Below are positions 1 through 64,000 of a DNA stretch of 64,000 nucleotides, piece by piece. How positions within the stretch are numbered: the first letter of the stretch is position 1; the number at the start of each line of letters is the position of its first letter. The position numbers and the translations under genes were made by a program. Location: NCBI RefSeq assembly GCF_039545095.1, contig NZ_BAABRS010000001.1, forward strand, positions 1,240,001 to 1,304,000. The letters run 5' to 3'. Source of the stretch: Fodinibius salicampi (GTDB lineage Bacteria > Bacteroidota > Rhodothermia > Balneolales > Balneolaceae). Under the pieces are notes generated by a model that saw nothing but the letters and a program-made list of their open reading frames with translations, ran no database searches and had not been told where the DNA came from.

Positions 1-559
1 GGATAATTGGTAATATCATGATGGATTCGTTCCAGGGATTTTTTATCACGGATAATATGATCGTAATAATTGCGCTGCCATACCTTCTGACCGGGGTTGT
101 TTTGTTTTTTATTAATCCGGGTGGTTACTGCCGATTTATAGCCCCGTACAATGGCCCCCAATGTTTTGAGCGGGGAACAGAATCCGGGTTGATGGTTATG
201 GGTGTATGATGTAGGTGAGTATTTTGATTTTGTTGGGGCGTATTTCGATTTTGTTGGGGCGAATCGTTTTGTTGGGGCGTATTGCGATACGCCCCAACAT
301 CATACGGTCCATCATTATCCACCTCAGTATTTCTATTGGAATGGGTGATCTGTATAATGCCATGCACGTGATTGGGCATGATCACAAATGCATCCAATAT
401 CACATTATCGCGGATGGATTCCGTTTCCAACCATTGTCCGCGTGCAATCCTTCCCCATTCATTTAACACCATATTTCCATCGTTGATCTCCCCGAACAGG
501 CATACCCGGTTGTGGGTGCACATGGTCACAAAATACCATCCCGGGAAGGAATAGTAGTA
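1..559 (-). pseudogene. REP-associated tyrosine transposase (IS200-like Y1/HUH), frameshifted
   Basis: Y1 (HUH) transposases of the REP-associated type cut and join single-stranded DNA at palindromic repeats. On the minus strand the frame after a stop at 562-560 reads PGWYFVTMCTHNR and then the HUH segment MPNHVHGII. That frame closes at 125. The family-like C-terminus continues in the neighbouring frame (GAIVRGYKSAVTTR, then VWQRNYYDHIIRD, which should hold the catalytic Tyr) and runs off the left edge. One missing A in the A4 run at 164-167 would explain the shift. About 25 N-terminal residues also seem lost upstream of the stop. The middle is inflated by repeated RNTPQQN-type residues encoded by the palindromic repeats listed separately. 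A sequencing error in the A-run, or translational slippage, cannot be excluded. Confidence 0.75.
231..298. repeat. Palindromic GTTGGGGCG repeats inside the transposase gene
   Basis: Three direct copies of TGTTGGGGCG start at 231, 253 and 270. The last is one arm of a perfect 12-bp inverted repeat (271-282 and 287-298) around a 4-nt loop. The sequence is GC-rich compared with its surroundings and has the geometry of a REP/BIME hairpin, the usual substrate of the transposase family encoded here. It lies in the variable region between the HUH and Tyr parts of the gene. Confidence 0.8.
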
Positions 560-671
560 TCACAAACAGTGCCTCTCCCCTCCGGTCAGGCTGTCTTTCC
601 CTTCCAGTAACCGTAGCACCATAACGACTCCCCTATGGTCGTAACCGTACCCTTATGATGAGAACAGCCCT

Positions 672-847
672 ATCACCTGAAGTTAGTACCATTGACACTG
701 GGAGCCAGTGCTGTTAACACCAGGAGTTAGTGATACTATCACCAGGAGTCATTGCCGTTAACACTGCCAGTCAGTGTCACTGACACCGGGAGTCAGCGTC
801 ACTGGCACTAGGAGTCGGCACTACTGACATTACGAATCAGTATTACA
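672..847. repeat. Degenerate 22-bp tandem repeat array, 8 units
   Basis: The stretch divides exactly into eight 22-bp units (672, 694, 716, 738, 760, 782, 804, 826) close to RACACYRGGAGTCAGTGYYRYT. Units differ at many positions but keep the GGAGTCAGTG core and a CACTG/CAGTG dyad. Weaker units may extend to about 630 and 869. The period is not a multiple of three and no reading frame runs through it, so it is non-coding. Nothing else is seen between the transposase remnant and the tRNA terminator. Confidence 0.85.
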
Positions 848-954
848 ACTACTGTCGGGAACGGAGTGAGATTGCTAATCAAAAAATACAAACCTAACTA
901 TTGTACTATTCTGGTCGTGCTAAGTCCTGACGCTTTACTGGACGGGATATACTG

Positions 955-994
955 TAAACAAAAAAGGCACAATCGGAATGCTCCAATTGTGCCT
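955..994 (-). terminator. Intrinsic terminator after tRNA-Ser
   Basis: Perfect 9-bp inverted repeat AGGCACAAT (965-973 and 986-994) around a 12-nt loop. On the minus strand it is followed by a T6 run. It lies just 3' of the tRNA-Ser gene. Confidence 0.85.
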
Positions 995-998
995 GTGG

Positions 999-1086
999 CG
1001 GAGGGAGGGGGATTCGAACCCCCGGTATCCGGTTGGGATACACACGCTTTCCAAGCGTGCGCCTTCGACCGCTCGGCCACCCCTCC
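999..1086 (-). tRNA. tRNA-Ser (anticodon GGA)
   Basis: Minus-strand cloverleaf of 88 nt. The 7-bp acceptor stem is GGAGGGG/TCCCTCC with discriminator G at 999. The anticodon loop CTTGGAAAG gives GGA (reads UCC/UCU). A long variable arm typical of class II tRNAs precedes the T-arm GGGGG-TTCGAAT-CCCCC. CCA is not encoded. Confidence 0.95.
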
Positions 1087-1152
1087 AAAGAAGATCGCAA
1101 ATATAGGCTATTTTTCAGGGGTTCGCAACGTTTATAGCAGAAAAAAAGCAGA

Positions 1153-1845
1153 TCAAAACCCAAAGGTAAACACCTGTTCAGAATAGGCGCGCACCGGCTC
1201 TCCCCCTTCCCGGGCGGGCTGAAATTTCCACTGCAAGGCGGCTTCACGGGTCTCCTCTTCCAGTCCGTATCCGATGCTGTCCACAATCTTATAGTTCCCG
1301 GAGCCTCCATTTCCATATAAACGGATTTCCAGGATGTTGGCCTCCTCAACATTGCCATCCCGATCCACCAGAAATTGTACCATAATTTCGGCTTTGATAT
1401 TGGCCCTGCGGGCCGATTCTGTGGCGGTGGCTTCTACGATGCGCGTCACCCGGGGTGGTTGCTGTGGATTTCCAGCAACAGGACCTTCTTCCTCCCCCTG
1501 CTCTCCTATCCTGGATTCGGAAAGAGGGTCTGGATTTTCTGAATATTCAATATCATCGAGCTCCGTGAGTTCTTCCTCAATTATTTCATCGGTCGGCTCG
1601 GGAATGGGCGCAGTCGGCTGAGGTGGCGGGGGCGGACTGCTGGACTGTCGCGTAATGATGGCCTCCTCAAATGTAATAGCATCTTCCTGCAGATCGCTGG
1701 CGGAAAACCGATCATCGGGTAACGGCTGGGCGGGCCAAAATTTGATAATCCCAATGATCAATAGCTGGGCCAAGATGATGGACATCATTATACGAAGCCG
1801 GTAATAAAACCGTTCCCTGCTGTTATATTTCGGGTCTTTTGTCAA
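1153..1845 (-). CDS. TonB-family energy transducer
   Basis: 230 aa. A short cytoplasmic head is followed by one membrane segment (about residues 17-36), a Pro-rich periplasmic linker with a PPPPP run near residue 70 and an acidic stretch, and a C-terminal TonB-like domain (about 140-230: VQFLVDRDGNVEEANI, then ALQWKFQPA near the end). TonB proteins pass proton-motive energy from ExbBD to outer-membrane receptors. No exbBD is adjacent. The gene follows plsC by 25 bp on the same strand, so it may be the last gene of a murQ-plsC-tonB transcript. The family call is firm; the receptor served is unknown. Confidence 0.88.
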   Translation of the reverse strand: MTKDPKYNSRERFYYRLRIMMSIILAQLLIIGIIKFWPAQPLPDDRFSASDLQEDAITFEEAIITRQSSSPPPPPQPTAPIPEPTDEIIEEELTELDDIEYSENPDPLSESRIGEQGEEEGPVAGNPQQPPRVTRIVEATATESARRANIKAEIMVQFLVDRDGNVEEANILEIRLYGNGGSGNYKIVDSIGYGLEEETREAALQWKFQPAREGGEPVRAYSEQVFTFGF

Positions 1846-1870
1846 AGATGCTCTCTGTTAAGTATACGTA

Positions 1871-2587
1871 CTATAACGATTTCAGCTCATCATTCATTAA
1901 AGAATAGGCTTCTTGTTTCATATCAGCAACAGAATCGTAATCCCCACTCTTCATAGGGTCCAGAATGGATATCCTGAATTCCTGCTGTGGCGATACCTTC
2001 CAGCTACCGGGCGGCATGGCTTCATGGCCTCCTTTCAAAACGACCGGCAGGATATTAAAATTATATTTTTGGGCTAGTTTAAAAGCCCCGTTTTTAAATG
2101 ACTGAATCTCTCCGTCGGGACTTCGCGTTCCTTCGGGAAAAATCATAGCCGGTATTCCGGCCTGTACGGGCGCTACCAGGGTATCAATTTTCTTCGCGGA
2201 ACTCATGCTCCTGCGATCGATAGCAATCTGTCCGCTCATGTAGACCATCCACCCAAAAATTGGAATCTGGAATAGCTCTTTTTTTGCTACCCATCTCATC
2301 GTCCACGGCAAATGGTATAGCAGCGGCAAATCCAGGAAGCTCTGGTGATTGGCTATGACAATGGTAGGCTGATTAATCTTTTGGATATCAGCCCCCTTTA
2401 TTCGAATTGACCACCAGGGGTTCAGCTTCATCATTGCCCATGCAAGTCCCCGTATTGCTTTATTGGGAACCCGGTTAAAGCGGTCAAAAGGCAAGGTTAA
2501 CAGATAACTTATGGTGACCACCAGAAAGCAACTGATGATACATATCGCCCAGTATATCCAAATGAAAATACTGAAAATCGTTTTCAT
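1871..2587 (-). CDS. plsC: 1-acyl-sn-glycerol-3-phosphate acyltransferase
   Basis: 238 aa. PlsC adds the second acyl chain to lysophosphatidic acid to make phosphatidic acid at the inner membrane. An N-terminal hydrophobic anchor (about 5-30) precedes the acyltransferase box NHQSFLD (the HX4D motif, near residue 80) and the substrate-binding box FPEGTRS (near 150). Length is normal. It starts 9 bp after the murQ stop codon, which suggests co-transcription. Confidence 0.93.
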   Translation of the reverse strand: MKTIFSIFIWIYWAICIISCFLVVTISYLLTLPFDRFNRVPNKAIRGLAWAMMKLNPWWSIRIKGADIQKINQPTIVIANHQSFLDLPLLYHLPWTMRWVAKKELFQIPIFGWMVYMSGQIAIDRRSMSSAKKIDTLVAPVQAGIPAMIFPEGTRSPDGEIQSFKNGAFKLAQKYNFNILPVVLKGGHEAMPPGSWKVSPQQEFRISILDPMKSGDYDSVADMKQEAYSLMNDELKSL

Positions 2588-2596
2588 TATCTGTAT

Positions 2597-3526
2597 TTAC
2601 CTGTTTATTTCCTGCAGTACTCTACGTATAAAACCATCTTTCTGCTGCAATTTCTCCCGGGCCTCGGACTTACCCAAACCAGTAAGCGCCATTACGAGGG
2701 CCGTCTTAACATGTCCGTCGGCCTGTTCCAGCCACCGGCCGGCCTCTTCGTAATCGGCATCCGTAAACATCATGATAATACGTTTGGAGCGCTCTTCCAG
2801 CTTTTGATTCGATAGCTGCAGGTCTACCATCACATTCTCGTACACTTTGCCCTTGCGGATCATCGCCCCGGTGGTTAGCATATTGAGCACCATTTTTTGG
2901 GCCGTGGCGCTTTTCATGCGGGTGCTCCCCATAATCGCTTCAGGACCCACGGGGATGTCGAGCAGTACATCCACCTCAATGGTTATTTGTGAAGCGGGTA
3001 CAGTCGTCACAAACAGCGTATGGCAGCCGGTTTCTTTGGCCTCCTTCAGGGCCCCGTGCACATAGGGAGTGCGTCCGCTGGCTGCAAGTCCACAGACAAT
3101 GTCTTCTGCTTGTAAATTGATTTCCCGCAGGGCTTCTCTCCCGTTGGATTCGTAATCCTCGGCTCCCTCCTGGGCCTCAAACATCGCCTCTTTTCCCCCG
3201 GCAATCAGGCCAATAACCTGTCCGGGATCGGTACCAAATGTTGGCGGACACTCGGCCGCATCCAAAACGCCCAGCCGACCGCTGGTTCCGGCACCAGCAT
3301 AAATCAGTCGACCACTATTCTCAAAGGCTTCCTTTACTAAATCAATGGCTTCGGCAATGGCCGGGAGTTTTTTTTCTACCTCTTGAGCTACTTTTTGGTC
3401 TTCTGCATTGATAAGACGTGCAATTTCATGGGAATCAGCCAGGTCAATGGCCTGCGTATTGGGATTTCGCTGTTCCGTATCCAACTCTTTTAGCTGAGAA
3501 AATAATTGTTGCTTATTCTTTTCCAC
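2597..3526 (-). CDS. murQ: N-acetylmuramic acid 6-phosphate etherase
   Basis: 309 aa, normal length. MurQ cleaves the lactyl ether of MurNAc-6-phosphate to give GlcNAc-6-phosphate in cell-wall sugar recycling. The SIS fold carries AGAGTSGRLG (about 77-86) and DAAECPPTFG with the family's catalytic Glu, then IMGSTRMKSATAQK. The C-terminal helical domain is present. No murK or anmK kinase gene is adjacent. First gene of the apparent murQ-plsC-tonB unit. Confidence 0.95.
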   Translation of the reverse strand: MEKNKQQLFSQLKELDTEQRNPNTQAIDLADSHEIARLINAEDQKVAQEVEKKLPAIAEAIDLVKEAFENSGRLIYAGAGTSGRLGVLDAAECPPTFGTDPGQVIGLIAGGKEAMFEAQEGAEDYESNGREALREINLQAEDIVCGLAASGRTPYVHGALKEAKETGCHTLFVTTVPASQITIEVDVLLDIPVGPEAIMGSTRMKSATAQKMVLNMLTTGAMIRKGKVYENVMVDLQLSNQKLEERSKRIIMMFTDADYEEAGRWLEQADGHVKTALVMALTGLGKSEAREKLQQKDGFIRRVLQEINR

Positions 3527-3583
3527 TTTAGGAAGCGTTTAGATGATTGTGCTAACTCCTATGCAAGGTAACAAATTGAACAC

Positions 3584-3937
3584 TCATTTTTTACCGATCC
3601 ACCCGAGGTGCGTATGCTTAAAAGAATCAGCATATTTTAAACCGTATCCAAAAATACGGTCCATTGCGGCATGCCCCAATATGATAATGCCTGCCAATTC
3701 AATTACCGGCATCGACCATGTATAGCCGACCATATATAATACGACGGCTACGGCCTTGTGATGAAATATATTATAGAGTACCGAACCAGCTCCGGGATTA
3801 AAAAGATATCCGGCCATGCTTATATCCGGTGCAAGCAATAAGAGCGGAAACCACCACCAGTCAAAAGTTGTTTGTGCAAAGAGAAAAATGGCCAGCGCAA
3901 ATATACCAATCTCTTCAATACGTAATAGCGTCTTCAT
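3584..3937 (-). CDS. DUF4260 family membrane protein
   Basis: 117 aa with about four hydrophobic segments. The ending GYGLKYADSFKHTHLGWIGK and the internal FHHKAV and GHAAMDRIFGYG segments match what I recall of DUF4260, a small integral membrane family of unknown function. It lies 17 bp downstream of accC on the same strand. No function can be assigned. Confidence 0.85.
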   Translation of the reverse strand: MKTLLRIEEIGIFALAIFLFAQTTFDWWWFPLLLLAPDISMAGYLFNPGAGSVLYNIFHHKAVAVVLYMVGYTWSMPVIELAGIIILGHAAMDRIFGYGLKYADSFKHTHLGWIGKK

Positions 3938-3954
3938 CTGATTTGGATCTTTAA

Positions 3955-5463
3955 TTATTTACGGCTGTTCCACCACTCTGAAACATTCCGTGAAGCTGTT
4001 TTATTCGTGGTACTGTTTTGAGAGGTCTCACTTCCACCTTCCCCGGAAATTTTTAATAGGCTGGCGGCCAACGCCTGAACTTCTTTATCGATATCCTGGA
4101 ATTCATCCAGTTTCTCGGTGCAAAAATGATCCCCTACGAAGTGAGTATCATAATTCCCGGTTGCAAAGGTCTCGTGGCTCAACACATATCTGCAAAAAGG
4201 AATAGTAGTTCGGCAGCCGGCAATCTCATATTCTTCCAGGGCACGCAGCATGCGGCGGATAGCGTGGTTTCGATCGTTCCCATAGGCACATAGCTTGGAA
4301 ATCATCGGATCGTAATTAATGGACACTTCCTGTCCCTCCTCTACTCCTGCATCCACTCGAATACCGTTACCTGACGGAATGCGGTGTTTGGTCAGCGTAC
4401 CGGTGCTAGGCAAAAAATTATCCCTTGGATCTTCTGCGTAAATTCGGCATTCAATGGCATGTCCCTCCATTTCAATATCCTGCTGCTCAAAAGGAAGCTC
4501 TTTGCCTTCCGCAACCAGAATCTGCAGTGCCACCAGATCTAATCCTGTTATCAACTCGGTAACCGGGTGCTCAACCTGGAGACGCGTATTCATCTCCAGG
4601 AAATAGAAATTACGGTCAGCGTCTACCAGGAACTCTATGGTCCCGGCCCCCACATAATCTACTGCTTGGGCTGCCGCTATTGCAGCATCGGCCATCTCGG
4701 AGCGAAGCTCGGGCGTTAAAATAGAACAGGGTGCTTCTTCAATGACTTTCTGATGGCGCCGCTGTATGGAGCATTCCCGGTCAAAAATATGGAGTACCTT
4801 GCCGTGCTTATCCGCCATAATTTGAAATTCCACGTGCCGTGGCTCTACCAGATATTTTTCGATATAGACGCGATCGTCTCCAAAAGAATTGCGGGCCTCT
4901 GATTTTGCCGCCTTGATACCTGATCGGAACTCATCTTTGTTTTCTACAATGCGCATGCCTTTTCCTCCGCCCCCGGCAGCCGCCTTAACCAGCACCGGGT
5001 AGCCGATTTCGTCGGCGATGGCCTCGGCTTCTTCAATATCCTTGAGTTCTTTTTTGGTCCCGGGTGGAAAAGGAACGTTGGCTTTGCTCATTAATTCCCG
5101 GGCCGCCGTTTTATCTCCCATCGTGCTTATAGCCTTGGGATTGGGACCTATAAAGATAACGCCTTCTTCTTTACACCGCCTGGAAAACTCCGCATTTTCA
5201 CTCAAAAAACCATAGCCGGGATGAATAGCATCGGCCCCGGTTTCTTTAGCAACTTCAATGATTTTATCAATGACCAGGTAACTCTCAGAGGAAGCGGCGG
5301 GACCGATATGTACCGACTCGTCGGCCTGCAACACATGAGGGGCATCGGCATCCGGGGTAGAATATACAGCTACCGTCTGCTTGCCCAGCTCCTGGCAACT
5401 TCGGATGATGCGAAGAGCAATTTCACCGCGATTTGCAATCAGAATTTTAGATATATCAGCCAT
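3955..5463 (-). CDS. accC: Biotin carboxylase subunit of acetyl/acyl-CoA carboxylase
   Basis: 502 aa from the ATG at 5463 (MADISKILIANRGEIA). A longer frame to 5544 would overlap the upstream gene and adds non-family residues. AccC carboxylates biotin on its carrier protein using ATP and bicarbonate. The N-terminal domain, the ATP-grasp loop AAAGGGGKGM, EAPC and EMNTRLQVEHPVTE are intact. The C-terminus runs about 45-50 residues beyond the usual ~450 and is low-complexity (SETSQNSTTNKTAS). No accB or carboxyltransferase gene is adjacent, so the enzyme may act in acetyl-CoA or propionyl-CoA carboxylation. Confidence 0.95.
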   Translation of the reverse strand: MADISKILIANRGEIALRIIRSCQELGKQTVAVYSTPDADAPHVLQADESVHIGPAASSESYLVIDKIIEVAKETGADAIHPGYGFLSENAEFSRRCKEEGVIFIGPNPKAISTMGDKTAARELMSKANVPFPPGTKKELKDIEEAEAIADEIGYPVLVKAAAGGGGKGMRIVENKDEFRSGIKAAKSEARNSFGDDRVYIEKYLVEPRHVEFQIMADKHGKVLHIFDRECSIQRRHQKVIEEAPCSILTPELRSEMADAAIAAAQAVDYVGAGTIEFLVDADRNFYFLEMNTRLQVEHPVTELITGLDLVALQILVAEGKELPFEQQDIEMEGHAIECRIYAEDPRDNFLPSTGTLTKHRIPSGNGIRVDAGVEEGQEVSINYDPMISKLCAYGNDRNHAIRRMLRALEEYEIAGCRTTIPFCRYVLSHETFATGNYDTHFVGDHFCTEKLDEFQDIDKEVQALAASLLKISGEGGSETSQNSTTNKTASRNVSEWWNSRK

Positions 5464-5477
5464 CTTATAAATCCAAT

Positions 5478-6191
5478 TTATATTATATGCGTTTTGAGCA
5501 TTTGAGGCCACTGGTCCCACTCGTGGGTTGTTTCTAAATTCCAAATATCCAGCTCGTGCTCAATGAACTTCATGCTAAATATATTACTTAGGCGCCGGCC
5601 ATACTCGCGCCGGGGATCTTCTTCATAACTTACCAGCCTGAAGTCCACATTCCGGATGTCGTTTAACAGCGATTGCTTATTGATATTGGGGACAAAATCC
5701 ATAGGATTGTTATAATATACATCATTCTCATAATAGTCATCCATGAACCGCTTGATATCATAAACGCCGCTCATACCAATGGCTCTGTCAAATGCAGTCG
5801 GATGTTTAAGTGCCGTGGTTATGGCATGGTATCCTCCCAAATCGGTTCCGGCTACGATAGTATAATCAATCGGATTGTGATCCTTTATATAGGGCACCAC
5901 CTCATCCACAAGGTACGACTCAAATTGATTATGCCGTACTAGTCGCTGTGATGGTGTAACTTTATCGTTCAGGAAGCTTTCTTTATCTACTGAGGAAATA
6001 CAGTAAAGCTGATTAAAGCCATTTTTAAGCTGATAGGAAATGGCGTTCACCATTCCGAATTTCTCCCATTGATGACAATTTGCGCCTCTGGTTGGAATTC
6101 CGATCACCGGCGTACCAGAGGAGCCGTAAATAACAATCTCCATATCCTTGCCCAGGCTAGGGCTACGCCACTGTATTTTCTCCTTATCCAT
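5478..6191 (-). CDS. Esterase-D-like alpha/beta hydrolase lacking the nucleophile Ser
   Basis: 237 aa, similar to the putative esterase family (PF00756 type) in its strand order and its ending THEWDQWPQML, which holds the usual catalytic His. The nucleophile elbow, normally G-x-S-x-G, reads G115-T-D117-L-G-G, so Ser is replaced by Asp. The equivalent of the acidic-residue region (YEEDPRREYGRRLS) is kept. No signal peptide is visible. The protein is probably a non-hydrolytic relative or uses altered chemistry. It lies 14 bp upstream of accC on the same strand. Confidence 0.8.
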   Translation of the reverse strand: MDKEKIQWRSPSLGKDMEIVIYGSSGTPVIGIPTRGANCHQWEKFGMVNAISYQLKNGFNQLYCISSVDKESFLNDKVTPSQRLVRHNQFESYLVDEVVPYIKDHNPIDYTIVAGTDLGGYHAITTALKHPTAFDRAIGMSGVYDIKRFMDDYYENDVYYNNPMDFVPNINKQSLLNDIRNVDFRLVSYEEDPRREYGRRLSNIFSMKFIEHELDIWNLETTHEWDQWPQMLKTHII

Positions 6192-6295
6192 TACATCCTC
6201 TTAATAGTTTATTGGCCTTCAGATATTTTTAAAGTGGAATATAACAGATACTATGCTTTAGTGTAAATTTTGTTCCCGGATCAATATGATCCTAT

Positions 6296-7285
6296 TCAGG
6301 AATTGGCCATCTTAGTTTGATAAAAGACACGGGGAATGATCGCAAGTTTTTCAGTGGTATTAAGATAAGCACGCACATCAAAAACGTTGTAGTTGTTCTT
6401 TTCAATTTTATCCAGAATACGACTGTAGTTATAACGAGCTAAATAAACCGGGAGCCGACTATCTCTGGCAAGTAAAGAGACTCCCTTTTCGGAACGGTCA
6501 TAGTACCGTCGAGCCCGGTCAATCTGGTAGGCCAATAGTTCTTTCACGGAGGGTGTTAATGAGTGAGAAAAAAGATCCTCTTCCGAAACTCCGAACTTGG
6601 CTAATTCATTTTGCGGTAAATAAATCCTCCCCTTTCGCAAATCCTCACCTACATCCCGTAAAATATTGGTCAGCTGCATGGCAATGCCCAGATCTACCGC
6701 ATAGCCTAGCGCCTCCCTGGACTCATAACCGAACACCTGGCTCGTCATTAATCCAACAATGGATGCTACCTTAAAAGAATAGTCATAAACCTCATCAAAA
6801 GTTTGGTATCGGCTTTTATAGAGATCCATGCATACCCCCTCCATGAGCCCAAATGGTAGCTCTATAGGGATATCATATCGCCTTAACACATCAGAAAAAG
6901 CCGTAAGAATCGGATCTTCAAAGGAACGTCCCTCGTAGGTTTCTTGCAGGTTCTTTTTCCACCTTTTCAGTCGTACTTTTACATCTGAAATATCCAGTTC
7001 CTCCTTTGCGATCAGATCTTCCGCTTCATCAACCAGGTCATCCACATAGCGGCATAAGCTATAAATGGCAAAGATTCCCCGCTGTTTGTGATTGGGTAAA
7101 AAACGCGTGGCCATGTAGAACGTTTTGGCATGCTCCCGGGTTATCGCCCTGCAGCGAGCATAGGCTTCTTTGAGGTGCCCTTCATCAAGCTCATCAATAA
7201 CAGAACGATGGAAAGAAGTACGACGGTACAAAGGCCTTATAAAGTTATACGGAATGCGCAAAAGGTCATTCATAAACAGAGCCAC
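6296..7285 (-). CDS. crtB: Phytoene/squalene synthase family protein
   Basis: 329 aa. Family members condense two prenyl diphosphates head to head; the phytoene synthase branch starts carotenoid synthesis. Both Asp-rich Mg-binding motifs are visible: DDLVDEAED near residue 80 and NILRDVGEDLRKGRIYLP near 205. An internal ATG four codons downstream is an alternative start. No crtI or other pigment gene is adjacent, so phytoene rather than squalene synthase is an inference. It is divergent from purC across a 166-bp AT-rich gap that must hold both promoters. Confidence 0.85.
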   Translation of the reverse strand: MALFMNDLLRIPYNFIRPLYRRTSFHRSVIDELDEGHLKEAYARCRAITREHAKTFYMATRFLPNHKQRGIFAIYSLCRYVDDLVDEAEDLIAKEELDISDVKVRLKRWKKNLQETYEGRSFEDPILTAFSDVLRRYDIPIELPFGLMEGVCMDLYKSRYQTFDEVYDYSFKVASIVGLMTSQVFGYESREALGYAVDLGIAMQLTNILRDVGEDLRKGRIYLPQNELAKFGVSEEDLFSHSLTPSVKELLAYQIDRARRYYDRSEKGVSLLARDSRLPVYLARYNYSRILDKIEKNNYNVFDVRAYLNTTEKLAIIPRVFYQTKMANS

Positions 7286-7451
7286 TATTTGATAAAGCGT
7301 TCACTATATCAACATGATGGGATATTTAAATCATTCCCATGCTCCATACTTTAGTTTTAAAGATTTAGAGAAAACTGCAGGAAAATTTCAATTCTTCTTA
7401 ACTTTTTTCGATTTTCTAAATGACTTAAAATTTTAGCTAACTATTTGAATC

Positions 7452-8420
7452 GTGGGAAACTACTCAATTGATAAACAAGATCTCAACAATTGTATCACCC
7501 AAACAAATGTACCCGCTGCGGGTACCCCTTATCGCGGCAAGGTACGGGATGTCTATTCTCTGGGAGATAATAAACTGGGTATCGTAGCCAGTGATCGCAT
7601 CTCGGCTTTTGATCATATTATGAAACAGGCAATCCCTTATAAGGGGCAGATTTTGAACAGCCTTGCCGCCTTTGCTTTTGATAAAGTGGACGACCTGGTA
7701 AATACACACATTATTGACGTTCCCCATCCCAATGTTACTATTGCTAAAAGATGCGAACCCATTCCTATCGAGGTTGTTATCCGTGCCTGCCTGACTGGCC
7801 ATGCTGCGCGGGTTTATAAATCAGGGAAGCGCACTTTATGCGGGGTTGAGTTGCCCGACGGAATGGTTGAAAATCAGAGATTTGAAGAACCCATATTGAC
7901 TCCCGCCACAAAAGCCGAAGAGGGACATGATGAGGATATTTCTGAAAAAGAAATCCTCGACCATGAAATTGTTGAGCCCGACCTTTGGGAAGAAATCAGG
8001 ACGAAGGCTTTTCAAATATTTGAGCGGGGACAAGAAATTGCCAATAAACAGGGACTCATTCTGGTAGATACCAAATACGAGTTCGGGCTTTGCAATGGTG
8101 AGCTAACACTTATAGATGAAGTGCACACTGCGGATTCTTCCCGGTACTTTTATTCTGAGGGATATGAACAAAGACTAAAAGAAGGGAACCCTCAAAAACA
8201 ACTCTCAAAAGAATTTCTGCGAGAATGGCTTATGGAGCACGATTTCCAGGGCAAAGAAGGGCAAACGCTTCCCGACCTGCCGGACTCCTTGCGGATCAAG
8301 GTATTTGAGCGTTATTCCGAGCTATTTGAGAAGCTGACGGGTAAATTTTTTGAGCCCACGCCTATTAATATCAATGACCTGAATAATAAGTTGCAGGAGA
8401 TATTTACTCAATATCAATAG
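7452..8420 (+). CDS. purC: Phosphoribosylaminoimidazole-succinocarboxamide synthase
   Basis: 322 aa. Joins CAIR and aspartate with ATP in purine synthesis. Recognisable blocks are YRGKVRDVYSLGD, ASDRISAFD, VIRACLTGHA, TPATKAEEGHDE and LIDEVHTADSSRY. This is the long form of the enzyme. The start is GTG at 7452; no in-frame ATG precedes the conserved region and no clear Shine-Dalgarno site is present. Its last 17 bp overlap the convergent small gene at 8404-8649. Confidence 0.95.
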   Translation: MGNYSIDKQDLNNCITQTNVPAAGTPYRGKVRDVYSLGDNKLGIVASDRISAFDHIMKQAIPYKGQILNSLAAFAFDKVDDLVNTHIIDVPHPNVTIAKRCEPIPIEVVIRACLTGHAARVYKSGKRTLCGVELPDGMVENQRFEEPILTPATKAEEGHDEDISEKEILDHEIVEPDLWEEIRTKAFQIFERGQEIANKQGLILVDTKYEFGLCNGELTLIDEVHTADSSRYFYSEGYEQRLKEGNPQKQLSKEFLREWLMEHDFQGKEGQTLPDLPDSLRIKVFERYSELFEKLTGKFFEPTPININDLNNKLQEIFTQYQ

Positions 8421-8649
8421 CGGGTTCTGAGGAATAGCTGCTCTTCTTCCCAGAGGTGTTATATTTATCAGCCAGGCGGCTAAGGGCTTTTTTTCCCAGC
8501 ATAGCTTTTCGTGCAAAATTACGTTCTTTATCGTTTTGGGAAAGATAATCCTCGAACGACTCCTGCTCTGCACGATTTAAATTGCCATCTATATAATCAG
8601 TTAAAAAATCGGTGAGTGTTTCATCACGATCAAATTCGGTAATATCCAT
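8404..8649 (-). CDS. Small acidic protein downstream of the ECF sigma factor (possible anti-sigma factor)
   Basis: 81 aa. The N-terminal half (DFLTDYIDGNLNRAEQESFEDYL) resembles the helical start of anti-sigma factors, but there is no zinc-binding HxxxCxxC motif and no membrane segment. The C-terminal half is basic then Ser-rich. It directly follows the sigma factor gene on the same strand, which supports the anti-sigma idea; this is inference. A terminator hairpin sits immediately before its ATG, so expression probably depends on read-through. Confidence 0.6.
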   Translation of the reverse strand: MDITEFDRDETLTDFLTDYIDGNLNRAEQESFEDYLSQNDKERNFARKAMLGKKALSRLADKYNTSGKKSSYSSEPAIDIE

Positions 8650-8700
8650 AAGTGAAAAAATAAGGGTAATAAATGATTTAACAAGTTCATTTATTACCCT
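8650..8700 (-). terminator. Terminator/attenuator between sigma factor and its small partner
   Basis: Perfect 13-bp inverted repeat AGGGTAATAAATG (8663-8675 and 8688-8700) around a 12-nt loop. On the minus strand it is followed by TATTTTTTC, which ends at the ATG of the 81-aa gene. It therefore sits in the only leader of that gene. Confidence 0.8.
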
Positions 8701-8709
8701 ATACCGAAT

Positions 8710-9324
8710 TTATGCGGTAATTGTTCCCGGAAAAACGTGATCTTCTAAAAGTTCCTGTAATTTTGCCCGCCCGCGGTTAATACGCGACTTAACCGTACCC
8801 ATGGGCAGATCAGCAATTTCGGAAATTTCATCATAGGAAAGCTGCTGGATATCCCGCAGAACAACCACCTCACGGAAATCTTCGCTGAGCTCCATAAGGG
8901 CCTTTTCCAGCTCATCCATGCACATTTTTTCGTGTAAAACATCGTCAGGAAGGATATCTGGATCCTCCAGCTTCATAGGACGATCTTCGGAATCGTCGGG
9001 ATCCTTATGGATGGTGACTTTTGTCATCCGTTTTTTCTTTTTGTACAAACTTTTCGCCAGGTTGATGGCGATAGTGTACATCCAAGTAGAAAATTTAGCT
9101 ATACGCTCATAGGAATGCCGACTGCGAAAGACACGAAAGAACGTCTCCTGTACTAAATCTTCACAGTCGTTGTGATTGTGCGTATATCGATATAAGAAAT
9201 TGTGCAACCGATCTTGGTAGCGTTCGACTAATAAGTTAAAAGCTTGCTCGTAACCAGATTGAAAATGCTCCATTAAGTCTTCATCAGATAACTGCTGAAG
9301 TTCTGCTCTGGATAATGCTTCCAT
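8710..9324 (-). CDS. ECF-type RNA polymerase sigma factor
   Basis: 204 aa. Sigma region 2 is at about 20-95 (LVERYQDRLHNFLYRYT, DLVQETFFRVFRS, FSTWMYTIAINLA). A charged linker follows, then region 4 at about 130-190 (LSEDFREVVVLRDIQQLSYD, PMGTVKSRINRGRAKLQ). There is no region 1 or 3. It directs polymerase to stress or envelope promoters. The partner is probably the small downstream protein. An 11-residue acidic tail follows region 4. Confidence 0.92.
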   Translation of the reverse strand: MEALSRAELQQLSDEDLMEHFQSGYEQAFNLLVERYQDRLHNFLYRYTHNHNDCEDLVQETFFRVFRSRHSYERIAKFSTWMYTIAINLAKSLYKKKKRMTKVTIHKDPDDSEDRPMKLEDPDILPDDVLHEKMCMDELEKALMELSEDFREVVVLRDIQQLSYDEISEIADLPMGTVKSRINRGRAKLQELLEDHVFPGTITA

Positions 9325-9389
9325 AAAAGTAGACCCACTTTAATTTGCGATTGACAATGTTTAGAATCATCAACAACCGCTAATGGGTA

Positions 9390-10451
9390 TCAGTTGATGA
9401 TTCTCTTAATCATCAGGAGAAGTATCGTCGAGGGGTCCATTGTTGAAAAACCTTTTGCCGCTCTATCGGCATCCAGTAATGTTTCAAAAATTCTGGGCAT
9501 CTCCGAAAGCTTAAAAGCTGAAGCGTCTTTCCACAATTTGTTAAAGTACCAGTTGTTACTGACACCTAAGGTTTTCTGAACTTGTTTTTTCGAATTACCC
9601 TTTGCGGACAGACGCTGAATCTGCCAGATGTTTGAAAATACATTGTAAAAGAACCCCACGGAACGAATAATTTCTCCCGTGTTCGCTTTAGAGTGTTGCA
9701 ACATCTGTTCCGCAATAAAGAGGGACTCATCAAGATTTCGCTCAAATAGGGCATCTTTTAGCTCAAACACCGAATATTCGCGGTAAAGGCCGATTATTTT
9801 TTTTATATCCTCTTTTTTTATCGCATCGGAAGTGTCCACAAAAGTACACACTTTATCTATTTCTGTGGACAGTAGCTGCAAATCGCTCCCTACATATTGT
9901 GCCAGCATCTGTGCCGCCGGTGGACGAATAGTCTTGTTATGCTGGTTTTTTACCCAGTTCATAATCCAGTCGGCCAGCTTATAATCCGGTACCTCTTCAA
10001 ATTCCTGATAACGGACATGCTCTCCTTTTTTTATAGCCTTCCCGAGTTTTGTACGTCCGTTTGGCTTTTTTGAATCTATGCAAACAAACAGCGTTGTTGG
10101 ATTGGGATTTTCCAGGTAGGGAATAAAATCATCAGTTTCTCCCCCGTAACTACTCTCTTCGCTATAGCTGCTAAGCTTACTAAAATCCCGAAGGATAACC
10201 ACTCGTTCATCCGCCATCATAGGATAGCTGCGAATGATGGAGAGTACCTTCTCAGGGGTAACATCGCGACCGTAGAGAAGATCAAAGTTAAAATCCTTTT
10301 GATCTTCCGGGACCAATCCTTCCACCACATCCTGGAGCTTATCCAGGAAAAACTTTTCTTCACCGCAAAAAAAGTACACCGGTTTCCGGTCTCCTGACTT
10401 TAGTTCTTTCAGGAGATCAGAATAGTGATCAATACTGGTCTTTTTGGCCAC
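9390..10451 (-). CDS. holA: DNA polymerase III subunit delta
   Basis: 353 aa, near the usual length. Delta opens the sliding clamp in the clamp-loader complex. The N-terminal part PVYFFCGEEKFFLDKL, the block RVVILRDFSKL and the C-terminal helical collar (MDPSTILLLMIKRI) fit the family. There is no Walker A lysine, as expected for delta. It follows asnS by 47 bp on the same strand. Confidence 0.9.
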   Translation of the reverse strand: MAKKTSIDHYSDLLKELKSGDRKPVYFFCGEEKFFLDKLQDVVEGLVPEDQKDFNFDLLYGRDVTPEKVLSIIRSYPMMADERVVILRDFSKLSSYSEESSYGGETDDFIPYLENPNPTTLFVCIDSKKPNGRTKLGKAIKKGEHVRYQEFEEVPDYKLADWIMNWVKNQHNKTIRPPAAQMLAQYVGSDLQLLSTEIDKVCTFVDTSDAIKKEDIKKIIGLYREYSVFELKDALFERNLDESLFIAEQMLQHSKANTGEIIRSVGFFYNVFSNIWQIQRLSAKGNSKKQVQKTLGVSNNWYFNKLWKDASAFKLSEMPRIFETLLDADRAAKGFSTMDPSTILLLMIKRIIN

Positions 10452-10498
10452 GTTGTTATTGGTTATCGATTATATATTAAATAACAATTCATTAAAAA

Positions 10499-11998
10499 CT
10501 ATGGAGTTAATCTACCCATCATACGGGGGAATGGGATAGTCTCACGAACATGATCCAGTCCACACAGCCATGACACTGTTCGTTCCAGTCCCAGGCCAAA
10601 GCCCGAGTGTGGTACGGTTCCATACTGTCTCAAATCAAGGTACCACTGGAAAACATCTTCTGGCAGGTCGTGTTCGGCAAGACGTTTTTTGAGCGTATCC
10701 AGATCGGCTTCACGCTCGCTCCCTCCGATCACTTCCCCATAACCTTCCGGGGCCAGCATATCTACCGCCAAGGCCAGATTTTCATCCTCGGGATCGCGCT
10801 TCATATAAAAAGCCTTGATTTCTGCAGGATAGCGGTGAACAAAAATGGGTGTATCATACTGCATGGTGAGCAACGTCTCGTCACTGCCTCCGAAATCTTC
10901 GCCCCAAGTAAAGTTAAGTGCCGATTCGCGCCAGTCCGGTATATTGCGAAGATCTTCTTCAATTTGATCGATCCTTGCTCCGATCTCTTTTATCCGCTGA
11001 TCTATCTGCGCTTTACGCCATTTTTTTGCCTGTCCACGTTCTTTCTCGATTTCATCCTGCTCTTCCTTCAATTCAGTTTTTTCCTGCTTACGGTCTTCCA
11101 CCATTTGATCAAGCATATCTGCCATTTCATCGCTTTTGAGTCGTTCTACAGCCTCAGTATAAGATATACGGGGAAACGATTCTTCAACTGTTTTCTTGAG
11201 AGTAGTGGTATCTCTTTCCAGAATTTCCAGCTCGTTTTCGCATCGCTCCAAAACCTTTTTGATCACGAATTTGGTAAAATTCTCCGCAAGATCAATATTC
11301 ATATCCAAATCATAGAACGCCATCTCCGGCTCAATCATCCAGAACTCGGTTAGGTGGCGGCGGGTTTTGCTCTTCTCCGCCCGGAAAGTAGGACCAAAGG
11401 TATAAATGAGTCCGTGTGCCATTGCCATTGCCTCCCCATAAAGCTGACCTGATTGCGTTAAATATGCCTCTTCGTCAAAATATTCGGTTTCAAAAAGATT
11501 GGTCGTTCCCTCGGCCGCATTACCGGTAAAAATCGGGGCATCCATCTGCACAAATCCACGCTCCTGGAAAAAAGTATGGATGGCATATATAATAGCATTG
11601 CGTACACGCATGGCCGCCCACTGCCGGCGGCTGCGCAACCAGAGGTGACGATTTTCCATCAAAAAGTCCACTCCGTGTTCCTTTGGCGTAATGGGATAAT
11701 CTTCGGCTACCTGTATTACCTTTATATCAGTAACCTGAAGTTCGTACCCTCCAATACTTCTCTCATCTTCTACCACGATACCGATAACTTCGAGCGAGCT
11801 TTCCTGTCGCAGAGTGTCGGCGGAATTCCACACTTCTTCACTGACCGCATCTCTGGCCACCACACACTGGCATATACCGGAACCATCACGCAACTCCAGA
11901 AAATAGAGATTTTTACTGCTTCTATAATTGTATACCCATCCTTTGAGCGTTACCTCTTCATCGACATGATCTGATAAATTTGTTATATAAACCATCAA
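10499..11998 (-). CDS. asnS: Asparagine--tRNA ligase
   Basis: 499 aa. The N-terminal OB-fold binds the anticodon (VTLKGWVYNYRSSKNLYFLE). The class II catalytic core has motif 2 (FGPTFRAEKSKTRRHLTEFW) and motif 3 (GFGLGLERTVSWLCG). A strongly charged coiled-coil insertion (about 285-345, rich in E, K and Q) interrupts the core; insertions here occur in some AsnRS lineages. Two tandem ATGs start the frame, so 11995 is an equally good start. Confidence 0.95.
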   Translation of the reverse strand: MMVYITNLSDHVDEEVTLKGWVYNYRSSKNLYFLELRDGSGICQCVVARDAVSEEVWNSADTLRQESSLEVIGIVVEDERSIGGYELQVTDIKVIQVAEDYPITPKEHGVDFLMENRHLWLRSRRQWAAMRVRNAIIYAIHTFFQERGFVQMDAPIFTGNAAEGTTNLFETEYFDEEAYLTQSGQLYGEAMAMAHGLIYTFGPTFRAEKSKTRRHLTEFWMIEPEMAFYDLDMNIDLAENFTKFVIKKVLERCENELEILERDTTTLKKTVEESFPRISYTEAVERLKSDEMADMLDQMVEDRKQEKTELKEEQDEIEKERGQAKKWRKAQIDQRIKEIGARIDQIEEDLRNIPDWRESALNFTWGEDFGGSDETLLTMQYDTPIFVHRYPAEIKAFYMKRDPEDENLALAVDMLAPEGYGEVIGGSEREADLDTLKKRLAEHDLPEDVFQWYLDLRQYGTVPHSGFGLGLERTVSWLCGLDHVRETIPFPRMMGRLTP

Positions 11999-12314
11999 TA
12001 AGGCTTTTTCTTGATCTGATTGTTTCTTTTATACTGGCTAATAAGACTTTTAAAATCTGTACCCAAGGATAGCGGTTATTACAAATACAATCAACGGAAT
12101 GAAGGGGGATAGTTTTATTAACCTGAATTGATATTTAGTACTTCCTGTCCAATAACTTTATACTTCTCTCCTCCAATTTTTAAGACCAATAACAACCGGT
12201 AGTAGAATGCTATTTCATTTTGGAAAAAGTGAAATTCTCCCTTTTTATTTAGGTTTATCCTTATTATGCTTGTGTTTATTTAAAAAATGGAAAGGCACTG
12301 TTTAACCGCTATCT
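11999..12314. other. Intergenic gap between divergent asnS and aminotransferase
   Basis: 316 bp of AT-rich sequence with no reading frame of coding character. It must hold divergent promoters for asnS and the aminotransferase gene. I see no convincing operator or structured RNA. Confidence 0.6.
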
Positions 12315-13628
12315 ATGCAAAAACGAAAGCTACGTCGAAAATTCCTGCACGACGGATCTGGTCAACTAACCTATGAAATTCGGGAAATTGTAAGTCTTGC
12401 CGAACAGTTCCGGGAACAGGGACTGTCAATTACCTGGGAAAATATTGGTGATCCTATTGCAAAAGGAGAAAAACTTCCGGACTGGATAAAGGAAATTATT
12501 GTTGACCTTGTTAAAGACGACAGTACCTATAGCTACAGCAGTACAAAAGGGAATCCACAAGCCCGCGAGTTTTTGGCGCAAAAGGTCAATGAACGAGGCG
12601 GATGTACCATCTCTGCAGATGAAATAGTTTTTTTCAATGGCCTGGGAGATGCCGTAGGCAAAGTATTTGGATACCTTAAGAAAGAGGCACGCGTTATTGG
12701 TCCCTCTCCCGCTTATTCTACGCATTCCTCCGCCGAGGCCGCGCATTCCGGATATAAACACCTGACGTACAAGCTTGATCCGGACAATAACTGGCTCCCC
12801 GATATCGATGATCTCCGCAGAAAAGTAAAATACAACGATTCTATTGCCGGATTGCTTATTATCAATCCGGATAATCCCACCGGAGCCGTTTATCCTCAAT
12901 ACATTCTTGAAGAGATGGTTGGCATCGCCCGGGATCACCGCCTTTTTATGATATGCGATGAAATTTACGGAAATATCATTTATAACGGATCTGATACGGC
13001 AGCACTCAGCCAGGTCATTGGAGACGTTCCGGGAATTGCTCTTCGCGGTATTTCAAAAGAATACCCATGGCCGGGTGCTCGCTGCGGATGGATGGAAGTA
13101 TATAACCAAGACCACTACCCTGCATTTAAGACCTACATAGAGACACTTGTCAACGCAAAAATGCTAGAGGTTAGTTCAACAAATCTGCCTCAGCTCTCTA
13201 TTCCCCGAATCATGGGTGATCCGCGATACCAACATCATTTGGAAGCACGTAAAGAGATGTTTGCGGAGCGAGCTGCTGAAGCTTATAAAATATTTTCTAG
13301 CGTAGACGGTATAAAGGTCATAAAACCACAGGGCGCTTTTTATATGACGGTACTATTCGATGATGGGGTATTGACCAAAAATCAAAGACTTCCGATCCCC
13401 CAAGCTGATATTAAAGCCCTTTTGCAGGAGAATACGAGTGAGATTACACTGGATAAGCGCTTCGTCTATTATTTATTGGCTTCCACCGGAATCTGTGTTG
13501 TACCTCTTACGGGATTTGCCAGCGACAAACATGGTTTTCGCCTTACCCTTTTGGAAACCGACGATAAAAAAAGACGACAGACCTGGCAAACAATCGCCCA
13601 CAATATCGAGAAATACCTGCTCTCTTAA
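12315..13628 (+). CDS. PLP-dependent aminotransferase, class I/II
   Basis: 437 aa, fold-type I aminotransferase. NPDNPTGAVY holds the residue contacting the PLP phosphate/substrate, CDEIYGNIIYNG holds the Asp-x-x-Tyr pair, and GISKEYPWPGARCGW carries the Schiff-base Lys. The pattern with an N-terminal RRKFLHDGSGQLTYEIREIV block recalls alanine-synthesising transaminases, but the substrate cannot be fixed from sequence. Stands alone, followed by 265 bp of AT-rich DNA before amt. Confidence 0.88.
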   Translation: MQKRKLRRKFLHDGSGQLTYEIREIVSLAEQFREQGLSITWENIGDPIAKGEKLPDWIKEIIVDLVKDDSTYSYSSTKGNPQAREFLAQKVNERGGCTISADEIVFFNGLGDAVGKVFGYLKKEARVIGPSPAYSTHSSAEAAHSGYKHLTYKLDPDNNWLPDIDDLRRKVKYNDSIAGLLIINPDNPTGAVYPQYILEEMVGIARDHRLFMICDEIYGNIIYNGSDTAALSQVIGDVPGIALRGISKEYPWPGARCGWMEVYNQDHYPAFKTYIETLVNAKMLEVSSTNLPQLSIPRIMGDPRYQHHLEARKEMFAERAAEAYKIFSSVDGIKVIKPQGAFYMTVLFDDGVLTKNQRLPIPQADIKALLQENTSEITLDKRFVYYLLASTGICVVPLTGFASDKHGFRLTLLETDDKKRRQTWQTIAHNIEKYLLS

Positions 13629-13893
13629 AGCCCTCCTTTCTAAGGCCTAATATTGCCTAAATCATAACTACACCCCTTCTATAACTTTCTAATATTAGGC
13701 ACTACATATCATATACCTACTATTTTTACGATTTAATATTAATTTCTTTAATTATTTAATTTAAACAGTAAATAAAAATAATTATTTAAGTTGTTTATTG
13801 TTTTAATACGAAATACATTAATGGCGTTTGGCTTAGGGCTCAATATTCTTAGGTCAAATAGAATAAAAACTTAAATAACTACAAGTTATAGAA

Positions 13894-15240
13894 ATGAAAA
13901 AATACAGCATTCTAACTTTGGCTTTCTTATTTGCGGGAGTAGCAGATGCATTTGCAGCTGATTCAGCAGCAATGCAAGACGCTGTTGCAACCCAAACAAA
14001 CCTTAATTATGTGTGGACAATATTTGCCGCCATTCTGGTTTTCTTTATGCAAGCTGGTTTCGCCCTACTTGAAACCGGATTCACCCGGTCAAAAAATGCG
14101 GTCAACATTATCATGAAAAACTTCATGGATGTTGGTGCCGGCGGACTTGTCTTCTTCGCTGTGGGCTTTGGCCTTATGTTTGGTACCACTGCGGGAGGAT
14201 GGATCGGAACCGATGGCTTTTTCCTAACAGGAATTGAAGGACAGGAAACCACTTGGACATGGGCCTTTTTCGTTTTCCAAGCTGTCTTTGCAGCTACAGC
14301 GGCAACCATCGTTTCCGGTGCCGTTGCTGAACGAACAAAGTTTACCGGTTATTTACTATTCTCTATTGCCATTACAGCCTTCATTTATCCGATATTTGGC
14401 TCCTGGGCATGGGGAGGTTTGTTTAATGGAAGCGGATGGTTAGAAGGCCTTGGCTTCATCGACTTTGCAGGATCTACCGTTGTTCACTCAGTCGGAGGCT
14501 GGGCTGCACTGGCCGGAGCCTTAATTGTTGGTCCACGTGTAGGTAAATATGATGAGGAAGGAAAACCTAATCATATTCCGGGTCATAGTTTGCCCCTAGC
14601 TGCTTTGGGTGTATTTATTCTCTGGTTCGGATGGTTTGGTTTCAATGCCGGCTCTACCACTGCGGGAAGTACTGATATTGCTTTAATTGCCATGAACACT
14701 TTCCTCGCGGCAGGTGCCGGTGCTACTTTGGCTATGATTGTTACCTGGTTAAAAGACGATAAACCGGACGCTCCTATGACGCTCAACGGCGTACTCGGTG
14801 GTCTGGTTGCCATTACGGCCGGATGTGCTAACCTGACGCCAGGCTTAGCAATTATTACCGGAGCTATTGCCGGTGTTGTTGTGGTTTACGCTACCGAATT
14901 CATTGAAAAATTTGTTGATGATCCAGTAGGTGCCATCGCTGTACACGGAGTTTGTGGTGCCTGGGGTACGTTTGCTGCAGGACTTTTCGACTCTACCAAC
15001 GGATTGTTTGGAACCGGAGCCTTCGACCCCTCTATTCTCGGTGTTCAACTCCTTGGTATAGCAGCAGCATTCGTATGGACCTTCGGAGTCAGTTATGTGT
15101 TGTTCAGTATTATTGATGCTACTGTGGGGCTTAGAGTCAATGGTCAACTCGAAGCGAAAGGACTTGACCTCCACGAACATGACAACCGAGCTTATCCGGA
15201 GTTCGTAGGTACGGATGAGTTTATCCCGGGAGAAGTATAA
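13894..15240 (+). CDS. amt: Ammonium transporter
   Basis: 448 aa. A signal peptide (about 1-22) precedes 11 predicted membrane helices. The twin pore histidines are visible in STVVHSVGGWAALAGA and AIAVHGVCGAWGTFAAG. Conducts ammonium/ammonia into the cell. No PII (glnK) gene is adjacent, which is unusual but not rare. The long AT-rich upstream gap probably contains nitrogen-control signals that I cannot identify. Confidence 0.96.
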   Translation: MKKYSILTLAFLFAGVADAFAADSAAMQDAVATQTNLNYVWTIFAAILVFFMQAGFALLETGFTRSKNAVNIIMKNFMDVGAGGLVFFAVGFGLMFGTTAGGWIGTDGFFLTGIEGQETTWTWAFFVFQAVFAATAATIVSGAVAERTKFTGYLLFSIAITAFIYPIFGSWAWGGLFNGSGWLEGLGFIDFAGSTVVHSVGGWAALAGALIVGPRVGKYDEEGKPNHIPGHSLPLAALGVFILWFGWFGFNAGSTTAGSTDIALIAMNTFLAAGAGATLAMIVTWLKDDKPDAPMTLNGVLGGLVAITAGCANLTPGLAIITGAIAGVVVVYATEFIEKFVDDPVGAIAVHGVCGAWGTFAAGLFDSTNGLFGTGAFDPSILGVQLLGIAAAFVWTFGVSYVLFSIIDATVGLRVNGQLEAKGLDLHEHDNRAYPEFVGTDEFIPGEV

Positions 15241-15280
15241 CGATGCATATCCTCTCCTATTTTTTCACTAAATAAAATGG

Positions 15281-15315
15281 CTGACGGGAGCACTTTAGCG
15301 GGTTCTACCCGTCAG
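15281..15315. other. Hairpin between amt and the TorF-like gene
   Basis: 8-bp inverted repeat CTGACGGG/CCCGTCAG (15281-15288 and 15308-15315). No U-run follows on the plus strand, so it is more likely an mRNA processing or stabilising hairpin between two co-transcribed genes than a strong terminator. Confidence 0.5.
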
Positions 15316-15370
15316 CCCAAAACAATGCCTAAACAATTCAAAAGAACCGCCTAAACACTAAAGAAATATT

Positions 15371-16072
15371 ATGACAAATTTTACGAAGATCAATACGATA
15401 AAATACTTCTTAACCGCACTTTCAATTCTGTTCGTAGCCACAGGCTTTCAAACGGTTAAAGCCCAGGATGATGGGGAAGTGAATGTAAGTACTGGGGTCG
15501 ATATATACAGCACCTATGTATGGCGTGGTGTCGCTTACGCCGGCCCTTCTTTACAACCATATGTTGAACTTGGCGCTGGTGGATTTACACTGGGAGCCTG
15601 GGGATCTCAGGGAATTGATGGCCTTATAACTTCCGGGACGGCAAGTAATGGCTTTCAGGAAATGGATCTCTATACTGCATACAGCTTCGACTTTGGACTG
15701 AGTCTGGGAGTTACGGACTATTATTATCCCGGGACGCTTTTTTTCGAGGAAGACAGCCATGCCTTTGAGTTAAACGGCGGATATACGGTTGGAGATCTCT
15801 CCCTGTCGGCCAATTATATTTTTGCAGGCGGAGGTTCGGTCGGGGACGATGTTTACTTCCAGTTGGGATATGACGTTGGTCAGGCCAATCTGTTTATTGG
15901 AGGCGGCGATGGATGGCATTCCACTGATACTGAATTCACTATTGTGAATATTGGTATCGGCACAAGTAAAGAGATAGAAATTACCGACAGCTTTTCACTT
16001 CCGGTGAGCGGAGCAGTTATATTAAATCCTGATACGGAACAATTTTATATAACGGCGGGAATTTCTTTATAA
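15371..16072 (+). CDS. TorF-like putative porin
   Basis: 233 aa. Signal peptide about 1-31 (cleavage near VKAQDD). The mature part begins NVSTGVDIYSTYVWRGV, the start typical of TorF-family outer-membrane barrels, followed by alternating amphipathic strands and a C-terminal aromatic/hydrophobic end. Position 131 bp after amt suggests a role in nitrogen-compound uptake (inference). A terminator follows. Confidence 0.75.
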   Translation: MTNFTKINTIKYFLTALSILFVATGFQTVKAQDDGEVNVSTGVDIYSTYVWRGVAYAGPSLQPYVELGAGGFTLGAWGSQGIDGLITSGTASNGFQEMDLYTAYSFDFGLSLGVTDYYYPGTLFFEEDSHAFELNGGYTVGDLSLSANYIFAGGGSVGDDVYFQLGYDVGQANLFIGGGDGWHSTDTEFTIVNIGIGTSKEIEITDSFSLPVSGAVILNPDTEQFYITAGISL

Positions 16073-16123
16073 AGAACTACCAATCCCTACTGGTCCTTAT
16101 CTATCCCTACGTTAGTGGACCTG

Positions 16124-16160
16124 AAAGCATCCGTCATGAATAATGGCGGATGCTTTTTTT
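16124..16160 (+). terminator. Intrinsic terminator after the TorF-like gene
   Basis: Stem AAAGCATCCG (16124-16133) with CGGATGCTTT (16147-16156), running into a T-rich tract ending at 16160. It closes the amt-porin unit. Confidence 0.9.
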
Positions 16161-16177
16161 ATGGAAGGTACAGAATT

Positions 16178-17434
16178 TTATTTCTCAGGAGTTAATACAG
16201 CTTCAGAAAAAGTATTTTTGCTAAAGAACTCCCGGGCAAACTTTTGCACTTCATCTGCCTGCACTTCGTCAATATTTTCTACCAGCTCGTCAAGCGTAAT
16301 GTAACGGTTGAAATAGATCTCACTTTTAGCCAATCGCGACATACGGTTGCTCATACTTTCCAAAGATAGCATAAGCTTTCCTTTAAGCTGAGATTTTGCC
16401 TCTTCCAGTTCTTGTTCAGGTATGGGCTCCTCAATCAGCTGGTCCAACTCCCGGTTGATAAGCTCCCGTACGTGATCTAGATACTCTTCGTCTGTACCTA
16501 CATAAATACCATAGAGTCCGGTATCGGTATAGGACTGGTTAAAGGAAGTAATGGTATAGCAATATCCGTATTTCTCACGCACATTCTGATGAAGGCGTGA
16601 GCTCATTCCGCCTCCCAATACCGTATTGGCCAGCAGCAAACGATACTTATCGTCATGATCGTAATGCAAGCCGCGGCGTCCGGTGATAAGATGTGTTTGT
16701 TCAATGGGTTTGGTCAACTTAAGCTTCTCTACCTGGTATTCCGGCAGTGTCTGGTCCAATTCCTTAAGTTCTTTATTTTCAATATCTCCAAAGACCCTGT
16801 CAACCAGCTCAACCACCTCCTCATGCTCTACATTACCGGCAACTGCCACCAGTAGATTCAAAGGCTGATAACGCCCTTCCATGTACTCATAAAGATTATC
16901 TCTGCTGAAGGAAGAAACGGTTTCTTCATATCCCAAAGTTGGTCGTCCCAATGGATGTCCTTCAAATATCTTGGCACCAAACTTCTCAAACAGATAGTCA
17001 TTGGGACTATCACGGTACATCTTCATTTCCTCTATAACCACTTTCTTTTCCTTCTGGATTTCTTCTTCGGGAAAAGAGGGATGCAATACCATATCTGACA
17101 GCACATCCAGCGCTTTATCAAGCTGAGTATTAAGGCAGCGCGAATAGTAGCATGTATATTCTGATGACGTAAAAGCGTTTAAATAGCCCCCTACTGATTC
17201 CATACTCATTGCTATGTCATAGGAAGAGCGCGTTTCTGTACCTTTAAACAGCATATGTTCCAGAAAATGAGTAACTCCAGACAAATTCTGACTTTCATTT
17301 CTGCTTCCGGTCTTCGCCCAAATACCAACAGAGACACTTTTTACGCTGGGTACACGCTCCGTAACAATCTTCAGACCATTATCGAGTATGGTCTTCTTTA
17401 CCGAATTCAGTTGTTCCTGCTTTTCGTTATCCAT
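16178..17434 (-). CDS. M16 family zinc metallopeptidase (processing-peptidase type)
   Basis: 418 aa from ATG 17434 (MDNEKQEQ). An earlier ATG at 17464 abuts a hairpin and adds residues not expected in the family, so the later start is preferred. The inverted zinc motif HFLEH and the downstream Glu region EKKVVIEEMKMY are present, and the second M16 half (about 170-400) follows. Similar to soluble peptidases of the mitochondrial processing-peptidase beta class. Located 105 bp after pnp behind a hairpin, so possibly transcribed separately. Confidence 0.92.
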   Translation of the reverse strand: MDNEKQEQLNSVKKTILDNGLKIVTERVPSVKSVSVGIWAKTGSRNESQNLSGVTHFLEHMLFKGTETRSSYDIAMSMESVGGYLNAFTSSEYTCYYSRCLNTQLDKALDVLSDMVLHPSFPEEEIQKEKKVVIEEMKMYRDSPNDYLFEKFGAKIFEGHPLGRPTLGYEETVSSFSRDNLYEYMEGRYQPLNLLVAVAGNVEHEEVVELVDRVFGDIENKELKELDQTLPEYQVEKLKLTKPIEQTHLITGRRGLHYDHDDKYRLLLANTVLGGGMSSRLHQNVREKYGYCYTITSFNQSYTDTGLYGIYVGTDEEYLDHVRELINRELDQLIEEPIPEQELEEAKSQLKGKLMLSLESMSNRMSRLAKSEIYFNRYITLDELVENIDEVQADEVQKFAREFFSKNTFSEAVLTPEK

Positions 17435-17464
17435 AGTAACATTCTTTTCTTTTGCTCTTGACAT

Positions 17465-17508
17465 GATAAAGAAAGCGCCACCCCGAAAAACGAGATGGCG
17501 CTTTATCA
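17465..17508. terminator. Terminator-like hairpin after pnp
   Basis: Long inverted repeat with core AAAGCGCCA/TGGCGCTTT (17472-17480 and 17496-17504) and flanking TGATAAA/TTATCA arms offset by a small bulge. The T6 run is on the plus side. On the minus side, downstream of pnp, the stem is followed only by CTTTATC, so termination there may be partial. Confidence 0.6.
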
Positions 17509-17538
17509 TTTTTTAATGCACTGCCCTAATTGAGACTG

Positions 17539-19653
17539 TCAATTTTCATCTTCGGGGAGCAATGCTTTGCGGGAGAGACGAAGCTTTCCGCCATGCTCTA
17601 CTTTCAGGAGCTTAACATCAATTTCGTCTCCAACTGAAAGCACATCACTTACATTTTTCACATGACTGTGATTGATCTCAGAAACGTGCAGCAATCCATC
17701 TTTGCCCGGTACAATCTCTACAAAAGCACCATAATCTTTAATGGCTTTTACCGTTCCGTGATAGGTTGCACCTTCTTCCAGATGCCCGACAATACCTTCA
17801 ATACGCTTCTTAGCTTCTTCAGCTTTTGAGAGCGCATCGGCGGTAATAGTAATTTTACCTACCTCCCGCTCTTCATCTTCTTCTACCCAAATTTCGGTAT
17901 CCGTTTCTTTCTGAAGGGTTTGAATCACTTTTCCGCCCGGTCCAATAACCGATCCGATTTCATCAGCATCAATTTCCATATTGATAAACTGCGGAGCAAA
18001 TTCAGAAATCTGCTCACGAGGCTCGGATATGGTTTCAGCCATCTTATCGAGAATATGCAGGCGGCCTTTGCGCGCTTGTTCAAGAGCTTCTTCCAGCTTC
18101 TCGTATGAAATTCCACTTACCTTCATATCCATCTGGCAAGCGGTAATTCCATCACGGCTTCCGGCCGTCTTAAAGTCCATATCTCCCATAAAGTCTTCTT
18201 CTCCACGAATGTCGGAGAGTACAACAGACTCATTCTCACCGACAATCATTCCCATCGCAATTCCTGCCACGGGTTTTTTAAGAGGAACTCCGGCATCCAT
18301 AAGCGCCATTGATCCCCCACAGACCGAAGCCATCGAAGACGACCCATTAGATTCTGTAATATCGGAGATAACCCGGATTACATATCCGAACTCATCAAAT
18401 GATGGCATTAACTTGCTGATAGAACGTTCGGCAAGGTGGCCGTGCCCAATCTCACGTCGGCCGGGGCCGCGCATAAATCCAGCTTCTCCAACGCTGTAAT
18501 TTGGGAAATTATAGTGCAAAAAGAACTTCTTATCTTTTTCTTGTAATAGGGTATCAATTGACTGAGCGTCTTTCTGTGTTCCCAGTGTTACAGAAACCAA
18601 TGACTGGGTTTCGCCGCGAGTGAAAATAGCAGAACCATGTGTGCGTGCCAGATAATCAACTTGCGTCCAGATATCCCGGATATCCTCAGGAGAACGTCCG
18701 TCAATACGACGTTTCTCCTCCAGTATCATAGCCCGAAGCTGGTTCTTCTCTATCGTGCTAAGAATGTCTTTAATATCATCTTTGGCATCCTCATATTCTT
18801 CTTGCCCTGTTAGCTCTTCAACGACCGACTCTTTTAGCCCATCCAGCTTTTCGCTGTATGCTTCTTTTCCGAGACCAATATGAACGATTTCTCTTACTTT
18901 CTCTTGAGCAAGTTCCTTCACTTTGGTTTCGAGATCTTCGTCAACAGGCTCCGGCTCAAATTCCCGCTTGGGCTTACCAAACTCTTCGCGCAGCTCTTCC
19001 TGAAAAGCACAGAGCTTTTTGATCGCTTCATGGCCAACTTTAATAGCCTCAAGCATTTCCTCTTCGGAAACTTCATCCATTTCACCTTCCATCATGGAAA
19101 CACTCTCTGCAGTTCCACCAATAATCATATCGATGTCACTGCCTTCCATCTCACTGATGGTAGGATTTACAACAAAATCTCCTTCAATACGTCCTACCCG
19201 AACCTCTGCAATAGGTCCCGCAAATGGGACATCGGAAATATGCAGCGCAGCGGATGCACCTACAGCGCCCAGCACATCGCCGTCATGTTCACCGTCGGAT
19301 GAAAGCACTGAACAGATAATTTGGGTTTCATGGGTGTATCCATCCGGGAATAAAGGGCGAAGGCATCGGTCAATCAGCCGGCTGGACAAAATTTCTTTAT
19401 CATTCGGGCGGCCTTCTCGCTTTATAAATCCACCAGGAAACTTACCGCCCGCAGAAAAGCTCTCGCGGAGGTCAACAGTCATAGGGAAAAATGGCTTATC
19501 GGAAGCTTCCTTGGAGCTTACCGCCGTACAGAGTACCATCGTATCTCCCATGCGAACAACAACGGCTCCATCAGCCTGCTTTGCAATACGACCGGTTTCA
19601 ATGGATAAGCTTTTACCCGGCGCAAATTCAATACTTCTAAAGTCTTCTTTCAT
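17539..19653 (-). CDS. pnp: Polyribonucleotide nucleotidyltransferase
   Basis: 704 aa. Phosphorolytic 3'-5' exoribonuclease and degradosome component. Two RNase PH domains are linked by a helical domain. The second holds GPGRREIGHGHLAERS and DITESNGSSSMASVCG. The KH domain (GSVIGPGGKVIQ, about 565-620) and the S1 domain (about 630-700) follow. It follows rpsO, the classical rpsO-pnp order, with the rpsO terminator between them. Confidence 0.97.
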   Translation of the reverse strand: MKEDFRSIEFAPGKSLSIETGRIAKQADGAVVVRMGDTMVLCTAVSSKEASDKPFFPMTVDLRESFSAGGKFPGGFIKREGRPNDKEILSSRLIDRCLRPLFPDGYTHETQIICSVLSSDGEHDGDVLGAVGASAALHISDVPFAGPIAEVRVGRIEGDFVVNPTISEMEGSDIDMIIGGTAESVSMMEGEMDEVSEEEMLEAIKVGHEAIKKLCAFQEELREEFGKPKREFEPEPVDEDLETKVKELAQEKVREIVHIGLGKEAYSEKLDGLKESVVEELTGQEEYEDAKDDIKDILSTIEKNQLRAMILEEKRRIDGRSPEDIRDIWTQVDYLARTHGSAIFTRGETQSLVSVTLGTQKDAQSIDTLLQEKDKKFFLHYNFPNYSVGEAGFMRGPGRREIGHGHLAERSISKLMPSFDEFGYVIRVISDITESNGSSSMASVCGGSMALMDAGVPLKKPVAGIAMGMIVGENESVVLSDIRGEEDFMGDMDFKTAGSRDGITACQMDMKVSGISYEKLEEALEQARKGRLHILDKMAETISEPREQISEFAPQFINMEIDADEIGSVIGPGGKVIQTLQKETDTEIWVEEDEEREVGKITITADALSKAEEAKKRIEGIVGHLEEGATYHGTVKAIKDYGAFVEIVPGKDGLLHVSEINHSHVKNVSDVLSVGDEIDVKLLKVEHGGKLRLSRKALLPEDEN

Positions 19654-19784
19654 GGTCTATTTTCTCTTCAATTCAAATTTTACGTCAATGTATGCGCGAA
19701 CGATAATCAAATCACCAGGCAAGTATAAGATGAGACGGGCTGCCTTGATTCCAGATCGCACGAAAAGTGTAGCTAAGCAATCAT

Positions 19785-19814
19785 TAAAAAAGGCACGTTC
19801 TTAAAACGTGCCTT
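19785..19814 (-). terminator. rpsO terminator
   Basis: Stem AAGGCACGTT/AACGTGCCTT (arms ending at 19814 and about 19790) with a 5-nt loop, followed on the minus strand by TTTTTTAA. It lies 9 bp after the rpsO stop and ahead of pnp. The arrangement resembles the partial terminator found between rpsO and pnp in other bacteria. Confidence 0.9.
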
Positions 19815-19822
19815 CTCATGCA

Positions 19823-20092
19823 TTACTTACGAATTCCTAATTCGCTAATAAGCTCACGATATTTCTCAATATCATTCTTCTTCAGGTAGTTTAATAATTT
19901 CCTTCGTTTACCTACCATTTTTAATAACCCTCTCCTCGAGGCATGATCCTGCTTGTGATCTTTCAAATGCTCCGTTAAATCATTAATCCGCTCAGTTAAA
20001 ATAGCGATTTGAGCTTCTGTGGATCCCGTATTCTCTTTGGATCCGCCAAATTTTTCAACAATTTCTTCTTTGCGTTCTTTTGTTATCGACAT
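19823..20092 (-). CDS. rpsO: 30S ribosomal protein S15
   Basis: 89 aa, the standard length. Contains the family blocks [41 protein letters not shown]-like and the C-terminal [14 protein letters not shown]. Binds 16S rRNA helices 20-22 early in small-subunit assembly. Confidence 0.98.
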
Positions 20093-20187
20093 GTGATAAT
20101 TAAATTCTGAATTTTCTTTTCTGCAACTACGTAGTTTTAATCTTATTAGCCGTCAAAGATAAACTATTGAGTAATTTTTTGCAATAT

Positions 20188-21123
20188 TTATTGTTCCGCA
20201 AGCAGCTGCCTTGCTTTTTTTTCGTCGTCCTTAAGCTGTTGGATAAGTTCATTGATACCGTCAAACTTTACTTCATCCCTTATCCGGTTAAAAAATCGAA
20301 TTTGGATTTCTTTACCATAAATATCCTGATCAAAATCAAATATATTGACCTCCAAAGTTCGAATAGATCCATCGAAAGTGGGACGTGTACCTATATTCAT
20401 CATCCCCTTAAACCAATGATCCATAACCCGGATACGTACCGCATAAACTCCATCTTTGGGTATAATTTTCTGGGGATGTTCGGCCTTGATATTAGCAGTC
20501 GGATAACCGATCTCCTTCCCCCTTTTGTCTCCATGAACAACCGTACCGTTCAACCGGTAAGCGCGCTCCAACAGCTTAGTCGCTAATTCGACATTTCCCT
20601 CCTCGCTTAAGATATTTCGAATGGAAGTACTGCTAACAGCCTGATCCCCCACTTCCCGTTTTGATACCACATAGGTTTCAAAACCGAGCTCAGCACCAAG
20701 ATCCTCAATAGTTTCTATAGAGCCCTCGCGATTCCGGCCAAACTGGTGATCATAACCTATTACAAATTCACTGACACCAATTTTTTCATAAATGATATCC
20801 CGGACAAATTCTTCTGAACTGAGGAGGGAAAAATCGCGATCAAAGGGAATTACAATCATTTCATCAATACCCAGTTCCTGAATAATCTCTGAACGTTCCT
20901 GAATGGTCGTCAATAACTTAATACCTTCCTCACCGGGATTAATGATATCCCTCGGATGAGGATCAAAGGTAACCAGCACACTGCGTGCATTACGTTTTTC
21001 AGCTTTTCGAACGACCGTATCTAAAATTGCCCGATGGCCTGTGTGGACTCCATCAAATGTACCCACCGTCAATACCGTATTAGAAGTGCGGTCTGCTTCA
21101 TTGAGCAAAATGTATTCTGCCAT
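20188..21123 (-). CDS. ribF: Bifunctional riboflavin kinase / FMN adenylyltransferase
   Basis: 311 aa. Makes FMN and then FAD from riboflavin. The N-terminal adenylyltransferase domain (GTFDGVHTGHRAIL, FDPHPRD, GYDHQFGRNREG, SSTSIRNIL) is followed by the kinase domain (GTVVHGDKRGKEIGYPTAN, GMMNIGTRPTF). It sits directly after rbfA. The truB gene, which lies between them in many bacteria, is absent; the gap is only 97 bp. Confidence 0.97.
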   Translation of the reverse strand: MAEYILLNEADRTSNTVLTVGTFDGVHTGHRAILDTVVRKAEKRNARSVLVTFDPHPRDIINPGEEGIKLLTTIQERSEIIQELGIDEMIVIPFDRDFSLLSSEEFVRDIIYEKIGVSEFVIGYDHQFGRNREGSIETIEDLGAELGFETYVVSKREVGDQAVSSTSIRNILSEEGNVELATKLLERAYRLNGTVVHGDKRGKEIGYPTANIKAEHPQKIIPKDGVYAVRIRVMDHWFKGMMNIGTRPTFDGSIRTLEVNIFDFDQDIYGKEIQIRFFNRIRDEVKFDGINELIQQLKDDEKKARQLLAEQ

Positions 21124-21220
21124 TACTAAAAAAGATCTGGGTTAGTAAAAAACCGTTTGCAACAACAAAAGAAGTTAATAACAGTGAAATTAACGCCCAC
21201 AGAAAGAATCCAAAAAAAGG

Positions 21221-21598
21221 CTATTCCTCTTCATTATTTTTTTCGCGTTCTTTTCGCTCTTTACGAATCTTTTGAAACAACCCTTCCATCTTCTCAACGT
21301 ATTCGGCTGTTTGATCATTAATTAAATGAAGTTCCGGTATTCTTCGAACCTGATGACGAATTTTATCGGCTAATTCTTTTCGAATAGCTGCTTTGTTATC
21401 TTCCAGATGAGCAAAAAGAGCGTCTTCATCTTTTCCAGGGGCATATACACTCAAATGCACCTTGGCAATCATTAGATCCGGCGTTACTTCCACCTTCGTA
21501 ACGGTAATAAATGAACCACTGCCCTGATAACTTTTTTGAATGATCTTTCCTAAATCCCGCTGAATTACGGCACTTAGCCGTTCTGTACGAATACTCAT
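21221..21598 (-). CDS. rbfA: 30S ribosome-binding factor A
   Basis: 125 aa, KH-fold cold-shock ribosome maturation factor. Shows RTERLSAVIQRDLGKII, VTKVEVTPDLMIAKVHLSVY and the RIPELHLINDQTAEY block. The C-terminus is charged (RKERKEREKNNEEE). Follows infB by 35 bp in the classical order. Confidence 0.95.
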   Translation of the reverse strand: MSIRTERLSAVIQRDLGKIIQKSYQGSGSFITVTKVEVTPDLMIAKVHLSVYAPGKDEDALFAHLEDNKAAIRKELADKIRHQVRRIPELHLINDQTAEYVEKMEGLFQKIRKERKEREKNNEEE

Positions 21599-21633
21599 AA
21601 TATTATTTCGCTTTGGGCTTTTAACGAACGAGA

Positions 21634-24600
21634 CTAGTCATTATCGCTATCGCTTTTAACATCTTCGAGGCTACGCCGTGACTCAACGATTTCATAATTT
21701 TCAATCACATCGCCCACTTTAATATCATTATAGTTGACAATACTGATACCGCATTCATACCCGGTCTTCACTTCTTTGACGTCCTCTTTAAATCGCTTAA
21801 GCGAATCAATCTCACCTTCATAAATAACCACTCCATCGCGGACAATGCGTACCGGGTTATTTCGGTTTATTTTGCCCTCAGTAACATAGCAACCGGCAAT
21901 GGTTCCTACTTTAGAAACCTTAAATATTTCGCGTACTTCTGCATTACCATACAGTTTTTCACTTATCTCTGGTGAAAGCATACCTTCCATTGCATCCTTA
22001 ACCTCATCCACGGCATCGTAGATGACACTAAAGAGTCGAATATCAATTTCCTCCTCTTCGGCAACCGACCGGGCATTCGAAGTCGGCCGTACCTGGAAAC
22101 CGATTATAATAGCATCTGATGCTGAGGCCAGCAATACATCCGATTCGGTTATCGCACCCGCGCCGGTATGAATAATATTAACTGAGACTTCATCATTGCT
22201 GAGCTTTTGCAGGGCTCCCGAGAGCGCTTCAATGGAGCCATCCACATCAGCCTTGATAATAATATTCAGATCGGAGACCTCGCCCAGTGCCAGTCGACGG
22301 GAAAGGTCATCAAGTGAGAGGTGCTTGGATTTGCGCAGCTCTTGCTCGCGTCGAATTTGTTGACGCTGGCTGGCAATATCCTTGGCTTTTTTCTCACTTT
22401 CGATAACCACAAGCTTGTCTCCCGCTTTCGGAATATCATCAAAGCCGGTAAGCTGTACCGGCTCAGAAGGTCCCGCTTCCTCTACTTTATTCCCGAGTTC
22501 ATTCTCCATGGCTCGAACGCGTCCAAAGCAAGAACCCGCTACGTAAGGATCTCCAACTTTAAGAGTACCATTTTGTACCAAAATATTTGCAACAATCCCT
22601 TTCCCCTTGTCAACCCGGGCTTCAAGTACAACTCCGTCTGCCCGACGATCGGGATTCGCTTTCAATTCCATGAGCTCAGCTTCAATAAGTACCTTATCGA
22701 GCAGCTCGGGAATACCTTCCCCCGTCATTGCGGATACTTCGGCTGCCTGATTCGTTCCGCCGTACTCCTCTACAATAACATCGTGTTCGGCCAGCTGCTG
22801 CTTTATCTTATCAGGATTAGCTGCGGGCTTGTCCATCTTATTAATAGCCACAATGATGGAGACACCTGCAGCCTTAGCGTGGTTAATAGCCTCTACCGTC
22901 TGAGGCATCACGGCATCGTCGGCCGCAACAACCAAAATAACGATATCGGTTGCCTGTGCCCCACGTGAACGCATTGCTGTAAATGCCTCGTGGCCAGGAG
23001 TATCCAGAAATGTAATCGGACGTCCATCTTCAGTTTCCACCTCATAAGCACCAACGTGCTGAGTAATTCCGCCGGCCTCTCCTTCGGCTACTTGTGATTT
23101 TCGAATATAATCAAGCAGTGAAGTTTTACCGTGATCAACGTGGCCCATTACCGTAATAATAGGAGCACGGGGCTGGAGATCTTCCGGATCGTCTTCTTCC
23201 AGTTCAATTTCTTCAATAGCCTCTTCGGCATCTACAAACTCTACTTCATAGCCAAATTCTTCGGCAACTAACTCAATAGTGCTGGCATCCAGGCGCTGGT
23301 TAATAGAAACCATCATGCCCAGATCCATGCATGTAGTTATAACATCGTTGGTCTTCACGTCCATCAGGTCAGCAAGGTCACTTACCGTAATAAATTCCGT
23401 GACCTCAATAATATCTTCTTCAAGTTCTTCGAGTTCTGCCTGTAACTGCTCTTCTTCCTCGCGCTCTTCTTTTCGCTGTCTACGACGTTTTTGTCGACGG
23501 CTACCTACCGTTTCAGAGGACTGCATTTTACGCAGTGTCTCCTTCATTTTTTCTTCGACATCCTCTTCATCAACGCGATTATGGCGACCTCGACGTTTTT
23601 TCTTTTTCTTCTTTCCCTTGTCCTTGTCTTTTTTCTTACTCTTGGACTTCTTCTGCTTATCAGATTTATCAGAATCCTGACCCTTTCGATCTTTTTTCCG
23701 CTTACGTTTTTTACGGCGCTTGGGCTTACTCTCGTCAATCTTAACTTTTCCAAGAACCTTTGTCCCTTTTAACCGACCGGCACGACCACGAATAACTCCT
23801 TCTTCCGTTTCTTCTTCATCTTCGTAGTCCTCTTCATCCTCGTAGTCATCCTCATCCTCGTAGTCATCCTCATCCTCGTAGTCATCTTCTTCCGAATCCT
23901 CTTCCTCCTCATCATACTCATCATCGTCTTCTTCATCCTCTTCATCTTCTTCATCCTCATCGTCTTCTTCGTCAGATTCGTCTTCCTCTTCTGCTTCTAC
24001 CTCTTCGACCTCCTCGGCTTCTTCATCCTCACTTTCTTCAATATCATCATCCGTATCGTCTTCTGATTCTGATACGGTTTCTTCTTCCTGAAGCTCTTCG
24101 GTTTCTTCTATTTCCGTTTCCTCAATATCCTCGTCTTCTTCATCTTCCTCGGGCTCCTCTTTCAGGGTCTCATCTTCTGTTTCTTCAGAAACGACTTCTT
24201 CATCCTCAGCAGGTTCTTCTGCCTCTTCTTCAACGAGATCTTCTTCTGTATCTTCCTCAACCTGTTCATCATCCAAAGGTTCGAGTCCCTCAATTTCTTC
24301 TTCGGGCTCCTCTTCAGGTTCTACCTCTTCCTGAGGTTCAATGGGCAGCTCTTCTTCGAGTGGTTCAAGCGTATCTTCAATAGAAACACTCTCGTTACGG
24401 CTGGCACGAATTTGATCGCGGCGGCTGGCATACTCTTCCTTTGCTTTGGCGTGTTGTTGACTATTGGCTTTATCAACGCCGTATACCTCTTCCAGCACCT
24501 CATACATTTCAGATGTAATTTTGGTATTGGGCTTATTGGCTACCTCAAAGCCTTCATCCGAAAGCGAATCTACAATAGATGTAGTAGACACGTTAAATTC

Positions 24601-24645
24601 GGATGCAACTTTAAATAACCGTTTTGGCTTATCCTTTGGCGACAT
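21634..24645 (-). CDS. infB: Translation initiation factor IF-2 with a long acidic/basic linker
   Basis: 1003 aa. A short N-terminal IF2_N-like domain (about 1-65) is followed by an extremely acidic Asp/Glu linker (about 85-285, including in-frame 18-bp tandem repeats encoding DEDDYE near 23840-23890). A Lys/Arg-rich stretch (about 300-400) comes next, then a second IF2_N block (about 415-480) and the GTPase core with [17 protein letters not shown] and NKMDKP. C-terminal domains are complete. IF-2 brings initiator tRNA to the 30S subunit. The linker is unusually long and charge-segregated compared with typical bacterial IF-2. Confidence 0.97.
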
Positions 24646-24752
24646 ATAAATCTATTTCTGAAAAGTGCGTTTCTTATTTATTTAAAAACAGCCGTTTAAC
24701 GTACTAAGTATAAGGGAAAACTCGCTGAAGAGAAATGTAAGTTTATACTTAA

Positions 24753-26003
24753 TCATTCATCTTCAAACTCATACGCAATTATATCTATAATACGTTCAGC
24801 TTCATCTTCTGTAATCTCTCCTTCGGTTCTCCGGACGATTTCTTCTTCATCCAGATCCAGCACCTGACGGGCAGTATCACACCCAATATCATGAAGCTGC
24901 TGGATAACCTCCGGACCAAAATCAATTTCAAATTCCTGAAGATCGATATCATCTTCTTCTTCAACCTCTCGATAGACATCAATTTCACAATCTGTCAGTT
25001 TAGATGCCAAACGGATATTTACTCCGCCCTTACCAATCGCTTTAGATACCTCATCAGCTGGCACAAGTACTTTGGCAAGGCTTCCGTCTTCACTAAAATC
25101 AACACTCAACACCTCTGCGGGTTGAAGTGCTCTTTTAATAAACTCATGTTTATCATCCGTATAATTGATTACATCAATATTTTCATTCTGGAGCTCTCGC
25201 ACAATGGCATGAATCCGGATACCTTTCATACCCACACACGCTCCTACCGGGTCGACACGTTCGTCGTGCGACATAACAGCCACTTTTGATCGGTCACCGG
25301 GTTCACGGGCAATACGGACCAGTTCAATAATTCCATCAAATACTTCAGGAATTTCATTTTCAAACAACCGCTCTAAAAATAACGGAGATGTTCGGGAAAT
25401 AATAACCGATGGATTACCATTATAACGCTTCACCTCTTTTACTACAGCCCGTATAGTATCGCCCTTCCGGTATTTATCCTTATAAATCTGTTCTGACTTG
25501 GGTAAGACCAGCTCCACTCCGTTGTGGTTGACCAGCATTTCGCGGCTGCGGATCTGATACACATCTCCCAGCACGATTTCACCTACGCGGTCAGAATATT
25601 CTTCAAATATATTATCTTTCTCAATTTCGCGAATGCGCTGAGCCAATTGCTGCCGCGCCATCATCACGGCACGACGTCCAAAATCCTGAATGGAAAGTTC
25701 CTGTGCAAATTCGTCGTACAACTCCAAATCAGGATCATGCTCTAAGGCCTCATCTATGGTAATCTCCTGCACTTCATCGGTCAACTCTTCTTCCGGAACA
25801 ACTTCCCGAATATGAAGAATCTGAATTTCTCCCCGATCAGCATTTAAAATTACCTCAAAAGCGTCGTCAGAACCATACTTCTTACGAATCATCGTTCTGA
25901 AAACATCTTCCAGAATAGATAATAATAGCTCTTTTTCTATATCCTTATCTTTTGCAATTTCAGCAAAAGACTGAATAATTTTCTTGGATACGTCGTTTGA
26001 CAT
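24753..26003 (-). CDS. nusA: Transcription termination/antitermination factor NusA
   Basis: 416 aa. The N-terminal polymerase-binding domain (about 1-130), S1 domain (GEIVLGDVYQIRSREMLV), and two KH domains (VGACVGMKGIRIHAIVREL; VPADEVSKAIGKGGVNIRLAS) are followed by a short acidic C-terminus with one helix-hairpin-helix-like segment. Shorter than the E. coli protein because the two acidic C-terminal repeats are missing, as in many non-proteobacteria. Between rimP and infB. Confidence 0.97.
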   Translation of the reverse strand: MSNDVSKKIIQSFAEIAKDKDIEKELLLSILEDVFRTMIRKKYGSDDAFEVILNADRGEIQILHIREVVPEEELTDEVQEITIDEALEHDPDLELYDEFAQELSIQDFGRRAVMMARQQLAQRIREIEKDNIFEEYSDRVGEIVLGDVYQIRSREMLVNHNGVELVLPKSEQIYKDKYRKGDTIRAVVKEVKRYNGNPSVIISRTSPLFLERLFENEIPEVFDGIIELVRIAREPGDRSKVAVMSHDERVDPVGACVGMKGIRIHAIVRELQNENIDVINYTDDKHEFIKRALQPAEVLSVDFSEDGSLAKVLVPADEVSKAIGKGGVNIRLASKLTDCEIDVYREVEEEDDIDLQEFEIDFGPEVIQQLHDIGCDTARQVLDLDEEEIVRRTEGEITEDEAERIIDIIAYEFEDE

Positions 26004-26027
26004 CAGTTAACTCCTGTATGCTTAGAA

Positions 26028-26489
26028 TTATTTAAAAGAAGGAATAATTTTAGTTTCCACAAGATCCTCAAAAGGTAAATTGACTGTCGTTTGTTCATTG
26101 ATCTCTACAGCAATACCTTTTTCGGTTACTTCCTGCAAAATACCTTCTACTTTAAGATCTTCTCCGTCTTGTTCATATTTTACCTCAACCTTACGTCCCG
26201 CGTTCTTAGGGTATTGGCGACGATCAATCAGTGGCCGATCCAGTCCGGGTGAAGACACGTTGATGCGATAATGTCCGGAAAAAAGCTCGTGGGCATCCAT
26301 TAAAAACCCCAGCTCATTGCTTATTTCCGCACATTCGTCCATATTTACTCCGCGATCTTCGCCATCGACGGAGACCCATATCTCGGGAGTATCCCCGCCT
26401 TTTATTTCAACATCAACAAGGAAAAAATCGGTCGTTGACAGCACCGATTCAGCCAGCTCTGATATTTTATTTATAACGCTATTCGTCAC
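26028..26489 (-). CDS. rimP: Ribosome maturation factor RimP
   Basis: 153 aa from the GTG at 26489 (TNSVINKISELAES). A GTG at 26540 would give 170 aa, but its first codons lie inside a hairpin and T-run, and 153 aa is the normal family length. Contains the block FFLVDVEIKGG, VNMDECAEISNELG, and NVSSPGLDRPL, the RimP signature. First gene of the rimP-nusA-infB operon. Confidence 0.93.
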   Translation of the reverse strand: MTNSVINKISELAESVLSTTDFFLVDVEIKGGDTPEIWVSVDGEDRGVNMDECAEISNELGFLMDAHELFSGHYRINVSSPGLDRPLIDRRQYPKNAGRKVEVKYEQDGEDLKVEGILQEVTEKGIAVEINEQTTVNLPFEDLVETKIIPSFK

Positions 26490-26510
26490 AATTTCCGTAA
26501 TTACAGGTAC

Positions 26511-26542
26511 AAAAAAAAGTGAGTACCTTGCGGCGCTCACTT
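26511..26542 (-). promoter_or_regulatory. Attenuator-like hairpin in the rimP-nusA-infB leader
   Basis: Minus-strand stem AAGTGAG/CTCACTT (26542-26536 and 26523-26517) with a 12-nt loop, followed by eight T. It has the form of a weak intrinsic terminator and lies between the proposed promoter and the preferred rimP start. Because NusA and termination are coupled, autoregulation is plausible (inference). Confidence 0.65.
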
Positions 26543-26550
26543 AAAGCAAT

Positions 26551-26581
26551 CAAAGATACCGTTAATACTCTTAAAAAACAA
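26551..26581 (-). promoter_or_regulatory. Bacteroidota-type promoter of the rimP operon
   Basis: On the minus strand TATCTTTG (26558-26551) matches the TAnnTTTG -7 element. A TTG (26581-26579) lies 20 nt upstream, as in the -33 element. The predicted start of transcription is near 26545, just ahead of the leader hairpin. Confidence 0.6.
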
Positions 26582-26722
26582 CTCCCTCCCAATCCCTCTT
26601 TCATGCTTTGACCCCTATTTCGAAATTATATTTCTACATTTTTATTTTTTAGAAAATCTTGTACCATACTCTTTCGAGTTTAAGGTCTATTGTAAAAGAA
26701 GCGTATTAAAATCATTCTTTCA

Positions 26723-29602
26723 ATGTTAAAATTTATATTTACCTATCTTCTCTTTCTGTTATTCACAGCTCCCACCCTAGCTCAACAAATTGATATCAAG
26801 GCTACCTCTGCCGGGGAAAGAGCCCAGTCCATTGAGCAGCGCCACCAAATGCGAACCAACTCCATCTTTAAGGAATATCCCGTGCGCAATGTCGGACCGG
26901 TCGTAGTCGGGGGACGGATTACGGACCTGGCTGTTCAAAGTGAAAATCCCAGAAATTTCTACATTGCCTTTGCTTCGGGTGGGGTTTTTAAAACCCATAA
27001 TAGCGGCAACACCATGGAACCCATTTTTGACCATCAGGGAACGCTTACGATTGGAGACCTCGCCATATCACAAGCGGACAAGGATATTATTTGGGTAGGA
27101 ACCGGAGAAAACAACAGCAGCCGATCCAGTTATGCCGGAACGGGGGTTTACAAAAGTATGGACGGAGGAGAAAGCTGGGAATTTGTAGGGCTACGGGACT
27201 CACAGCACATCGGGCGTATTATTACTCACCCTACAGATCCGGATATTGCCTGGATAGCCAGTATGGGTCCCCTTTACTCCGCCAATGAAGTGCGAGGGAT
27301 ATACAAAACAACCGATGGCGGGAACAGCTGGACCCAAACCCTTACCCCGCCCGACAGTACCGGGGCTATTGATCTGATCCAACATCCCAAAAATCCTGAC
27401 AAGCTTTGGGCCACCACCTGGGAGCGCTACCGCCAGGCGTGGAACTTCGACGAAGCAGGACCAGGTTCTGCAATTTATGTCTCGGAAAATGGAGGGGAAA
27501 GCTGGCAGAAATCAATGAAAGGATTCCCCGATAAGAAATACGTGGGACGAATCGGCCTGGATATCAGCCAAAGCAACCCGAATATCCTCTACGCTTTTCT
27601 CGACAACCAAAAAGAAACCAAAACAAAAAAGGAGACCGATTCGGATGAACTGACGCAAGCCGACTTTATTGAAATGGAGCGGGAGGAGTTTCTAAATCTT
27701 GATAACGAAAAGTTAAATGACTTTTTGCGCAACAATGACTTTCAACGGGAATACACTGCTGAAAGCGTAAAAGAGGATGTCCGGGCGGGCGAATATCCTC
27801 CGAAAGCCCTCGCCGACTATCTGGGTGACGCCAATGAAGCCCTTTTTGAGAGTAGTATTGAGGGGGCCCAAGTCTATCGCTCGGAAGATGGGGGAAAGAC
27901 TTGGAATAAGATTAACAGCTATCCACTCGATAATCTTATTTATACCTATGGATACTACTTTGGTGAGGTGCGGGTATCCCCAACGAATCCGGATGAACTC
28001 TATATTCTGGGTGTTCCCCTGCTAAAATCTACCGACGGGGGAAAGACCTGGAAAGCCATTGCCGAAAACCAGGATGTACACGTTGATCATCACGCTATGT
28101 GGATCGATCCCGAGGATCCGGAACACTTGTTTTTAGGTAATGATGGCGGACTTTATGAAAGTCATGACGGAGGTAAAAACTTCATCCATCATAACAATGC
28201 CCCGGTCGGACAGTTTTATACGGTTGCCGTGGATATGGAAGAACCATATAACATCTATGGGGGACTTCAGGATAACGGAGTGCTTACCGGCTCTTCCCAA
28301 GGTTCCCCCAACGACGGCAATGAATGGGAGCAGCTGTTTGGCGGGGATGGCATGCATATAGCCGTTCATCCCGAAGATAGTGACCGTATCTATATGGGAT
28401 ATCAATTCGGAAATTACTTTCGGCTCGACAGGTCCGATAGCCAATACGAACGCATCACTCCCAAACATCATATTGGAGAAGCTCCCTATCGCTTCAACTG
28501 GAACACGCCCATCGAAATGAGTAATCACAATCCCGATATTCTTTATTTCGGTTCTCAAAAAATCAACCGGAGTATGGATACTGGAAAAACCTGGAAAACT
28601 ATCAGTCCCGATTTAACTCATGATCTTCCGAGCGGGAACGTTCCCTACTCCACTCTCACCACTATCTCAGAATCTCCCCTCGATTTTAGTGTTATCTGGG
28701 CAGGAACCGACGATGGTAACATACAGGTCACAAAAGATGGAGGGACCAGCTGGGATTTGGTATCCGATGAATTGCCCCGGCGCCGGTGGGTTAGCGAGGT
28801 ACAGGCTTCTCCCCACTATACGGCCACAGCTTACGCTTCTCTCAACGGCTACCGTTACGATGAGTTTAAAACGTATCTCTACAAAACAACGGATTACGGA
28901 AAAAACTGGCACTCCATAAAAGGGAATCTACCCGACGACGTAGCAAATGTTATTGCTCAGGATCCAAAGTATCCGGATCTTCTGTACGCTGGCTTCGACC
29001 ATGGTACCTATCTCAGCTTTGATGATGGCAATGAATGGTTTCTGATAAATGATATTCCCAACGTGGCGGCCTACGATATGGTCGTTCATCCCCGCGAGCT
29101 GGAGCTCATAGTTGGAACACACGGGCGCAGCGTATATGTTATGGATCTCAAACCTATTCACACAGTAGCTAAAAACAAGAACCAAAAGGTTTTGGCTCTT
29201 ACTATTGATGATATCTCACATTCCGAAAATTGGGGCCAGCGCCCGGTCCCTTATCGCCCGGTTAATGAACCATCCGCAAAATGGATGTACTGGATTGGAG
29301 ACGAGCAGGTACAAAATCAGTCTATAGAAATTACTGTGAAAGATAATAAGGATAATACCGTTACTACCCTCACCGATCGGGCCAGCTATGGCTTCAATAC
29401 CTTTGAATGGAATCTTAAGCTTCAGGAGGCCAAGGAAGGCGAAACGGCCGATTATTTAAGTCCCGGAAACTATATAATTACTTATAATATTAATGGATCT
29501 ACCGATGAAACAACATTCGAAATTACTTCTCCTAATAATAACAGCAATACTGGTCAGCGCGTGTTCTCAGGACCAGAAGAAATCGAATTCGAAGACTACT
29601 GA
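26723..29602 (+). CDS. Secreted Asp-box (BNR/sortilin-like) beta-propeller protein
   Basis: 959 aa. Signal peptide about 1-20 (cleavage before QQIDIK). At least nine Asp-box motifs of form S/T-x-D-G-G-x-x-W occur (for example SMDGGESW, TTDGGNSW, SEDGGKTW, STDGGKTW, TKDGGTSW, TTDYGKNW), which mark two multi-bladed propellers like the Vps10/sortilin and exo-xyloglucanase folds. A charged insertion is at about 295-355. The C-terminal about 110 residues form a separate beta domain. Annotated relatives are often called glycosyl hydrolases, but no catalytic residues are evident. Its last 98 bp overlap the next gene. Confidence 0.85.
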   Translation: MLKFIFTYLLFLLFTAPTLAQQIDIKATSAGERAQSIEQRHQMRTNSIFKEYPVRNVGPVVVGGRITDLAVQSENPRNFYIAFASGGVFKTHNSGNTMEPIFDHQGTLTIGDLAISQADKDIIWVGTGENNSSRSSYAGTGVYKSMDGGESWEFVGLRDSQHIGRIITHPTDPDIAWIASMGPLYSANEVRGIYKTTDGGNSWTQTLTPPDSTGAIDLIQHPKNPDKLWATTWERYRQAWNFDEAGPGSAIYVSENGGESWQKSMKGFPDKKYVGRIGLDISQSNPNILYAFLDNQKETKTKKETDSDELTQADFIEMEREEFLNLDNEKLNDFLRNNDFQREYTAESVKEDVRAGEYPPKALADYLGDANEALFESSIEGAQVYRSEDGGKTWNKINSYPLDNLIYTYGYYFGEVRVSPTNPDELYILGVPLLKSTDGGKTWKAIAENQDVHVDHHAMWIDPEDPEHLFLGNDGGLYESHDGGKNFIHHNNAPVGQFYTVAVDMEEPYNIYGGLQDNGVLTGSSQGSPNDGNEWEQLFGGDGMHIAVHPEDSDRIYMGYQFGNYFRLDRSDSQYERITPKHHIGEAPYRFNWNTPIEMSNHNPDILYFGSQKINRSMDTGKTWKTISPDLTHDLPSGNVPYSTLTTISESPLDFSVIWAGTDDGNIQVTKDGGTSWDLVSDELPRRRWVSEVQASPHYTATAYASLNGYRYDEFKTYLYKTTDYGKNWHSIKGNLPDDVANVIAQDPKYPDLLYAGFDHGTYLSFDDGNEWFLINDIPNVAAYDMVVHPRELELIVGTHGRSVYVMDLKPIHTVAKNKNQKVLALTIDDISHSENWGQRPVPYRPVNEPSAKWMYWIGDEQVQNQSIEITVKDNKDNTVTTLTDRASYGFNTFEWNLKLQEAKEGETADYLSPGNYIITYNINGSTDETTFEITSPNNNSNTGQRVFSGPEEIEFEDY

Positions 29603-30002
29603 CAATAATACCAATTCTGGTCGCCAGCTGGAGTATGAACGCTCTGTCACATTTCTGACAGCAGAGGGAGATTCCATTTCAACGGTTGACGTAGCAATTG
29701 CCGATGATAACCAGGAACGAAGCGAAGGGCTCATGAATGTGACCGACTTACCCTCGGACAAAGGGATGCTTTTTATCTTTGATGATAATCAACCACGCAG
29801 CTTTTACATGGCAAATACGCCCTTATCTCTGGATATTATTTTCGTCAATGCGGATAAAGAGATCGTGCGTATTCATGATAATACACAACCCTATTCCGAC
29901 AAAAATTTAACCTCCGGGAAACCCGCCCGGTATGTTATTGAAACCAATGCCGGCTATTGCATGTCGCACGATATACGGGAAGGAATGCAAGTAACCTTTT
30001 AA
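29505..30002 (+). CDS. DUF192 family lipoprotein
   Basis: 165 aa from ATG 29505 (an ATG 12 bp earlier is possible). Lipoprotein signal with lipobox LVSAC. After a Ser/Asn-rich tether, the DUF192 domain shows RSEGLMNVTDLPSDKGMLF, FYMANTPLSLDIIFV and the ending IETNAGYCMSHDIREGMQV. The family's function is unknown. The signal peptide and tether are encoded in a different frame of the 3' end of the propeller gene. Confidence 0.9.
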   Translation: MKQHSKLLLLIITAILVSACSQDQKKSNSKTTDNNTNSGRQLEYERSVTFLTAEGDSISTVDVAIADDNQERSEGLMNVTDLPSDKGMLFIFDDNQPRSFYMANTPLSLDIIFVNADKEIVRIHDNTQPYSDKNLTSGKPARYVIETNAGYCMSHDIREGMQVTF

Positions 30003-30009
30003 CAAGGCT

Positions 30010-30762
30010 CTACATTCGTTTAACTGTTTCCAGCCATCCATTAGCCATAAGCTGAGAGCCCGCGAGTGTCGGGTGCACACCGTCACCGGTCCAGTAAGTA
30101 GGTTCTACATTTTGTGATGCTTTATCAAAAATAGACTGGTAAGGAATAAAAGCCGCTTCAAAATCCTGGGCTATCTCTTTCGCTACTGCCTGATAATTCC
30201 TGAAATCAGGCAGCCAATCCTCTTCTTCCACGGCAGATCCTTCCAGGACAACAAAGGGCTCCCCAATCACCAAGTTAACATCCGGGAGTTGTTCTTTGGT
30301 ACGTTGAAGCAGTGATCGAAAATCTTGCTCGTATGTCTCAACGGTACCCTCATAATCATTAAGCGTATGCCAATAGTCATTCACTCCAATGAGAATGCTC
30401 AATAGATCAGGTTCAATATCAAGCGCATCTTCTTTCCAGCGATCAGCCAGTTGAAACACCTTATTGCCACTTATTCCGCGATTATAACTTTGGGGGTCCC
30501 GTTCTGCCAGCTTGTGCCGCAGATGTGCTGTAGCAAGCATTGCATATCCTGATCCTAATCCGCTATTTGCATTTTTTTCGCCTTTATTTCTTCCCGCATC
30601 GGTTATAGAATCACCCTGAAAGAGAATTGTAGCATCCTCTGGTATAACCGGAAAGTCATCTCCCGATTTCCGTCTTTCTTGCGCCGGAGTTAGTGCCAGC
30701 CCGGCTGCCCCAAGAGCGGCCGCAGTAATAGTTTGAAGAAAATTTCGCCGCGTATAATCCAT
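30010..30762 (-). CDS. SGNH/GDSL hydrolase with twin-arginine signal
   Basis: 250 aa. The N-terminus YTRRNFLQTITAAALGAAG is a Tat signal peptide, so the protein is exported folded. SGNH blocks are visible: GDSITDAG (nucleophile Ser), GISGNK (Gly), GVNDYW (Asn) and DGVHPT (Asp-His). Acts on an ester, probably a carbohydrate or lipid deacetylation; the substrate is unknown. Convergent with the DUF192 gene, with only 7 bp between stop codons. Confidence 0.9.
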   Translation of the reverse strand: MDYTRRNFLQTITAAALGAAGLALTPAQERRKSGDDFPVIPEDATILFQGDSITDAGRNKGEKNANSGLGSGYAMLATAHLRHKLAERDPQSYNRGISGNKVFQLADRWKEDALDIEPDLLSILIGVNDYWHTLNDYEGTVETYEQDFRSLLQRTKEQLPDVNLVIGEPFVVLEGSAVEEEDWLPDFRNYQAVAKEIAQDFEAAFIPYQSIFDKASQNVEPTYWTGDGVHPTLAGSQLMANGWLETVKRM

Positions 30763-30779
30763 AACTCACCTATAAATAA

Positions 30780-31811
30780 TTAAGCTGATATTGTTTCTGA
30801 GGAATATTTATCCAAAAATTCTTTCACTTTCAACACATTCTCTTGCGAACCTATAAAAATAGGAGTTCGCTGATGTATAGCCTCCGGCTCTATTTCCAAA
30901 ATACGTCCTTTTCCATCAATAGCCAGTCCGCCGGCCTGTTCAATAATTAAGCTTAGCGGATTACATTCATACATCAGCCGAAGTTTTCCGTTAGGGTACT
31001 GGCTGCTGTTCGGATAAATAAAAATACCGCCGGTTTTAAGCGTTCGATGAACATCCGCTACCATGGAACCGATATATCTTGCTTTGTAGGGGCGGCTCGT
31101 TTCTTTATCCTCCACCTGACAATATTTAATATACTGCTTCAGTCCTTTATCCCATGAGTGGTAGCTGCCCTCGTTAACACTATAAATGGTCCCTTTATCA
31201 GGGATTTTAACGTCATCCTCCGATAAGATAAATTCTCCTATACTTGGATCGAGTGTAAATACAGATACCCCCATGCCCGTGGTATAAGTCAGCAGCGTAC
31301 TCGAACCATAAAGCACATAGCCTGCTGCTACCTGCTTAAGTCCAGGTTGGAGGGCTTCATCGGCAGAAAGCTGATTCGAGCCGGGTTTTTCACGCATATA
31401 AATAGAAAAAATACTACCAATAGACACATTTACATCAATATTTGATGAACCATCCAAGGGGTCAAGATATACGATATATTTACCTCCGGCATTATCCAGC
31501 TCAACAATACCATCATTTTCTTCCGATATAACCATGCAGGTAATTTCAGCACGGTTGAGCGCAGAAATCATTTGCTCATCAGCAAAAAGATCCAGTTTTT
31601 TTACGGATTCACCGTGAATATTCTTGCTGCCGTCTTCTCCTAATATATTGGTAATACCTGCTTTATTTACTTCTCTGGATATGATTTTAGCTGCCAGTCC
31701 AATATCCCTAAGTAATTGCGACAAGTCGCCGGTAGCCCCGGGGAACTTATTCTGGGCCTGAATAATATATTCTTCGAGCGTAATTACTCGCTTCTTATTT
31801 CTATCTACCAT
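30780..31811 (-). CDS. fbp: Fructose-1,6-bisphosphatase class 1
   Basis: 343 aa, standard length. Removes the 1-phosphate of fructose-1,6-bisphosphate in gluconeogenesis. Metal-binding motif YLDPLDGSSNIDVNVSIG, SEENDG, and GGIFIYP, plus LMYECNPLSLIIEQAGG near the C-terminus are intact. Starts 18 bp downstream of no gene; the SGNH gene follows it by 17 bp on the same strand. Confidence 0.97.
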   Translation of the reverse strand: MVDRNKKRVITLEEYIIQAQNKFPGATGDLSQLLRDIGLAAKIISREVNKAGITNILGEDGSKNIHGESVKKLDLFADEQMISALNRAEITCMVISEENDGIVELDNAGGKYIVYLDPLDGSSNIDVNVSIGSIFSIYMREKPGSNQLSADEALQPGLKQVAAGYVLYGSSTLLTYTTGMGVSVFTLDPSIGEFILSEDDVKIPDKGTIYSVNEGSYHSWDKGLKQYIKYCQVEDKETSRPYKARYIGSMVADVHRTLKTGGIFIYPNSSQYPNGKLRLMYECNPLSLIIEQAGGLAIDGKGRILEIEPEAIHQRTPIFIGSQENVLKVKEFLDKYSSETISA

Positions 31812-31948
31812 AGTTTTCTCCCCTTTAATTATTGGCTGATTTATATTTATTAGAGGTATAAGCTATACTTTTAAAAGAACAATAAAACTAAGAGCCTCTT
31901 TGACTTATCATAGTCACTTAAATAAAATTAAGCTAGCAAGAAAGAGTC

Positions 31949-32542
31949 TTATGAATGCAAAAACTTATTAAATACAACTTCAGCTTTCTTTTTCAAATCC
32001 TCAAGTGTCCCCTCATTTCGAATCACAATATCAGCCTGGCTCACAGCATTCTCAAAGTTTCGCTGCTTATTCATCCGGCTCTTTACCTGTTTTTCGCTGG
32101 CTTCATCGCGTTCTTTGACCCACTGGAGCCGGCGCTTCTCATCGGCCAATACTAACACCAGGTAATCAAACAGATCCAGGTGATCACTCTCCAGTAACAA
32201 GGCGGCCTCGTAAACGCCTACCTTATAGCCTTTTTCCGCTGCCTCCTTCATCCGTTCGCGTACCGCAGCAGGCAACCTGGGATGAATAATCGCATTCAGC
32301 TCATCCACCCGCCCCTTTTCAAAGGCTTCTTCCGAGAGAAATTTCCTATTAAGCTCTCCTTCAGCCGTATATGATTCAGGACCAAAAGCAGCCTTTATTT
32401 CCGAGCGAATTTCATCGTTATCGACCATCAGCTGCTTGGCAAATTCATCGGCATTAAGGATATAAGCTCCCTCCTTTTTCCAAACATCACAAACGGTAGA
32501 TTTTCCGCTGCCTATCCCTCCCGTAATGCCGACAATAACCAT
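31949..32542 (-). CDS. coaE: Dephospho-CoA kinase
   Basis: 197 aa. Last step of coenzyme A synthesis. Walker A GGIGSGKST at the N-terminus, then YILNADEFAKQL, LNAIIHPRLP, and the lid-region RMNKQ. Its ATG shares one base with the prfB stop codon (TAATG), so the two genes are translationally linked. Confidence 0.96.
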   Translation of the reverse strand: MVIVGITGGIGSGKSTVCDVWKKEGAYILNADEFAKQLMVDNDEIRSEIKAAFGPESYTAEGELNRKFLSEEAFEKGRVDELNAIIHPRLPAAVRERMKEAAEKGYKVGVYEAALLLESDHLDLFDYLVLVLADEKRRLQWVKERDEASEKQVKSRMNKQRNFENAVSQADIVIRNEGTLEDLKKKAEVVFNKFLHS

Positions 32543-33676
32543 TATTCCGTCTTTTCAGTTGCTGAGATAGAAAGGAGGTATTCATTGATAAATTCATCAA
32601 TCTCCCCATCCATTACATCTTCAACACTAGAAGTTTCATGGTCGGTACGATGATCTTTAACCATATTATAGGGATGAAAGACGTAGGACCGAATTTGTGA
32701 CCCCCACTCAATTTTGCTTTTGGAATCTTCGAGCTTCTGCTTTTCCCGCTCCTTGATCTGCTTTTCCAGCTCGTAAATTTTGGATCGCAACAATACCATT
32801 GCTTTCTCACGGTTCTGATGCTGAGAACGCTCTTGCTGACATTCAGCCACCACCTGTTCTTCCGTTCCATCCGAAAGCTGACCTTCCCAAATCAAGCGAA
32901 CGCCGGTCTCAACTTTATTAACATTCTGTCCCCCGGCCCCGCTGGCATGGAAACGTTGCAGTTCCACATCACTCTCATCAACATCAATTTCAATGGTATC
33001 GTCAATGACCGGAGATACAAATACAGAACAGAAAGAGGTATGACGCCTGGAATTACTATCAAATGGTGAAATACGTACCAACCGGTGTACTCCACTTTCG
33101 GCTTTTAAATAACCATATGCGTATTCGCCGCTAACTTCTATAGTAGCACTTTTAAGCCCGGCAACATCTCCATCCTGATATTCGATCACTGAAATATCAA
33201 ATTCGTTTTTCTTGGCCCATCGGGTATACATGCGGTACAGCATCTCAGCCCAGTCCTGGCTTTCAGTACCACCGGCACCCGGATTAAAGGTCAATATCGC
33301 ATCACGATGATCATCTTCGCCCCTGAGCATATTTTTGAGTTCAAGAACCTCTAGCTTCCGTTCCAGCTTGCGGGCTTCCTGCTCAAGTTCATCAGATACA
33401 TCTTCTCCCTCTTCAAGAAACTCCTGGTAAACCCGGATACTATCCCGAAGCTCATCCAGTTCATCCCATTGGGCTACCATGCCTTTTTCATGATCCAGCC
33501 TTTTCATAATCCGGCGAGCTTCATCGGGGTCGTTCCAGAAGTTAGGATCCTGGGTCTGTTCCTGCAGCTCTATGATATTTACTTTTCTCTGCTCATAGTC
33601 AAAGATACCCCCTGAGCGCATCCACGCGCTCAAATAGTTCATTCAGATAATCGGCATTGATGGTTGTAGTACTCAC
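32542..33676 (-). CDS. prfB: Peptide chain release factor 2 with programmed +1 frameshift
   Basis: Releases peptides at UGA and UAA. The short frame 0 begins at GTG 33676 (STTTINADYLNELFERVD) and ends at an in-frame TGA, codon 26, at 33601-33599. The slippery sequence CTTTGAC (33604-33598) is preceded by a Shine-Dalgarno-like AGGGGG, giving the same AGG GGG TAT CTT TGA C string as the E. coli site. A +1 shift joins to DYEQRKVN and the main frame, for 377 aa in total. The GGQ motif (GAGGQNVNKVETGV) and the SPF-type recognition region (RISPFDSNSRR) are present. Automatic calls would start wrongly at 33642. Confidence 0.95.
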
Positions 33677-33739
33677 GAAATTATTCTTTAAAAGATTAAA
33701 GGATGGCTAGTTCAAAACTCAATGATTGTAATGTAAAAA

Positions 33740-33994
33740 CTACCTGTTGCTCAGCTTCCCCAAGATGAATCCGAGTGCAAGTCCGCCGGCAAAAGCAAAA
33801 AGCACTCCCTCTTCGGGATGTGACCGTACATAGCGTCGGGCTTCGCGATAGTCGTGATCAACCGCTTCGCGCACGGAATCGCGCTCTTGTTTAAGCTGAT
33901 CAATCAGTTTCTCATAGCTGCGGATATGCTGTTTCTTTTGCTCTTCCGTTGTTTCTTCACCATTCGATTCGTTGTGTTCCTTATCCTGTGCCAT
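33740..33994 (-). CDS. DUF883/ElaB-like small membrane-anchored protein
   Basis: 84 aa from ATG 33994; a longer frame to 34042 has no support. The charged helical N-terminus is followed by the typical C-terminal segment YVRSHPEEGVLFAFAGGLALGFILG, a glycine-rich transmembrane helix. Relatives (ElaB/YqjD) bind ribosomes at the inner membrane in stationary phase in E. coli; that role here is inference. Confidence 0.75.
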   Translation of the reverse strand: MAQDKEHNESNGEETTEEQKKQHIRSYEKLIDQLKQERDSVREAVDHDYREARRYVRSHPEEGVLFAFAGGLALGFILGKLSNR

Positions 33995-34144
33995 GACTCT
34001 AATAATTTGATTAATAACTCTTTTAAAAGATACAAATTTCAACCGGGATTACAGAGAGGATTTCTCTCATTCAGCCACATTCTTAACATATAAGTTACGA
34101 TTTGTTCACATCTATTACACATAGAAAATATATTTTAATAGCGT

Positions 34145-35311
34145 ATGAATGTATTATCAGATATAGTAGAAAAACTGCGGGACCAACTGTTTAAGTCAGT
34201 GGTGTCCAACAACCTGGTATACAATACTTGTTGGGAAGATCCACGACTCGACCGGGAGATGTTACAGCTTGATGATCAAAGCAAAGTAGTGATGCTTACC
34301 AGCGCCGGCTGCAATGCCCTGGATTACCTGATCGACAATCCCAAGCATATTTTTTGCATCGATAAAAATCCGGTACAAAATGCTCTGCTCCAACTAAAGC
34401 AAGCACTGATTAAAAAAGGAAATCCATCACTGTTATGGTCTTTCTTTGGGTGTGGGGAAATAGAAGGAGCGGAAATGATTTATAATCAGGATCTTCGAAA
34501 ATACCTGTCTCCCCGTGCCCAGACATACTGGGATGACCATATACACTACTTTTCCCCATATTCAAGTGAATCCTCTTTCTATTTCAGGGGTACCTCCGGA
34601 AAGTTTGCCCTGCTGATGCGTAACAGCATTAGAAAAAAAGGACTTTATGGCGATATAAAACATCTCCTTAATGCCCAAACGCTCGAGGAACAAGCCTACT
34701 ATTTCAATGAGATTGAACCTTTGCTCTGGAATGGCTTTCAGCGCTGGCTTCTCAGCCGCAATGCGGTGCTGTCAATGATTGGAGTCCCTTCTACACAGCG
34801 CCAGATTATTGAACAAGAATATTCGGAAGGAATTCTCCACTATATCCGTAAATCACTGCGGAAGGTCTTTACCGAAATCCCCATACAAGACAATTATTTC
34901 TGGCGGGTGTACCTAACCGGTTCTTATACTTCGGACTGTTGCCCCAATTATTTAAAGGAAGAATACTTTGACACTCTTCAGTCACGTGTTAATCGTATTG
35001 AAATCCATACTTCAACTTTATCGGAGTTTTTAAAACGAAATCCCGGTACCTACTCACACTTTGTACTACTCGATCACCAGGATTGGATGATTGGTCAAAA
35101 TCCCGAACTACTTGCCAGAGAATGGGAATATATTCTCCGAAATGCTGTAGCCGGCACACGAATCCTGTTTCGCTCTGTTGCGCCAGAAGCCGATTTCATT
35201 CCCTCTTTCGCCAGAAAAAAACTCAACTTTGCCTGCTCACTTACCGAAAACTTACATTTTCAGGACCGAGTAGGAACTTATGAAAGTACTCATTTAGCTA
35301 TCGTACAATGA
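34145..35311 (+). CDS. btaA: DUF3419 protein, S-adenosylmethionine:diacylglycerol 3-amino-3-carboxypropyl transferase
   Basis: 388 aa. BtaA moves the 3-amino-3-carboxypropyl group of SAM onto diacylglycerol to make DGHS, the first step to betaine lipids. The N-terminal YNTCWEDPRLDREML, MLTSAGCNALDYLI (SAM site) and CIDKNPVQNALLQLK are characteristic of DUF3419/BtaA. The stop overlaps the btaB start by 4 bp (ATGA). The pairing with a methyltransferase of the right size supports BtaA rather than another DUF3419 role. Betaine-lipid production by this organism is inferred, not shown. Confidence 0.82.
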   Translation: MNVLSDIVEKLRDQLFKSVVSNNLVYNTCWEDPRLDREMLQLDDQSKVVMLTSAGCNALDYLIDNPKHIFCIDKNPVQNALLQLKQALIKKGNPSLLWSFFGCGEIEGAEMIYNQDLRKYLSPRAQTYWDDHIHYFSPYSSESSFYFRGTSGKFALLMRNSIRKKGLYGDIKHLLNAQTLEEQAYYFNEIEPLLWNGFQRWLLSRNAVLSMIGVPSTQRQIIEQEYSEGILHYIRKSLRKVFTEIPIQDNYFWRVYLTGSYTSDCCPNYLKEEYFDTLQSRVNRIEIHTSTLSEFLKRNPGTYSHFVLLDHQDWMIGQNPELLAREWEYILRNAVAGTRILFRSVAPEADFIPSFARKKLNFACSLTENLHFQDRVGTYESTHLAIVQ

Positions 35312-35943
35312 GAAACTCCACTCCATCTCATACCGATTCCAAAATCAAAAACTATTACCGGTTTCATTCCCATATATATGATATAACCCGGTGGAGTTTC
35401 CTCTTCGGCCGGACCTCTTTAATCACCATGATTCCGGATCTTCCGCCTCAACCCCGCATTTTAGAAATCGGATGTGGGACCGGCAAAAACATAGAACAGC
35501 TGGAGTATCATTTTCCCGATGCTGTTATTGTTGGAATGGATATGTCAACTGAAATGCTCAGAAAAGCCAGGAATCGCCTTCAACCCTCCGAAAATATCCG
35601 CCTTGTAAACAATCCGTATGGGAGAGTCTCACTCAATCTGGATCAATTTGATCTCATCCTGCTTTCCTATTCATTAACCATGTTCCAAGCACCGGTTGAC
35701 GATATTTTTAACCACCTACACCAGGATTTAAAACCGGGCGGATATCTAGCCGTTGTCGATTTTCATACCAGCCGTTTCCCATGGTTTCGGCAATGGATGG
35801 AAATAAATCATGTCAATTTTGACGGGCATTTTTTGCCGCTGCTCAAAAAGTATTTTATCCCTTCACAAATTAAAACACATCGTGCCTATTTGGGGTTGTG
35901 GACTTACTTCCAATTTATTGGCCGGCAGGTTTATAAACTTTAG
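35308..35943 (+). CDS. btaB: SAM-dependent methyltransferase, probable betaine-lipid N-methyltransferase
   Basis: 211 aa class I methyltransferase. Motif I is LEIGCGTGKN, with the acidic residue in VIVGMDMSTEML and the DLILLSYSLTMF strand. The N-terminal YYRFHSHIYDITRWSFLFGR resembles phospholipid N-methyltransferases and BtaB, which methylates DGHS three times to DGTS. Length agrees with the bacterial BtaB. Translationally coupled to btaA. Confidence 0.8.
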   Translation: MRNSTPSHTDSKIKNYYRFHSHIYDITRWSFLFGRTSLITMIPDLPPQPRILEIGCGTGKNIEQLEYHFPDAVIVGMDMSTEMLRKARNRLQPSENIRLVNNPYGRVSLNLDQFDLILLSYSLTMFQAPVDDIFNHLHQDLKPGGYLAVVDFHTSRFPWFRQWMEINHVNFDGHFLPLLKKYFIPSQIKTHRAYLGLWTYFQFIGRQVYKL

Positions 35944-35982
35944 CACTGAGAAAAAGAGAGAACTTTCTTATCTTCGCGTTCT

Positions 35983-36609
35983 ATGGAAAAAATAGAAAAC
36001 CAGATCTCCGAAATAAAAGAAGAACTGCAGGAATCCCCCGAGGATGCGGATTTATTTAATGAACTCGGGATCGGCTATCAAATGCTGGGAGAATATGAGC
36101 AGGCGGTTAAAGCCTATCAACAAGCTCTTCAAAAAGATCAGAATCACTTTAAGGCTCATTTTAATCTGGCCAATACTTTTTTTGAGTTGAATAAAATCGA
36201 TCAGGCGGTTAATCATTATTTGGATGCCCTTGAAATACGTCCCGATTATGTTCCTGCCCTTAATAACCTGGCGGATATATATGAAATCGCCGATGAAGAC
36301 GAACGAGCCCGAGAACTCTTCGAATATATCACCAAAATCAAGCCTGACGATGCGATGGGCTATTTCAATCTCGCCAATCATCATCTGCGGGCAAATAATA
36401 CAGTAGAAGCGGGACGCTGTTACAAAAAAGCGATAGAACTGGATCCGGAATTTCATGAGGCATACAATAATATCGGACTGATGCTAAAGCACATCGGTCA
36501 ATATGAAAAAGCGATTTCGTACTTCGATCAATGCCTTGAAATTGCCCCCGATTACGAACCGGCACAGGAAGACCTCAAAGCCTGCCAGGAAGCGTTAAAA
36601 AAGTCCTGA
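35983..36609 (+). CDS. Tetratricopeptide repeat protein
   Basis: 208 aa built from about five TPR units (for example LFNELGIGYQMLGEYEQAVKAY, AHFNLANTFFELNKIDQAV, AYNNIGLMLKHIGQYEKA). No signal peptide is seen, so it is a cytoplasmic scaffold of unknown partners. It follows btaB by 39 bp and may share its transcript. Confidence 0.85.
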   Translation: MEKIENQISEIKEELQESPEDADLFNELGIGYQMLGEYEQAVKAYQQALQKDQNHFKAHFNLANTFFELNKIDQAVNHYLDALEIRPDYVPALNNLADIYEIADEDERARELFEYITKIKPDDAMGYFNLANHHLRANNTVEAGRCYKKAIELDPEFHEAYNNIGLMLKHIGQYEKAISYFDQCLEIAPDYEPAQEDLKACQEALKKS

Positions 36610-36686
36610 CCACAGTCGTCTTTGGAACACTTTCATCGATTCCTTTCTATAAGCATAATATCATTTGTAATTAAACCAGGAGTCAT

Positions 36687-37175
36687 ATGAAAATTGTTAC
36701 CAAACTATCCATACTTCTTATCACGTTATTTTGTATTAGTTCAATGGCTCATGCCCAAGACCGACCTGGTGAGGGTTCCGTTGGGCTGTCAGCCTCAATC
36801 CAGCACAGCCAGACAAACTTGCAGATTCCCATTTGGCTGACGGATAATGTTACCATCGCCCCTGTATTTGGGATAAGTCACCAGGAAGATGCTTTTACTT
36901 CTTTAAATGTGGGAGTTGCTCCTCGTTTTTACCAAGATCTGGGAAATGATTTCGGCAGCTATATCGGTGCGCGAGGTATTATTCAGCACACTTCGAATGA
37001 CGTAAACGACAACGATGAAACCGATATCCTGCTGGGCGCTACGGGAGGAGGCGAATATTTTCTCGATCATCATTTCAGTTTAGGCGTAGAAGGACAACTA
37101 AACTTTTTTATAAACGACGGAGGTGGTAGCTCGCTATCTACCGGAGCTGCAGTAATTGGAACCTATTATTTTTAG
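36687..37175 (+). CDS. Small outer-membrane beta-barrel protein
   Basis: 162 aa. Signal peptide about 1-23 (SMAHAQ). The rest alternates amphipathic strands and turns, ending in TGAAVIGTYYF with a C-terminal Phe, typical of an 8-strand barrel. No specific function. A strong terminator follows. Confidence 0.75.
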   Translation: MKIVTKLSILLITLFCISSMAHAQDRPGEGSVGLSASIQHSQTNLQIPIWLTDNVTIAPVFGISHQEDAFTSLNVGVAPRFYQDLGNDFGSYIGARGIIQHTSNDVNDNDETDILLGATGGGEYFLDHHFSLGVEGQLNFFINDGGGSSLSTGAAVIGTYYF

Positions 37176-37197
37176 TAACAATACTTAAACGATACTT

Positions 37198-37234
37198 AAG
37201 CCGCTTCCTCATAGAGGGAGCGGCCTTTTTATTT
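37198..37234 (+). terminator. Intrinsic terminator after the barrel gene
   Basis: Stem CCGCTTCCT/AGGGAGCGG (37201-37209 and 37215-37223, one mismatch) with a short loop and a T5 run after it. Confidence 0.88.
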
Positions 37235-37291
37235 ATCGGAATTTTACCTAAGATAAGCTTTAATAGTTACTTAATTGATGTAATCAACGGC

Positions 37292-37678
37292 ATGGAAAGA
37301 GTTATTGGATTCGGGGGTATTTTCTTTAAGGCAGATAATCCTAAGGCGTTGAGCCAGTGGTATAAAAAACACCTGGGAGTTCCTATTGATGAAACATATG
37401 GGGGCTATACCTTCGACTGGAAAAATGATAGCCTGCGCCCCAAAAAAGGATATACGATCTGGAGTCCATTCAAAAGTGATACCGACTACCTTAATCCGAG
37501 TGATAAGGAGTTTATGTTCAACTTTATAGTAGCGGATTTACCTAAACTTTTACAGGTGTTAAAAGAGGAAGGTATCAATCAGGTCGGGGAGATGGAAGAT
37601 ACCGAATTTGGCAGGTTTGCGTGGATCATGGATCCTGAAGGCAATAAAATTGAGTTGTGGGAACCTGCTGATCAGTAA
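37292..37678 (+). CDS. VOC (glyoxalase/bleomycin-resistance fold) protein
   Basis: 128 aa. Paired beta-alpha-beta-beta-beta modules: GGIFFKADNPKALSQWYKKHLG at the start and IMDPEGNKIELWEP at the end, the usual site of a metal-binding Glu. Members include glyoxalases, dioxygenases and drug-binding proteins; the substrate is unknown. Confidence 0.88.
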   Translation: MERVIGFGGIFFKADNPKALSQWYKKHLGVPIDETYGGYTFDWKNDSLRPKKGYTIWSPFKSDTDYLNPSDKEFMFNFIVADLPKLLQVLKEEGINQVGEMEDTEFGRFAWIMDPEGNKIELWEPADQ

Positions 37679-37723
37679 TTCTAAACGCAAAAATTTAATT
37701 ATTAAAATAATATAACCTTATCT

Positions 37724-38092
37724 ATGCAATTCTTTAGCCGAAAACTTATTAAACCGCAGGATTTAAATGCATCCGGAACACTCTTTGGTGGAACTGTATT
37801 AAGCTGGATTGATGAAGAAGCAGCAATTTTTGTCACTTGCCAACTTAATAAAGGAAATATCGTTACAAAGTATATGACGGAAATAAATTTTGTCAGCTCG
37901 GCCGGACTCGGCGATATTATTGAAATTGGGATGGAAACGGTCTCATTTGGCAGAACCTCCATTACCGTCCGTTGTGTAGTCCGAAATAAGTTTAGTAAGG
38001 AAACCATTATAAAAATAGACAAAATTGTGTTTGTAAACCTTGACGACGATGGACGACCTGCTCCCCACAATGTAACAGAACCACAAAATTAA
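37724..38092 (+). CDS. Hotdog-fold acyl-CoA thioesterase
   Basis: 122 aa. Contains NASGTLFGGTVLSWIDEEAA, the YciA/BFIT-type hotdog motif with the active-site Asp/Glu after FGG, and a core strand VTKYMTEINFVSSA. Hydrolyses acyl-CoA thioesters; chain length is unknown. Stands 45 bp after the VOC gene on the same strand. Confidence 0.88.
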   Translation: MQFFSRKLIKPQDLNASGTLFGGTVLSWIDEEAAIFVTCQLNKGNIVTKYMTEINFVSSAGLGDIIEIGMETVSFGRTSITVRCVVRNKFSKETIIKIDKIVFVNLDDDGRPAPHNVTEPQN

Positions 38093-38197
38093 CTTTCCTG
38101 ATAAATTATTGATGAAAGATCCCAATAGGTTTACATTGTTAACAGGATATCGTTTTTTCAAATACCTTTATATTTCACCCTAACTCCCGCATAATTT

Positions 38198-38551
38198 ATG
38201 GATTATACATATATAGAGCCTGATAAAATATCGGAAATGCTTTTCGATGAGTCGGAATATGTCATTGAATTCTGTGAGGCCGGCGTGCTCTCTTTTACTG
38301 AGTTTAAAGACAATTTCCATAACCATCTTCTGGATCGCAATATGAAGCAACTGCGGGAAGCCGGCCACAAGATCAAGCCGGGTGCTAAAATGATGGGGGC
38401 TGATGAAGTGGTGGATAATTATGAAAAGGCCAAAGTAAGGCTGGAAGAAGATGCTCCAGATGAAGAACTCAAAGAATTAGTTGATACAATGGATTCAATA
38501 TGTGCAACAATCATTGATGAGCTTGAGCATTTAGCCCAGAATCCAGAGTAA
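38198..38551 (+). CDS. Hpt-like helical protein
   Basis: 117 aa, all-helical. The segment AGHKIKPGAKMMGAD has the spacing of the Hpt-domain phosphoacceptor motif (H-x-[LI]-K-x-x-[AS]-x-x-[LM]-G-[AL]), followed by a long helix (ELVDTMDSICATIIDELEHLA) as in Hpt four-helix bundles. It may be an orphan histidine phosphotransfer protein; no kinase or response regulator is nearby. The assignment is tentative. Confidence 0.55.
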   Translation: MDYTYIEPDKISEMLFDESEYVIEFCEAGVLSFTEFKDNFHNHLLDRNMKQLREAGHKIKPGAKMMGADEVVDNYEKAKVRLEEDAPDEELKELVDTMDSICATIIDELEHLAQNPE

Positions 38552-38630
38552 ACCAATTTGGGGAATAACCGGAGATTCACGGGAGGACAAAACAGACTCT
38601 TTTCTTAATTAATTACTAAAGCAAAAACAG

Positions 38631-39638
38631 ATGGAAATATTAGTTACCGGGGGGGCAGGATATATCGGCAGCCATACCGTTCTTGAGCTGTTAAAGGAAG
38701 GACACAATGTTATTGTAGTCGACAACCTAAATAACAGCAAGGAAGAAGCACTTGAACGGGTAGAGGATATTGCCGGGCGTTCGGTCACTTTCTATAAAAC
38801 CGACCTGCTTGACAAAGCCGAGCTTGATGATATTTTCAATCAACATCAAATAGATTCCGTAATCCACTTTGCGGGTTATAAAGCCGTGGGCGAATCTGTT
38901 AAGAAACCACTCTCCTATTATCATAACAACATCACCGGCACTCTCATGCTCTGTGAAGCGATGCAGAAATATGGCGTTTATAATTTGGTATTTAGTTCTT
39001 CAGCAACCGTTTATGGAGATCCGGATGAAGTTCCTATAAAAGAAGATGCCCCCCTTACAACAACCAATCCCTACGGCCGGACCAAATTATTTATCGAAAA
39101 GATATTAAGAGATCTCCATATTGCCAATGACAGCTGGAATATTGCTTTATTGCGCTACTTTAATCCGGTTGGCGCTCATGAAAGCGGCAAAATAGGCGAA
39201 GATCCCAATGATATTCCCAATAATCTTATGCCTTTTATTACCCAGGTAGCGGTGGGCAAGCTCGATTATCTTTCTGTATTTGGCAATGACTATCCGACCC
39301 ATGACGGCACCGGGGTACGGGATTATATCCATGTTGTGGATTTGGCAATCGGACATCTAAAGGCTCTCCAAAAACTTGAAGAGAATCCGGGAGTAGTTGC
39401 CTACAATTTGGGCACCGGACAAGGATACAGCGTGCTGGATGTAGTAAAGGCTTTTGAAAAGGCATCTGGACAAGAAATCCCATATAAAATTACGGATCGC
39501 CGTCCCGGCGATGCCGCTACCTGCTATTCCGATCCTTCCAAAGCGGAAAAAGAACTAAACTGGAAAGCGGAACGCGACCTATTAACAATGTGTGAGGACT
39601 CCTGGCGGTGGCAGTCCCAAAATCCCACTGGTTACTGA
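38631..39638 (+). CDS. galE: UDP-glucose 4-epimerase
   Basis: 335 aa extended short-chain dehydrogenase. NAD-binding GGAGYIGSH at residue 7, catalytic Ser in FSSSATVYG and Tyr-Lys in [11 protein letters not shown] (YxxxK) and the [16 protein letters not shown] block of GalE are present. Interconverts UDP-glucose and UDP-galactose for polysaccharides and for galactose use, in keeping with the galactan-degradation region downstream (inference). Confidence 0.95.
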
Positions 39639-39802
39639 GCAACTTGCAGGTCGAAGGTTTAAATGTTGAAGGTTGAAAGTTTTGTTAACATCCAACGAGT
39701 AACATTCAACTTTTAACCTTCCTATCTTTCCACTCCCTGATGCCCAAAACAACTGACACACTGATCACTGTTGTACTTTTCACTGCAGACTGATCACTGT
39801 AG
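39639..39802. repeat. Short intergenic inverted and direct repeats
   Basis: An imperfect inverted repeat lies around AAGGTTGAAAGTT and AACTTTTAACCTT (about 39670-39720). The string CTGATCACTG follows twice (about 39760-39800). No coding character. The role is unknown; it may act as a bidirectional transcription barrier between convergent galE and the minus-strand gene. Confidence 0.5.
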
Positions 39803-40564
39803 TCACTGCTTAATAAAGGTCGTCCGATCCACGCCTGTATTCCCCGTTCTTGGATCATAACCGTATACCAAAATTTGGTATGGCCCGTTTTCTTCCGGTG
39901 CAAAGGAAGCTTCGAAAGTGTTCTGCTTTCCAGCAAACTCCATCCGCTTTCGTTCGACTTCTTCTCCTCCTTTTTCAATGACAGCCACAAATTCCATCTC
40001 ATCGCTGTCCCACAAACCACCCGGTTCAATGGGACATCCACACATCATAACTGCATTAGCAGTAATGGTTACCGTTTCATTGGGATTGCGCTCATGGGCC
40101 TGGGGCTGAAGTATATCTATGGAAAAGCCGGGAATCTCAAGAACAATACCATCTCCGGTAATGTCTTTACCCGGAATCAACCACAGTTCTGTGCTCGTCG
40201 TAACTGACGATTGCCTCTGAGATTTCGGTGCCGTAGCAGATACTTTCACCAATGTGGGCTCGGATAGATCCAGCTGGGCTTCGAACTTTGCAGCTCCTTC
40301 GGTATGTAAATCTCCATACCGCTTGTGCGGCTCCCGCACCAGACGTTGGGTATCTCCCGTTGTACCTTCGGTCTTCCCTTCCGCAAGAATAACTCCCGAA
40401 TCTGCCTCTTCAATGAGTATCGAAGCGCCATCCATGGAAGTGCCTATAAATTTAGCATCTTTAGCTATGGCCCGTACGACCACTGTTGTGGACTGCTGGG
40501 ACAAACTAGTTGCTGTTACACATCCGACAAGCAAAAAAAACAGAAAACTGGTTTTAATCTTCAT
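39803..40564 (-). CDS. Secreted protein of unknown function with CGCP motif
   Basis: 253 aa. Signal peptide about 1-22 (VTATSLSQQ). The mature protein is all-beta: two or three Ig-like segments, the last ending YQILVYGYDPRTGNTGVDRTTF. A MMCGCPIEPGG segment at about 170-180 holds two closely spaced Cys that could bind a metal. I do not recognise a family with a known function. Confidence 0.75.
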   Translation of the reverse strand: MKIKTSFLFFLLVGCVTATSLSQQSTTVVVRAIAKDAKFIGTSMDGASILIEEADSGVILAEGKTEGTTGDTQRLVREPHKRYGDLHTEGAAKFEAQLDLSEPTLVKVSATAPKSQRQSSVTTSTELWLIPGKDITGDGIVLEIPGFSIDILQPQAHERNPNETVTITANAVMMCGCPIEPGGLWDSDEMEFVAVIEKGGEEVERKRMEFAGKQNTFEASFAPEENGPYQILVYGYDPRTGNTGVDRTTFIKQ

Positions 40565-40614
40565 GACATTTATTTTTATAAATTAAGATATGTTATCCTG
40601 AGTTTGATGTAAAA

Positions 40615-40770
40615 ATCAACAAAAAGGCTCGAAAAATCCCTCCTTGAGGAGGGGCACTATCCACCAATAAGTGGATAGGTCGGGAGGTGTTTCCTTGGTA
40701 AAGCCCCCCCTCCTTCCGCTCGGAAAATCACCGAGAGGACTCCCTAAAGGGGAGATTACATTATCCTTAT
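40615..40770. repeat. Non-coding hairpin-rich element (dispersed-repeat-like)
   Basis: Several short hairpins in a row: CCCTCCTTGAGGAGGGG, TATCCACCAATAAGTGGATA, and a GCTCGG...CCGAG pair. The frame reading KSPRGLPKGEI across it resembles spurious translations of an intergenic repeat I have seen in Bacteroidota rather than a protein. Probably a mobile or REP-like element; copies elsewhere in the genome would confirm this. Confidence 0.5.
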
Positions 40771-40809
40771 TCTTATATCGAGTTCACATTAAGTTAACTA
40801 AATTATTAC

Positions 40810-40998
40810 CTAAACTACTTGCCACATCATGTAAATGGCAGCTGCACCAACAGCAAAGAGGAGAATAACAACAAAATAGGCTTCGAAGGTGCTGCTTCCT
40901 CCCTTTTTAAGTGCGTTGACCAGTCCAGCCAATGGAACTTTCCATAACCAAATAAGGACTAATATTCCGATGACAACTGCTGCCAAAATCATTACCAT
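40810..40998 (-). CDS. Small two-helix membrane protein
   Basis: 62 aa with two hydrophobic helices (about 2-22 and 40-60) separated by a basic KKGGSSTFEAYF loop. The composition and ATG start look real, but no family is recognised. Upstream of it lies the glycosyltransferase gene, transcribed toward the same side. Confidence 0.6.
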   Translation of the reverse strand: MVMILAAVVIGILVLIWLWKVPLAGLVNALKKGGSSTFEAYFVVILLFAVGAAAIYMMWQVV

Positions 40999-41091
40999 GA
41001 GAATGGGTACCCATAAATTCTATCGTTAATTTAACATATCAAATATAATAAACAGCTAATACGTAACCGACCTGCTATCACAGACAACATA

Positions 41092-42333
41092 CTACGTTTT
41101 GTTCTTTTCTTCGATCCATTTTGACATGTACCTGGTACTGGCGGCAGTATGATGCATTAACATGCTGCCTGTAAAATTTTGTCTGCGATGGCTCTCCAAA
41201 CCTTCCTTGATTCTGTTTAGCCTGGTAATAAACTGTTCTTCAAAATTATTTTTAGAGAACCGCTTGTTAATAATGTTTACTCCATATTTTTGAGCTTTTT
41301 GCCATTTCTCCCGGTTGGTATAAAGTTCCACCGAGCTATCTACGAAATTCTCTGGGTTGTTTTCAACAGCGCCAGGCCAATTTAAATTTCCCTGTAATCC
41401 CTCTGCACCTATATCAGTAGTAACCGAAGGCGTTCCGCATTCCATTCCTTCAACTAATTTACCTTTTAAACCTGCTCCAAAACGAAGAGGAGCCAGCATT
41501 ACTTTTGCTTTGCCTACCACTTTTTTTGCATCTTCCGCTCTGCCTTTAATGTGGAAGCCCTCCTCTGGCTGGTGAAGCTGCTGAACTTTCTGAGAAGGAT
41601 ATGCACCATAAATATGCAATTCTGCTTTGGGAAGGGATGATCGAATTAAAGGCCATATATCTTTTTTCAAGTACTGCACCGCATCCCAGTTAGGGGGATG
41701 CCTAAAATTACCGATGGTAACAAAGTGCCGGCGCTCACTGAAATCCAGCCAGTTATTTTGCTGCTTTTTATCAATCGGCTCTATCAAAAAAGGCAAATAA
41801 TGAAGTAAAGATGGATCGACCCTGAATACCTTCTGTAATACCTCCATTTCATATTCTGAAATGATTAACGAGAGATCACACCTGTAAATACTGGCCGCCT
41901 CCCGTTTCGCTACATCCGCCTGCAACAGCTCTTCAGTATTAAAAGAACGTCCGTCCCTGATAGCTTTTTTTCGTACTCGTCGGAGGCAGTGCAGGTCTTC
42001 ACTATCCAGTATTCGCATCGCTTGCGGACAGTTTTCTGCAACCCGCCATCCGAACTGTTCCTCAGTGGTAAACCGATCAAAAAGCACAACCTCCGGTCGC
42101 AAACCTCTTATAAACTCATCAAATGAGGAATCGTTAAGTTTAACGGGCTGTTCATTAATTCCTTTTTGTTCCAGGTCAACGCTGTAATTACTCTTATCTG
42201 CTGTTGAAGCAAAAGTTATTTCATAGTTCTGCTTTTGAAACAGGGACAGGATTTCCATCATCCGCCGACCAGCTGCAGAAGAATCGGGTTCGGGCCATAC
42301 CGAACCGATTACTAAAAGTGAAGGATCTGTCAT
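41092..42333 (-). CDS. Glycosyltransferase (GT4-like)
   Basis: 413 aa with two Rossmann-like halves. The N-terminal half starts SLLVIGSVWPEPDSSAAGRR. The C-terminal half carries the GT-B donor site (KAKVMLAPLRFGAGLKGKLVEGMECGTPSV). Transfers sugar from a nucleotide donor, probably to surface polysaccharide; acceptor unknown. No other polysaccharide genes are adjacent apart from galE at a distance. Confidence 0.85.
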   Translation of the reverse strand: MTDPSLLVIGSVWPEPDSSAAGRRMMEILSLFQKQNYEITFASTADKSNYSVDLEQKGINEQPVKLNDSSFDEFIRGLRPEVVLFDRFTTEEQFGWRVAENCPQAMRILDSEDLHCLRRVRKKAIRDGRSFNTEELLQADVAKREAASIYRCDLSLIISEYEMEVLQKVFRVDPSLLHYLPFLIEPIDKKQQNNWLDFSERRHFVTIGNFRHPPNWDAVQYLKKDIWPLIRSSLPKAELHIYGAYPSQKVQQLHQPEEGFHIKGRAEDAKKVVGKAKVMLAPLRFGAGLKGKLVEGMECGTPSVTTDIGAEGLQGNLNWPGAVENNPENFVDSSVELYTNREKWQKAQKYGVNIINKRFSKNNFEEQFITRLNRIKEGLESHRRQNFTGSMLMHHTAASTRYMSKWIEEKNKT

Positions 42334-42513
42334 GTTGCTCCTGTTTAATACTTCTGTATGTCATGCAAACATACCATATTATTGGGTTGTCATCATCTAT
42401 ATTCCTGATTATTTAGCACATCAAAATTAGCTATTTAAAATTGCATTCCAACCCCTTAGATCTTATTCTTCAGAGACCCACAGAATGTTTAGCAATGATC
42501 AGGAATTAGCAAA

Positions 42514-42870
42514 ATGGATTTACAAATAGAAGGTACAGTAAAAAAAATACTGGAAGAACAATCAGGATCAGGAAAAAATGGTCCCTGGCGTAAACGCGAC
42601 TTCATTTTAGAAACCGGGGGACAGTACCCCAAAGAGGTTTGCATTACCCAATGGGGGGATAATATTGACAAAGCTGATCTGGAGGAAGGTGAAGAGATTG
42701 TTGCTTATATAGATATCCAAAGCCGGGAATATAAAGGCAATTGGTACACGGATGTGAAAGCCTGGAAAATTGAAAAAGGCGATCAAATAACAGATCAGTC
42801 AGCCGGACAGGATTCGGTGCCCGTTATAAATCTTTCGGCGGAAGATGAAGACGAAGAGCCACCCTTTTAA
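42514..42870 (+). CDS. DUF3127 family protein (OB-fold-like)
   Basis: 118 aa. The order IEGTVKKILEEQSGSG, WRKRDFILETGG, VCITQWGDNID and YIDIQSREYKGNWYTDVKAW is characteristic of DUF3127, a family with single-strand-binding-like OB fold common in Bacteroidota. The acidic tail DEDEEPPF resembles the C-terminal tip of SSB, which recruits DNA-repair partners. Role in DNA metabolism is inference. Confidence 0.85.
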   Translation: MDLQIEGTVKKILEEQSGSGKNGPWRKRDFILETGGQYPKEVCITQWGDNIDKADLEEGEEIVAYIDIQSREYKGNWYTDVKAWKIEKGDQITDQSAGQDSVPVINLSAEDEDEEPPF

Positions 42871-42976
42871 GAAATTCAGCTTTTGTTTTAAGAGTATATT
42901 CACCTCCCGCTTTTTTATAAATGATGGTTGTAGATGTAGACTATTATATCTTATATTTGCTCTTTGTTGAAATGAA

Positions 42977-43061
42977 GCCTGAGTGGCGGAATTGGTAGAC
43001 GCGCCGGATTCAAAATCCGGTGGCCATTGCGGTCGTGGGGGTTCGAGTCCCCCCTCAGGTA
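42977..43061 (+). tRNA. tRNA-Leu (anticodon CAA)
   Basis: 85-nt class II cloverleaf. Acceptor stem GCCTGAG/CTCAGGT (terminal G-U pair), D-arm with GGTAGAC, anticodon loop TTCAAAA giving CAA, a long variable arm, and T-arm GGGGG-TTCGAGT-CCCCC. CCA is not encoded. Confidence 0.96.
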
Positions 43062-43068
43062 CTTTACG

Positions 43069-43110
43069 CTATAAGTTATTATCTTTAAATGACTTATAGT
43101 CTTTTTTATT
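43069..43110 (+). terminator. Terminator after tRNA-Leu
   Basis: Perfect 8-bp inverted repeat CTATAAGT/ACTTATAG (43069-43076 and 43092-43099) followed by TCTTTTTTATT. Confidence 0.85.
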
Positions 43111-43249
43111 TGATATTATGCTTGATTCCTCTTCCCTCCTTTATATATACCAAACATAATACGTTTTTTGTGTTTAAGCGGTATTTTTACCAAACTACCT
43201 CCTTGCAACATAATATCATTATGCCTCAGGCTTGTTGATATAAGTTATA

Positions 43250-43523
43250 GTATTGGATTAGTACAAATGAGTAATGGCAAAGTACTTCACTTCAGCGGTC
43301 AGCGCATGCAGAACAAAGATTCTCTAAAAACCGTGGTTGAGGTTTTTAATCCACGGGGCGACTTGTCGGAACGGGCTCCTTTGATGAGATAGCCATAGAC
43401 AGCAACCTTTTAGTATTTGAATCCAATAATCCTGCCATCTGGATGGATGAAAAAGACCGGTTCTATTTTGTTGATGACGACGATGTGCCGGTGGTAAAAG
43501 TAGGTACGATTGAGGGCATATAA
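43250..43523 (+). pseudogene. C-terminal remnant of a beta-propeller-type protein, frameshifted
   Basis: One frame reads MSNGKVLHFSGQRMQNKDS...VEVFNPRGD and stops at 43392. The neighbouring frame continues GTGSFDEIAIDSNLLVFESNN, then KDRFYFVDDDDVPVVKVG, to a stop at 43523. Joined, they resemble the last blades of a 6-bladed beta-propeller protein. No start is found upstream, so this is a truncated, frameshifted relic. Confidence 0.6.
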
Positions 43524-43674
43524 TCTAAACTGATTCCCTGTATTATTTTAGGTGGATGTATTGCGATTTTGTTGGTCCGTATCTTGCAGGAGCGTATGCA
43601 ATGCGGCCCTATATCATTATCCCCCCGCCCAAAACGGCTGCCGGGAAGTACCCTCTGGTTATAGATAAATTTCT

Positions 43675-44670
43675 CTACGGCTGATATGGTCCCGTTACTT
43701 CTATTCTATCCCCGGAATCATCTACCTCAAAAAGATGAGGTATTCGGATGTAGCGCCCATCTACACTTTTGTGGCTGTGAGCCGACATTAGCAGTTTTCC
43801 TTCAAACGTTCGAAAAAGCATGCCATGCCCGAAATTTGGCGGAGTGATCAGCTCCTCTTGGTGTACCCATGGACCGTCCAGCGTACCACTCTCCGAATAT
43901 GCAACACCCTGTACATAGTCATCAAACGCCCAGCTTGTCCATATCATCCCCAACTTTCCGGTTTGCGTTTCGAACAGCCAGGGGCCATCGGTAACCTTGT
44001 TGGGAATCACATTTCCGTCTTCATCCCGCTCCTTACTCCAGGGAGAATCAGATGCCCGAAACAAGACTTCTCCTTCCCCCACAGTGCCGGATAGATCAGG
44101 TTTCAATTGAATCTTTTCCATAGTCCCGTTCCAGTTAATCAACCATTCTTCGCAATAAACCATATACGGTTTGCCATCCTCACCGACCCAAAACGTGCCG
44201 TCTAATGTGGGAATATCCGGCGGCAAATAGGTATCGTCTTCCATGGGAACATATGGACCGTCAGGCTGGTCACTCACCAACACATGACTGGAACGCCGAT
44301 TAATGGCATTGCCCTTTACGGTATCGATCACCACATCCCTGTTGGTGAATGTGGCAAAGTAATAATACTTTCCCTGGTATTGATGTAATTCGGCGGCCCA
44401 TATCATTGGATCAGGCCCCATCCATGATTCAGGATCGGTCTCTACAACCTTAAAAGGACCCGTCCACGTACGCAGATTCTCGCTTTCCCATAGTAAGCCA
44501 CCCGTTCCGGTCATGTAGTAGGTTTGCGTTTTTTCATCAGCAAGAATGGCGGGATCGCTAAGTCTGATAGAGTCTAAGGGGACATCTTCTCTTACTTCGG
44601 GTACCCATCCTTGAGCAAAGACTGTAGAAAAATTCAGGATTAATATCAGTGCAAAAAGAATGATTCTCAT
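43675..44670 (-). CDS. Secreted glycoside hydrolase family 43 protein
   Basis: 331 aa from ATG 44670, which begins a clean signal peptide (MRIILFALILILNFSTVFAQ). A start 21 bp upstream spoils the signal. The five-bladed propeller of GH43 is seen: catalytic base Asp in RLSDPAILADE, pKa-modulating Asp in PTLDGTFW and a likely acid Glu in YCEEW. GH43 members act on arabinans, xylans or galactans. Next to GH53, an arabinofuranosidase or beta-galactanase role is likely (inference). Confidence 0.88.
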   Translation of the reverse strand: MRIILFALILILNFSTVFAQGWVPEVREDVPLDSIRLSDPAILADEKTQTYYMTGTGGLLWESENLRTWTGPFKVVETDPESWMGPDPMIWAAELHQYQGKYYYFATFTNRDVVIDTVKGNAINRRSSHVLVSDQPDGPYVPMEDDTYLPPDIPTLDGTFWVGEDGKPYMVYCEEWLINWNGTMEKIQLKPDLSGTVGEGEVLFRASDSPWSKERDEDGNVIPNKVTDGPWLFETQTGKLGMIWTSWAFDDYVQGVAYSESGTLDGPWVHQEELITPPNFGHGMLFRTFEGKLLMSAHSHKSVDGRYIRIPHLFEVDDSGDRIEVTGPYQP

Positions 44671-45064
44671 AGTATTATGATGTATGTTCAATTTCCAATG
44701 TTCAATATTTGTCCACTACCAGTAGCGGAACCCGGAATTGACCGGCATGACTCATCGGTACAACCTAAATAATTTTGGAGCTTATGCAATTTAAAATATG
44801 ATAAAATCTTGTGATATCTTGCTATGATACCTATAACTTTTTTATTAATGAGTTTAGGAATTGGCTTTAAACAACCTGTCAGCGTCCACAGGACCTGAAA
44901 GCGTTGTCTTAAAGATGCTGACAGGAATCAACATCCATTGATACGCTGTCAGGTCCAGTTTTTTTCTTAATCCCTAAAAGCGTTATTATTAGTTATTTAC
45001 AATATATACCACACCACAAGAGTATCCGAATATTACATTCATCATAAAAATTAATAAAAGACTT
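44671..45064. other. Intergenic region between divergent GH43 and hydrolase genes
   Basis: 394 bp without coding character. It holds an imperfect inverted repeat CCTGTCAGC (about 44874-44882) / GCTGACAGG (about 44926-44934) and nearby GGACCTGA/TCAGGTCC arms (about 44892 and 44951). These could be operators for, or hairpins in, the divergent transcripts. Confidence 0.45.
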
Positions 45065-45979
45065 ATGAAACAATTTAAACATCACAAGAAGTGTAGTTAC
45101 ACTATTTTTTTAGTCATACTCTGGATCGGATCAGGCTTTTTAAATTTAGCCTTTGCTCAAGGTAACTCACGTACTATAGAGGATGGGGGTACAGGATCCT
45201 ACAAAGCGTTAATGATATCGGAAAAGACCTTACCCACCCATACGGTATTTCGGCCCGAAAAACTGAGTGCTTTCGGGAATGGAAAAAAGTTGCCCGTCAT
45301 AGCCTGGGGAAACGGTGCGTGTAACAATTCTCCCTGGGAGCATGTCAATTTTTTGAATGAAGTAGCATCCCACGGGTTTTTGGTTATAGCGATTGGACCT
45401 ATGCCAGAAGAAGGAGAAAAGAAGAGGGAGCTGTCAAAATCCTCTTTGTTAACGGATGCCATAGACTGGGCCATTGCACAAAACAGTGACAAGAACAGTC
45501 CCTATCACAACAAAATTGATACGGAGAACATCGCCGTTAGCGGGATGTCATGCGGGGGACTTCAGGCCCTCGAAGTAGCCCCGGATAAACGTATTACAAC
45601 GGTTGGGGTATTCAATAGCGGCATCTTGCCAAGCCCTGATAGCGGCATGGAAGGCATGCCTTCCCTTTCAAAGGATCAACTAGATAAACTGCACTCCCCT
45701 ACGCTCTATATGCTAGGCGGTGAATCTGATATTGCCTATGACAATGGCATGGATGACTTCAGACGGATCAATCATGTGCCGGTGTTCATGGCCAACATGG
45801 ATGTCGGACACGGGGGGACTTATGCCGAGCCTCACGGGGGTGAATTTGCCAGGGTTGCCACTGCCTGGTACCAATGGCAGTTAAAGGGTGATGAAAAAGC
45901 TGGCAAACTGTTTACCGGCTCTCCCAGCGGCCTCTCTGAATCTCCCCACTGGACCGTCCAAAAGAAGAATATTGATTAG
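45065..45979 (+). CDS. Secreted alpha/beta hydrolase (chlorophyllase/PET-hydrolase-like fold)
   Basis: 304 aa. Signal peptide about 1-31 (LAFAQ). The nucleophile elbow SGMSCGG, oxyanion region AWGNGACNNSPWEH and His in VGHGGTYAEPHGG are present. Likely an esterase acting on plant-derived esters, given the GH genes beside it; the substrate is not determined. Confidence 0.82.
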   Translation: MKQFKHHKKCSYTIFLVILWIGSGFLNLAFAQGNSRTIEDGGTGSYKALMISEKTLPTHTVFRPEKLSAFGNGKKLPVIAWGNGACNNSPWEHVNFLNEVASHGFLVIAIGPMPEEGEKKRELSKSSLLTDAIDWAIAQNSDKNSPYHNKIDTENIAVSGMSCGGLQALEVAPDKRITTVGVFNSGILPSPDSGMEGMPSLSKDQLDKLHSPTLYMLGGESDIAYDNGMDDFRRINHVPVFMANMDVGHGGTYAEPHGGEFARVATAWYQWQLKGDEKAGKLFTGSPSGLSESPHWTVQKKNID

Positions 45980-46050
45980 AGTGGTGAGCGGGAAGAACTT
46001 AAGTTGTGCTTCTTTCTATCTCGGAGAGGTCTGGATGGAAAAGCAATAAC

Positions 46051-46083
46051 AAAAAAGGGACCGCCACAGATGCGGCGGTTCCT
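46051..46083 (-). terminator. Terminator of the hydrolase gene at 46129-47127
   Basis: Stem GGAACCGCCG/CGGCGGTCC-type (46058-46083) with a short loop; the minus strand continues CCTTTTTTG. Confidence 0.85.
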
Positions 46084-46128
46084 GATGTTAAATATTCTGC
46101 TATTATACTCGTTAAAATGCGCTGCTAT

Positions 46129-47127
46129 TTAGAGATCAGAAAGAAACTCGGTAATCTCCTCTACGGTTCGCCTTAATTCGTCGTGGTGCAGGTTGTGGCC
46201 GGCTCCATCGATATGCACAAGCTCACCGTGCTGCATCACGCTGACCGCTTCTTTGTGAGTTTCACGTGCCTGCGAGGGAGCATCTGCCTTCAGGATCAGT
46301 GCGGGTACTGCAATCTCCGCAAGCGAATTCCCCGTCTGCATGGTGCCTGACATCGCCTGCCACTTCTGGCTGCTGTAGGCACCGTGATACTGCTTTTTAG
46401 AAAGTGCCCAATAGTGGCAATCCATCATCGCCCACTTGCTGTTCTGACGCTGGCATAACGCCACCAGGTCTTCGAAGCTGTAGTTGTTCTGGGCTACCAG
46501 CGATTCGGGCGTACCAAACATGCTTACAGAAAGTTGATCCGGGTTCTGCGGGGGCCTAGGCGGTGCTTCACGCTCTTCAGCTTCTTCAGTCTCCCGGTCT
46601 TCTTCCTGTTCCTGGTCCTCGTCTTCATTCTGTTGACCGGGACCTCTTCCCAGACCGGGATCAAGCATGATTATGGCTTCTGCCAGCTCGGGATACTCAG
46701 CTCCTACCCTCATGACTGTCGCAGCGCCCATCGAATGCCCCATCAGGATTGGCTTCTCAAATCCCATCTTCTCCACAAACGCCACCACATCTTCCACCAA
46801 GGTATCACCGTCGTCTGAAGTCGTGAAAGGATCCGAAAGGCCGTGGCCACGGGTATCAACCATAAAAATATTGTACGACTCCTGTAGCTCCCACGTCAGT
46901 GTGCTCCAACAGAGACCGTTATCCGTAACGCCATGAAACATTACGATCACCGGTTTTTCCGGTGCCGGAACGGCCTGGTAGTAGTGCATGCGAATTCCGT
47001 TCGCGTACACGTAGCCATCCGACCATCCCGCTGGCTTGTCGGGCAGCTGTGCCGTTGCCAATGATGGCAGCATGAGTAGGAAACATAGCAATTGAAGATA
47101 GTTGAAGAATGATTCCCTTTTATTCAT
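46129..47127 (-). CDS. Secreted alpha/beta hydrolase with acidic insertion
   Basis: 332 aa. Signal peptide about 1-26 (SLATAQ). Core motifs are MFHGVTDNGLCW (oxyanion hole), VDTRGHGLSDPF and the nucleophile GHSMGA. An E/D/R-rich insertion of about 25 residues (about 185-210) sits in the lid position before the cap. The C-terminal His is in IDGAGHNLHHD. Substrate unknown. Confidence 0.85.
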   Translation of the reverse strand: MNKRESFFNYLQLLCFLLMLPSLATAQLPDKPAGWSDGYVYANGIRMHYYQAVPAPEKPVIVMFHGVTDNGLCWSTLTWELQESYNIFMVDTRGHGLSDPFTTSDDGDTLVEDVVAFVEKMGFEKPILMGHSMGAATVMRVGAEYPELAEAIIMLDPGLGRGPGQQNEDEDQEQEEDRETEEAEEREAPPRPPQNPDQLSVSMFGTPESLVAQNNYSFEDLVALCQRQNSKWAMMDCHYWALSKKQYHGAYSSQKWQAMSGTMQTGNSLAEIAVPALILKADAPSQARETHKEAVSVMQHGELVHIDGAGHNLHHDELRRTVEEITEFLSDL

Positions 47128-47359
47128 AGTATTTATTCCTACGTTAGTTCTGTTTTAATGATTTTGGTTATATAAGCGTAAAGTATTTTCGTTAATAAAC
47201 AGTTAGTCAATAAAGTGTTTACCAGTTGGCGATTTGTTTTAATTCTGCAATCCATATTTTTACAGGTAAACACGTTTAATCAATATTTATGCGTATCTCT
47301 GTCCATTTGTTGTAGAGTTTTTAAAGAGAGCGCACCTCTTCTACCTGATTAAAAATTCC

Positions 47360-48247
47360 TTATTGTTCCGGATTCAGGTGCTTGGCAAAGAACTCCTCCA
47401 GTGCGGGTTCGGTAACGTCAAGCTGTTCATTATAGGCTACGCCATGCCCGCCTTCCAATTCCATATATTTGATATCTGCACCTGCACCCTTCATCTTATC
47501 CACAAAGTCTTTAGTCAGTTCAGGGCGCACAACCGAGTCTTCAGTGCCCTGGATGAGAAACAGCGGTGGATGGTCACCTGCTATATACCCGATGGGCCAC
47601 CATTCCTCTTTTGCCCTCGGCATATCGCGACCTAATTCTGTGGGAGGTGAACCGGCGGCTGCTACATTAACCATACTGGAATATTCGTTCCAGCCTTCCC
47701 CCTCCAGACCGGCTGATTCAGGAGCCATTGCCAGCATCATGGCTAAGTGTGCACCTGCCGAATGACCATAAGCCCCGATACGGTCAGGATCTACCTGGTA
47801 CTTGTCGGCGTGGGCGCGCAGCCAGCGAACCGCAGTCTTAACATCTTCAATACAGGCCGGAAACTTGGCTTCATCCAGCAGACGATAGTTGATATTAATA
47901 GTGACATATCCTTGCTGAGCATAGTCAACCATCATCTTCTGGTAGACATCCACCGACTTTGATCCCGCTCTCCAGCCGCCGCCGTGGACGATCACCAGAG
48001 CCGGGCGCAGCCCACTTCCGATATTAGCCGGCATCGCCAGATCGAGCTTCCAGGCGTCACTTCCACCCTCCTTATAGCGGATATCTTTGGTTACCGTAAT
48101 TGTTTTGTGGTCTGTATCGATCACCCTGTTAACCGGCTCTTCAAAAGACTGTCCCATACTAATGCCAGTGACGGCAACAACGGAAAACATCGTCAATACC
48201 AGAGATACAGTGGCTCTTTTCATAAATGCTAGTCTGGCTAGTTTCAT
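47360..48247 (-). CDS. Secreted BD-FAE-like esterase
   Basis: 295 aa. Signal peptide about 1-33. HGGGWRAGSK gives the oxyanion hole, GHSAGAHLA the nucleophile, and GGHGVAYNE the His. This set matches the BD-FAE family of bifunctional feruloyl/acetyl-xylan esterases (hormone-sensitive-lipase-like fold). Removal of ester groups from plant polysaccharide would fit the neighbouring GH53 gene. Confidence 0.87.
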   Translation of the reverse strand: MKLARLAFMKRATVSLVLTMFSVVAVTGISMGQSFEEPVNRVIDTDHKTITVTKDIRYKEGGSDAWKLDLAMPANIGSGLRPALVIVHGGGWRAGSKSVDVYQKMMVDYAQQGYVTININYRLLDEAKFPACIEDVKTAVRWLRAHADKYQVDPDRIGAYGHSAGAHLAMMLAMAPESAGLEGEGWNEYSSMVNVAAAGSPPTELGRDMPRAKEEWWPIGYIAGDHPPLFLIQGTEDSVVRPELTKDFVDKMKGAGADIKYMELEGGHGVAYNEQLDVTEPALEEFFAKHLNPEQ

Positions 48248-48300
48248 TATATTTAGTGATTTAATTTCAAATTATTCTTCTATAGAAGCTAAAGTATGCA

Positions 48301-49398
48301 CTACTCCGGGGCATCATCTTCTCCCGTCTTCCCGCGCTTGTACCTGTCAAACACGTTAATGACCGGACGTACATTGCAATCTTCGTCAAAGTAATCACTT
48401 CCACATCGACTGGCAGGCTCCCACCAAAAGACGCCTTTAATCTTGCGGCTGGAAACATTTAACAACGTTTCATTTACATCCTCCAAAAAGGCCTTGCGCG
48501 CCCCCCCAGCTATATCTTCAGGATAAGGTGCGTTATGATCTTCATATTCGTGAGGACGATAACCGGTTTCTACAAGCACGATATCCTTGTCATAATTCTC
48601 GACCAGCGAAAGCAGATTTTCACGAAGCTGCAGCAAGTTGCCGTGCCACCATGGGTAATACGAAAGCCCGATAATGTCGTAAGGAATGTTGTAGGAGTTG
48701 AACTTGTCGTAATACTGTTTTGCCCCGTCTGTATCAGCCCCGTTATCGTAATGAAGCATAATCAATGGTCGTGGTGCTTGTCCCCGACCGGCGTCTACTC
48801 CATCCACACCCGCTTTAAACAGGGCAGCAAAATTATCCCAGTTCTCCGGCAGTTTGCCCAGTGGCCACATCATGCCATTCCTCACTTCATTACCGATCTG
48901 TACCATCTCCGGCATTACGCCCGCCTCGCGAAATGCCTCAATTGTATTCTTGGTATACTGGTAGACCGAATCAATCAGCACTTCAACATTGGTCGTATCC
49001 CAGGCGGCGGGAATATACTGCTTGCCGGGATCAGCCCATGTGTCGGAATAGTGATAGTCGAGCAGGAATTTGAATCCGTGCTCTTGGGCTTCCTTGGCCA
49101 GATCAATGGTGTATTCCAGATCGTTTGGCAGCCGGTCGGGGGAATGAAACAGCCTGAGACGAATCCAGTTATACCCGTGATCACTGAAGATCTCCAGTCC
49201 CGGCTTTACCTCCCCATTCTCCTTGAATTCCACGCCCCCGTCTTCGGCCGATTTCAGGAATGAGAGGTCGGCGCCCACAGCGTAGTTAATATCAACAGAT
49301 GAGACAGAGTCAGGTTGCTGAGCAATTGTATCCTCACAGGCAAGAGTTGTTATGAGAATCACGGCAAATAAAAAGAACCAGCATTTTGAAAATTTCAT
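48301..49398 (-). CDS. Glycoside hydrolase family 53 endo-beta-1,4-galactanase
   Basis: 365 aa, probably a lipoprotein or secreted (signal about 1-26, with LACED that can serve as a lipobox). GH53 (beta/alpha)8 features are VGADLSFLKSAEDGG, NWIRLRLFHSP, DYHYSDTWADPGKQ, the acid/base Glu in QIGNEVRNGMMWP and the nucleophile Glu in VLVETGYRP. Cuts beta-1,4-galactan of type I arabinogalactan and rhamnogalacturonan side chains. This is the key to the substrate of the surrounding region. Confidence 0.93.
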   Translation of the reverse strand: MKFSKCWFFLFAVILITTLACEDTIAQQPDSVSSVDINYAVGADLSFLKSAEDGGVEFKENGEVKPGLEIFSDHGYNWIRLRLFHSPDRLPNDLEYTIDLAKEAQEHGFKFLLDYHYSDTWADPGKQYIPAAWDTTNVEVLIDSVYQYTKNTIEAFREAGVMPEMVQIGNEVRNGMMWPLGKLPENWDNFAALFKAGVDGVDAGRGQAPRPLIMLHYDNGADTDGAKQYYDKFNSYNIPYDIIGLSYYPWWHGNLLQLRENLLSLVENYDKDIVLVETGYRPHEYEDHNAPYPEDIAGGARKAFLEDVNETLLNVSSRKIKGVFWWEPASRCGSDYFDEDCNVRPVINVFDRYKRGKTGEDDAPE

Positions 49399-49587
49399 AT
49401 GTGAAAATTATTGATTTGTTTTAGTGATTTTATCTAATCAATTTAGTCAGTCTACTACCTAAGCTTCCAATTACGTTACTTAATTCATTCCAGCCAAGCC
49501 TCTTCTACCTGGAAGCCATACCGTTCCCCCCCTCATAATCAGGGTTTTCAGAGGTATCAATCAGGAAAGGTGAAACTTTCCAATCTC

Positions 49588-49734
49588 TCAATACGACTGA
49601 TACACATGATCAAAAACCTCATCTTCATCCAGAGTATCAGTCCAAACCCCTAACACATTTTCTTCTTCCGCTATATCATGCGCCTCCTTAATGGTTTCCG
49701 GAGAACCCATCAGTTCTAACAGTCTGTACGTCAT
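49588..49734 (-). CDS. Small acidic ORF of unknown function
   Basis: 48 aa from an ATG: MTYRLLELMGSPETIKEAHD, then IAEEENVLGVWTDTLDEDEV, ending DHVYQSY. Amino-acid composition looks coding. There is no family match I recognise. It could be a short protein or the 3' remnant of a longer gene. Confidence 0.45.
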   Translation of the reverse strand: MTYRLLELMGSPETIKEAHDIAEEENVLGVWTDTLDEDEVFDHVYQSY

Positions 49735-50061
49735 ATAACAATTTTGTTGAATATCATTTTTTCAAGGGTACAAAGGATTCCTTGAATAAAAAAGTCGGGA
49801 TTTCTTTTTTTGATGATGATTTGTCTCTCAAGCGATAAGTTGGTAACAAGGATTGATGCAAAGGAATTAATTGAATACGTAGGTAAGTCTGCTAGCTGGC
49901 AGATTGACATTTTCCTTTTTGAAGGGGGTTAGCTATAAATAATGGATTAATTTTATCAGAACTTTATTTTTTCAGATATTTTTTTATATCCATAATTAAG
50001 TCTGATGTGATTAGAACAGATTTTTTTATAAATCAAGTTATTTTAATATTAATAGTATAAT
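49735..50061. other. Intergenic region upstream of the AraC gene, with a degraded IS-end repeat
   Basis: About 330 bp. 49830-49921 resembles the last ~90 bp of the element at 53990-54134, ending in the same TTGACATTTTCCTTTTTG (49904-49921), and is followed by GGGGTTAGCT, an attC-R'-like string. The rest is AT-rich and should hold the AraC promoter. Confidence 0.55.
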
Positions 50062-51210
50062 ATGATTCTTGAAGCTTTTTTCTTACTGGGAGCCATTCAT
50101 GGATTTATCTTGGCACTCATCCTATCACAAAAAAAGGTAAATCGTCTGCCAAACAAGCTGCTGGCACTACTAATGATAGTCTTTTCGATCGATCTGGGGA
50201 TGGCAGCTTTTCATAGCTTTGGACTGCATACGGCATATCCTGATTTTATCGGGATCGACTACCCCATCACATTGCTTTATGGGCCTCTTCTTTATCTCTA
50301 TGTAAAAACAATGAAAGATGGCTGTTCTACCATTAAGCGATACGATTATCTACATTTTGTACCCTTTATCATTTTACTGATTTATATGATCCCGTTTTAC
50401 ACTGGGACGTCCACTGCAAAGTTAGCATTTATTACTAGTCCTCAAGAACTATCCCACACATTTGGCTTTGGATTTATTAATCACCTCAAAGTTCTCCATG
50501 GATTAACCTATGCGGGGTGTCTCATTTTTATGCTCCTGTCTTACCGCAAGAAGCTAAAAGACTCTTTTTCTTCCATTGAAAAAGTGAACCTGAACTGGCT
50601 GCAAAATTTCGTGATTGCCTCCATTGTATTAGCTGCCATTGCCGGAGGAATACACTTTACCAACTTTTCTAATACGACTTTGATGGGATTGGGAGAGAGT
50701 GTCTATAGCAACATTACCCTGCTGTCGGTTACCATTTTTGTATATGGTATCGGATATATGGGCTTATACCAGGCGGAAGTTTTTACAGAATCAAAACCAG
50801 CAGAAAACAGCAATCACACACCACAAGAACAATATCAGAAATCCGGCCTAACTCAAGAGGAGGCCGAGCGCTATGCTAAGGAAATACGAAAAGTAATGGA
50901 GGAGCAGAAACTATATCAGGACAGCGATTTAAAACTAGCCGATTTGGCAAAGGAGTTTTCAATTTCTTCCCATAATCTGACGGAAATTCTTAACCAGTAT
51001 ATGGGACAAAATTTCTATGATTTCGTTAATCACTATCGCGTCAAAGAAGTGAAACAGAAGCTGAAAGATCCCGGCTCCAAAAACAAAACGCTACTGGCGT
51101 TGGCTCTTGATGCCGGATTCAACTCCAAATCTTCATTCAATTCCGTATTCAAAAAGCAGACGGGAATGACCCCTTCCCAATTTAGAAAGAATCATTCTAT
51201 ACCAGGATAA
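50062..51210 (+). CDS. Membrane-anchored AraC-family regulator
   Basis: 382 aa. Seven hydrophobic segments fill about residues 1-240. A linker and an AraC-type double helix-turn-helix follow (about 275-380: LADLAKEFSISSHNLTEILN, FVNHYRVKEVKQ, ALDAGFNSKSSFNSVFKKQTGMTPSQF). Such proteins sense signals through the membrane and act on neighbouring genes, most likely the TonB receptor that begins 110 bp downstream. Confidence 0.9.
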   Translation: MILEAFFLLGAIHGFILALILSQKKVNRLPNKLLALLMIVFSIDLGMAAFHSFGLHTAYPDFIGIDYPITLLYGPLLYLYVKTMKDGCSTIKRYDYLHFVPFIILLIYMIPFYTGTSTAKLAFITSPQELSHTFGFGFINHLKVLHGLTYAGCLIFMLLSYRKKLKDSFSSIEKVNLNWLQNFVIASIVLAAIAGGIHFTNFSNTTLMGLGESVYSNITLLSVTIFVYGIGYMGLYQAEVFTESKPAENSNHTPQEQYQKSGLTQEEAERYAKEIRKVMEEQKLYQDSDLKLADLAKEFSISSHNLTEILNQYMGQNFYDFVNHYRVKEVKQKLKDPGSKNKTLLALALDAGFNSKSSFNSVFKKQTGMTPSQFRKNHSIPG

Positions 51211-51277
51211 AGTATGCCGAAAATGATGTCCAATCCCACTGGCAAAGACGAATAAGAGCTTTCAAAGCCTTTTTTTG

Positions 51278-51319
51278 CCTGCAGAATATTAAATATCAAT
51301 TCAAAATATTTTCTGCAGG
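51278..51319 (+). promoter_or_regulatory. Long inverted repeat abutting the receptor start codon
   Basis: CCTGCAGAATATT (51278-51290) and AATATTTTCTGCAGG (51305-51319) form a near-perfect inverted repeat with one bulged base. The right arm ends exactly at the ATG of the TonB receptor. It could be a dimeric operator for the AraC regulator or an mRNA hairpin controlling translation. Confidence 0.65.
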
Positions 51320-53656
51320 ATGTACACCCGATTTGCTACAGTTGTTTTCTTTTTCCTCTTTGCATTTGCTATTCAAGATATACAGGCTCAAACCTGGACC
51401 ATCAGGGGAACGGTAACCGATGCATTGACCGACGAACCTCTGCCTGGTGCAAATGTTACAATTCCCGGCACCAATCCTCTTATTGGAACGGCCACGAACC
51501 AGGATGGAGAGTTTGAACTGATAAATGTACCGCTGGGTAGACATGATATTAAAGTGAGCTTTCTCGGATACAAACCGGTGATCAGAACGGGCGTACTTGT
51601 AAGCTCTGGTAAAGAAACGGTCCTTCATTTTGAGCTTGAGGAACAGGTATTCGAAGGAGAGGAAATTACGGTATCACCAGAAGTTGACAAGGCAGAACCT
51701 TTAAATGATATGGCCTATGCCAGCTCTCGCTCGTTTACGGTGGAAGAAACCCGCAGATATGCCGGCGGACTTGATGATCCCAGTCGTATGGCAACCGCTT
51801 TTGCAGGGGTATCGTCCGGCGGAGGCATCCAACAAAATGCTTTGGTAATCAGGGGGAATGCACCCAAAAATGTGCAGTGGCGCTTACAGGGAGTTGAAAT
51901 TCCCAATCCCAATCACTTTGCCGGACTATCGGTCGCTGGTGGCGGTGGTCTTACCCTGTTCAGTGGACAACTTCTGGCTGATTCAGACTTTTTGACTAGC
52001 GCATTCCCGGCCCAGTACGGCAATGCCCTGGCGGGCGTATTTGATATAAACTTCCGATCAGGTAATACCAATCAGCGAGAGCATGCCGCCCAGATCGGTA
52101 TCAATGGTCTGGAGTTTGCTTCGGAAGGGCCGTTTTCAGGAAAAAGTAACTCTACCTATCTTTTTAATTACCGCTATTCCACCTTGGCATTGCTGATGCC
52201 CATTTTGCCTACCGAGGGAGGCATTCAGTACCAAGATCTTTCATTTAAAATGGATTTCCGGACCTCAAATGCAGGGCGTTTTGAGTTCTGGGGTATTGGC
52301 GGCTGGGATGGGCAGCAAATGGATCCTACCATGGATAAAAGCGAGTGGGAGTATGAGCTTTGGGATCGCATCAAGTACGATATGAAAATGGGGGTCGGAG
52401 CCACAGGTTTGTCTCATAATATAGCTGTGGGGCAGAACAGCACTATTAAGACATCACTGGCAGCAACTGTAAATCATACCGACTGGCAGCAACAGCGGCT
52501 TAATCAAAATGTTGAGCTTGAACCTAATTTATCTATTAAAAATACAACTGGACGGCTTACAGCGCGATCTCTGCTCGATCATCGTTTTAACAAGCGTCAT
52601 CTGAACCGTACGGGATTCAGTATCCAGCACCTGTACTACAACATGGGTGTTGGGATTGCTCCCGATGATCAGCCACCGTTATCCACATATATTGACGGTG
52701 TGGGCAACAGTCAATTGATTCAGGCATTCACTCAATCCCGCTTAAACTTGTCACCGGATATAACATTACAGACCGGTCTCCATTCGCAGTGGTTCACGCT
52801 CAATGATGAGATTACCATAGAGCCCCGGGCAGGCGTCGAATGGCAGCTAACCGATAAATCTAGCCTGAATATGGGATATGGGCTGCATAGTCAGCTCGAA
52901 GATTTGCGAATCTATTTTGTGCAACCTGATGCAGGGTATCCCAATAAATCACTCAAGATGGCCAAAGCCCATCATTTTGTACTGGGATATGATCTGAAGT
53001 TCAACCAAAATACCAGGCTGAAAGTCGAAGCTTATAATCAGGAGCTTTATGACGTACCGGTTATCGCCGACAGATCGTTTTCCATGCTTAATTTCATGCA
53101 GGACTGGACTTTCAATGATCCACTGGTCAACAGTGGACGGGGGCGTAATTACGGCTTGGAAATTACCTTGGAACGATTTCTGGATGACGGCTACTACTAC
53201 CTGCTTACAGGTACTATCTATAACTCTCGTTACAAAGGCGGTGGCGGAGAATGGCGAAACACGCGATTCGATCAAGACTTTGCCTTTAATCTGCTGGGTG
53301 GAAAAGAGTTCATGTGGAAAGATGGTCAACGCGTGCTGGGCGTAAATGGCCGATTGAGTTATATGGGAGGAGAACGGTACAGTCCTATTGACAGTAAAGC
53401 ATCACGTAACAGAGAAGAAGTCGAATTTATAGAACAACGTGCTTTCGAAAAGCAATTTCCCAACCGTCTTATTGCTGACCTGACAGTGACCTACCGCATC
53501 AATCGTAACGACTATGCCTCAGTGTGGGCCCTACAAGTCAAAAATGTACTTATGGAAAAAGATTTGTCCCACGATTATAACTTTCAAACCAACCAAGTTG
53601 ATCTGGTCAAAGAGGGGACTCCGCTACCATTTTTTAGCTATAAGATAGAATTCTAA
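51320..53656 (+). CDS. TonB-dependent outer-membrane receptor
   Basis: 778 aa. Signal peptide about 1-23. A carboxypeptidase-regulatory-like domain (about 28-110: IRGTVTDALTDEPLPGANVT) precedes the plug (about 125-235: NALVIRGNAPKNVQWRLQGVEIP) and the barrel. The C-terminus ends PFFSYKIEF with terminal Phe. Imports a ligand using TonB energy. There is no SusD partner, and it is shorter than SusC proteins, so the ligand may be an oligosaccharide, a metal chelate or other. Confidence 0.93.
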   Translation: MYTRFATVVFFFLFAFAIQDIQAQTWTIRGTVTDALTDEPLPGANVTIPGTNPLIGTATNQDGEFELINVPLGRHDIKVSFLGYKPVIRTGVLVSSGKETVLHFELEEQVFEGEEITVSPEVDKAEPLNDMAYASSRSFTVEETRRYAGGLDDPSRMATAFAGVSSGGGIQQNALVIRGNAPKNVQWRLQGVEIPNPNHFAGLSVAGGGGLTLFSGQLLADSDFLTSAFPAQYGNALAGVFDINFRSGNTNQREHAAQIGINGLEFASEGPFSGKSNSTYLFNYRYSTLALLMPILPTEGGIQYQDLSFKMDFRTSNAGRFEFWGIGGWDGQQMDPTMDKSEWEYELWDRIKYDMKMGVGATGLSHNIAVGQNSTIKTSLAATVNHTDWQQQRLNQNVELEPNLSIKNTTGRLTARSLLDHRFNKRHLNRTGFSIQHLYYNMGVGIAPDDQPPLSTYIDGVGNSQLIQAFTQSRLNLSPDITLQTGLHSQWFTLNDEITIEPRAGVEWQLTDKSSLNMGYGLHSQLEDLRIYFVQPDAGYPNKSLKMAKAHHFVLGYDLKFNQNTRLKVEAYNQELYDVPVIADRSFSMLNFMQDWTFNDPLVNSGRGRNYGLEITLERFLDDGYYYLLTGTIYNSRYKGGGGEWRNTRFDQDFAFNLLGGKEFMWKDGQRVLGVNGRLSYMGGERYSPIDSKASRNREEVEFIEQRAFEKQFPNRLIADLTVTYRINRNDYASVWALQVKNVLMEKDLSHDYNFQTNQVDLVKEGTPLPFFSYKIEF

Positions 53657-53689
53657 ATGTTGTGTTCGTTTATAGCTAACGACATTCCA

Positions 53690-54138
53690 TGTTTAAAACA
53701 CTTAGTATTGACTGGTATTTTTGATTAGCAGATATTCCTTCAAACAGAAGGTTGGTGGCGGGCAGGGAACCAGTTAGACGACATTGAGCCATAAAGCTCG
53801 GGCAGAATGATTGCCCTGCCCCTTGCCACCACCGTGTAACCACCGGCAGCCACAGCAGGCTATAAACACGAATGCCTAAGAGGGACAGCGAGCCCGTGCG
53901 CGGGATTGGGAAATAGGCTGGCGGCCGGTTAGAGATCTGGGATAGTAGCTCTCCTGGAGCTGCAGTCTCTGTCCATTGATGGAGAATAAGCCCGAAAAGG
54001 GGTTTGGATGCCAGTAGGTAATCCGAACGTGATCACCGACACCGGTTGCCAGCTAAAGGTTTGAACCAAGGATTTATTGGAATAATACGATACTAAGGTA
54101 GGTGAGGACTATCTGCTTGACATTTTCCTTTTTGGCGG
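53690..54138 (+). mobile_element. IS110/IS1111-like non-coding end without transposase (possible bridge-RNA region)
   Basis: About 450 bp with no frame but strong structure. Stem GGTGGCGGGCAGGG (53754-53767) pairs with CCCTGCCC + GCCACC (53814-53830, 3-nt bulge) and encloses a GAGC/GCTC hairpin. The 3' part (about 53990-54134) recurs at 60735-60900 in inverse orientation and, degraded, at 49830-49921. It ends TTGACATTTTCCTTTTTG, like the -35-containing right ends I recall for IS110-family elements, and abuts an attC half-site (GTTAGGC, 54139-54145), the target of the IS1111-attC group. Family assignment is from memory and tentative. Confidence 0.5.
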
Positions 54139-54145
54139 GTTAGGC
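54139..54145 (-). other. Broken integron attC (R'' box)
   Basis: Minus-strand GCCTAAC 12 bp after the stop codon of the nuclease-like cassette gene, the position of the R'' box that starts an attC. The matching R' is not found nearby because the IS-like sequence begins within about 12 bp. A GTTAGC string at about 53674-53680 could be the displaced other half. Confidence 0.55.
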
Positions 54146-54157
54146 ATACAACTCTGT

Positions 54158-54721
54158 TTATAACTTATTAGCAACTGTCTCAATCTTTTCCTCTAATCCA
54201 GTCCATTTTACAGGAGTCCATTTATCCAAGGCTTTTGATAAAACCATAGATTTTCGTTTTGATTTTAGATCTTTTGCAGGAATGACTAAAAATTTCCATT
54301 GTCGCGGATCAACTTGGTCAGCGTTTTCTTTATCTGATTCAAGGTGAAGGCAAAAGACAAACAATTCGCAGAAATAGCCTTCGTCTTCGATTTTTACTCC
54401 CGGATTATCTCTCTCGAAATAGCTTGGTGGATTAGATTTCCATCCGAAGACCAGTGTTGGGGATTTAGTTTTACCCCAAATTTGGCGAAGTGCAATATTC
54501 TTTACTTGTATTCTAATTCTGTTTGAGCCTGAGCCATACTGTAAATCCCAAGGATGCCATCCCAAACCGACAAAATTCCATTCATCTCCCAACGCCATCA
54601 TAACAAGTGCTTCAGCGACATCACCACGGTGTGAATTATTTAAAATCCGTGTTGAATACATCGACTCTATAACTGTACTAAGAACATCTTCTCGATCAGG
54701 TATTTTTTTATCGCCACTCAT
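54158..54721 (-). CDS. PD-(D/E)XK-like nuclease, integron cassette gene
   Basis: 187 aa. HRGDVAEALVMMAL (Glu), WHPWDLQYG (Asp) and RIQVKNIA (Q-x-K) have the order and spacing of a PD-(D/E)XK nuclease site with a QxK variant. The second half is a mixed alpha/beta tail. No helicase, methylase or antitoxin partner is present. Lies between two attC sequences on the same strand, so it is probably a mobile cassette; a defence role is plausible but inferred. Confidence 0.65.
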   Translation of the reverse strand: MSGDKKIPDREDVLSTVIESMYSTRILNNSHRGDVAEALVMMALGDEWNFVGLGWHPWDLQYGSGSNRIRIQVKNIALRQIWGKTKSPTLVFGWKSNPPSYFERDNPGVKIEDEGYFCELFVFCLHLESDKENADQVDPRQWKFLVIPAKDLKSKRKSMVLSKALDKWTPVKWTGLEEKIETVANKL

Positions 54722-54756
54722 TGGGATAAACTTGCGTATTGATTATAAATTCGCTG

Positions 54757-54848
54757 TATGCCTAACGGCGTGGCGGTTAACGGGCGGAGCGGCCTACTCT
54801 ACTGATTGACTGCCAACGTATTACCGTCCCGTTGAAGCGCTTGTTAGC
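54757..54848 (-). other. Integron attC recombination site
   Basis: About 90-bp imperfect palindrome. On the minus strand it starts AGCTAAC (R''), then GCTTCAACGGG (L''), a 30-40-nt spacer, CCCGTTAACCGC (L') and GTTAGGC (R', 54764-54758). The arms pair with the small mismatches usual for attC. It sits just after the 3' end of the 54915 gene and before the 54721 gene, as expected of a cassette boundary. No integrase is in the window. Confidence 0.75.
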
Positions 54849-54914
54849 TTCTGGAGATCTTAAGCACTGGTTCAAATCTCAGATTATTACCTTTGCAAGA
54901 ATCGTTTGTAACAT

Positions 54915-55565
54915 TCATTGCCGTTTTTTGAAAAGGTCATAACCGATACCAGTAATCATGCTTATAATTAACGTGATAACGGCAAAACCAAAACTGTTTA
55001 AAAAAATAGATTCCAAAGCCGGTGAACCAAAGTAGTAGGCGGCTATAACATGCCCTACAATAAGAAAAATTCCATTGATAACAGTGAGAGCAAATATCCA
55101 AGGCCACAGTTTTGAAAACAGAGATAACAAGCTTTCAGTTGTATGCTTTCGCCACCAATCATAGGATGAGTTAATACCCGATGCTGAAATACCAGCTAAT
55201 ATAGCAAGTGTTGGTGGGCCCACTCCGCCGCCAGAAAGTAACATTGCAACTGAAAGCAACATTAATACCACCCCACTACGTTTATTATTTAGAAATGCTA
55301 CGGACCACACAATTAATACACCTGAAATAATCAGTGTCACAATTCCTGCAATAAGAAAACTTTGAAAGATCGTTATAGCAGGATCCCCTCCAAGGTACAT
55401 AGCAATCGGACCTTGATCCCAAGAATTAATATAGAACCCATCAATCATAATATTTCCCTGGAGCACTTCACCTATTCCGTGAATCAGCCCCCCGAGACCA
55501 CCAAGAACACCAAAGCTTGATGCGATTGCTTTCGCGGCAGAATTGTATTTTTGATGACTTTCCAA
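54915..55565 (-). CDS. Multi-helix membrane protein, integron cassette gene
   Basis: 216 aa with five to six hydrophobic helices (about 12-32, 55-85, 87-110, 112-130, 150-172, 185-207) and short loops. I recognise no family. Its position upstream of an attC on the same strand marks it as a cassette gene of unknown function. Confidence 0.7.
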   Translation of the reverse strand: MESHQKYNSAAKAIASSFGVLGGLGGLIHGIGEVLQGNIMIDGFYINSWDQGPIAMYLGGDPAITIFQSFLIAGIVTLIISGVLIVWSVAFLNNKRSGVVLMLLSVAMLLSGGGVGPPTLAILAGISASGINSSYDWWRKHTTESLLSLFSKLWPWIFALTVINGIFLIVGHVIAAYYFGSPALESIFLNSFGFAVITLIISMITGIGYDLFKKRQ

Positions 55566-55624
55566 TTTTATAAATAATCCTCAAATCTCGTAGCTAACCT
55601 TTAATTATATAAAGGTGCGTATTT

Positions 55625-55726
55625 GATAATGTATTATCTTACATACGATAATACTCTGAAAAATCCCATTTAAATACAAATAACGTATTATCTGGTGATA
55701 TTATCGCACATAGCATTGCGATAATA
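55625..55726. repeat. Cluster of GATAAT/ATTATC inverted repeats
   Basis: GATAATGTATTATC (55625-55638) is palindromic. TATTATCGCA (55699-55708) and TGCGATAATA (55717-55726) form a perfect 10-bp inverted repeat. Two more GATAAT/ATTATC hexamers lie between. The cluster is just upstream of the cassette gene at 54915-55565 and looks like operators or a relic attachment site. Confidence 0.5.
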
Positions 55727-55768
55727 GGTTGATATAACATTCACATCTGCCGCCTGGGACCAATTGAT

Positions 55769-55930
55769 TTAGAGGGATACCATCTCTTTAATAGCTATTT
55801 CAACCTGAAGATAGAAGATCCATTCCGGATACTTCAGTAACCGTAGCCAGAGGTCAATAACCTCATCTTCTGAAAGTTGCCCCCGAAGATATTTCGTGAT
55901 GTCTCTTGAAAGTATTTTATTTTGATCCAA
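55769..55930 (-). CDS. Small ORF behind an ECF-like promoter
   Basis: 53 aa with a TTG start: DQNKILSRDITKYLRGQLSE, then DEVIDLWLRLLKYPEWIFYL, ending KEMVSL. The DITKYLRGQLSEDE segment resembles the N-terminal helices of anti-sigma-like proteins. It lies about 23 nt after the predicted start of the two-box promoter at 55960-55988. No ATG is available, so it may be a truncated relic. Confidence 0.45.
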   Translation of the reverse strand: MDQNKILSRDITKYLRGQLSEDEVIDLWLRLLKYPEWIFYLQVEIAIKEMVSL

Positions 55931-55959
55931 CAGTACAGTAGTTAATTGCTGTTTTTATA

Positions 55960-55988
55960 GTAAGTACCTTTTGGGAAGCAATCCTTAC
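55960..55988 (-). promoter_or_regulatory. Two-box promoter-like motif, copy 1
   Basis: Minus strand: GTAAGGATT (55988-55980), 11-nt spacer, GGTACTTAC (55968-55960). The same pair occurs at 56085-56113 and 62082-62111. Box spacing and sequence suggest an ECF-sigma-type promoter. Downstream is the small ORF at 55769-55930. Confidence 0.5.
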
Positions 55989-56010
55989 AAAAAATCTTAA
56001 GATAATTGAC

Positions 56011-56078
56011 AAAAAGTAAAAGCCCTGCACCTTTCACAATGCAGGACTTATCTCATTTCATCAAAGAGAAATACATTC
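56011..56078 (-). ncRNA. Candidate small RNA 1 (about 68 nt)
   Basis: Begins about 7 nt after copy 2 of the two-box motif and ends in a hairpin CCTGCA/TGCAGG (56040-56045 and 56024-56029, extended by one G-C pair) followed by TTTTACTTTTTG. There is no reading frame. The same arrangement is found at 62010-62075. Confidence 0.45.
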
Positions 56079-56084
56079 TCATAA

Positions 56085-56113
56085 GTAAGTACGTTTTAAG
56101 GGCTAATCCTTAC
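56085..56113 (-). promoter_or_regulatory. Two-box promoter-like motif, copy 2
   Basis: Minus strand: GTAAGGATT (56113-56105), 11-nt spacer, CGTACTTAC (56093-56085). Directs transcription away from the LexA-like gene into the candidate small RNA at 56011-56078. Confidence 0.5.
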
Positions 56114-56151
56114 AAATTTTTTTAAAAAATATATCGATTGCCTTATATTTC

Positions 56152-56166
56152 CATAAATCGTTCATA
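56152..56166 (+). promoter_or_regulatory. Operator-like CATAAATCGTTCATA upstream of the LexA-like gene
   Basis: 15-bp sequence identical to 57147-57161 in front of the Y-family polymerase gene. It has an imperfect dyad (ATAAA-TCG-TTCAT). It ends 11 bp before the ATG, where repressor binding would block transcription. Candidate binding site of the LexA-like protein. Confidence 0.65.
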
Positions 56167-56177
56167 ACTGTATCGTC

Positions 56178-56816
56178 ATGATTACGAAAGACCTTACTAA
56201 TAAACAGTCGAAATTCTTCCGGCACCTGCTGGAATACGCTCGTGATCACGGCAACCTTCCTTCCTATCAGACAATTATGGAGCATACCTGGATCACGTCT
56301 AAGAATGGAGTTCACCAGTATTTTAAAGCGCTCTGTGATAAAAACTACCTTCAGTCAACCGGCTGGGGTGGTTATGAGCTGCACCCCTCAAAACAGTTCC
56401 TGGTTGACAGCCCGGAAAATCCTATTCCCATTCGGGGGATTATTACCGCCGGAGCCATGCAGGAGGCCGTGGATACGGATTTGGGAAGCCTGTCCATTCG
56501 GAACCTGTTCCCCCAGGCACAATCGCCGTACTGCGTCCGTGTGTCTGGGACCAGCATGGAGGAGGCCGGAATCCATGACGGGGATCTGGTAATTCTGGAT
56601 GACAGCCCCATTACGGACGGGGATATTGGTGCTATTCTGTATGATGGGCAGACCACGCTCAAAGAGATCCGTAAAAGCGACCGGCAGGTCGTGCTATACC
56701 CCAAAAGCTCCAATCACAGACCGATCATTATAGAACCCGATGAATTTGAGGAGATTCGGGTACTGGGCAAGTATATCGCACATTTTCATGATGGGAAGGT
56801 CCGGTATGTCAATTAA
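56178..56816 (+). CDS. LexA-like self-cleaving repressor (S24 peptidase)
   Basis: 212 aa. N-terminal winged helix (about 8-72: FFRHLLEYARDHGNLPSYQTI, a LexA-type DNA-binding domain). Cleavage site A91-G92 in IITAGAMQ, nucleophile S126 in GTSMEEAG and general-base K162 in TTLKEI have the spacing of E. coli LexA. Heads a DNA-damage cassette with a divergently encoded small protein, a Y-family polymerase and an SRAP protein. Could be the main LexA or a cassette-specific paralogue. Confidence 0.9.
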   Translation: MITKDLTNKQSKFFRHLLEYARDHGNLPSYQTIMEHTWITSKNGVHQYFKALCDKNYLQSTGWGGYELHPSKQFLVDSPENPIPIRGIITAGAMQEAVDTDLGSLSIRNLFPQAQSPYCVRVSGTSMEEAGIHDGDLVILDDSPITDGDIGAILYDGQTTLKEIRKSDRQVVLYPKSSNHRPIIIEPDEFEEIRVLGKYIAHFHDGKVRYVN

Positions 56817-57117
56817 ACAGTAGTTCGTCATCAAATTCGTATAGCAGAATCCATGTGATTTTGCCGCTGTCATACACCATTTCAAAGAACCGGTCTTCGG
56901 TGGTCCGTACTACAAAGTGTACATGAAGGGTATCGCCCTTCCGGGCGGCATAGGATTTGCGGATCTGGGCAATCTCAAAAATTTTCTTGTTCGCACGTTT
57001 GAAGCTTAGCGGTTCAATGCGCTTATGGGTCCAGTCCCGGCCCATGGACTCATCATCATCCTTAAATCCCCGGTATATGGCATTGACATTGATCTTTTCC
57101 TGTATAAGCGTTTGCAT
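56809..57117 (-). CDS. Unknown 102-aa protein of the DNA-damage cassette
   Basis: 102 aa from ATG 57117 (24 bp inside a longer frame). Mixed beta/alpha, with basic middle (RIEPLSFKRANKK, RKSYAARKGDTLHVHFVVR) and an acidic end (YEFDDELLFN). No family is recognised. Its stop overlaps the convergent LexA-like gene by 8 bp and its start faces the polymerase gene across the shared operator, so co-regulation is likely. Confidence 0.7.
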   Translation of the reverse strand: MQTLIQEKINVNAIYRGFKDDDESMGRDWTHKRIEPLSFKRANKKIFEIAQIRKSYAARKGDTLHVHFVVRTTEDRFFEMVYDSGKITWILLYEFDDELLFN

Positions 57118-57135
57118 GGCCCTGATTATTCGGTA

Positions 57136-57166
57136 TTGCAAAAGTACATAAATCGTTCATATAATA
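57136..57166. promoter_or_regulatory. Shared operator and promoter of polymerase and 102-aa gene
   Basis: CATAAATCGTTCATA at 57147-57161 is identical to the site at 56152. On the plus strand it falls between TTGCAA and TATAAT, 18 bp apart, as a repressor site inside a sigma-70-like promoter would. On the minus strand TACTTTTG matches the TAnnTTTG element for the divergent gene. Confidence 0.65.
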
Positions 57167-57196
57167 TAGGAGAGCTTTCATGTTAAATGCAATGCC

Positions 57197-58537
57197 ATGA
57201 GCAAAGAAATTTCGATCGATACCGGCACGTATGATGTCAACGAGAATGTGCACAAGATTACTGATTACCGGTGCGTGAGTGCCGACATGCAGCACACCTC
57301 GATCAAGGAGAGGCTGTACCTGCATCTGGATATGAACTGCTTCTACGCCCAGGTGGAGCAGCTTAGCTATGATCTGTATGGGATGCCAATATATATCGGA
57401 GGCTGGTATAAAGGCGACAAAGGCATCCCCCGGGGTATTGTGGCTACCAGCTCTTACGAAGCCCGTGCCTTTGGGGTCAAGACCGGCATGAGCGCCTATG
57501 AGGCGGAACAGCTTTGCCCCTACCTGATTGGACTGCAGGCCCACTATGAAAAATACAAGGGCGTGAGCCGGGAGATTGAAGCGGTGCTTAATGACTTTGC
57601 CATGGACGTGGAAAAGTACAGCATGGATGAGTATTTTCTTGATCTGAATTTCATGAAGGATAAGGACCGGACGGAAATCAAGGAGTACGGGGAGCAGCTC
57701 CAGGAGGTACTTTACCGGGAAACCGGACTGGTCTGCTCAGTAGGCATCAGCTATTCAAAAACCTATTCCAAGCTGGCCAGTGAATTGCATAAACCCAAAG
57801 GATTAACATTGGTCCTGAACAGTCAGGATGCACAAGATACGCTATGGCCGCTGGAACTGGATGAAGTCTGGGGCATTGGCCGCAAGCGGTATCACAAGCT
57901 GAAAGGGCAGAATATCCATACCATTGGGGAGGCCATTAACAGAGGGTATCCACCCTTTCAGGATCTGTTTGGTCCATATTTTGGTAAAATTATGTGGGAG
58001 ATGGTAGCCGGAAAGGACCGGGCAAAGGTACTGACCGACCAGCAACTGATCCCCAAGCAGCTCAACTACATGCATACCTTTTCCAACTGGTCAGATGATT
58101 TTACCCATATCAAGGGCGAGATTATGAAGGGCGTCGGCCAGCTATGCTACCGGATGCGGGGCTATAACCTACGGGCCCGGCAATACTTTTGCTACCTGCG
58201 GATTCAGGATAGCAGTAATAAGGGCCTTTCGTTCCGATTTAATACCGAAGGATTTACCAACCTTGATGATTATGTGTTTTATGAATGCATGAAAAAGGCT
58301 GCTCCCCGCATCAAGGGACTGTTAAAAGGAGGGCATACCCTGCGGGGCATTGGCGTTGGGACGGTCAAGCATGACCACTCCGGCCAGCAGGAACTATTTT
58401 TCCGGGAGGACAACCGGAAGCGCCGGTTTTGCCTGGTCCAGGATGCCATCAATAACCACTATGGTCAGCAGATGATCCAAAAAGCATCGGTACTGGATTC
58501 TGTCCCCGGAAAAACGCATTTTTTAGATCGGAGCTAA
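57197..58537 (+). CDS. dinB: Y-family translesion DNA polymerase
   Basis: 446 aa. An N-terminal extension of about 40 residues precedes LYLHLDMNCFYAQVEQ (metal-binding Asp) and YSMDEYFLDL (catalytic Asp-Glu). The fingers-thumb region with GIGRKRYHKLKGQ (HhH) and the little-finger domain (about 270-430) follow. Copies damaged DNA at the cost of mutations. The position beside LexA-like and SRAP genes and the shared operator support SOS control. There is no clear C-terminal clamp-binding motif. Confidence 0.92.
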   Translation: MSKEISIDTGTYDVNENVHKITDYRCVSADMQHTSIKERLYLHLDMNCFYAQVEQLSYDLYGMPIYIGGWYKGDKGIPRGIVATSSYEARAFGVKTGMSAYEAEQLCPYLIGLQAHYEKYKGVSREIEAVLNDFAMDVEKYSMDEYFLDLNFMKDKDRTEIKEYGEQLQEVLYRETGLVCSVGISYSKTYSKLASELHKPKGLTLVLNSQDAQDTLWPLELDEVWGIGRKRYHKLKGQNIHTIGEAINRGYPPFQDLFGPYFGKIMWEMVAGKDRAKVLTDQQLIPKQLNYMHTFSNWSDDFTHIKGEIMKGVGQLCYRMRGYNLRARQYFCYLRIQDSSNKGLSFRFNTEGFTNLDDYVFYECMKKAAPRIKGLLKGGHTLRGIGVGTVKHDHSGQQELFFREDNRKRRFCLVQDAINNHYGQQMIQKASVLDSVPGKTHFLDRS

Positions 58538-58552
58538 CTAAATCAGATAACT

Positions 58553-59227
58553 ATGTGTGGAAGATACACCTTAGACAAGGACGAGCAGGAGCTGGAAGGT
58601 TATTTTGATGCTGTAATGGAGGATTTTGAGCAGTTTGGACCGAACTACAATGTCGCACCTTCGCATACCATGCCGGTAGTGGGGCAAAACCGGGAAGGAG
58701 AGCGAACGATCCGCCCCTTCCGCTGGGGCCTACTTCCATTCTGGGCCAAAGAGGAAAAGGTCAGTTATAGCATGTTTATTGCAAAGGCGGAATCAATAGA
58801 CAGCAAAAAATCTTATAAACAATCCTTCGAGCGTCACCGGTGTCTGGTCCCGGCCAGTGGGTTTTATGAGTGGACCGGACCGAAGGGGGATAGAACGCCC
58901 TATTATATTTACCCGACCCATGAGCCGTTGTTTTCTTTTGCGGGGATCTATAACGTCTGGGAATCCCCGGAGGGCAAGAAAATACCCACGTATAGTATCA
59001 TAACGACCGAGCCCAACCAGAAGATGGCTAATCTGCACGACCGTATGCCGGTGATGCTGCTCAAGGAAGAATGGGATGAGTGGCTGGACCCGGACAACCA
59101 TAATACCAATGCTCTGAAGGACCTGTTAAACCCATTCCCGGATGATGCGATCAACTACTACCAGATTGATAAGAAGGTGGGGAATGTCCGGAATAATTCT
59201 AAAGATTTAATAGATCCAGTTGAATAA
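58553..59227 (+). CDS. SRAP (SOS response-associated peptidase) domain protein
   Basis: 224 aa. MCGRYTL exposes the catalytic Cys2 after Met removal. NYNVAPSH (Asn), SGFYEWTG (Glu) and LHDRMPVML (His) complete the SRAP site. HMCES/YedK proteins cross-link to abasic sites in single-stranded DNA through Cys2. It begins 15 bp after the polymerase gene and is probably co-transcribed, so abasic-site shielding and translesion synthesis would be induced together. Confidence 0.95.
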   Translation: MCGRYTLDKDEQELEGYFDAVMEDFEQFGPNYNVAPSHTMPVVGQNREGERTIRPFRWGLLPFWAKEEKVSYSMFIAKAESIDSKKSYKQSFERHRCLVPASGFYEWTGPKGDRTPYYIYPTHEPLFSFAGIYNVWESPEGKKIPTYSIITTEPNQKMANLHDRMPVMLLKEEWDEWLDPDNHNTNALKDLLNPFPDDAINYYQIDKKVGNVRNNSKDLIDPVE

Positions 59228-59349
59228 AAGAATTGCACGTTACATTAATTGAAAAGGGTAAACGTATCGTTAATAATGTTATACTTACACATTTATCTGG
59301 GCACCTTGACTATATCAAACATTCAGATTTTTTAAATGACGCAATAAAT

Positions 59350-59379
59350 AAAAAACTCCCCTGCTTTTAACAGGGGAGT
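59350..59379 (-). terminator. Terminator of the beta-helix lipoprotein gene
   Basis: Stem GACTCCCCTG/CAGGGGAGT with a 7-nt loop; the minus strand continues TTTTTTATTTA. The plus side has no T-run, so the SRAP gene is not strongly terminated here. Confidence 0.9.
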
Positions 59380-59418
59380 CCTAAGACCAGTTTCAAGTAT
59401 CCTGATACATGATTCTAT

Positions 59419-60423
59419 CTAATCAATCTCAAATGGTTTCGGAAGCTTTGTATCGTCTCCCCCATCAATTAGATTAGTTCCCCATCCGGATACATCGTTT
59501 CGGATAAGTTTTGTGTTTTCAGTTCCTTGTAAAAATATACCGAAACCAGTTCCCGTATTGGATGTAATGGTATTCTGACGAATGCCATTATCTTCACTTG
59601 GATAGGCCCATACTCCAAAAATATAATTTACGTCAACTTCAGTATACGTGATCTCTATCGTATTGTGATTCACATTAGTATTATTACCTACCAGTGCTAC
59701 TCCCAGATCATTATTCCGAATCGTATTTTTTTGTACGTTAACATTGTCAGAAAAAACACCAATTCCGCTTGAAACAAAAGTGTCCTTATTATAAAAATGC
59801 CCTTCTACAAGGTTGTTCTTTATTACCCCGGAAGCTTCTTGGTCAACCTGTATCCCATTTTGAGCCCATCCGGTTGATTTCGGGCCAATACCGATTACAT
59901 TATTCCCATCAACATTTACATCTGTCCCTGCACCACGTAAAACGATCCCTGCACGATGTACACCTGTTACTTCATTATTTGTGATATTACCAGTCGCTCC
60001 ATCTTGATATGTAATTGGTACAAACTGATGTGGATAATCAGCATCAGTATTTACAGATGAATTTGCAAGTTTTACATTTGCTCCTTTTACATATATACCA
60101 TATTGCTTTGATTTTGCACCATCAAAGGTTGCATTTAATGTGACCCCATCTATCTCACCATCTTTATCAACGTAAACCCCTATATCACATGTAATATCCA
60201 ATGGGCTATTAGGCGTTTCGTTAATATAATGAGCGGTAAGGCCAACTCCCGTGTCTTGGCATTCCGTAAGGCTTGCCGTTTCTCCACTAGACATGGAAGT
60301 CGATAATATATCGTTGTTTTCGGTGTTGGTCGTTGAGTCAATGCTGGTCGTTGATTCTTCACATCCAACAGCTACAAAAACTCCAAGTACTAGTATCCCA
60401 ATTAGATTGGTTTTCTTAATCAT
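59419..60423 (-). CDS. Right-handed beta-helix lipoprotein
   Basis: 334 aa. Lipoprotein signal with lipobox VAVGC at about 17-21, a Thr/Ser/Asn-rich tether, then parallel beta-helix repeats (for example ITNNEVTGVHRAGIVLRG, IRNNDLGVALVGNNTNV, GIRQNTITSNTGTGFGIFL), as in NosD/pectate-lyase-like folds. No catalytic residues can be named. Probably surface-exposed, carbohydrate-binding or degrading. Confidence 0.8.
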   Translation of the reverse strand: MIKKTNLIGILVLGVFVAVGCEESTTSIDSTTNTENNDILSTSMSSGETASLTECQDTGVGLTAHYINETPNSPLDITCDIGVYVDKDGEIDGVTLNATFDGAKSKQYGIYVKGANVKLANSSVNTDADYPHQFVPITYQDGATGNITNNEVTGVHRAGIVLRGAGTDVNVDGNNVIGIGPKSTGWAQNGIQVDQEASGVIKNNLVEGHFYNKDTFVSSGIGVFSDNVNVQKNTIRNNDLGVALVGNNTNVNHNTIEITYTEVDVNYIFGVWAYPSEDNGIRQNTITSNTGTGFGIFLQGTENTKLIRNDVSGWGTNLIDGGDDTKLPKPFEID

Positions 60424-60734
60424 AGTTACCCCGTTTTTTTATTTTTATGCCTCTTGATATTTATACATCACTACCAAGTAAATTTAAATGCCTCCAAAGG
60501 CAAAATTAAAATAAATTAATATATGCCAAGTAATTTGATGTGAGTGCATGCTTGATGCAGTGTTTGGAAAGCCCCGTAGTAATGCCGCTACACCACATAG
60601 CATTCACAGATGGAAGCTTTTATATAGGAACCTGATGCACTACTCAGATAGCAGATCAGTACAAACCCACTTCACCTACGATAAACAATACTGTGTTTAC
60701 CAATCTAGTCAAAGCCGACTGGAAAATCTGTGAC

Positions 60735-60900
60735 TTAGTTCCGGGTCTTGTCAAGCAGATAGTTCTCACCTACATCTAGGTACTTCATTTCAACAAATCC
60801 TCATTCCAAACCTTTAGCTGGCAACCGGTGTCGTTGATCAAGCTCGGATTATCATACCTGCTGGTATTCAAATTCTACCTCATAAAAAGTCCAGCACCGG
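60735..60900 (-). mobile_element. Second copy of the IS110/IS1111-like non-coding end
   Basis: Read on the minus strand, this matches 53990-54120 over about 120 bp, including ACACCGGTTGCCAGCTAAAG (identical), GTAGGTGAGAACTATCTGCT-like and the final TTGAC. It lacks the GACATTTTCC end and any transposase. The 60424-61047 gap otherwise holds no gene and only low-complexity AT-rich DNA. Confidence 0.6.
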
Positions 60901-61047
60901 TTTAGATGAGAGACTTTATTAACTAGCCAATCCTATACGCAGCTATTAAGACCGTTTGAAGAGAAAATATTTACAAATTTTTGGAAGAACTTCTTTTTAT
61001 GTCCAGATTATAGGTCTACTGCTACCTGCGATTAAATTCCATCAGTT

Positions 61048-61977
61048 ATGAAACCGAACCTATTTCTATTATGTATCGGCTGCTTGTTGGCAGCCTCCGT
61101 TGCCAGCGGGCAAAACTATTCCGACTATGACCAACAATTTGTGGACGAGCATATCTACGAAGGTATGCCCAGCTTTGATAATATTCATATACGGCAGGCT
61201 TACATCCTCTCTTATAATCACACCCATCGGATCCCGAATTGGGTCGCCTATCATATTGGCTTGGATTACACGAATACCGTCCCGCGATATGGCATCTTTG
61301 CCCAGTATCGCACGGACTGGAACATTCCCAATCCGGTCTTCGACCACGAATATGACGGGGTGTACGACGGGGGGAGCGGTTATGCCCGCGGGCACCTGGC
61401 TCCATTTAATATATCAGGAGGCGATAGGGACGCAGACGGCCTGCTAGGGGTGGGCGATACGAACGGGGACGGCCTCATTACCAAGGAAGATATGATTGGC
61501 CGGGATCGCGAGGAATATATCGAAGACGCCGATGAAATCACCAGAGTCTATCAAATCAACCAACTCTCAAATATGACGCCCCAGGACCAAAATGGTTTCA
61601 ATGGCGGAGCAGGGATATGGCGTGACCTCGAGCGATATATCCAGGGGACCATTGTCGAGGAGCAAAAAAAAGAGGTGTGGGTGATGGCCGGTCCGGTTTT
61701 GGGTCCCGGCGAGATGGAAAAGGTAGGCCCAAAGGAAATAACCGTCCCTCCAATGTTCTTTAAAATCGTGGTACGCAATGGGGAAAATGACCTGCCGGTC
61801 GTGTTGGCCTTTCTCCTTCCGCATCACAAAGAACCCCATGGAGAGATCGAAGACTTTTTGGTGAGCGTAGATATCATTGAAGCGATGACCGGCCTGAATT
61901 TCTTTCGAGACCTTAACGAAGCTACCGAGGATTCGCTGGAGGCCACCGACACATGGATAAACTGGAATATTTTTTAG
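61048..61977 (+). CDS. Secreted DNA/RNA non-specific endonuclease with EF-hand-like loops
   Basis: 309 aa. Signal peptide about 1-21 (VASGQ). The beta-beta-alpha metal nuclease core has YARGHLAP (112-119, the D/A-RGH motif with catalytic His) and NMTPQDQNGFN (175-185, metal-binding Asn). Between them, D126-R-D-A-D-G-L-L-G-V-G-D137 and D137-T-N-G-D-G-L-I-T-K-E-D148 are two calcium-loop sequences sharing one Asp, of dockerin/TSP3/EF-hand type. Degrades extracellular nucleic acid, for nutrients or against competitors. Confidence 0.88.
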   Translation: MKPNLFLLCIGCLLAASVASGQNYSDYDQQFVDEHIYEGMPSFDNIHIRQAYILSYNHTHRIPNWVAYHIGLDYTNTVPRYGIFAQYRTDWNIPNPVFDHEYDGVYDGGSGYARGHLAPFNISGGDRDADGLLGVGDTNGDGLITKEDMIGRDREEYIEDADEITRVYQINQLSNMTPQDQNGFNGGAGIWRDLERYIQGTIVEEQKKEVWVMAGPVLGPGEMEKVGPKEITVPPMFFKIVVRNGENDLPVVLAFLLPHHKEPHGEIEDFLVSVDIIEAMTGLNFFRDLNEATEDSLEATDTWINWNIF

Positions 61978-62009
61978 CTTTTCTTGGATATATTTCCTTA
62001 AAACATATA

Positions 62010-62075
62010 CGAATAAGAAAAGGCCAGCCGATCAAGGCTGACCTTCCCACCTCATTAAATGAGAATTTTCAACGG
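62010..62075 (-). ncRNA. Candidate small RNA 2 (about 66 nt)
   Basis: Follows copy 3 of the two-box motif and ends in AAGGTCAGCC/GGCTGGCCTT (62045-62036 and 62028-62019) followed by TTCTTATTC. Architecture and length match the candidate at 56011-56078. Confidence 0.45.
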
Positions 62076-62081
62076 CTATAG

Positions 62082-62111
62082 GCAAGTACGTTTTTAGCGG
62101 GCAATCCTTAC
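62082..62111 (-). promoter_or_regulatory. Two-box promoter-like motif, copy 3
   Basis: Minus strand: GTAAGGATT (62111-62103), 12-nt spacer, CGTACTTGC (62090-62082). Upstream sequence TCAATTATTAAGAT-like is also shared with copy 1. Confidence 0.5.
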
Positions 62112-62723
62112 ATAAAACATCTTAATAATTGATCCATTCCGTCTTTATTAAGGAGTTCTAATGTTACCTCTCTCCTATTCGGTCGTCCTATGATTGTAAT
62201 GAGGTAGAAACGCTGCTTGTGTGCAGAGCTTTATTACAGACGGTTAATTTAAAAAGCCCCGGCTAGGCAAGGCCGGGGCTTTATTTTTAGCATTTACACG
62301 GTGGAATTTTACATACCATCAGAAGTATTAGAAAATATTTTCATCCGTCAACCCCGGAATCCTCTCCCCTTTCTAAAAAATATTTCATAACTGGCGAAAA
62401 AAATCATAAAAAAAATATTAGTAATAATCGGCCTTTACGTGAATTAAACAGCTATTTTAAGGCTAATATCTCGCATATCAGTAACTATAAAGAAAATTTT
62501 TTTGTAACAAATCGCTATTTCAACACTCTTGTATAGTAGGAGCACGGGTATAAATCATTAGAGAAGTCGAACTTAAAAACGTAAGTCAAGAACGTAGACG
62601 TAGCTTCGGCTGCGTCTATTATAAACAAATAAAACCCGGCATCAGAGAGACGTTGGATCCTTTCGCAATACCATCTACAGCGACTCGCTGCGGGCCGGCC
62701 AACCACAACTAAATAATATACTT
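62112..62723. other. Intergenic region upstream of the HU/DUF4469 gene
   Basis: About 610 bp without a gene. A strong GC hairpin AAAGCCCCGGC/GCCGGGGCTTT (62253-62282) with T-rich flanks on both sides acts as a bidirectional terminator. A second hairpin AGACGTAGC/GCTGCGTCT lies at about 62598-62616. The remainder is AT-rich and probably holds the promoter of the next gene. Confidence 0.55.
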
Positions 62724-63428
62724 ATGTCACTAGAATATTATTTAATTCCAAACAATATGACTGACAACCCGGATGACTACCGGGCGGTGAGTCGAAACAG
62801 TAAAAGCTATAATCTTGAGGACGTATTCAAAAACATGACCCGCGAGGGATCCACCGTTACTACAGCTGAAGCCATGGCGGTGTTCGAGGAGATCACCCGG
62901 GGTATCATTGGAATGTTGGAAGAAGGCCATGCAATCAATACGCCCCTGTTCAATATCTCATCAAGTATAACCGGGGTCTTCGAGGAAGAAGAGGATCGGT
63001 TTGATCCCAATCGGCACCAGGTACAGATAAACCTCAATTCCGGCGTGCGGCTTAAAGACCTTTCCAATACGATCACACCGGAACGGGTCGAGGGTTCCTC
63101 TCCCGTTCCCACCCTCAAATACCTGCAGGATAATATTTCCGGCACCCAGAATGAGCTGCTTACACCCGGCGGCGGCGCGCGTATTAGAGGGGCTCGGCTC
63201 AAGTACGATCATGAGGATTCCCAGCAGGGCATCTTTTTTATCCATACCGGGGATCAAACCGAGCACCGGGTGGATTTTGAACCACTGCGCAATATGCCCC
63301 AGGACCTCATCTTTACGCTTCCGGACCTGCCGGCCGGGGAATACGAGATGGAAGTACGATGCGTATTAAAGAGCACCTCAGATATACGTACGGGCAGCCT
63401 GCCTGATCTACTGACCGTAGAACCGTGA
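62724..63428 (+). CDS. HU-like DNA-binding protein with DUF4469 domain
   Basis: 234 aa. The N-terminal part (about 1-115: YYLIPNNMTDNPDDYRAV, VTTAEAMAVFEEITRGI, INLNSGVRLKDL) is the HU-related DNA-binding fold of the HU-HIG type. The C-terminal part (about 130-234: GGGARIRGARLKYDHED, LPAGEYEMEVRC) matches the beta-sandwich DUF4469. Common in Bacteroidota as a nucleoid-associated protein of unknown role. A terminator follows after a 23-bp tandem array. Confidence 0.85.
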   Translation: MSLEYYLIPNNMTDNPDDYRAVSRNSKSYNLEDVFKNMTREGSTVTTAEAMAVFEEITRGIIGMLEEGHAINTPLFNISSSITGVFEEEEDRFDPNRHQVQINLNSGVRLKDLSNTITPERVEGSSPVPTLKYLQDNISGTQNELLTPGGGARIRGARLKYDHEDSQQGIFFIHTGDQTEHRVDFEPLRNMPQDLIFTLPDLPAGEYEMEVRCVLKSTSDIRTGSLPDLLTVEP

Positions 63429-63509
63429 ACTCCATAATATAAAATCGGAACCCTATTTATTATTCGAATTGGGAGCCATAATGCTCCTGATTTCGACAAA
63501 CAGATTGTC

Positions 63510-63647
63510 ATTACTATGGGAAGGTGTCTGTCATATATATAGGAAGGTGTTTCCCATTACTATGGGAAAGTATCTGCCATATATATGGGAAGGAGTCTCC
63601 CATTACTATGGGAAGATGGTTCCCATATATATGATAATCAGTTTGCA
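63510..63647. repeat. 23-bp tandem repeat array, six units
   Basis: Six 23-bp units start at 63510, 63533, 63556, 63579, 63602 and 63625. They alternate ATTACTATGGGAA... and ATATATATGGGAA... types, so the higher-order period is 46 bp. The GGGAAG core and a CC-rich end are kept. Non-coding, lying between the HU/DUF4469 stop and its terminator. Confidence 0.88.
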
Positions 63648-63676
63648 TATACATTACGGATAGCGGTTCAATATTC

Positions 63677-63714
63677 CCTGCCGGCCCGACAATAACAGCC
63701 GGCAGGTTTTTATA
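63677..63714 (+). terminator. Terminator after the HU/DUF4469 gene
   Basis: Perfect 9-bp stem CCTGCCGGC/GCCGGCAGG (63677-63685 and 63698-63706) with a 12-nt loop and TTTTTATA after it. Confidence 0.92.
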
Positions 63715-63745
63715 AACCCTAAACTATTTACAGATGGTGATTAGT

Positions 63746-64000
63746 ATGTCAGATAATTATAATATCAGCTATAAAACAGAGGAACGTACTGCTTTGGTAC
63801 TGTCGGGCGGGGGTGCCCGGGGCGCTTTCCAGGCCGGGGTACTGCAGGTATTGCGCGAGCAGGGATTCACCTACGATGTTATCAGCGGTATCAGCGTAGG
63901 CTCGCTGAACGGGACCATGATGGCCACCAATCAGTTTCACAGAATGATGAAGATCTGGGAGCACCTGACGCCCAAACAGGTGTACCGCAAGAAGACGCTG
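63746..64000 (+). CDS. Patatin-like phospholipase (3' end outside the window)
   Basis: First 85 codons only; the window ends inside the gene. After SDNYNISYKTEERTA comes LVLSGGGARGAFQAGVLQVL, the oxyanion-hole glycines of patatins, and then SGISVGSLNG, the G-x-S-x-G nucleophile. A GGTGA sequence precedes the chosen ATG; an ATG at 63734 is also in frame. Hydrolyses acyl esters of lipids. Confidence 0.92.
   Translation, partial: MSDNYNISYKTEERTALVLSGGGARGAFQAGVLQVLREQGFTYDVISGISVGSLNGTMMATNQFHRMMKIWEHLTPKQVYRKKTL

Follow-up and report, generated by a model that had tools for sequence, protein, structure and literature searches.

A candidate ECF sigma factor promoter linking small RNAs, a mini anti-sigma protein and competence genes in Fodinibius salicampi

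Three two-box sites and the elements behind them

The window analysed here, a stretch of 64,000 nt of the Fodinibius salicampi genome, contains three exact minus-strand copies of the pattern GTAAGGATT-N11/12-SGTACTT, at 55962-55988, 56087-56113 and 62084-62111, and no copy was found in 100 dinucleotide shuffles of the window. The three leftward-facing two-box motifs described in an earlier note on this DNA are thus real features of it. The first element, promoter 1 (56085-56114, minus strand), reads TGTAAGGATT-N12-GTACTTAC with an A/T tract on its 5′ side and matches the genome- and genus-wide consensus. It would drive W2, a predicted small RNA of ∼69 nt (56013-56081, minus strand; fold z −4.1) with a terminator at 56049-56020; the start of W2 was placed a few nucleotides past the −10 box and its end at the U tract. 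Promoter 2 (55960-55989, minus strand) precedes a 53-aa ORF with a TTG start (55769-55930, minus strand), which corresponds to a free anti-sigma N-terminal domain without the membrane part, and the same layout is found at loci L022 and L035. Promoter 3 (62082-62112, minus strand) has the form TGTAAGGATT-N13-GTACTTGC, with a spacer one base longer, and would drive W1, a predicted small RNA of ∼66 nt (62014-62079, minus strand; fold z −4.0) with a terminator at 62048-62017.

Genes for a LexA/UmuD-like S24 peptidase, a Y-family polymerase and an SRAP peptidase (56178-58537 and 58553-59227) adjoin the W2 cassette; the first gene of this cluster starts 64 nt from promoter 1 and runs in the opposite direction, and comparable genes are found close to L010 and L040, two sites of the W1 type. 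On the plus strand, 61048-61977 encodes a DNA/RNA non-specific endonuclease (PF01223) that seems to carry a signal peptide. This gene converges on W1, the end of which is ∼37 nt from its 3′ end.

The hairpins with U tracts that had been noted behind two of the copies are present at the 56085 and 62082 sites, with stems of 12 and 13 pairs, respectively, and give predicted RNAs of ∼66-70 nt. The same promoter precedes the paralogs of W2, which occur at L024 and L032 in this genome and at L101 in G007, and the same promoter type precedes those of W1, at L026, L029 and L040 of this genome. RNA models of W1 and W2 scored their own paralogs strongly and other genomes of the genus more weakly, some of these matches being without the promoter; clear relatives were seen in this genome and a few others, and weak W1-like matches without the promoter in six genomes of the genus. 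A conserved W1-like hairpin RNA (GGCGTCTCTCTTGATGAATAGTGGAGG...) without the sigma promoter is found at L199, L200, L201 and L202 (in G002, G008, G005 and G003, respectively).

A search for terminators downstream of the motif, as the earlier note had proposed, found ∼9 sites in the genome that are followed within ∼100 nt by a strong terminator and so would give hairpin-ended RNAs. The RNA families comprise W1, W2, a leader found before recN in seven genomes and another found before a secreted protein gene in eight, and the hairpin of this last leader has compensatory changes at 7 of its 13 pairs over the 8 genomes. The sequence AGCCGUUGA recurs in several of the RNAs and leaders. Rfam gave no match in the window besides two tRNAs, and pairing between the small RNAs and 23 regulon leaders was not enriched relative to shuffled RNAs or to other genes. 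The possibility that W2 encodes a leaderless micropeptide (ATG AGA ATG ...) was rejected, because the second codon of the paralog L032 is a stop. For W1 and W2, a promoter of their own, an intrinsic terminator and related copies elsewhere are all present, and we have moderate confidence that they would be found as discrete transcripts. Our working guess is that the small RNAs are short base-pairing regulators made during competence.

The 53-aa protein matches a profile of 28 anti-sigma N-termini with an E-value of 7e-14, its paralogs scoring similarly, and is 43% identical over 46 aa to the anti-sigma of the same genome. The earlier description of an anti-sigma-like small ORF behind one motif copy therefore holds for 55930-55769, behind the 55960 site. 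Free mini anti-sigma copies number three in this genome, with a few in other genomes of the genus. The N-terminal part present in the 53-aa protein is presumably the region that binds the sigma factor. Since the protein would be driven by the sigma factor's own promoter type and is without a membrane sensor, its arrangement suggests, with moderate confidence, a sigma-induced off-switch, that is, a delayed inhibitor.

The promoter and its predicted regulon

The genome-wide two-box search that had been proposed gave 18 copies, against 0 for a reversed-pattern control. A fuller form with a variable −10 box, TGTAAGGAWT-N12-GNNCTTAC, has 30 exact copies in the genome and 0 exact copies when reversed. 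Across 12 genomes of the genus there are 5-30 promoter copies each, and the reversed controls were 0 throughout. The consensus consists of an invariant −35 box, TGTAAGG(AWT), a spacer of ∼12 nt and a −10 box, G(G/A/T)(T/A)C(T/A)TAC, for which two subclasses, GTACTTAC and GGTCTTAC, exist within the genome. An A/T tract lies 5′ of the boxes, its last 15 nt being 88% A/T compared with 56% for the window. The three window motifs are most likely promoters of one particular alternative (ECF) sigma factor, and our confidence in the identity of the promoter and in the content of its regulon is high.

The sites directly precede, in this genome or its relatives, a set of genes that includes those for ComEA, ComFC, ComM/YifB, RadC, RecN, RecA, ComEC and an integron integrase, as assigned by NCBIfam, and for HU-like DNA-binding proteins, as assigned by Pfam; recF and recQ are also among them. 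Conservation was followed at loci chosen for the gene. In a comM set that covers 30 genomes (29 from within the family and one from a second family) and was chosen without the full motif, TGTAAGG is present upstream in 30/30 loci, 59-78 nt before the ATG in 29 and 176 nt before it in one. For comEC, also chosen first, the promoter is at one fixed position in 10 of 12 genomes of the genus. The promoter was found within 700 nt upstream of dprA in none of the 12 genus genomes, which serves as a negative control, indicating that the box search does not match everywhere, and also means that the regulon reproduces the Firmicute competence regulons only in part. Judged by promoter presence, comEA, comEC, comF and comM share one promoter type. 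Most of the sites lie before genes for DNA uptake, recombination or nucleoid proteins, and the small RNAs make up one branch of the predicted regulon. The earlier idea of a small-RNA regulon under an ECF sigma factor therefore stands as far as an ECF-type promoter with small RNAs is concerned, but its membership has to be redrawn, the regulon consisting mainly of competence and recombination genes.

Several of these genes have features of their own. The integron integrase of this genome (TIGR02249, 450.7 bits against a cut-off of 265; contig G000:C5, locus L259:3392-4405, minus strand) lies behind the sigma promoter, and several same-strand genes on its other side could be a cassette array. 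The comM gene of this genome (L048/L289, from G000:C2:127138 on) is shortened to 263 aa, compared with ∼520 in relatives; ∼220 residues match YifB and the rest diverges. Many HU-DNA_bdg/DUF4469 proteins are encoded behind the promoter (L015, L023, L025, L038, L045, L050, L103, L111, L131 and L152), and the copy in the window (62724-63428, plus strand) is without a motif directly upstream.

Other interpretations of the sites and of the RNAs behind them can be compared against these data. In the strict pattern, GTAAG-N19-CTTAC forms a perfect inverted pair, as would be expected of a dyad operator for a dimeric transcription factor. However, the comM sites, which were not selected on the −10 box, retain CTTAC in only 14 of 30 cases (CATAC, CTAAC and others taking its place) while TGTAAGG is kept throughout, so the dyad is not conserved; this loss fits a directional promoter better than an operator, and the orientation of the sites and their distance to the gene are also fixed. 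We consider a dyad operator very improbable. That the copies are merely parts of a dispersed mobile repeat, the case in which the earlier note would have given up its reading, is extremely improbable. A stretch of ∼550 bp carrying W2 and the mini anti-sigma is indeed common to the window and L008 at 78% identity, with decayed parts at L017 and L006, so that this cassette has been duplicated or moved; but most other pairs of sites have nothing in common beyond the promoter and its immediate flanks, the sites overall sharing the promoter only, and orthologous promoters are kept in different families at comM and at the sigma locus, and in different genomes of the genus at comEC. More weight can be given to the possibility that the two window hairpins are attenuators or leader remnants rather than small RNAs, given the similar promoter-plus-hairpin leaders before recN and before the secreted protein gene. 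Against this, neither hairpin is directly followed by a same-strand gene, W2 being followed by the next promoter and W1 by the convergent nuclease gene that ends at 61977, and we regard the attenuator interpretation as unlikely.

The probable sigma factor and the predicted output of the regulon

The best candidate for the factor that reads the sites is P0001, a divergent ECF sigma factor of 181 aa (G000:C3:501359-501901). It scores 44.7 bits against the NCBIfam sigma70-ECF model (cut-off 42.9; residues 19-174 of 181) and is called divergent because its score against Pfam region 2, 19.8, is below the cut-off of 24. The gene on the 3′ side of P0001 and the motif encodes P0002, which is 262 aa long and has a hydrophobic stretch (identified by eye) and TPR repeats, as expected for a membrane anti-sigma. 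In all 12 of the genus genomes, the promoter lies across the stop codon of the sigma gene or immediately after it, upstream of the anti-sigma start; in more distant families TGTAAGG is mostly kept at the sigma/anti-sigma locus (in most families sampled) and the −10 box drifts. Within the genus the locus is situated between scpA and ruvB. Almost every genome searched within the order has a member of the P0001 family, several small genomes of a single genus being without one; outside the order the matches are weak, so that the family is nearly confined to it. G015 is the sole genome of 59 without the sigma factor and also the sole one without a comM match. It is this position and co-conservation that make P0001 the best candidate, the motif being near neither of two other ECF genes, and we assign the reading of the motif to P0001 with high confidence on these genomic grounds.

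The two other ECF factors, that at 8710-9324 and the P0001 paralog at C2:557986, nevertheless exist in the genome. The earlier note had put forward the first as the sigma factor, which is probably wrong, as no copy of the motif is near it, and the paralog was rejected as a reader of the sites on the same grounds. With two −10 subclasses in the genome, two sigma factors with a common −35 box are conceivable, the other perhaps reading the GTACTTAC subclass only. However, the promoter in front of the P0001 anti-sigma gene carries GTACTTAC as its −10 box in this genome as well as in G028, and GGTCTTAC or GATCTTAC in relatives, and because of this variation one sigma factor could plausibly read both subclasses. 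A different sigma factor at the sites is accordingly judged improbable. A related anti-sigma-like ORF lies ∼5 kb from the paralogous ECF gene, with a large gene between them (G000:C2:552812 and C2:557986), and ECF genes of this paralog type are present in most genomes of the order. As to the output of the regulon, RecA, RecN, RecF, RecQ and RadC could equally belong to a DNA-repair program. A DNA-damage or recombination-repair response, in which the com genes would have a part in repair or in the use of nutrients, would also suit the position of the sigma-anti-sigma locus beside ruvB and that of the window sites beside the umuDC-SRAP cluster, genes of which type have been reported to be LexA-controlled in Balneolaeota (PMC8565304). 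The best conserved target is comM, however, with the box in every locus of its set. ComEC, ComEA, ComFC and ComM are linked to DNA import and transformation. A repair response is, in our estimation, the less likely output, though one to be taken seriously, and we favour natural competence as the predicted output with moderate to high confidence.

A proposed competence circuit and its relation to known systems

Taken jointly, the data make it very likely that one order-specific ECF sigma factor, P0001, reads the motif and drives a competence and recombination regulon, small RNAs and the mini anti-sigma. In the circuit that we propose, P0001 would be held by the membrane anti-sigma with its TPR tail until an envelope signal releases it. 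Freed P0001 would then activate its own anti-sigma gene, comEA, comEC, comFC, comM, radC, recA, recN, the integron integrase gene and HU-like genes, and in the window the two free-standing 66-70 nt RNAs and the soluble mini anti-sigma. The mini protein, because it is missing the membrane sensor, would bind the sigma factor whatever the signal and so would shorten the pulse. A wider proposal, that a membrane-sensed ECF factor is the competence master switch of a whole non-Firmicute order, couples DNA uptake to cassette shuffling and limits itself through mini anti-sigmas and multi-copy competence RNAs, is tentative, and we put it at somewhat below even chances.

Should the proposal be true, the order would gain a candidate competence master regulator, a promoter signature from which its genes can be listed, and a sensor protein, the anti-sigma, whose signal can be sought. 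Sigma-controlled competence would extend from Firmicutes to ECF sigma factors with membrane sensors, the integron integrase would be directly linked to DNA uptake, and the circuit would be self-limiting, with the sigma factor inducing a sensor-less copy of its own inhibitor. Neither an ECF sigma factor controlling competence nor this promoter was found in the open-access literature that was searched, which is weak evidence of novelty as most subscription papers were outside its scope.

Competence driven by a sigma factor is described for Firmicutes, with ComX/SigX in Streptococcus and SigH in Staphylococcus aureus and Lactobacillus sakei (PMC4497675, PMC3486894, PMC3364868), and in pneumococcus sigma-X also takes part in competence shut-off (PMC7665891). 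The proposed circuit is alike in pairing an alternative sigma factor with a dedicated promoter for late competence and DNA-uptake genes. It differs in its sigma factor, which is of the ECF type, has a membrane anti-sigma and comes from a different lineage, and in its gene content: dprA is outside promoter control while the integron integrase, the HU-like proteins and the small RNAs are inside it. The Firmicute competence sigma factors are not known to have a membrane anti-sigma.

RpoE and SigW are encoded by ECF genes that lie beside a membrane anti-sigma gene and have an autoregulated promoter with separate −35 and −10 boxes, and the RpoE regulon includes small RNAs. P0001 resembles them in its place beside a membrane anti-sigma, its autoregulated-type promoter and the small RNAs of its predicted regulon. 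Here, however, the promoter comes after the sigma gene and drives the anti-sigma, the targets are DNA uptake and recombination genes, and there are stand-alone mini anti-sigma copies. Short structured RNAs tied to competence also have precedents in the CiaR csRNAs, Legionella RocR and Vibrio TfoR, to which W1 and W2 are likened in these respects, although the window RNAs are without an Rfam match. Finally, the integron integrase of Vibrio cholerae is SOS-controlled and is reported to respond to DNA entry (PMC8191803), whereas here the integrase shares the sigma promoter with the uptake genes, which would be a direct coupling.

Follow-up and report, generated by a model that had tools for sequence, protein, structure and literature searches.

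Four adjacent genes of the salt-loving Fodinibius salicampi encode a LexA-type repressor, a conserved 102-aa protein (P102), a Y-family polymerase and an SRAP protein, and an identical 15-bp element is present at both promoters of this set. Sequence analysis suggests, with a probability that we put at about three in four, that these genes form a self-contained, damage-inducible translesion cassette that is repressed by its own LexA and insulated from the main SOS circuit. The cassette lies in a window of 64,000 nucleotides, which is the whole stretch of DNA that was analysed, and its features are as follows:

56152..56166, + strand: operator copy 1, CATAAATCGTTCATA, exact match, in the lexA-like promoter
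56178..56816, + strand: LexA-type repressor, 212 aa (PF01726 and PF00717; alignment)
56809..57117, - strand: P102, conserved 102-aa protein, no Pfam family, predicted all-beta
57136..57165, + strand: sigma-70-like promoter of the polymerase gene, TTGCAA-N18-TATAAT, by consensus match only
57147..57161, + strand: operator copy 2, CATAAATCGTTCATA, exact match, between the divergent P102 and polymerase genes
57197..58537, + strand: Y-family polymerase, 446 aa (PF00817, IMS, 136.6 bits; alignment)
58553..59227, + strand: SRAP protein, 224 aa (PF02586, 248.6 bits; alignment of 30 SRAP sequences)

The initial annotation had described a LexA-type repressor, a Y-polymerase and SRAP as a cassette tied by a shared operator, and both the sequence and the comparison across relatives bear this out. 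The P102 and lexA-like genes overlap by 8 bp tail-to-tail, and the SRAP gene starts 15 nt past the polymerase stop.

Two exact operator copies at the cassette

The identical 15-mer that had been noted at both promoters is indeed present there as two exact copies. CATAAATCGTTCATA is a direct repeat, CATA-N7-CATA, with a period of 11, and this geometry (DR11) is the top-scoring one in both window promoters by a score that is crude and noisy. Copy 1 ends 11 nt 5' of the lexA-like ATG. Copy 2 lies 29 nt from the P102 ATG and 35 nt from the polymerase ATG, in the spacer of the polymerase promoter, and it extends into the first two bases of TATAAT. When the lexA-like and polymerase/P102 promoters were compared, their best 16-base match was better than that of 300/300 shuffled pairs.

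A genome search for the operator, which the initial annotation had proposed, returned two exact copies in 3.94 Mb, both in the cassette. Within the window, allowing up to 2 mismatches gave 3 matches, where shuffles predict 0.32 and never exceeded 2, and allowing up to 3 gave 4 matches with 3.05 expected; the latter count is at chance level, therefore only exact or near-exact copies are meaningful. The two window operators do not differ at any of the 15 bases, so they yield no tolerance profile. The genome holds 21 further sites at 1-2 mismatches, for which the window shuffles predict about 20 (0.32 x 61.5); a reversed-pattern control in the same search gave only 3 sites, which disagrees with the shuffle-based figure. 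Nineteen of these 21 sites are inside ORFs of at least 80 aa and none of the 21 precedes a recognisable SOS gene, so a genome-wide regulon for the 15-mer was rejected. One exact 15-mer was found in another genome (G007), upstream of a gatB-like ORF, which counts against a private operator; polymerase and P102 searches of that genome showed no such cassette.

Conserved motifs of the repressor, polymerase and SRAP protein

The repressor matches LexA_DNA_bind (PF01726) at 25.7 bits (cut-off 23.7) and S24 (PF00717) at 68 bits (cut-off 23.3), and its putative recognition helix is SKNGVHQYF. The cleavage site Ala91-Gly92 and the Ser126/Lys162 dyad are kept and are invariant in 13 aligned sequences, an E. 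coli sequence among them. With the LexA equivalog model TIGR00498, the protein scored 85.9 bits, below the cut-off of 110.95, and for this reason we name it LexA-type rather than certified LexA. Two of six relatives exceeded this cut-off (L087, 115.5; L115, 120.8) and four fell below it (L078, 108.7; L089, 110.2; L084, 97.4; L077, 97.3). The window lexA also forms a long branch of unsure placement, and together with the low TIGR00498 score this makes an altered repressor function possible.

The catalytic residues Asp45 and Asp144-Glu145 are present in the polymerase and invariant in 11 aligned sequences. Its C-tail, terminating in VPGKTHFLDRS, is RecA-NT-like, and a profile of this tail ranked the genome's RecA 6th of 874 ORFs in a weak match (E = 2) aligned at the RecA N-terminal helix. 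The SRAP protein keeps Cys2 (MCGRY start), the Glu of GFYEW and the His of LHDRMP. It has I-A-K in place of the N-[A/T]-R found in all 28 other sequences in which this region is aligned, a conserved SRAP active-site motif with a catalytic role. The abasic-site protection proposed in the initial annotation is weakened and made uncertain by the loss of this near-invariant Asn motif.

P102 is a conserved partner of the polymerase clade

The gene product first listed as an unknown protein can now be described as an uncharacterised but conserved companion of this polymerase clade, which is found in Balneolota and some Opitutales. P102 adjoins the polymerase in 50/68 loci of relatives, LexA is near 7/68 of these loci, and P102 was near other Y-polymerases in 0/15 loci. 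An alignment-based AlphaFold2 model predicts an all-beta protein of six strands (pLDDT 86.8) and supersedes an earlier single-sequence fold (pLDDT 69.4). The C-terminal Trp, W89, is invariant in 69 P102 sequences. Searches of Pfam, PHROG and the PDB gave no convincing match, and membership of a known family in these collections was rejected. Foldseek with the model gave a best E of 0.18 and nothing below 0.001, and a second-look structural alignment reached a best Z of 5.2, cystatin/monellin-like; in both cases a structural relative is neither supported nor excluded. P102 had no match in plasmids or phages and the LexA-like protein none in plasmids, and carriage of the cassette by such elements was rejected.

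Comparable to UmuD', YqjX or standalone ImuB-C, P102 probably serves the polymerase as a small beta-barrel subunit, and it would probably act near the RecA-binding C-tail of this enzyme. It fits the description of ImuB-C in being all-beta, having a conserved C-terminal Trp and being encoded beside a translesion polymerase (definition as given in PMC3765255). Homology to ImuB-C by sequence is unsupported: hhalign gave a probability of 1.7%, and below 1% with 9 sequences, which counts against the explanation that we prefer. Pfam DUF6504 was taken to represent standalone ImuB-C on the strength of its context; this family was matched by 5/69 P102 members with a best E of 0.052. A collinear pattern in P102 and ImuB-C was noticed by eye only, with no formal test.

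Related cassettes carry their own matched operators

Some Fodinibius cassettes also include a lexA paralogue, and in these a single operator is common to the lexA and polymerase promoters and differs from cassette to cassette. In the 14 cassettes with both promoters, the lexA and polymerase promoters match best inside their own cassette; the true pairing was the best of 5040 permutations at the class level, and 0/100000 permutations were as good at the sequence level. In two cassette types the operators are palindromes built from a similar half-site, and in the genomes searched these occur at cassette promoters only. The palindrome TATGTACNNNNRTACAT has two sites in each of G004, G009 and G010 and one in G021, and is absent from 6 other genomes searched; TATGTGTRAANACACATA has two sites in each of G002 and G010 and is absent from 8 others. 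Genome G010 has both palindrome circuits and a third lexA.

By the same crude score, DR11 was best or tied in 16/29 lexA promoters of the SPNSVTQN type, DR12 in 11/11 promoters of the S[ST]NSI[YF]QHL type, and IR10 in 5/6 lexA and 6/6 polymerase promoters of the palindrome classes. The L082 and L077 operators fit none of the three geometries, and no clear site was seen in the L101 lexA promoter.

Alternative explanations and preferred reading

The cassette could be under the control of the main LexA, encoded on contig C2, with the local LexA-like protein as a minor copy or a degenerate one. The window LexA evolves fast, and another P102-polymerase pair of the same genome, on contig C1, 1.454 Mb, has no lexA beside it and a period-12 direct repeat of the C2 type in its promoter (L079, L078). 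However, both window promoters score best for a period-11 repeat with another centre, not for the period-12 TTACAT type, and the local protein retains its HTH, cleavage site and catalytic dyad, so that we consider this control distinctly unlikely. The local S24 protein might also be mainly a UmuD-like manager of the polymerase, or combine both jobs like UmuDAb of Acinetobacter, with the cleaved form binding the polymerase. Its gene adjoins a Y-polymerase and its C-terminal half matches the UmuD model NF007621 (51.3 bits, cut-off 110) and UmuD' structures, but a full LexA-type DNA-binding domain, the matched operator pair and the many P102-polymerase loci without a nearby lexA-like gene render this very improbable.

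P102 may act on the LexA-like protein as a co-repressor or modulator, as DdrR does with UmuDAb, and not as a polymerase subunit. Its gene is short, diverges from the polymerase gene and shares the operator with it, and a co-repressor assisting UmuDAb is a precedent from Acinetobacter (reported in PMC11332147); nevertheless, P102 persists beside the polymerase where lexA is missing, and we regard such a role as unlikely. That chance or a common promoter element, instead of an operator, accounts for the shared 15-mer is hardly credible: although the 15-mer is AT-rich, overlaps the sigma-70-like -10 of the polymerase promoter and has its one exact copy in G007 at an unrelated gene, there are just two copies in 3.94 Mb, and the matching in relatives is cassette-specific, with palindromes missing from the other genomes searched.

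In the preferred reading of a self-contained cassette, the cassette-borne LexA paralogue would repress its own gene and the divergent P102 and polymerase(-SRAP) promoters via a private CATA-N7-CATA operator. DNA damage would lead to RecA filaments and these to Ala-Gly self-cleavage of the repressor, by which the polymerase, P102 and SRAP would be released together. The operator is not shared by any other lexA promoter of the genome, so the cassette would be insulated from them.

Discussion

The operator is unlike the boxes of E. coli and B. subtilis, as the initial annotation had stated, but it does not stand outside the known LexA boxes. Judged by sequence, it belongs, in diverged form, to a known class, the Balneolaeota LexA box, published as TTACACATATTTTWTACATA, a direct repeat with an 11-bp period (reported in PMC7739468). 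Both are direct repeats of a CAT-type half-site with this period and belong to LexA proteins of the same superfamily, whereas CATAAATCGTTCATA agrees with TTACACATATTTTWTACATA at about half of 20 positions, counted by eye without a motif matrix. The Balneolaeota regulon is reported to include pol IV/V and an SOS peptidase (PMC7739468); in contrast, the window operator serves one cassette and is not genome-wide, and its repressor is a diverged paralogue. No mention of Fodinibius was found in the main text of that study, and no paper in the collection searched named Fodinibius together with LexA.

Cassettes of the lexA2-imuA-imuB-dnaE2 (imuC) type, e.g. in Pseudomonas putida, likewise have a second lexA that is encoded with and regulates an error-prone polymerase cassette (as described in PMC5261740). 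Unlike these, the window has an active-type Y-polymerase with P102 and SRAP in a divergent arrangement rather than one operon, and a Pfam scan of the four cassette genes and five neighbouring ORFs found no imuA, imuB or dnaE2. Known operons join lexA to the genes of a Y-polymerase and a small all-beta protein, as the window does, and an association with SRAP is reported for operons of this type (PMC3765255). The window layout, in contrast, is divergent, the private operators vary between cassettes, and the sequence tests linking P102 to ImuB-C failed. The non-canonical LexA proteins of Bacteroidetes, as presented in PMC8565304, are also paralogous SOS regulators with diverged sites beside an error-prone polymerase, but they have CI-like DNA-binding domains where the window protein has a LexA-type winged HTH, and Fodinibius, a single genus, has both direct and inverted repeats.

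In a broader reading, which we regard as evenly poised, Fodinibius would host portable, mutually insulated LexA circuits in which half-site orientation has changed among paralogues, with P102 as a new small subunit of the polymerase. Every such translesion cassette would bring two operator copies and a LexA paralogue of its own, a similar CAT-type half-site being kept and its arrangement varied (DR11 in the window, DR12, or the inverted repeat ATGT-N8-ACAT), and as many as three separate circuits may run in genome G010. Descriptions of LexA boxes usually present them as uniform across a phylum or class. Related LexA paralogues that differ in half-site geometry, each matched to its operators, would offer a natural series for studying direct- versus inverted-repeat recognition by a dimeric repressor, and they suggest that mutagenic polymerases can sit on separate triggers within one cell.

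Within this genome the 15-mer is confined to two promoter regions of the cassette

The initial annotation had reported an identical 15-mer, a putative operator, at two promoters of the cassette. Both copies were confirmed, and the genome search that it proposed returned just these two exact copies in 3.94 Mb. The cassette is arranged as follows:

lexA-like gene (+)
P102, gene of a conserved 102-aa protein (-)
Y-family polymerase gene (+)
SRAP gene (+)
56152-56166, first 15-mer, at the lexA-like promoter
57147-57161, second 15-mer, within the spacer of the putative polymerase-gene promoter TTGCAA-N18-TATAAT and overlapping the first two bases of the -10 element

The 3' ends of the lexA-like gene and P102 share 8 bp, and 15 nt separate the polymerase from SRAP. 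Near-matches to the 15-mer in the genome (one at a single mismatch and 20 at two) were about as numerous as expected from window shuffles scaled to the genome, although a reversed-pattern control in the same search gave 3. The single one-mismatch site is located 5' of a PLP-enzyme-like gene; genome-wide, none of the sites with one or two mismatches is at a recognisable SOS gene. The 15-mer occurs in 2 of 12 genomes of the genus: twice here, while G007 has a single copy at an unrelated gene.

A repeated intergenic element, TAAGTA-N8..25-ATCCTTACAAA, was observed twice just upstream of the lexA-like gene (55961-55991 and 56082-56116). It has 16 pattern matches at 14 places in the genome (reversed pattern, 0; window expectation, about 0), is present in 10 of the 12 genus genomes and gave no Rfam match. 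The window also encodes a DNA/RNA non-specific endonuclease with a weak EF-hand-like stretch (61048-61977) and an HU-type DNA-binding protein with DUF4469 (62724-63428).

Operator types go with the putative recognition helices of LexA-type proteins

Among 14 cassettes with both promoters, including L100, whose lexA sits about 2 kb from its P102, every lexA/polymerase promoter pair was scored by its best 16-base match. None of 100,000 ungrouped permutations equalled the true pairing. Because related cassettes have operators in common, the class-level test is more trustworthy; there the true pairing was the best of 5040 for seven putative recognition-helix classes, which were named after the promoters had been seen. 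The lexA promoters of helix SPNSVTQN (other Balneolota) carry the published period-11 box, and those of helix S[ST]NSI[YF]QHL (Fodinibius) carry period-12 direct repeats of TTCAT, best or tied in 11 of 11. For helices SENSVTQYY and S[AP]NSSVQYH, the promoters contain palindromes of the types ATGTGTG-NN-CACACAT and ATGTAC-N4-RTACAT, which both retain the ACAT half-site with the left half-site inverted; the window helix, SKNGVHQYF, has a period-11 operator. The LexA tree required the fewest possible changes (8 for 9 labels), but in it the window protein is a long branch of unsure placement and the palindrome clade is weakly supported (SH-aLRT 24).

TATGTACNNNNRTACAT is confined to cassette promoters: G004, G009 and G010 each carry it at two places and G021, whose lexA-promoter copy differs by one base, at one; six further genomes lack it. 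For TATGTGTRAANACACATA, G002 and G010 have two sites each and eight others have none. The double presence of both in G010 points to two private circuits there, beside a third lexA, which belongs to the SSNSIYQHL class.

Features of the encoded proteins

In alignments the window repressor retains the cleavage site and dyad, and the polymerase its catalytic residues. On the LexA equivalog model the repressor reached 85.9 bits, below the cut-off of 110.95; two of six relatives' proteins scored above the cut-off and four below. In a profile search with the polymerase C-tail, RecA ranked 6th of 874 ORFs, a weak match at the RecA N-terminal helix, consistent with the RecA-NT motif that PMC6511836 describes in tails of this kind. 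The window SRAP retains the Cys2, Glu and His positions and lacks the N-[A/T]-R motif found in all 28 other SRAPs with the region aligned; it reads SMFIAKAES at 58769-58795, whereas the corresponding segment of other cassette SRAPs is SMINARAES or a similar N-[A/T]-R sequence.

P102 is modelled as all-beta with six predicted strands (pLDDT 86.8, pTM 0.78; 69 sequences) and has invariant P36, W89 and E94. It resembles ImuB-C as described in PMC3765255 and also fits the account in PMC12926913 of ImuB-C as a beta-barrel without close PDB relatives. Since profile tests gave homology no support, we propose only that P102 works like ImuB-C. Elsewhere, at L232-L240, a standalone DUF6504 protein is flanked by an ImuB-like Y-polymerase homologue and a DnaE2-like gene, and in several cases a UmuD/LexA-like S24 gene lies immediately upstream; these are likely imuB-C cassettes of another Bacteroidota family.

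P102 and the polymerase across relatives

Of 97 relatives searched, 91 gave matches to the lexA-like protein and 62 to P102. Neighbours within 2.5 kb were counted at 68 polymerase loci (69 named loci minus the distant L215): P102 was near 50, in 40 upstream on the opposite strand, and 7 of the 18 loci without it have less than 700 nt of upstream contig. SRAP was near 23 of the 68 and LexA near 7. P102 was found at none of 15 other Y-polymerase loci of the genus (1.5-kb flanks) and also occurs at four Opitutales or Verrucomicrobia loci (L166, L168, L186, L190). From these co-occurrences, P102-polymerase looks like the older unit, which lexA joined later, mainly in Fodinibius. At Balneola/Gracilimonas-type loci (L194, L195, L198, L200-L207, L211, L212, L214), P102 matches separate stretches of a ~210-aa ORF, as if the domain had been duplicated.

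A putative private circuit beside other SOS-type loci

The Balneolaeota LexA direct repeat and SOS regulon (PMC7739468), motif divergence after lexA duplication (PMC8565304) and private lexA copies within mutagenesis cassettes (PMC5261740, PMC8072749) are already described; our literature search found no paper linking Fodinibius with LexA. Most likely, the window's LexA-type protein would repress its own gene and the divergent P102/polymerase-SRAP promoters, RecA-triggered self-cleavage would lift this repression, and P102 would become a small subunit of the polymerase.

Full lexA-like genes number three in this genome, one in the window and one each on contigs C2 (L078) and C3 (L077), and there is also a broken S24 remnant. 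On contig C4, the remnants of a UmuC-type polymerase with one internal TAG (L080; 403187-403780) and of an S24 protein with one internal TAA (L081; 56416-56673) suggest a decayed umuDC-type locus. A second P102-polymerase pair on contig C1 (L079) lies without a local lexA; its promoter has a period-12 direct repeat resembling that of the C2 lexA promoter, and the recA promoter contains TTCACAGTATTTTTTACAGATA, by eye a possible period-12 repeat. Because of these repeats, the C2 protein may be the main LexA of this organism, with the window circuit separate from it.
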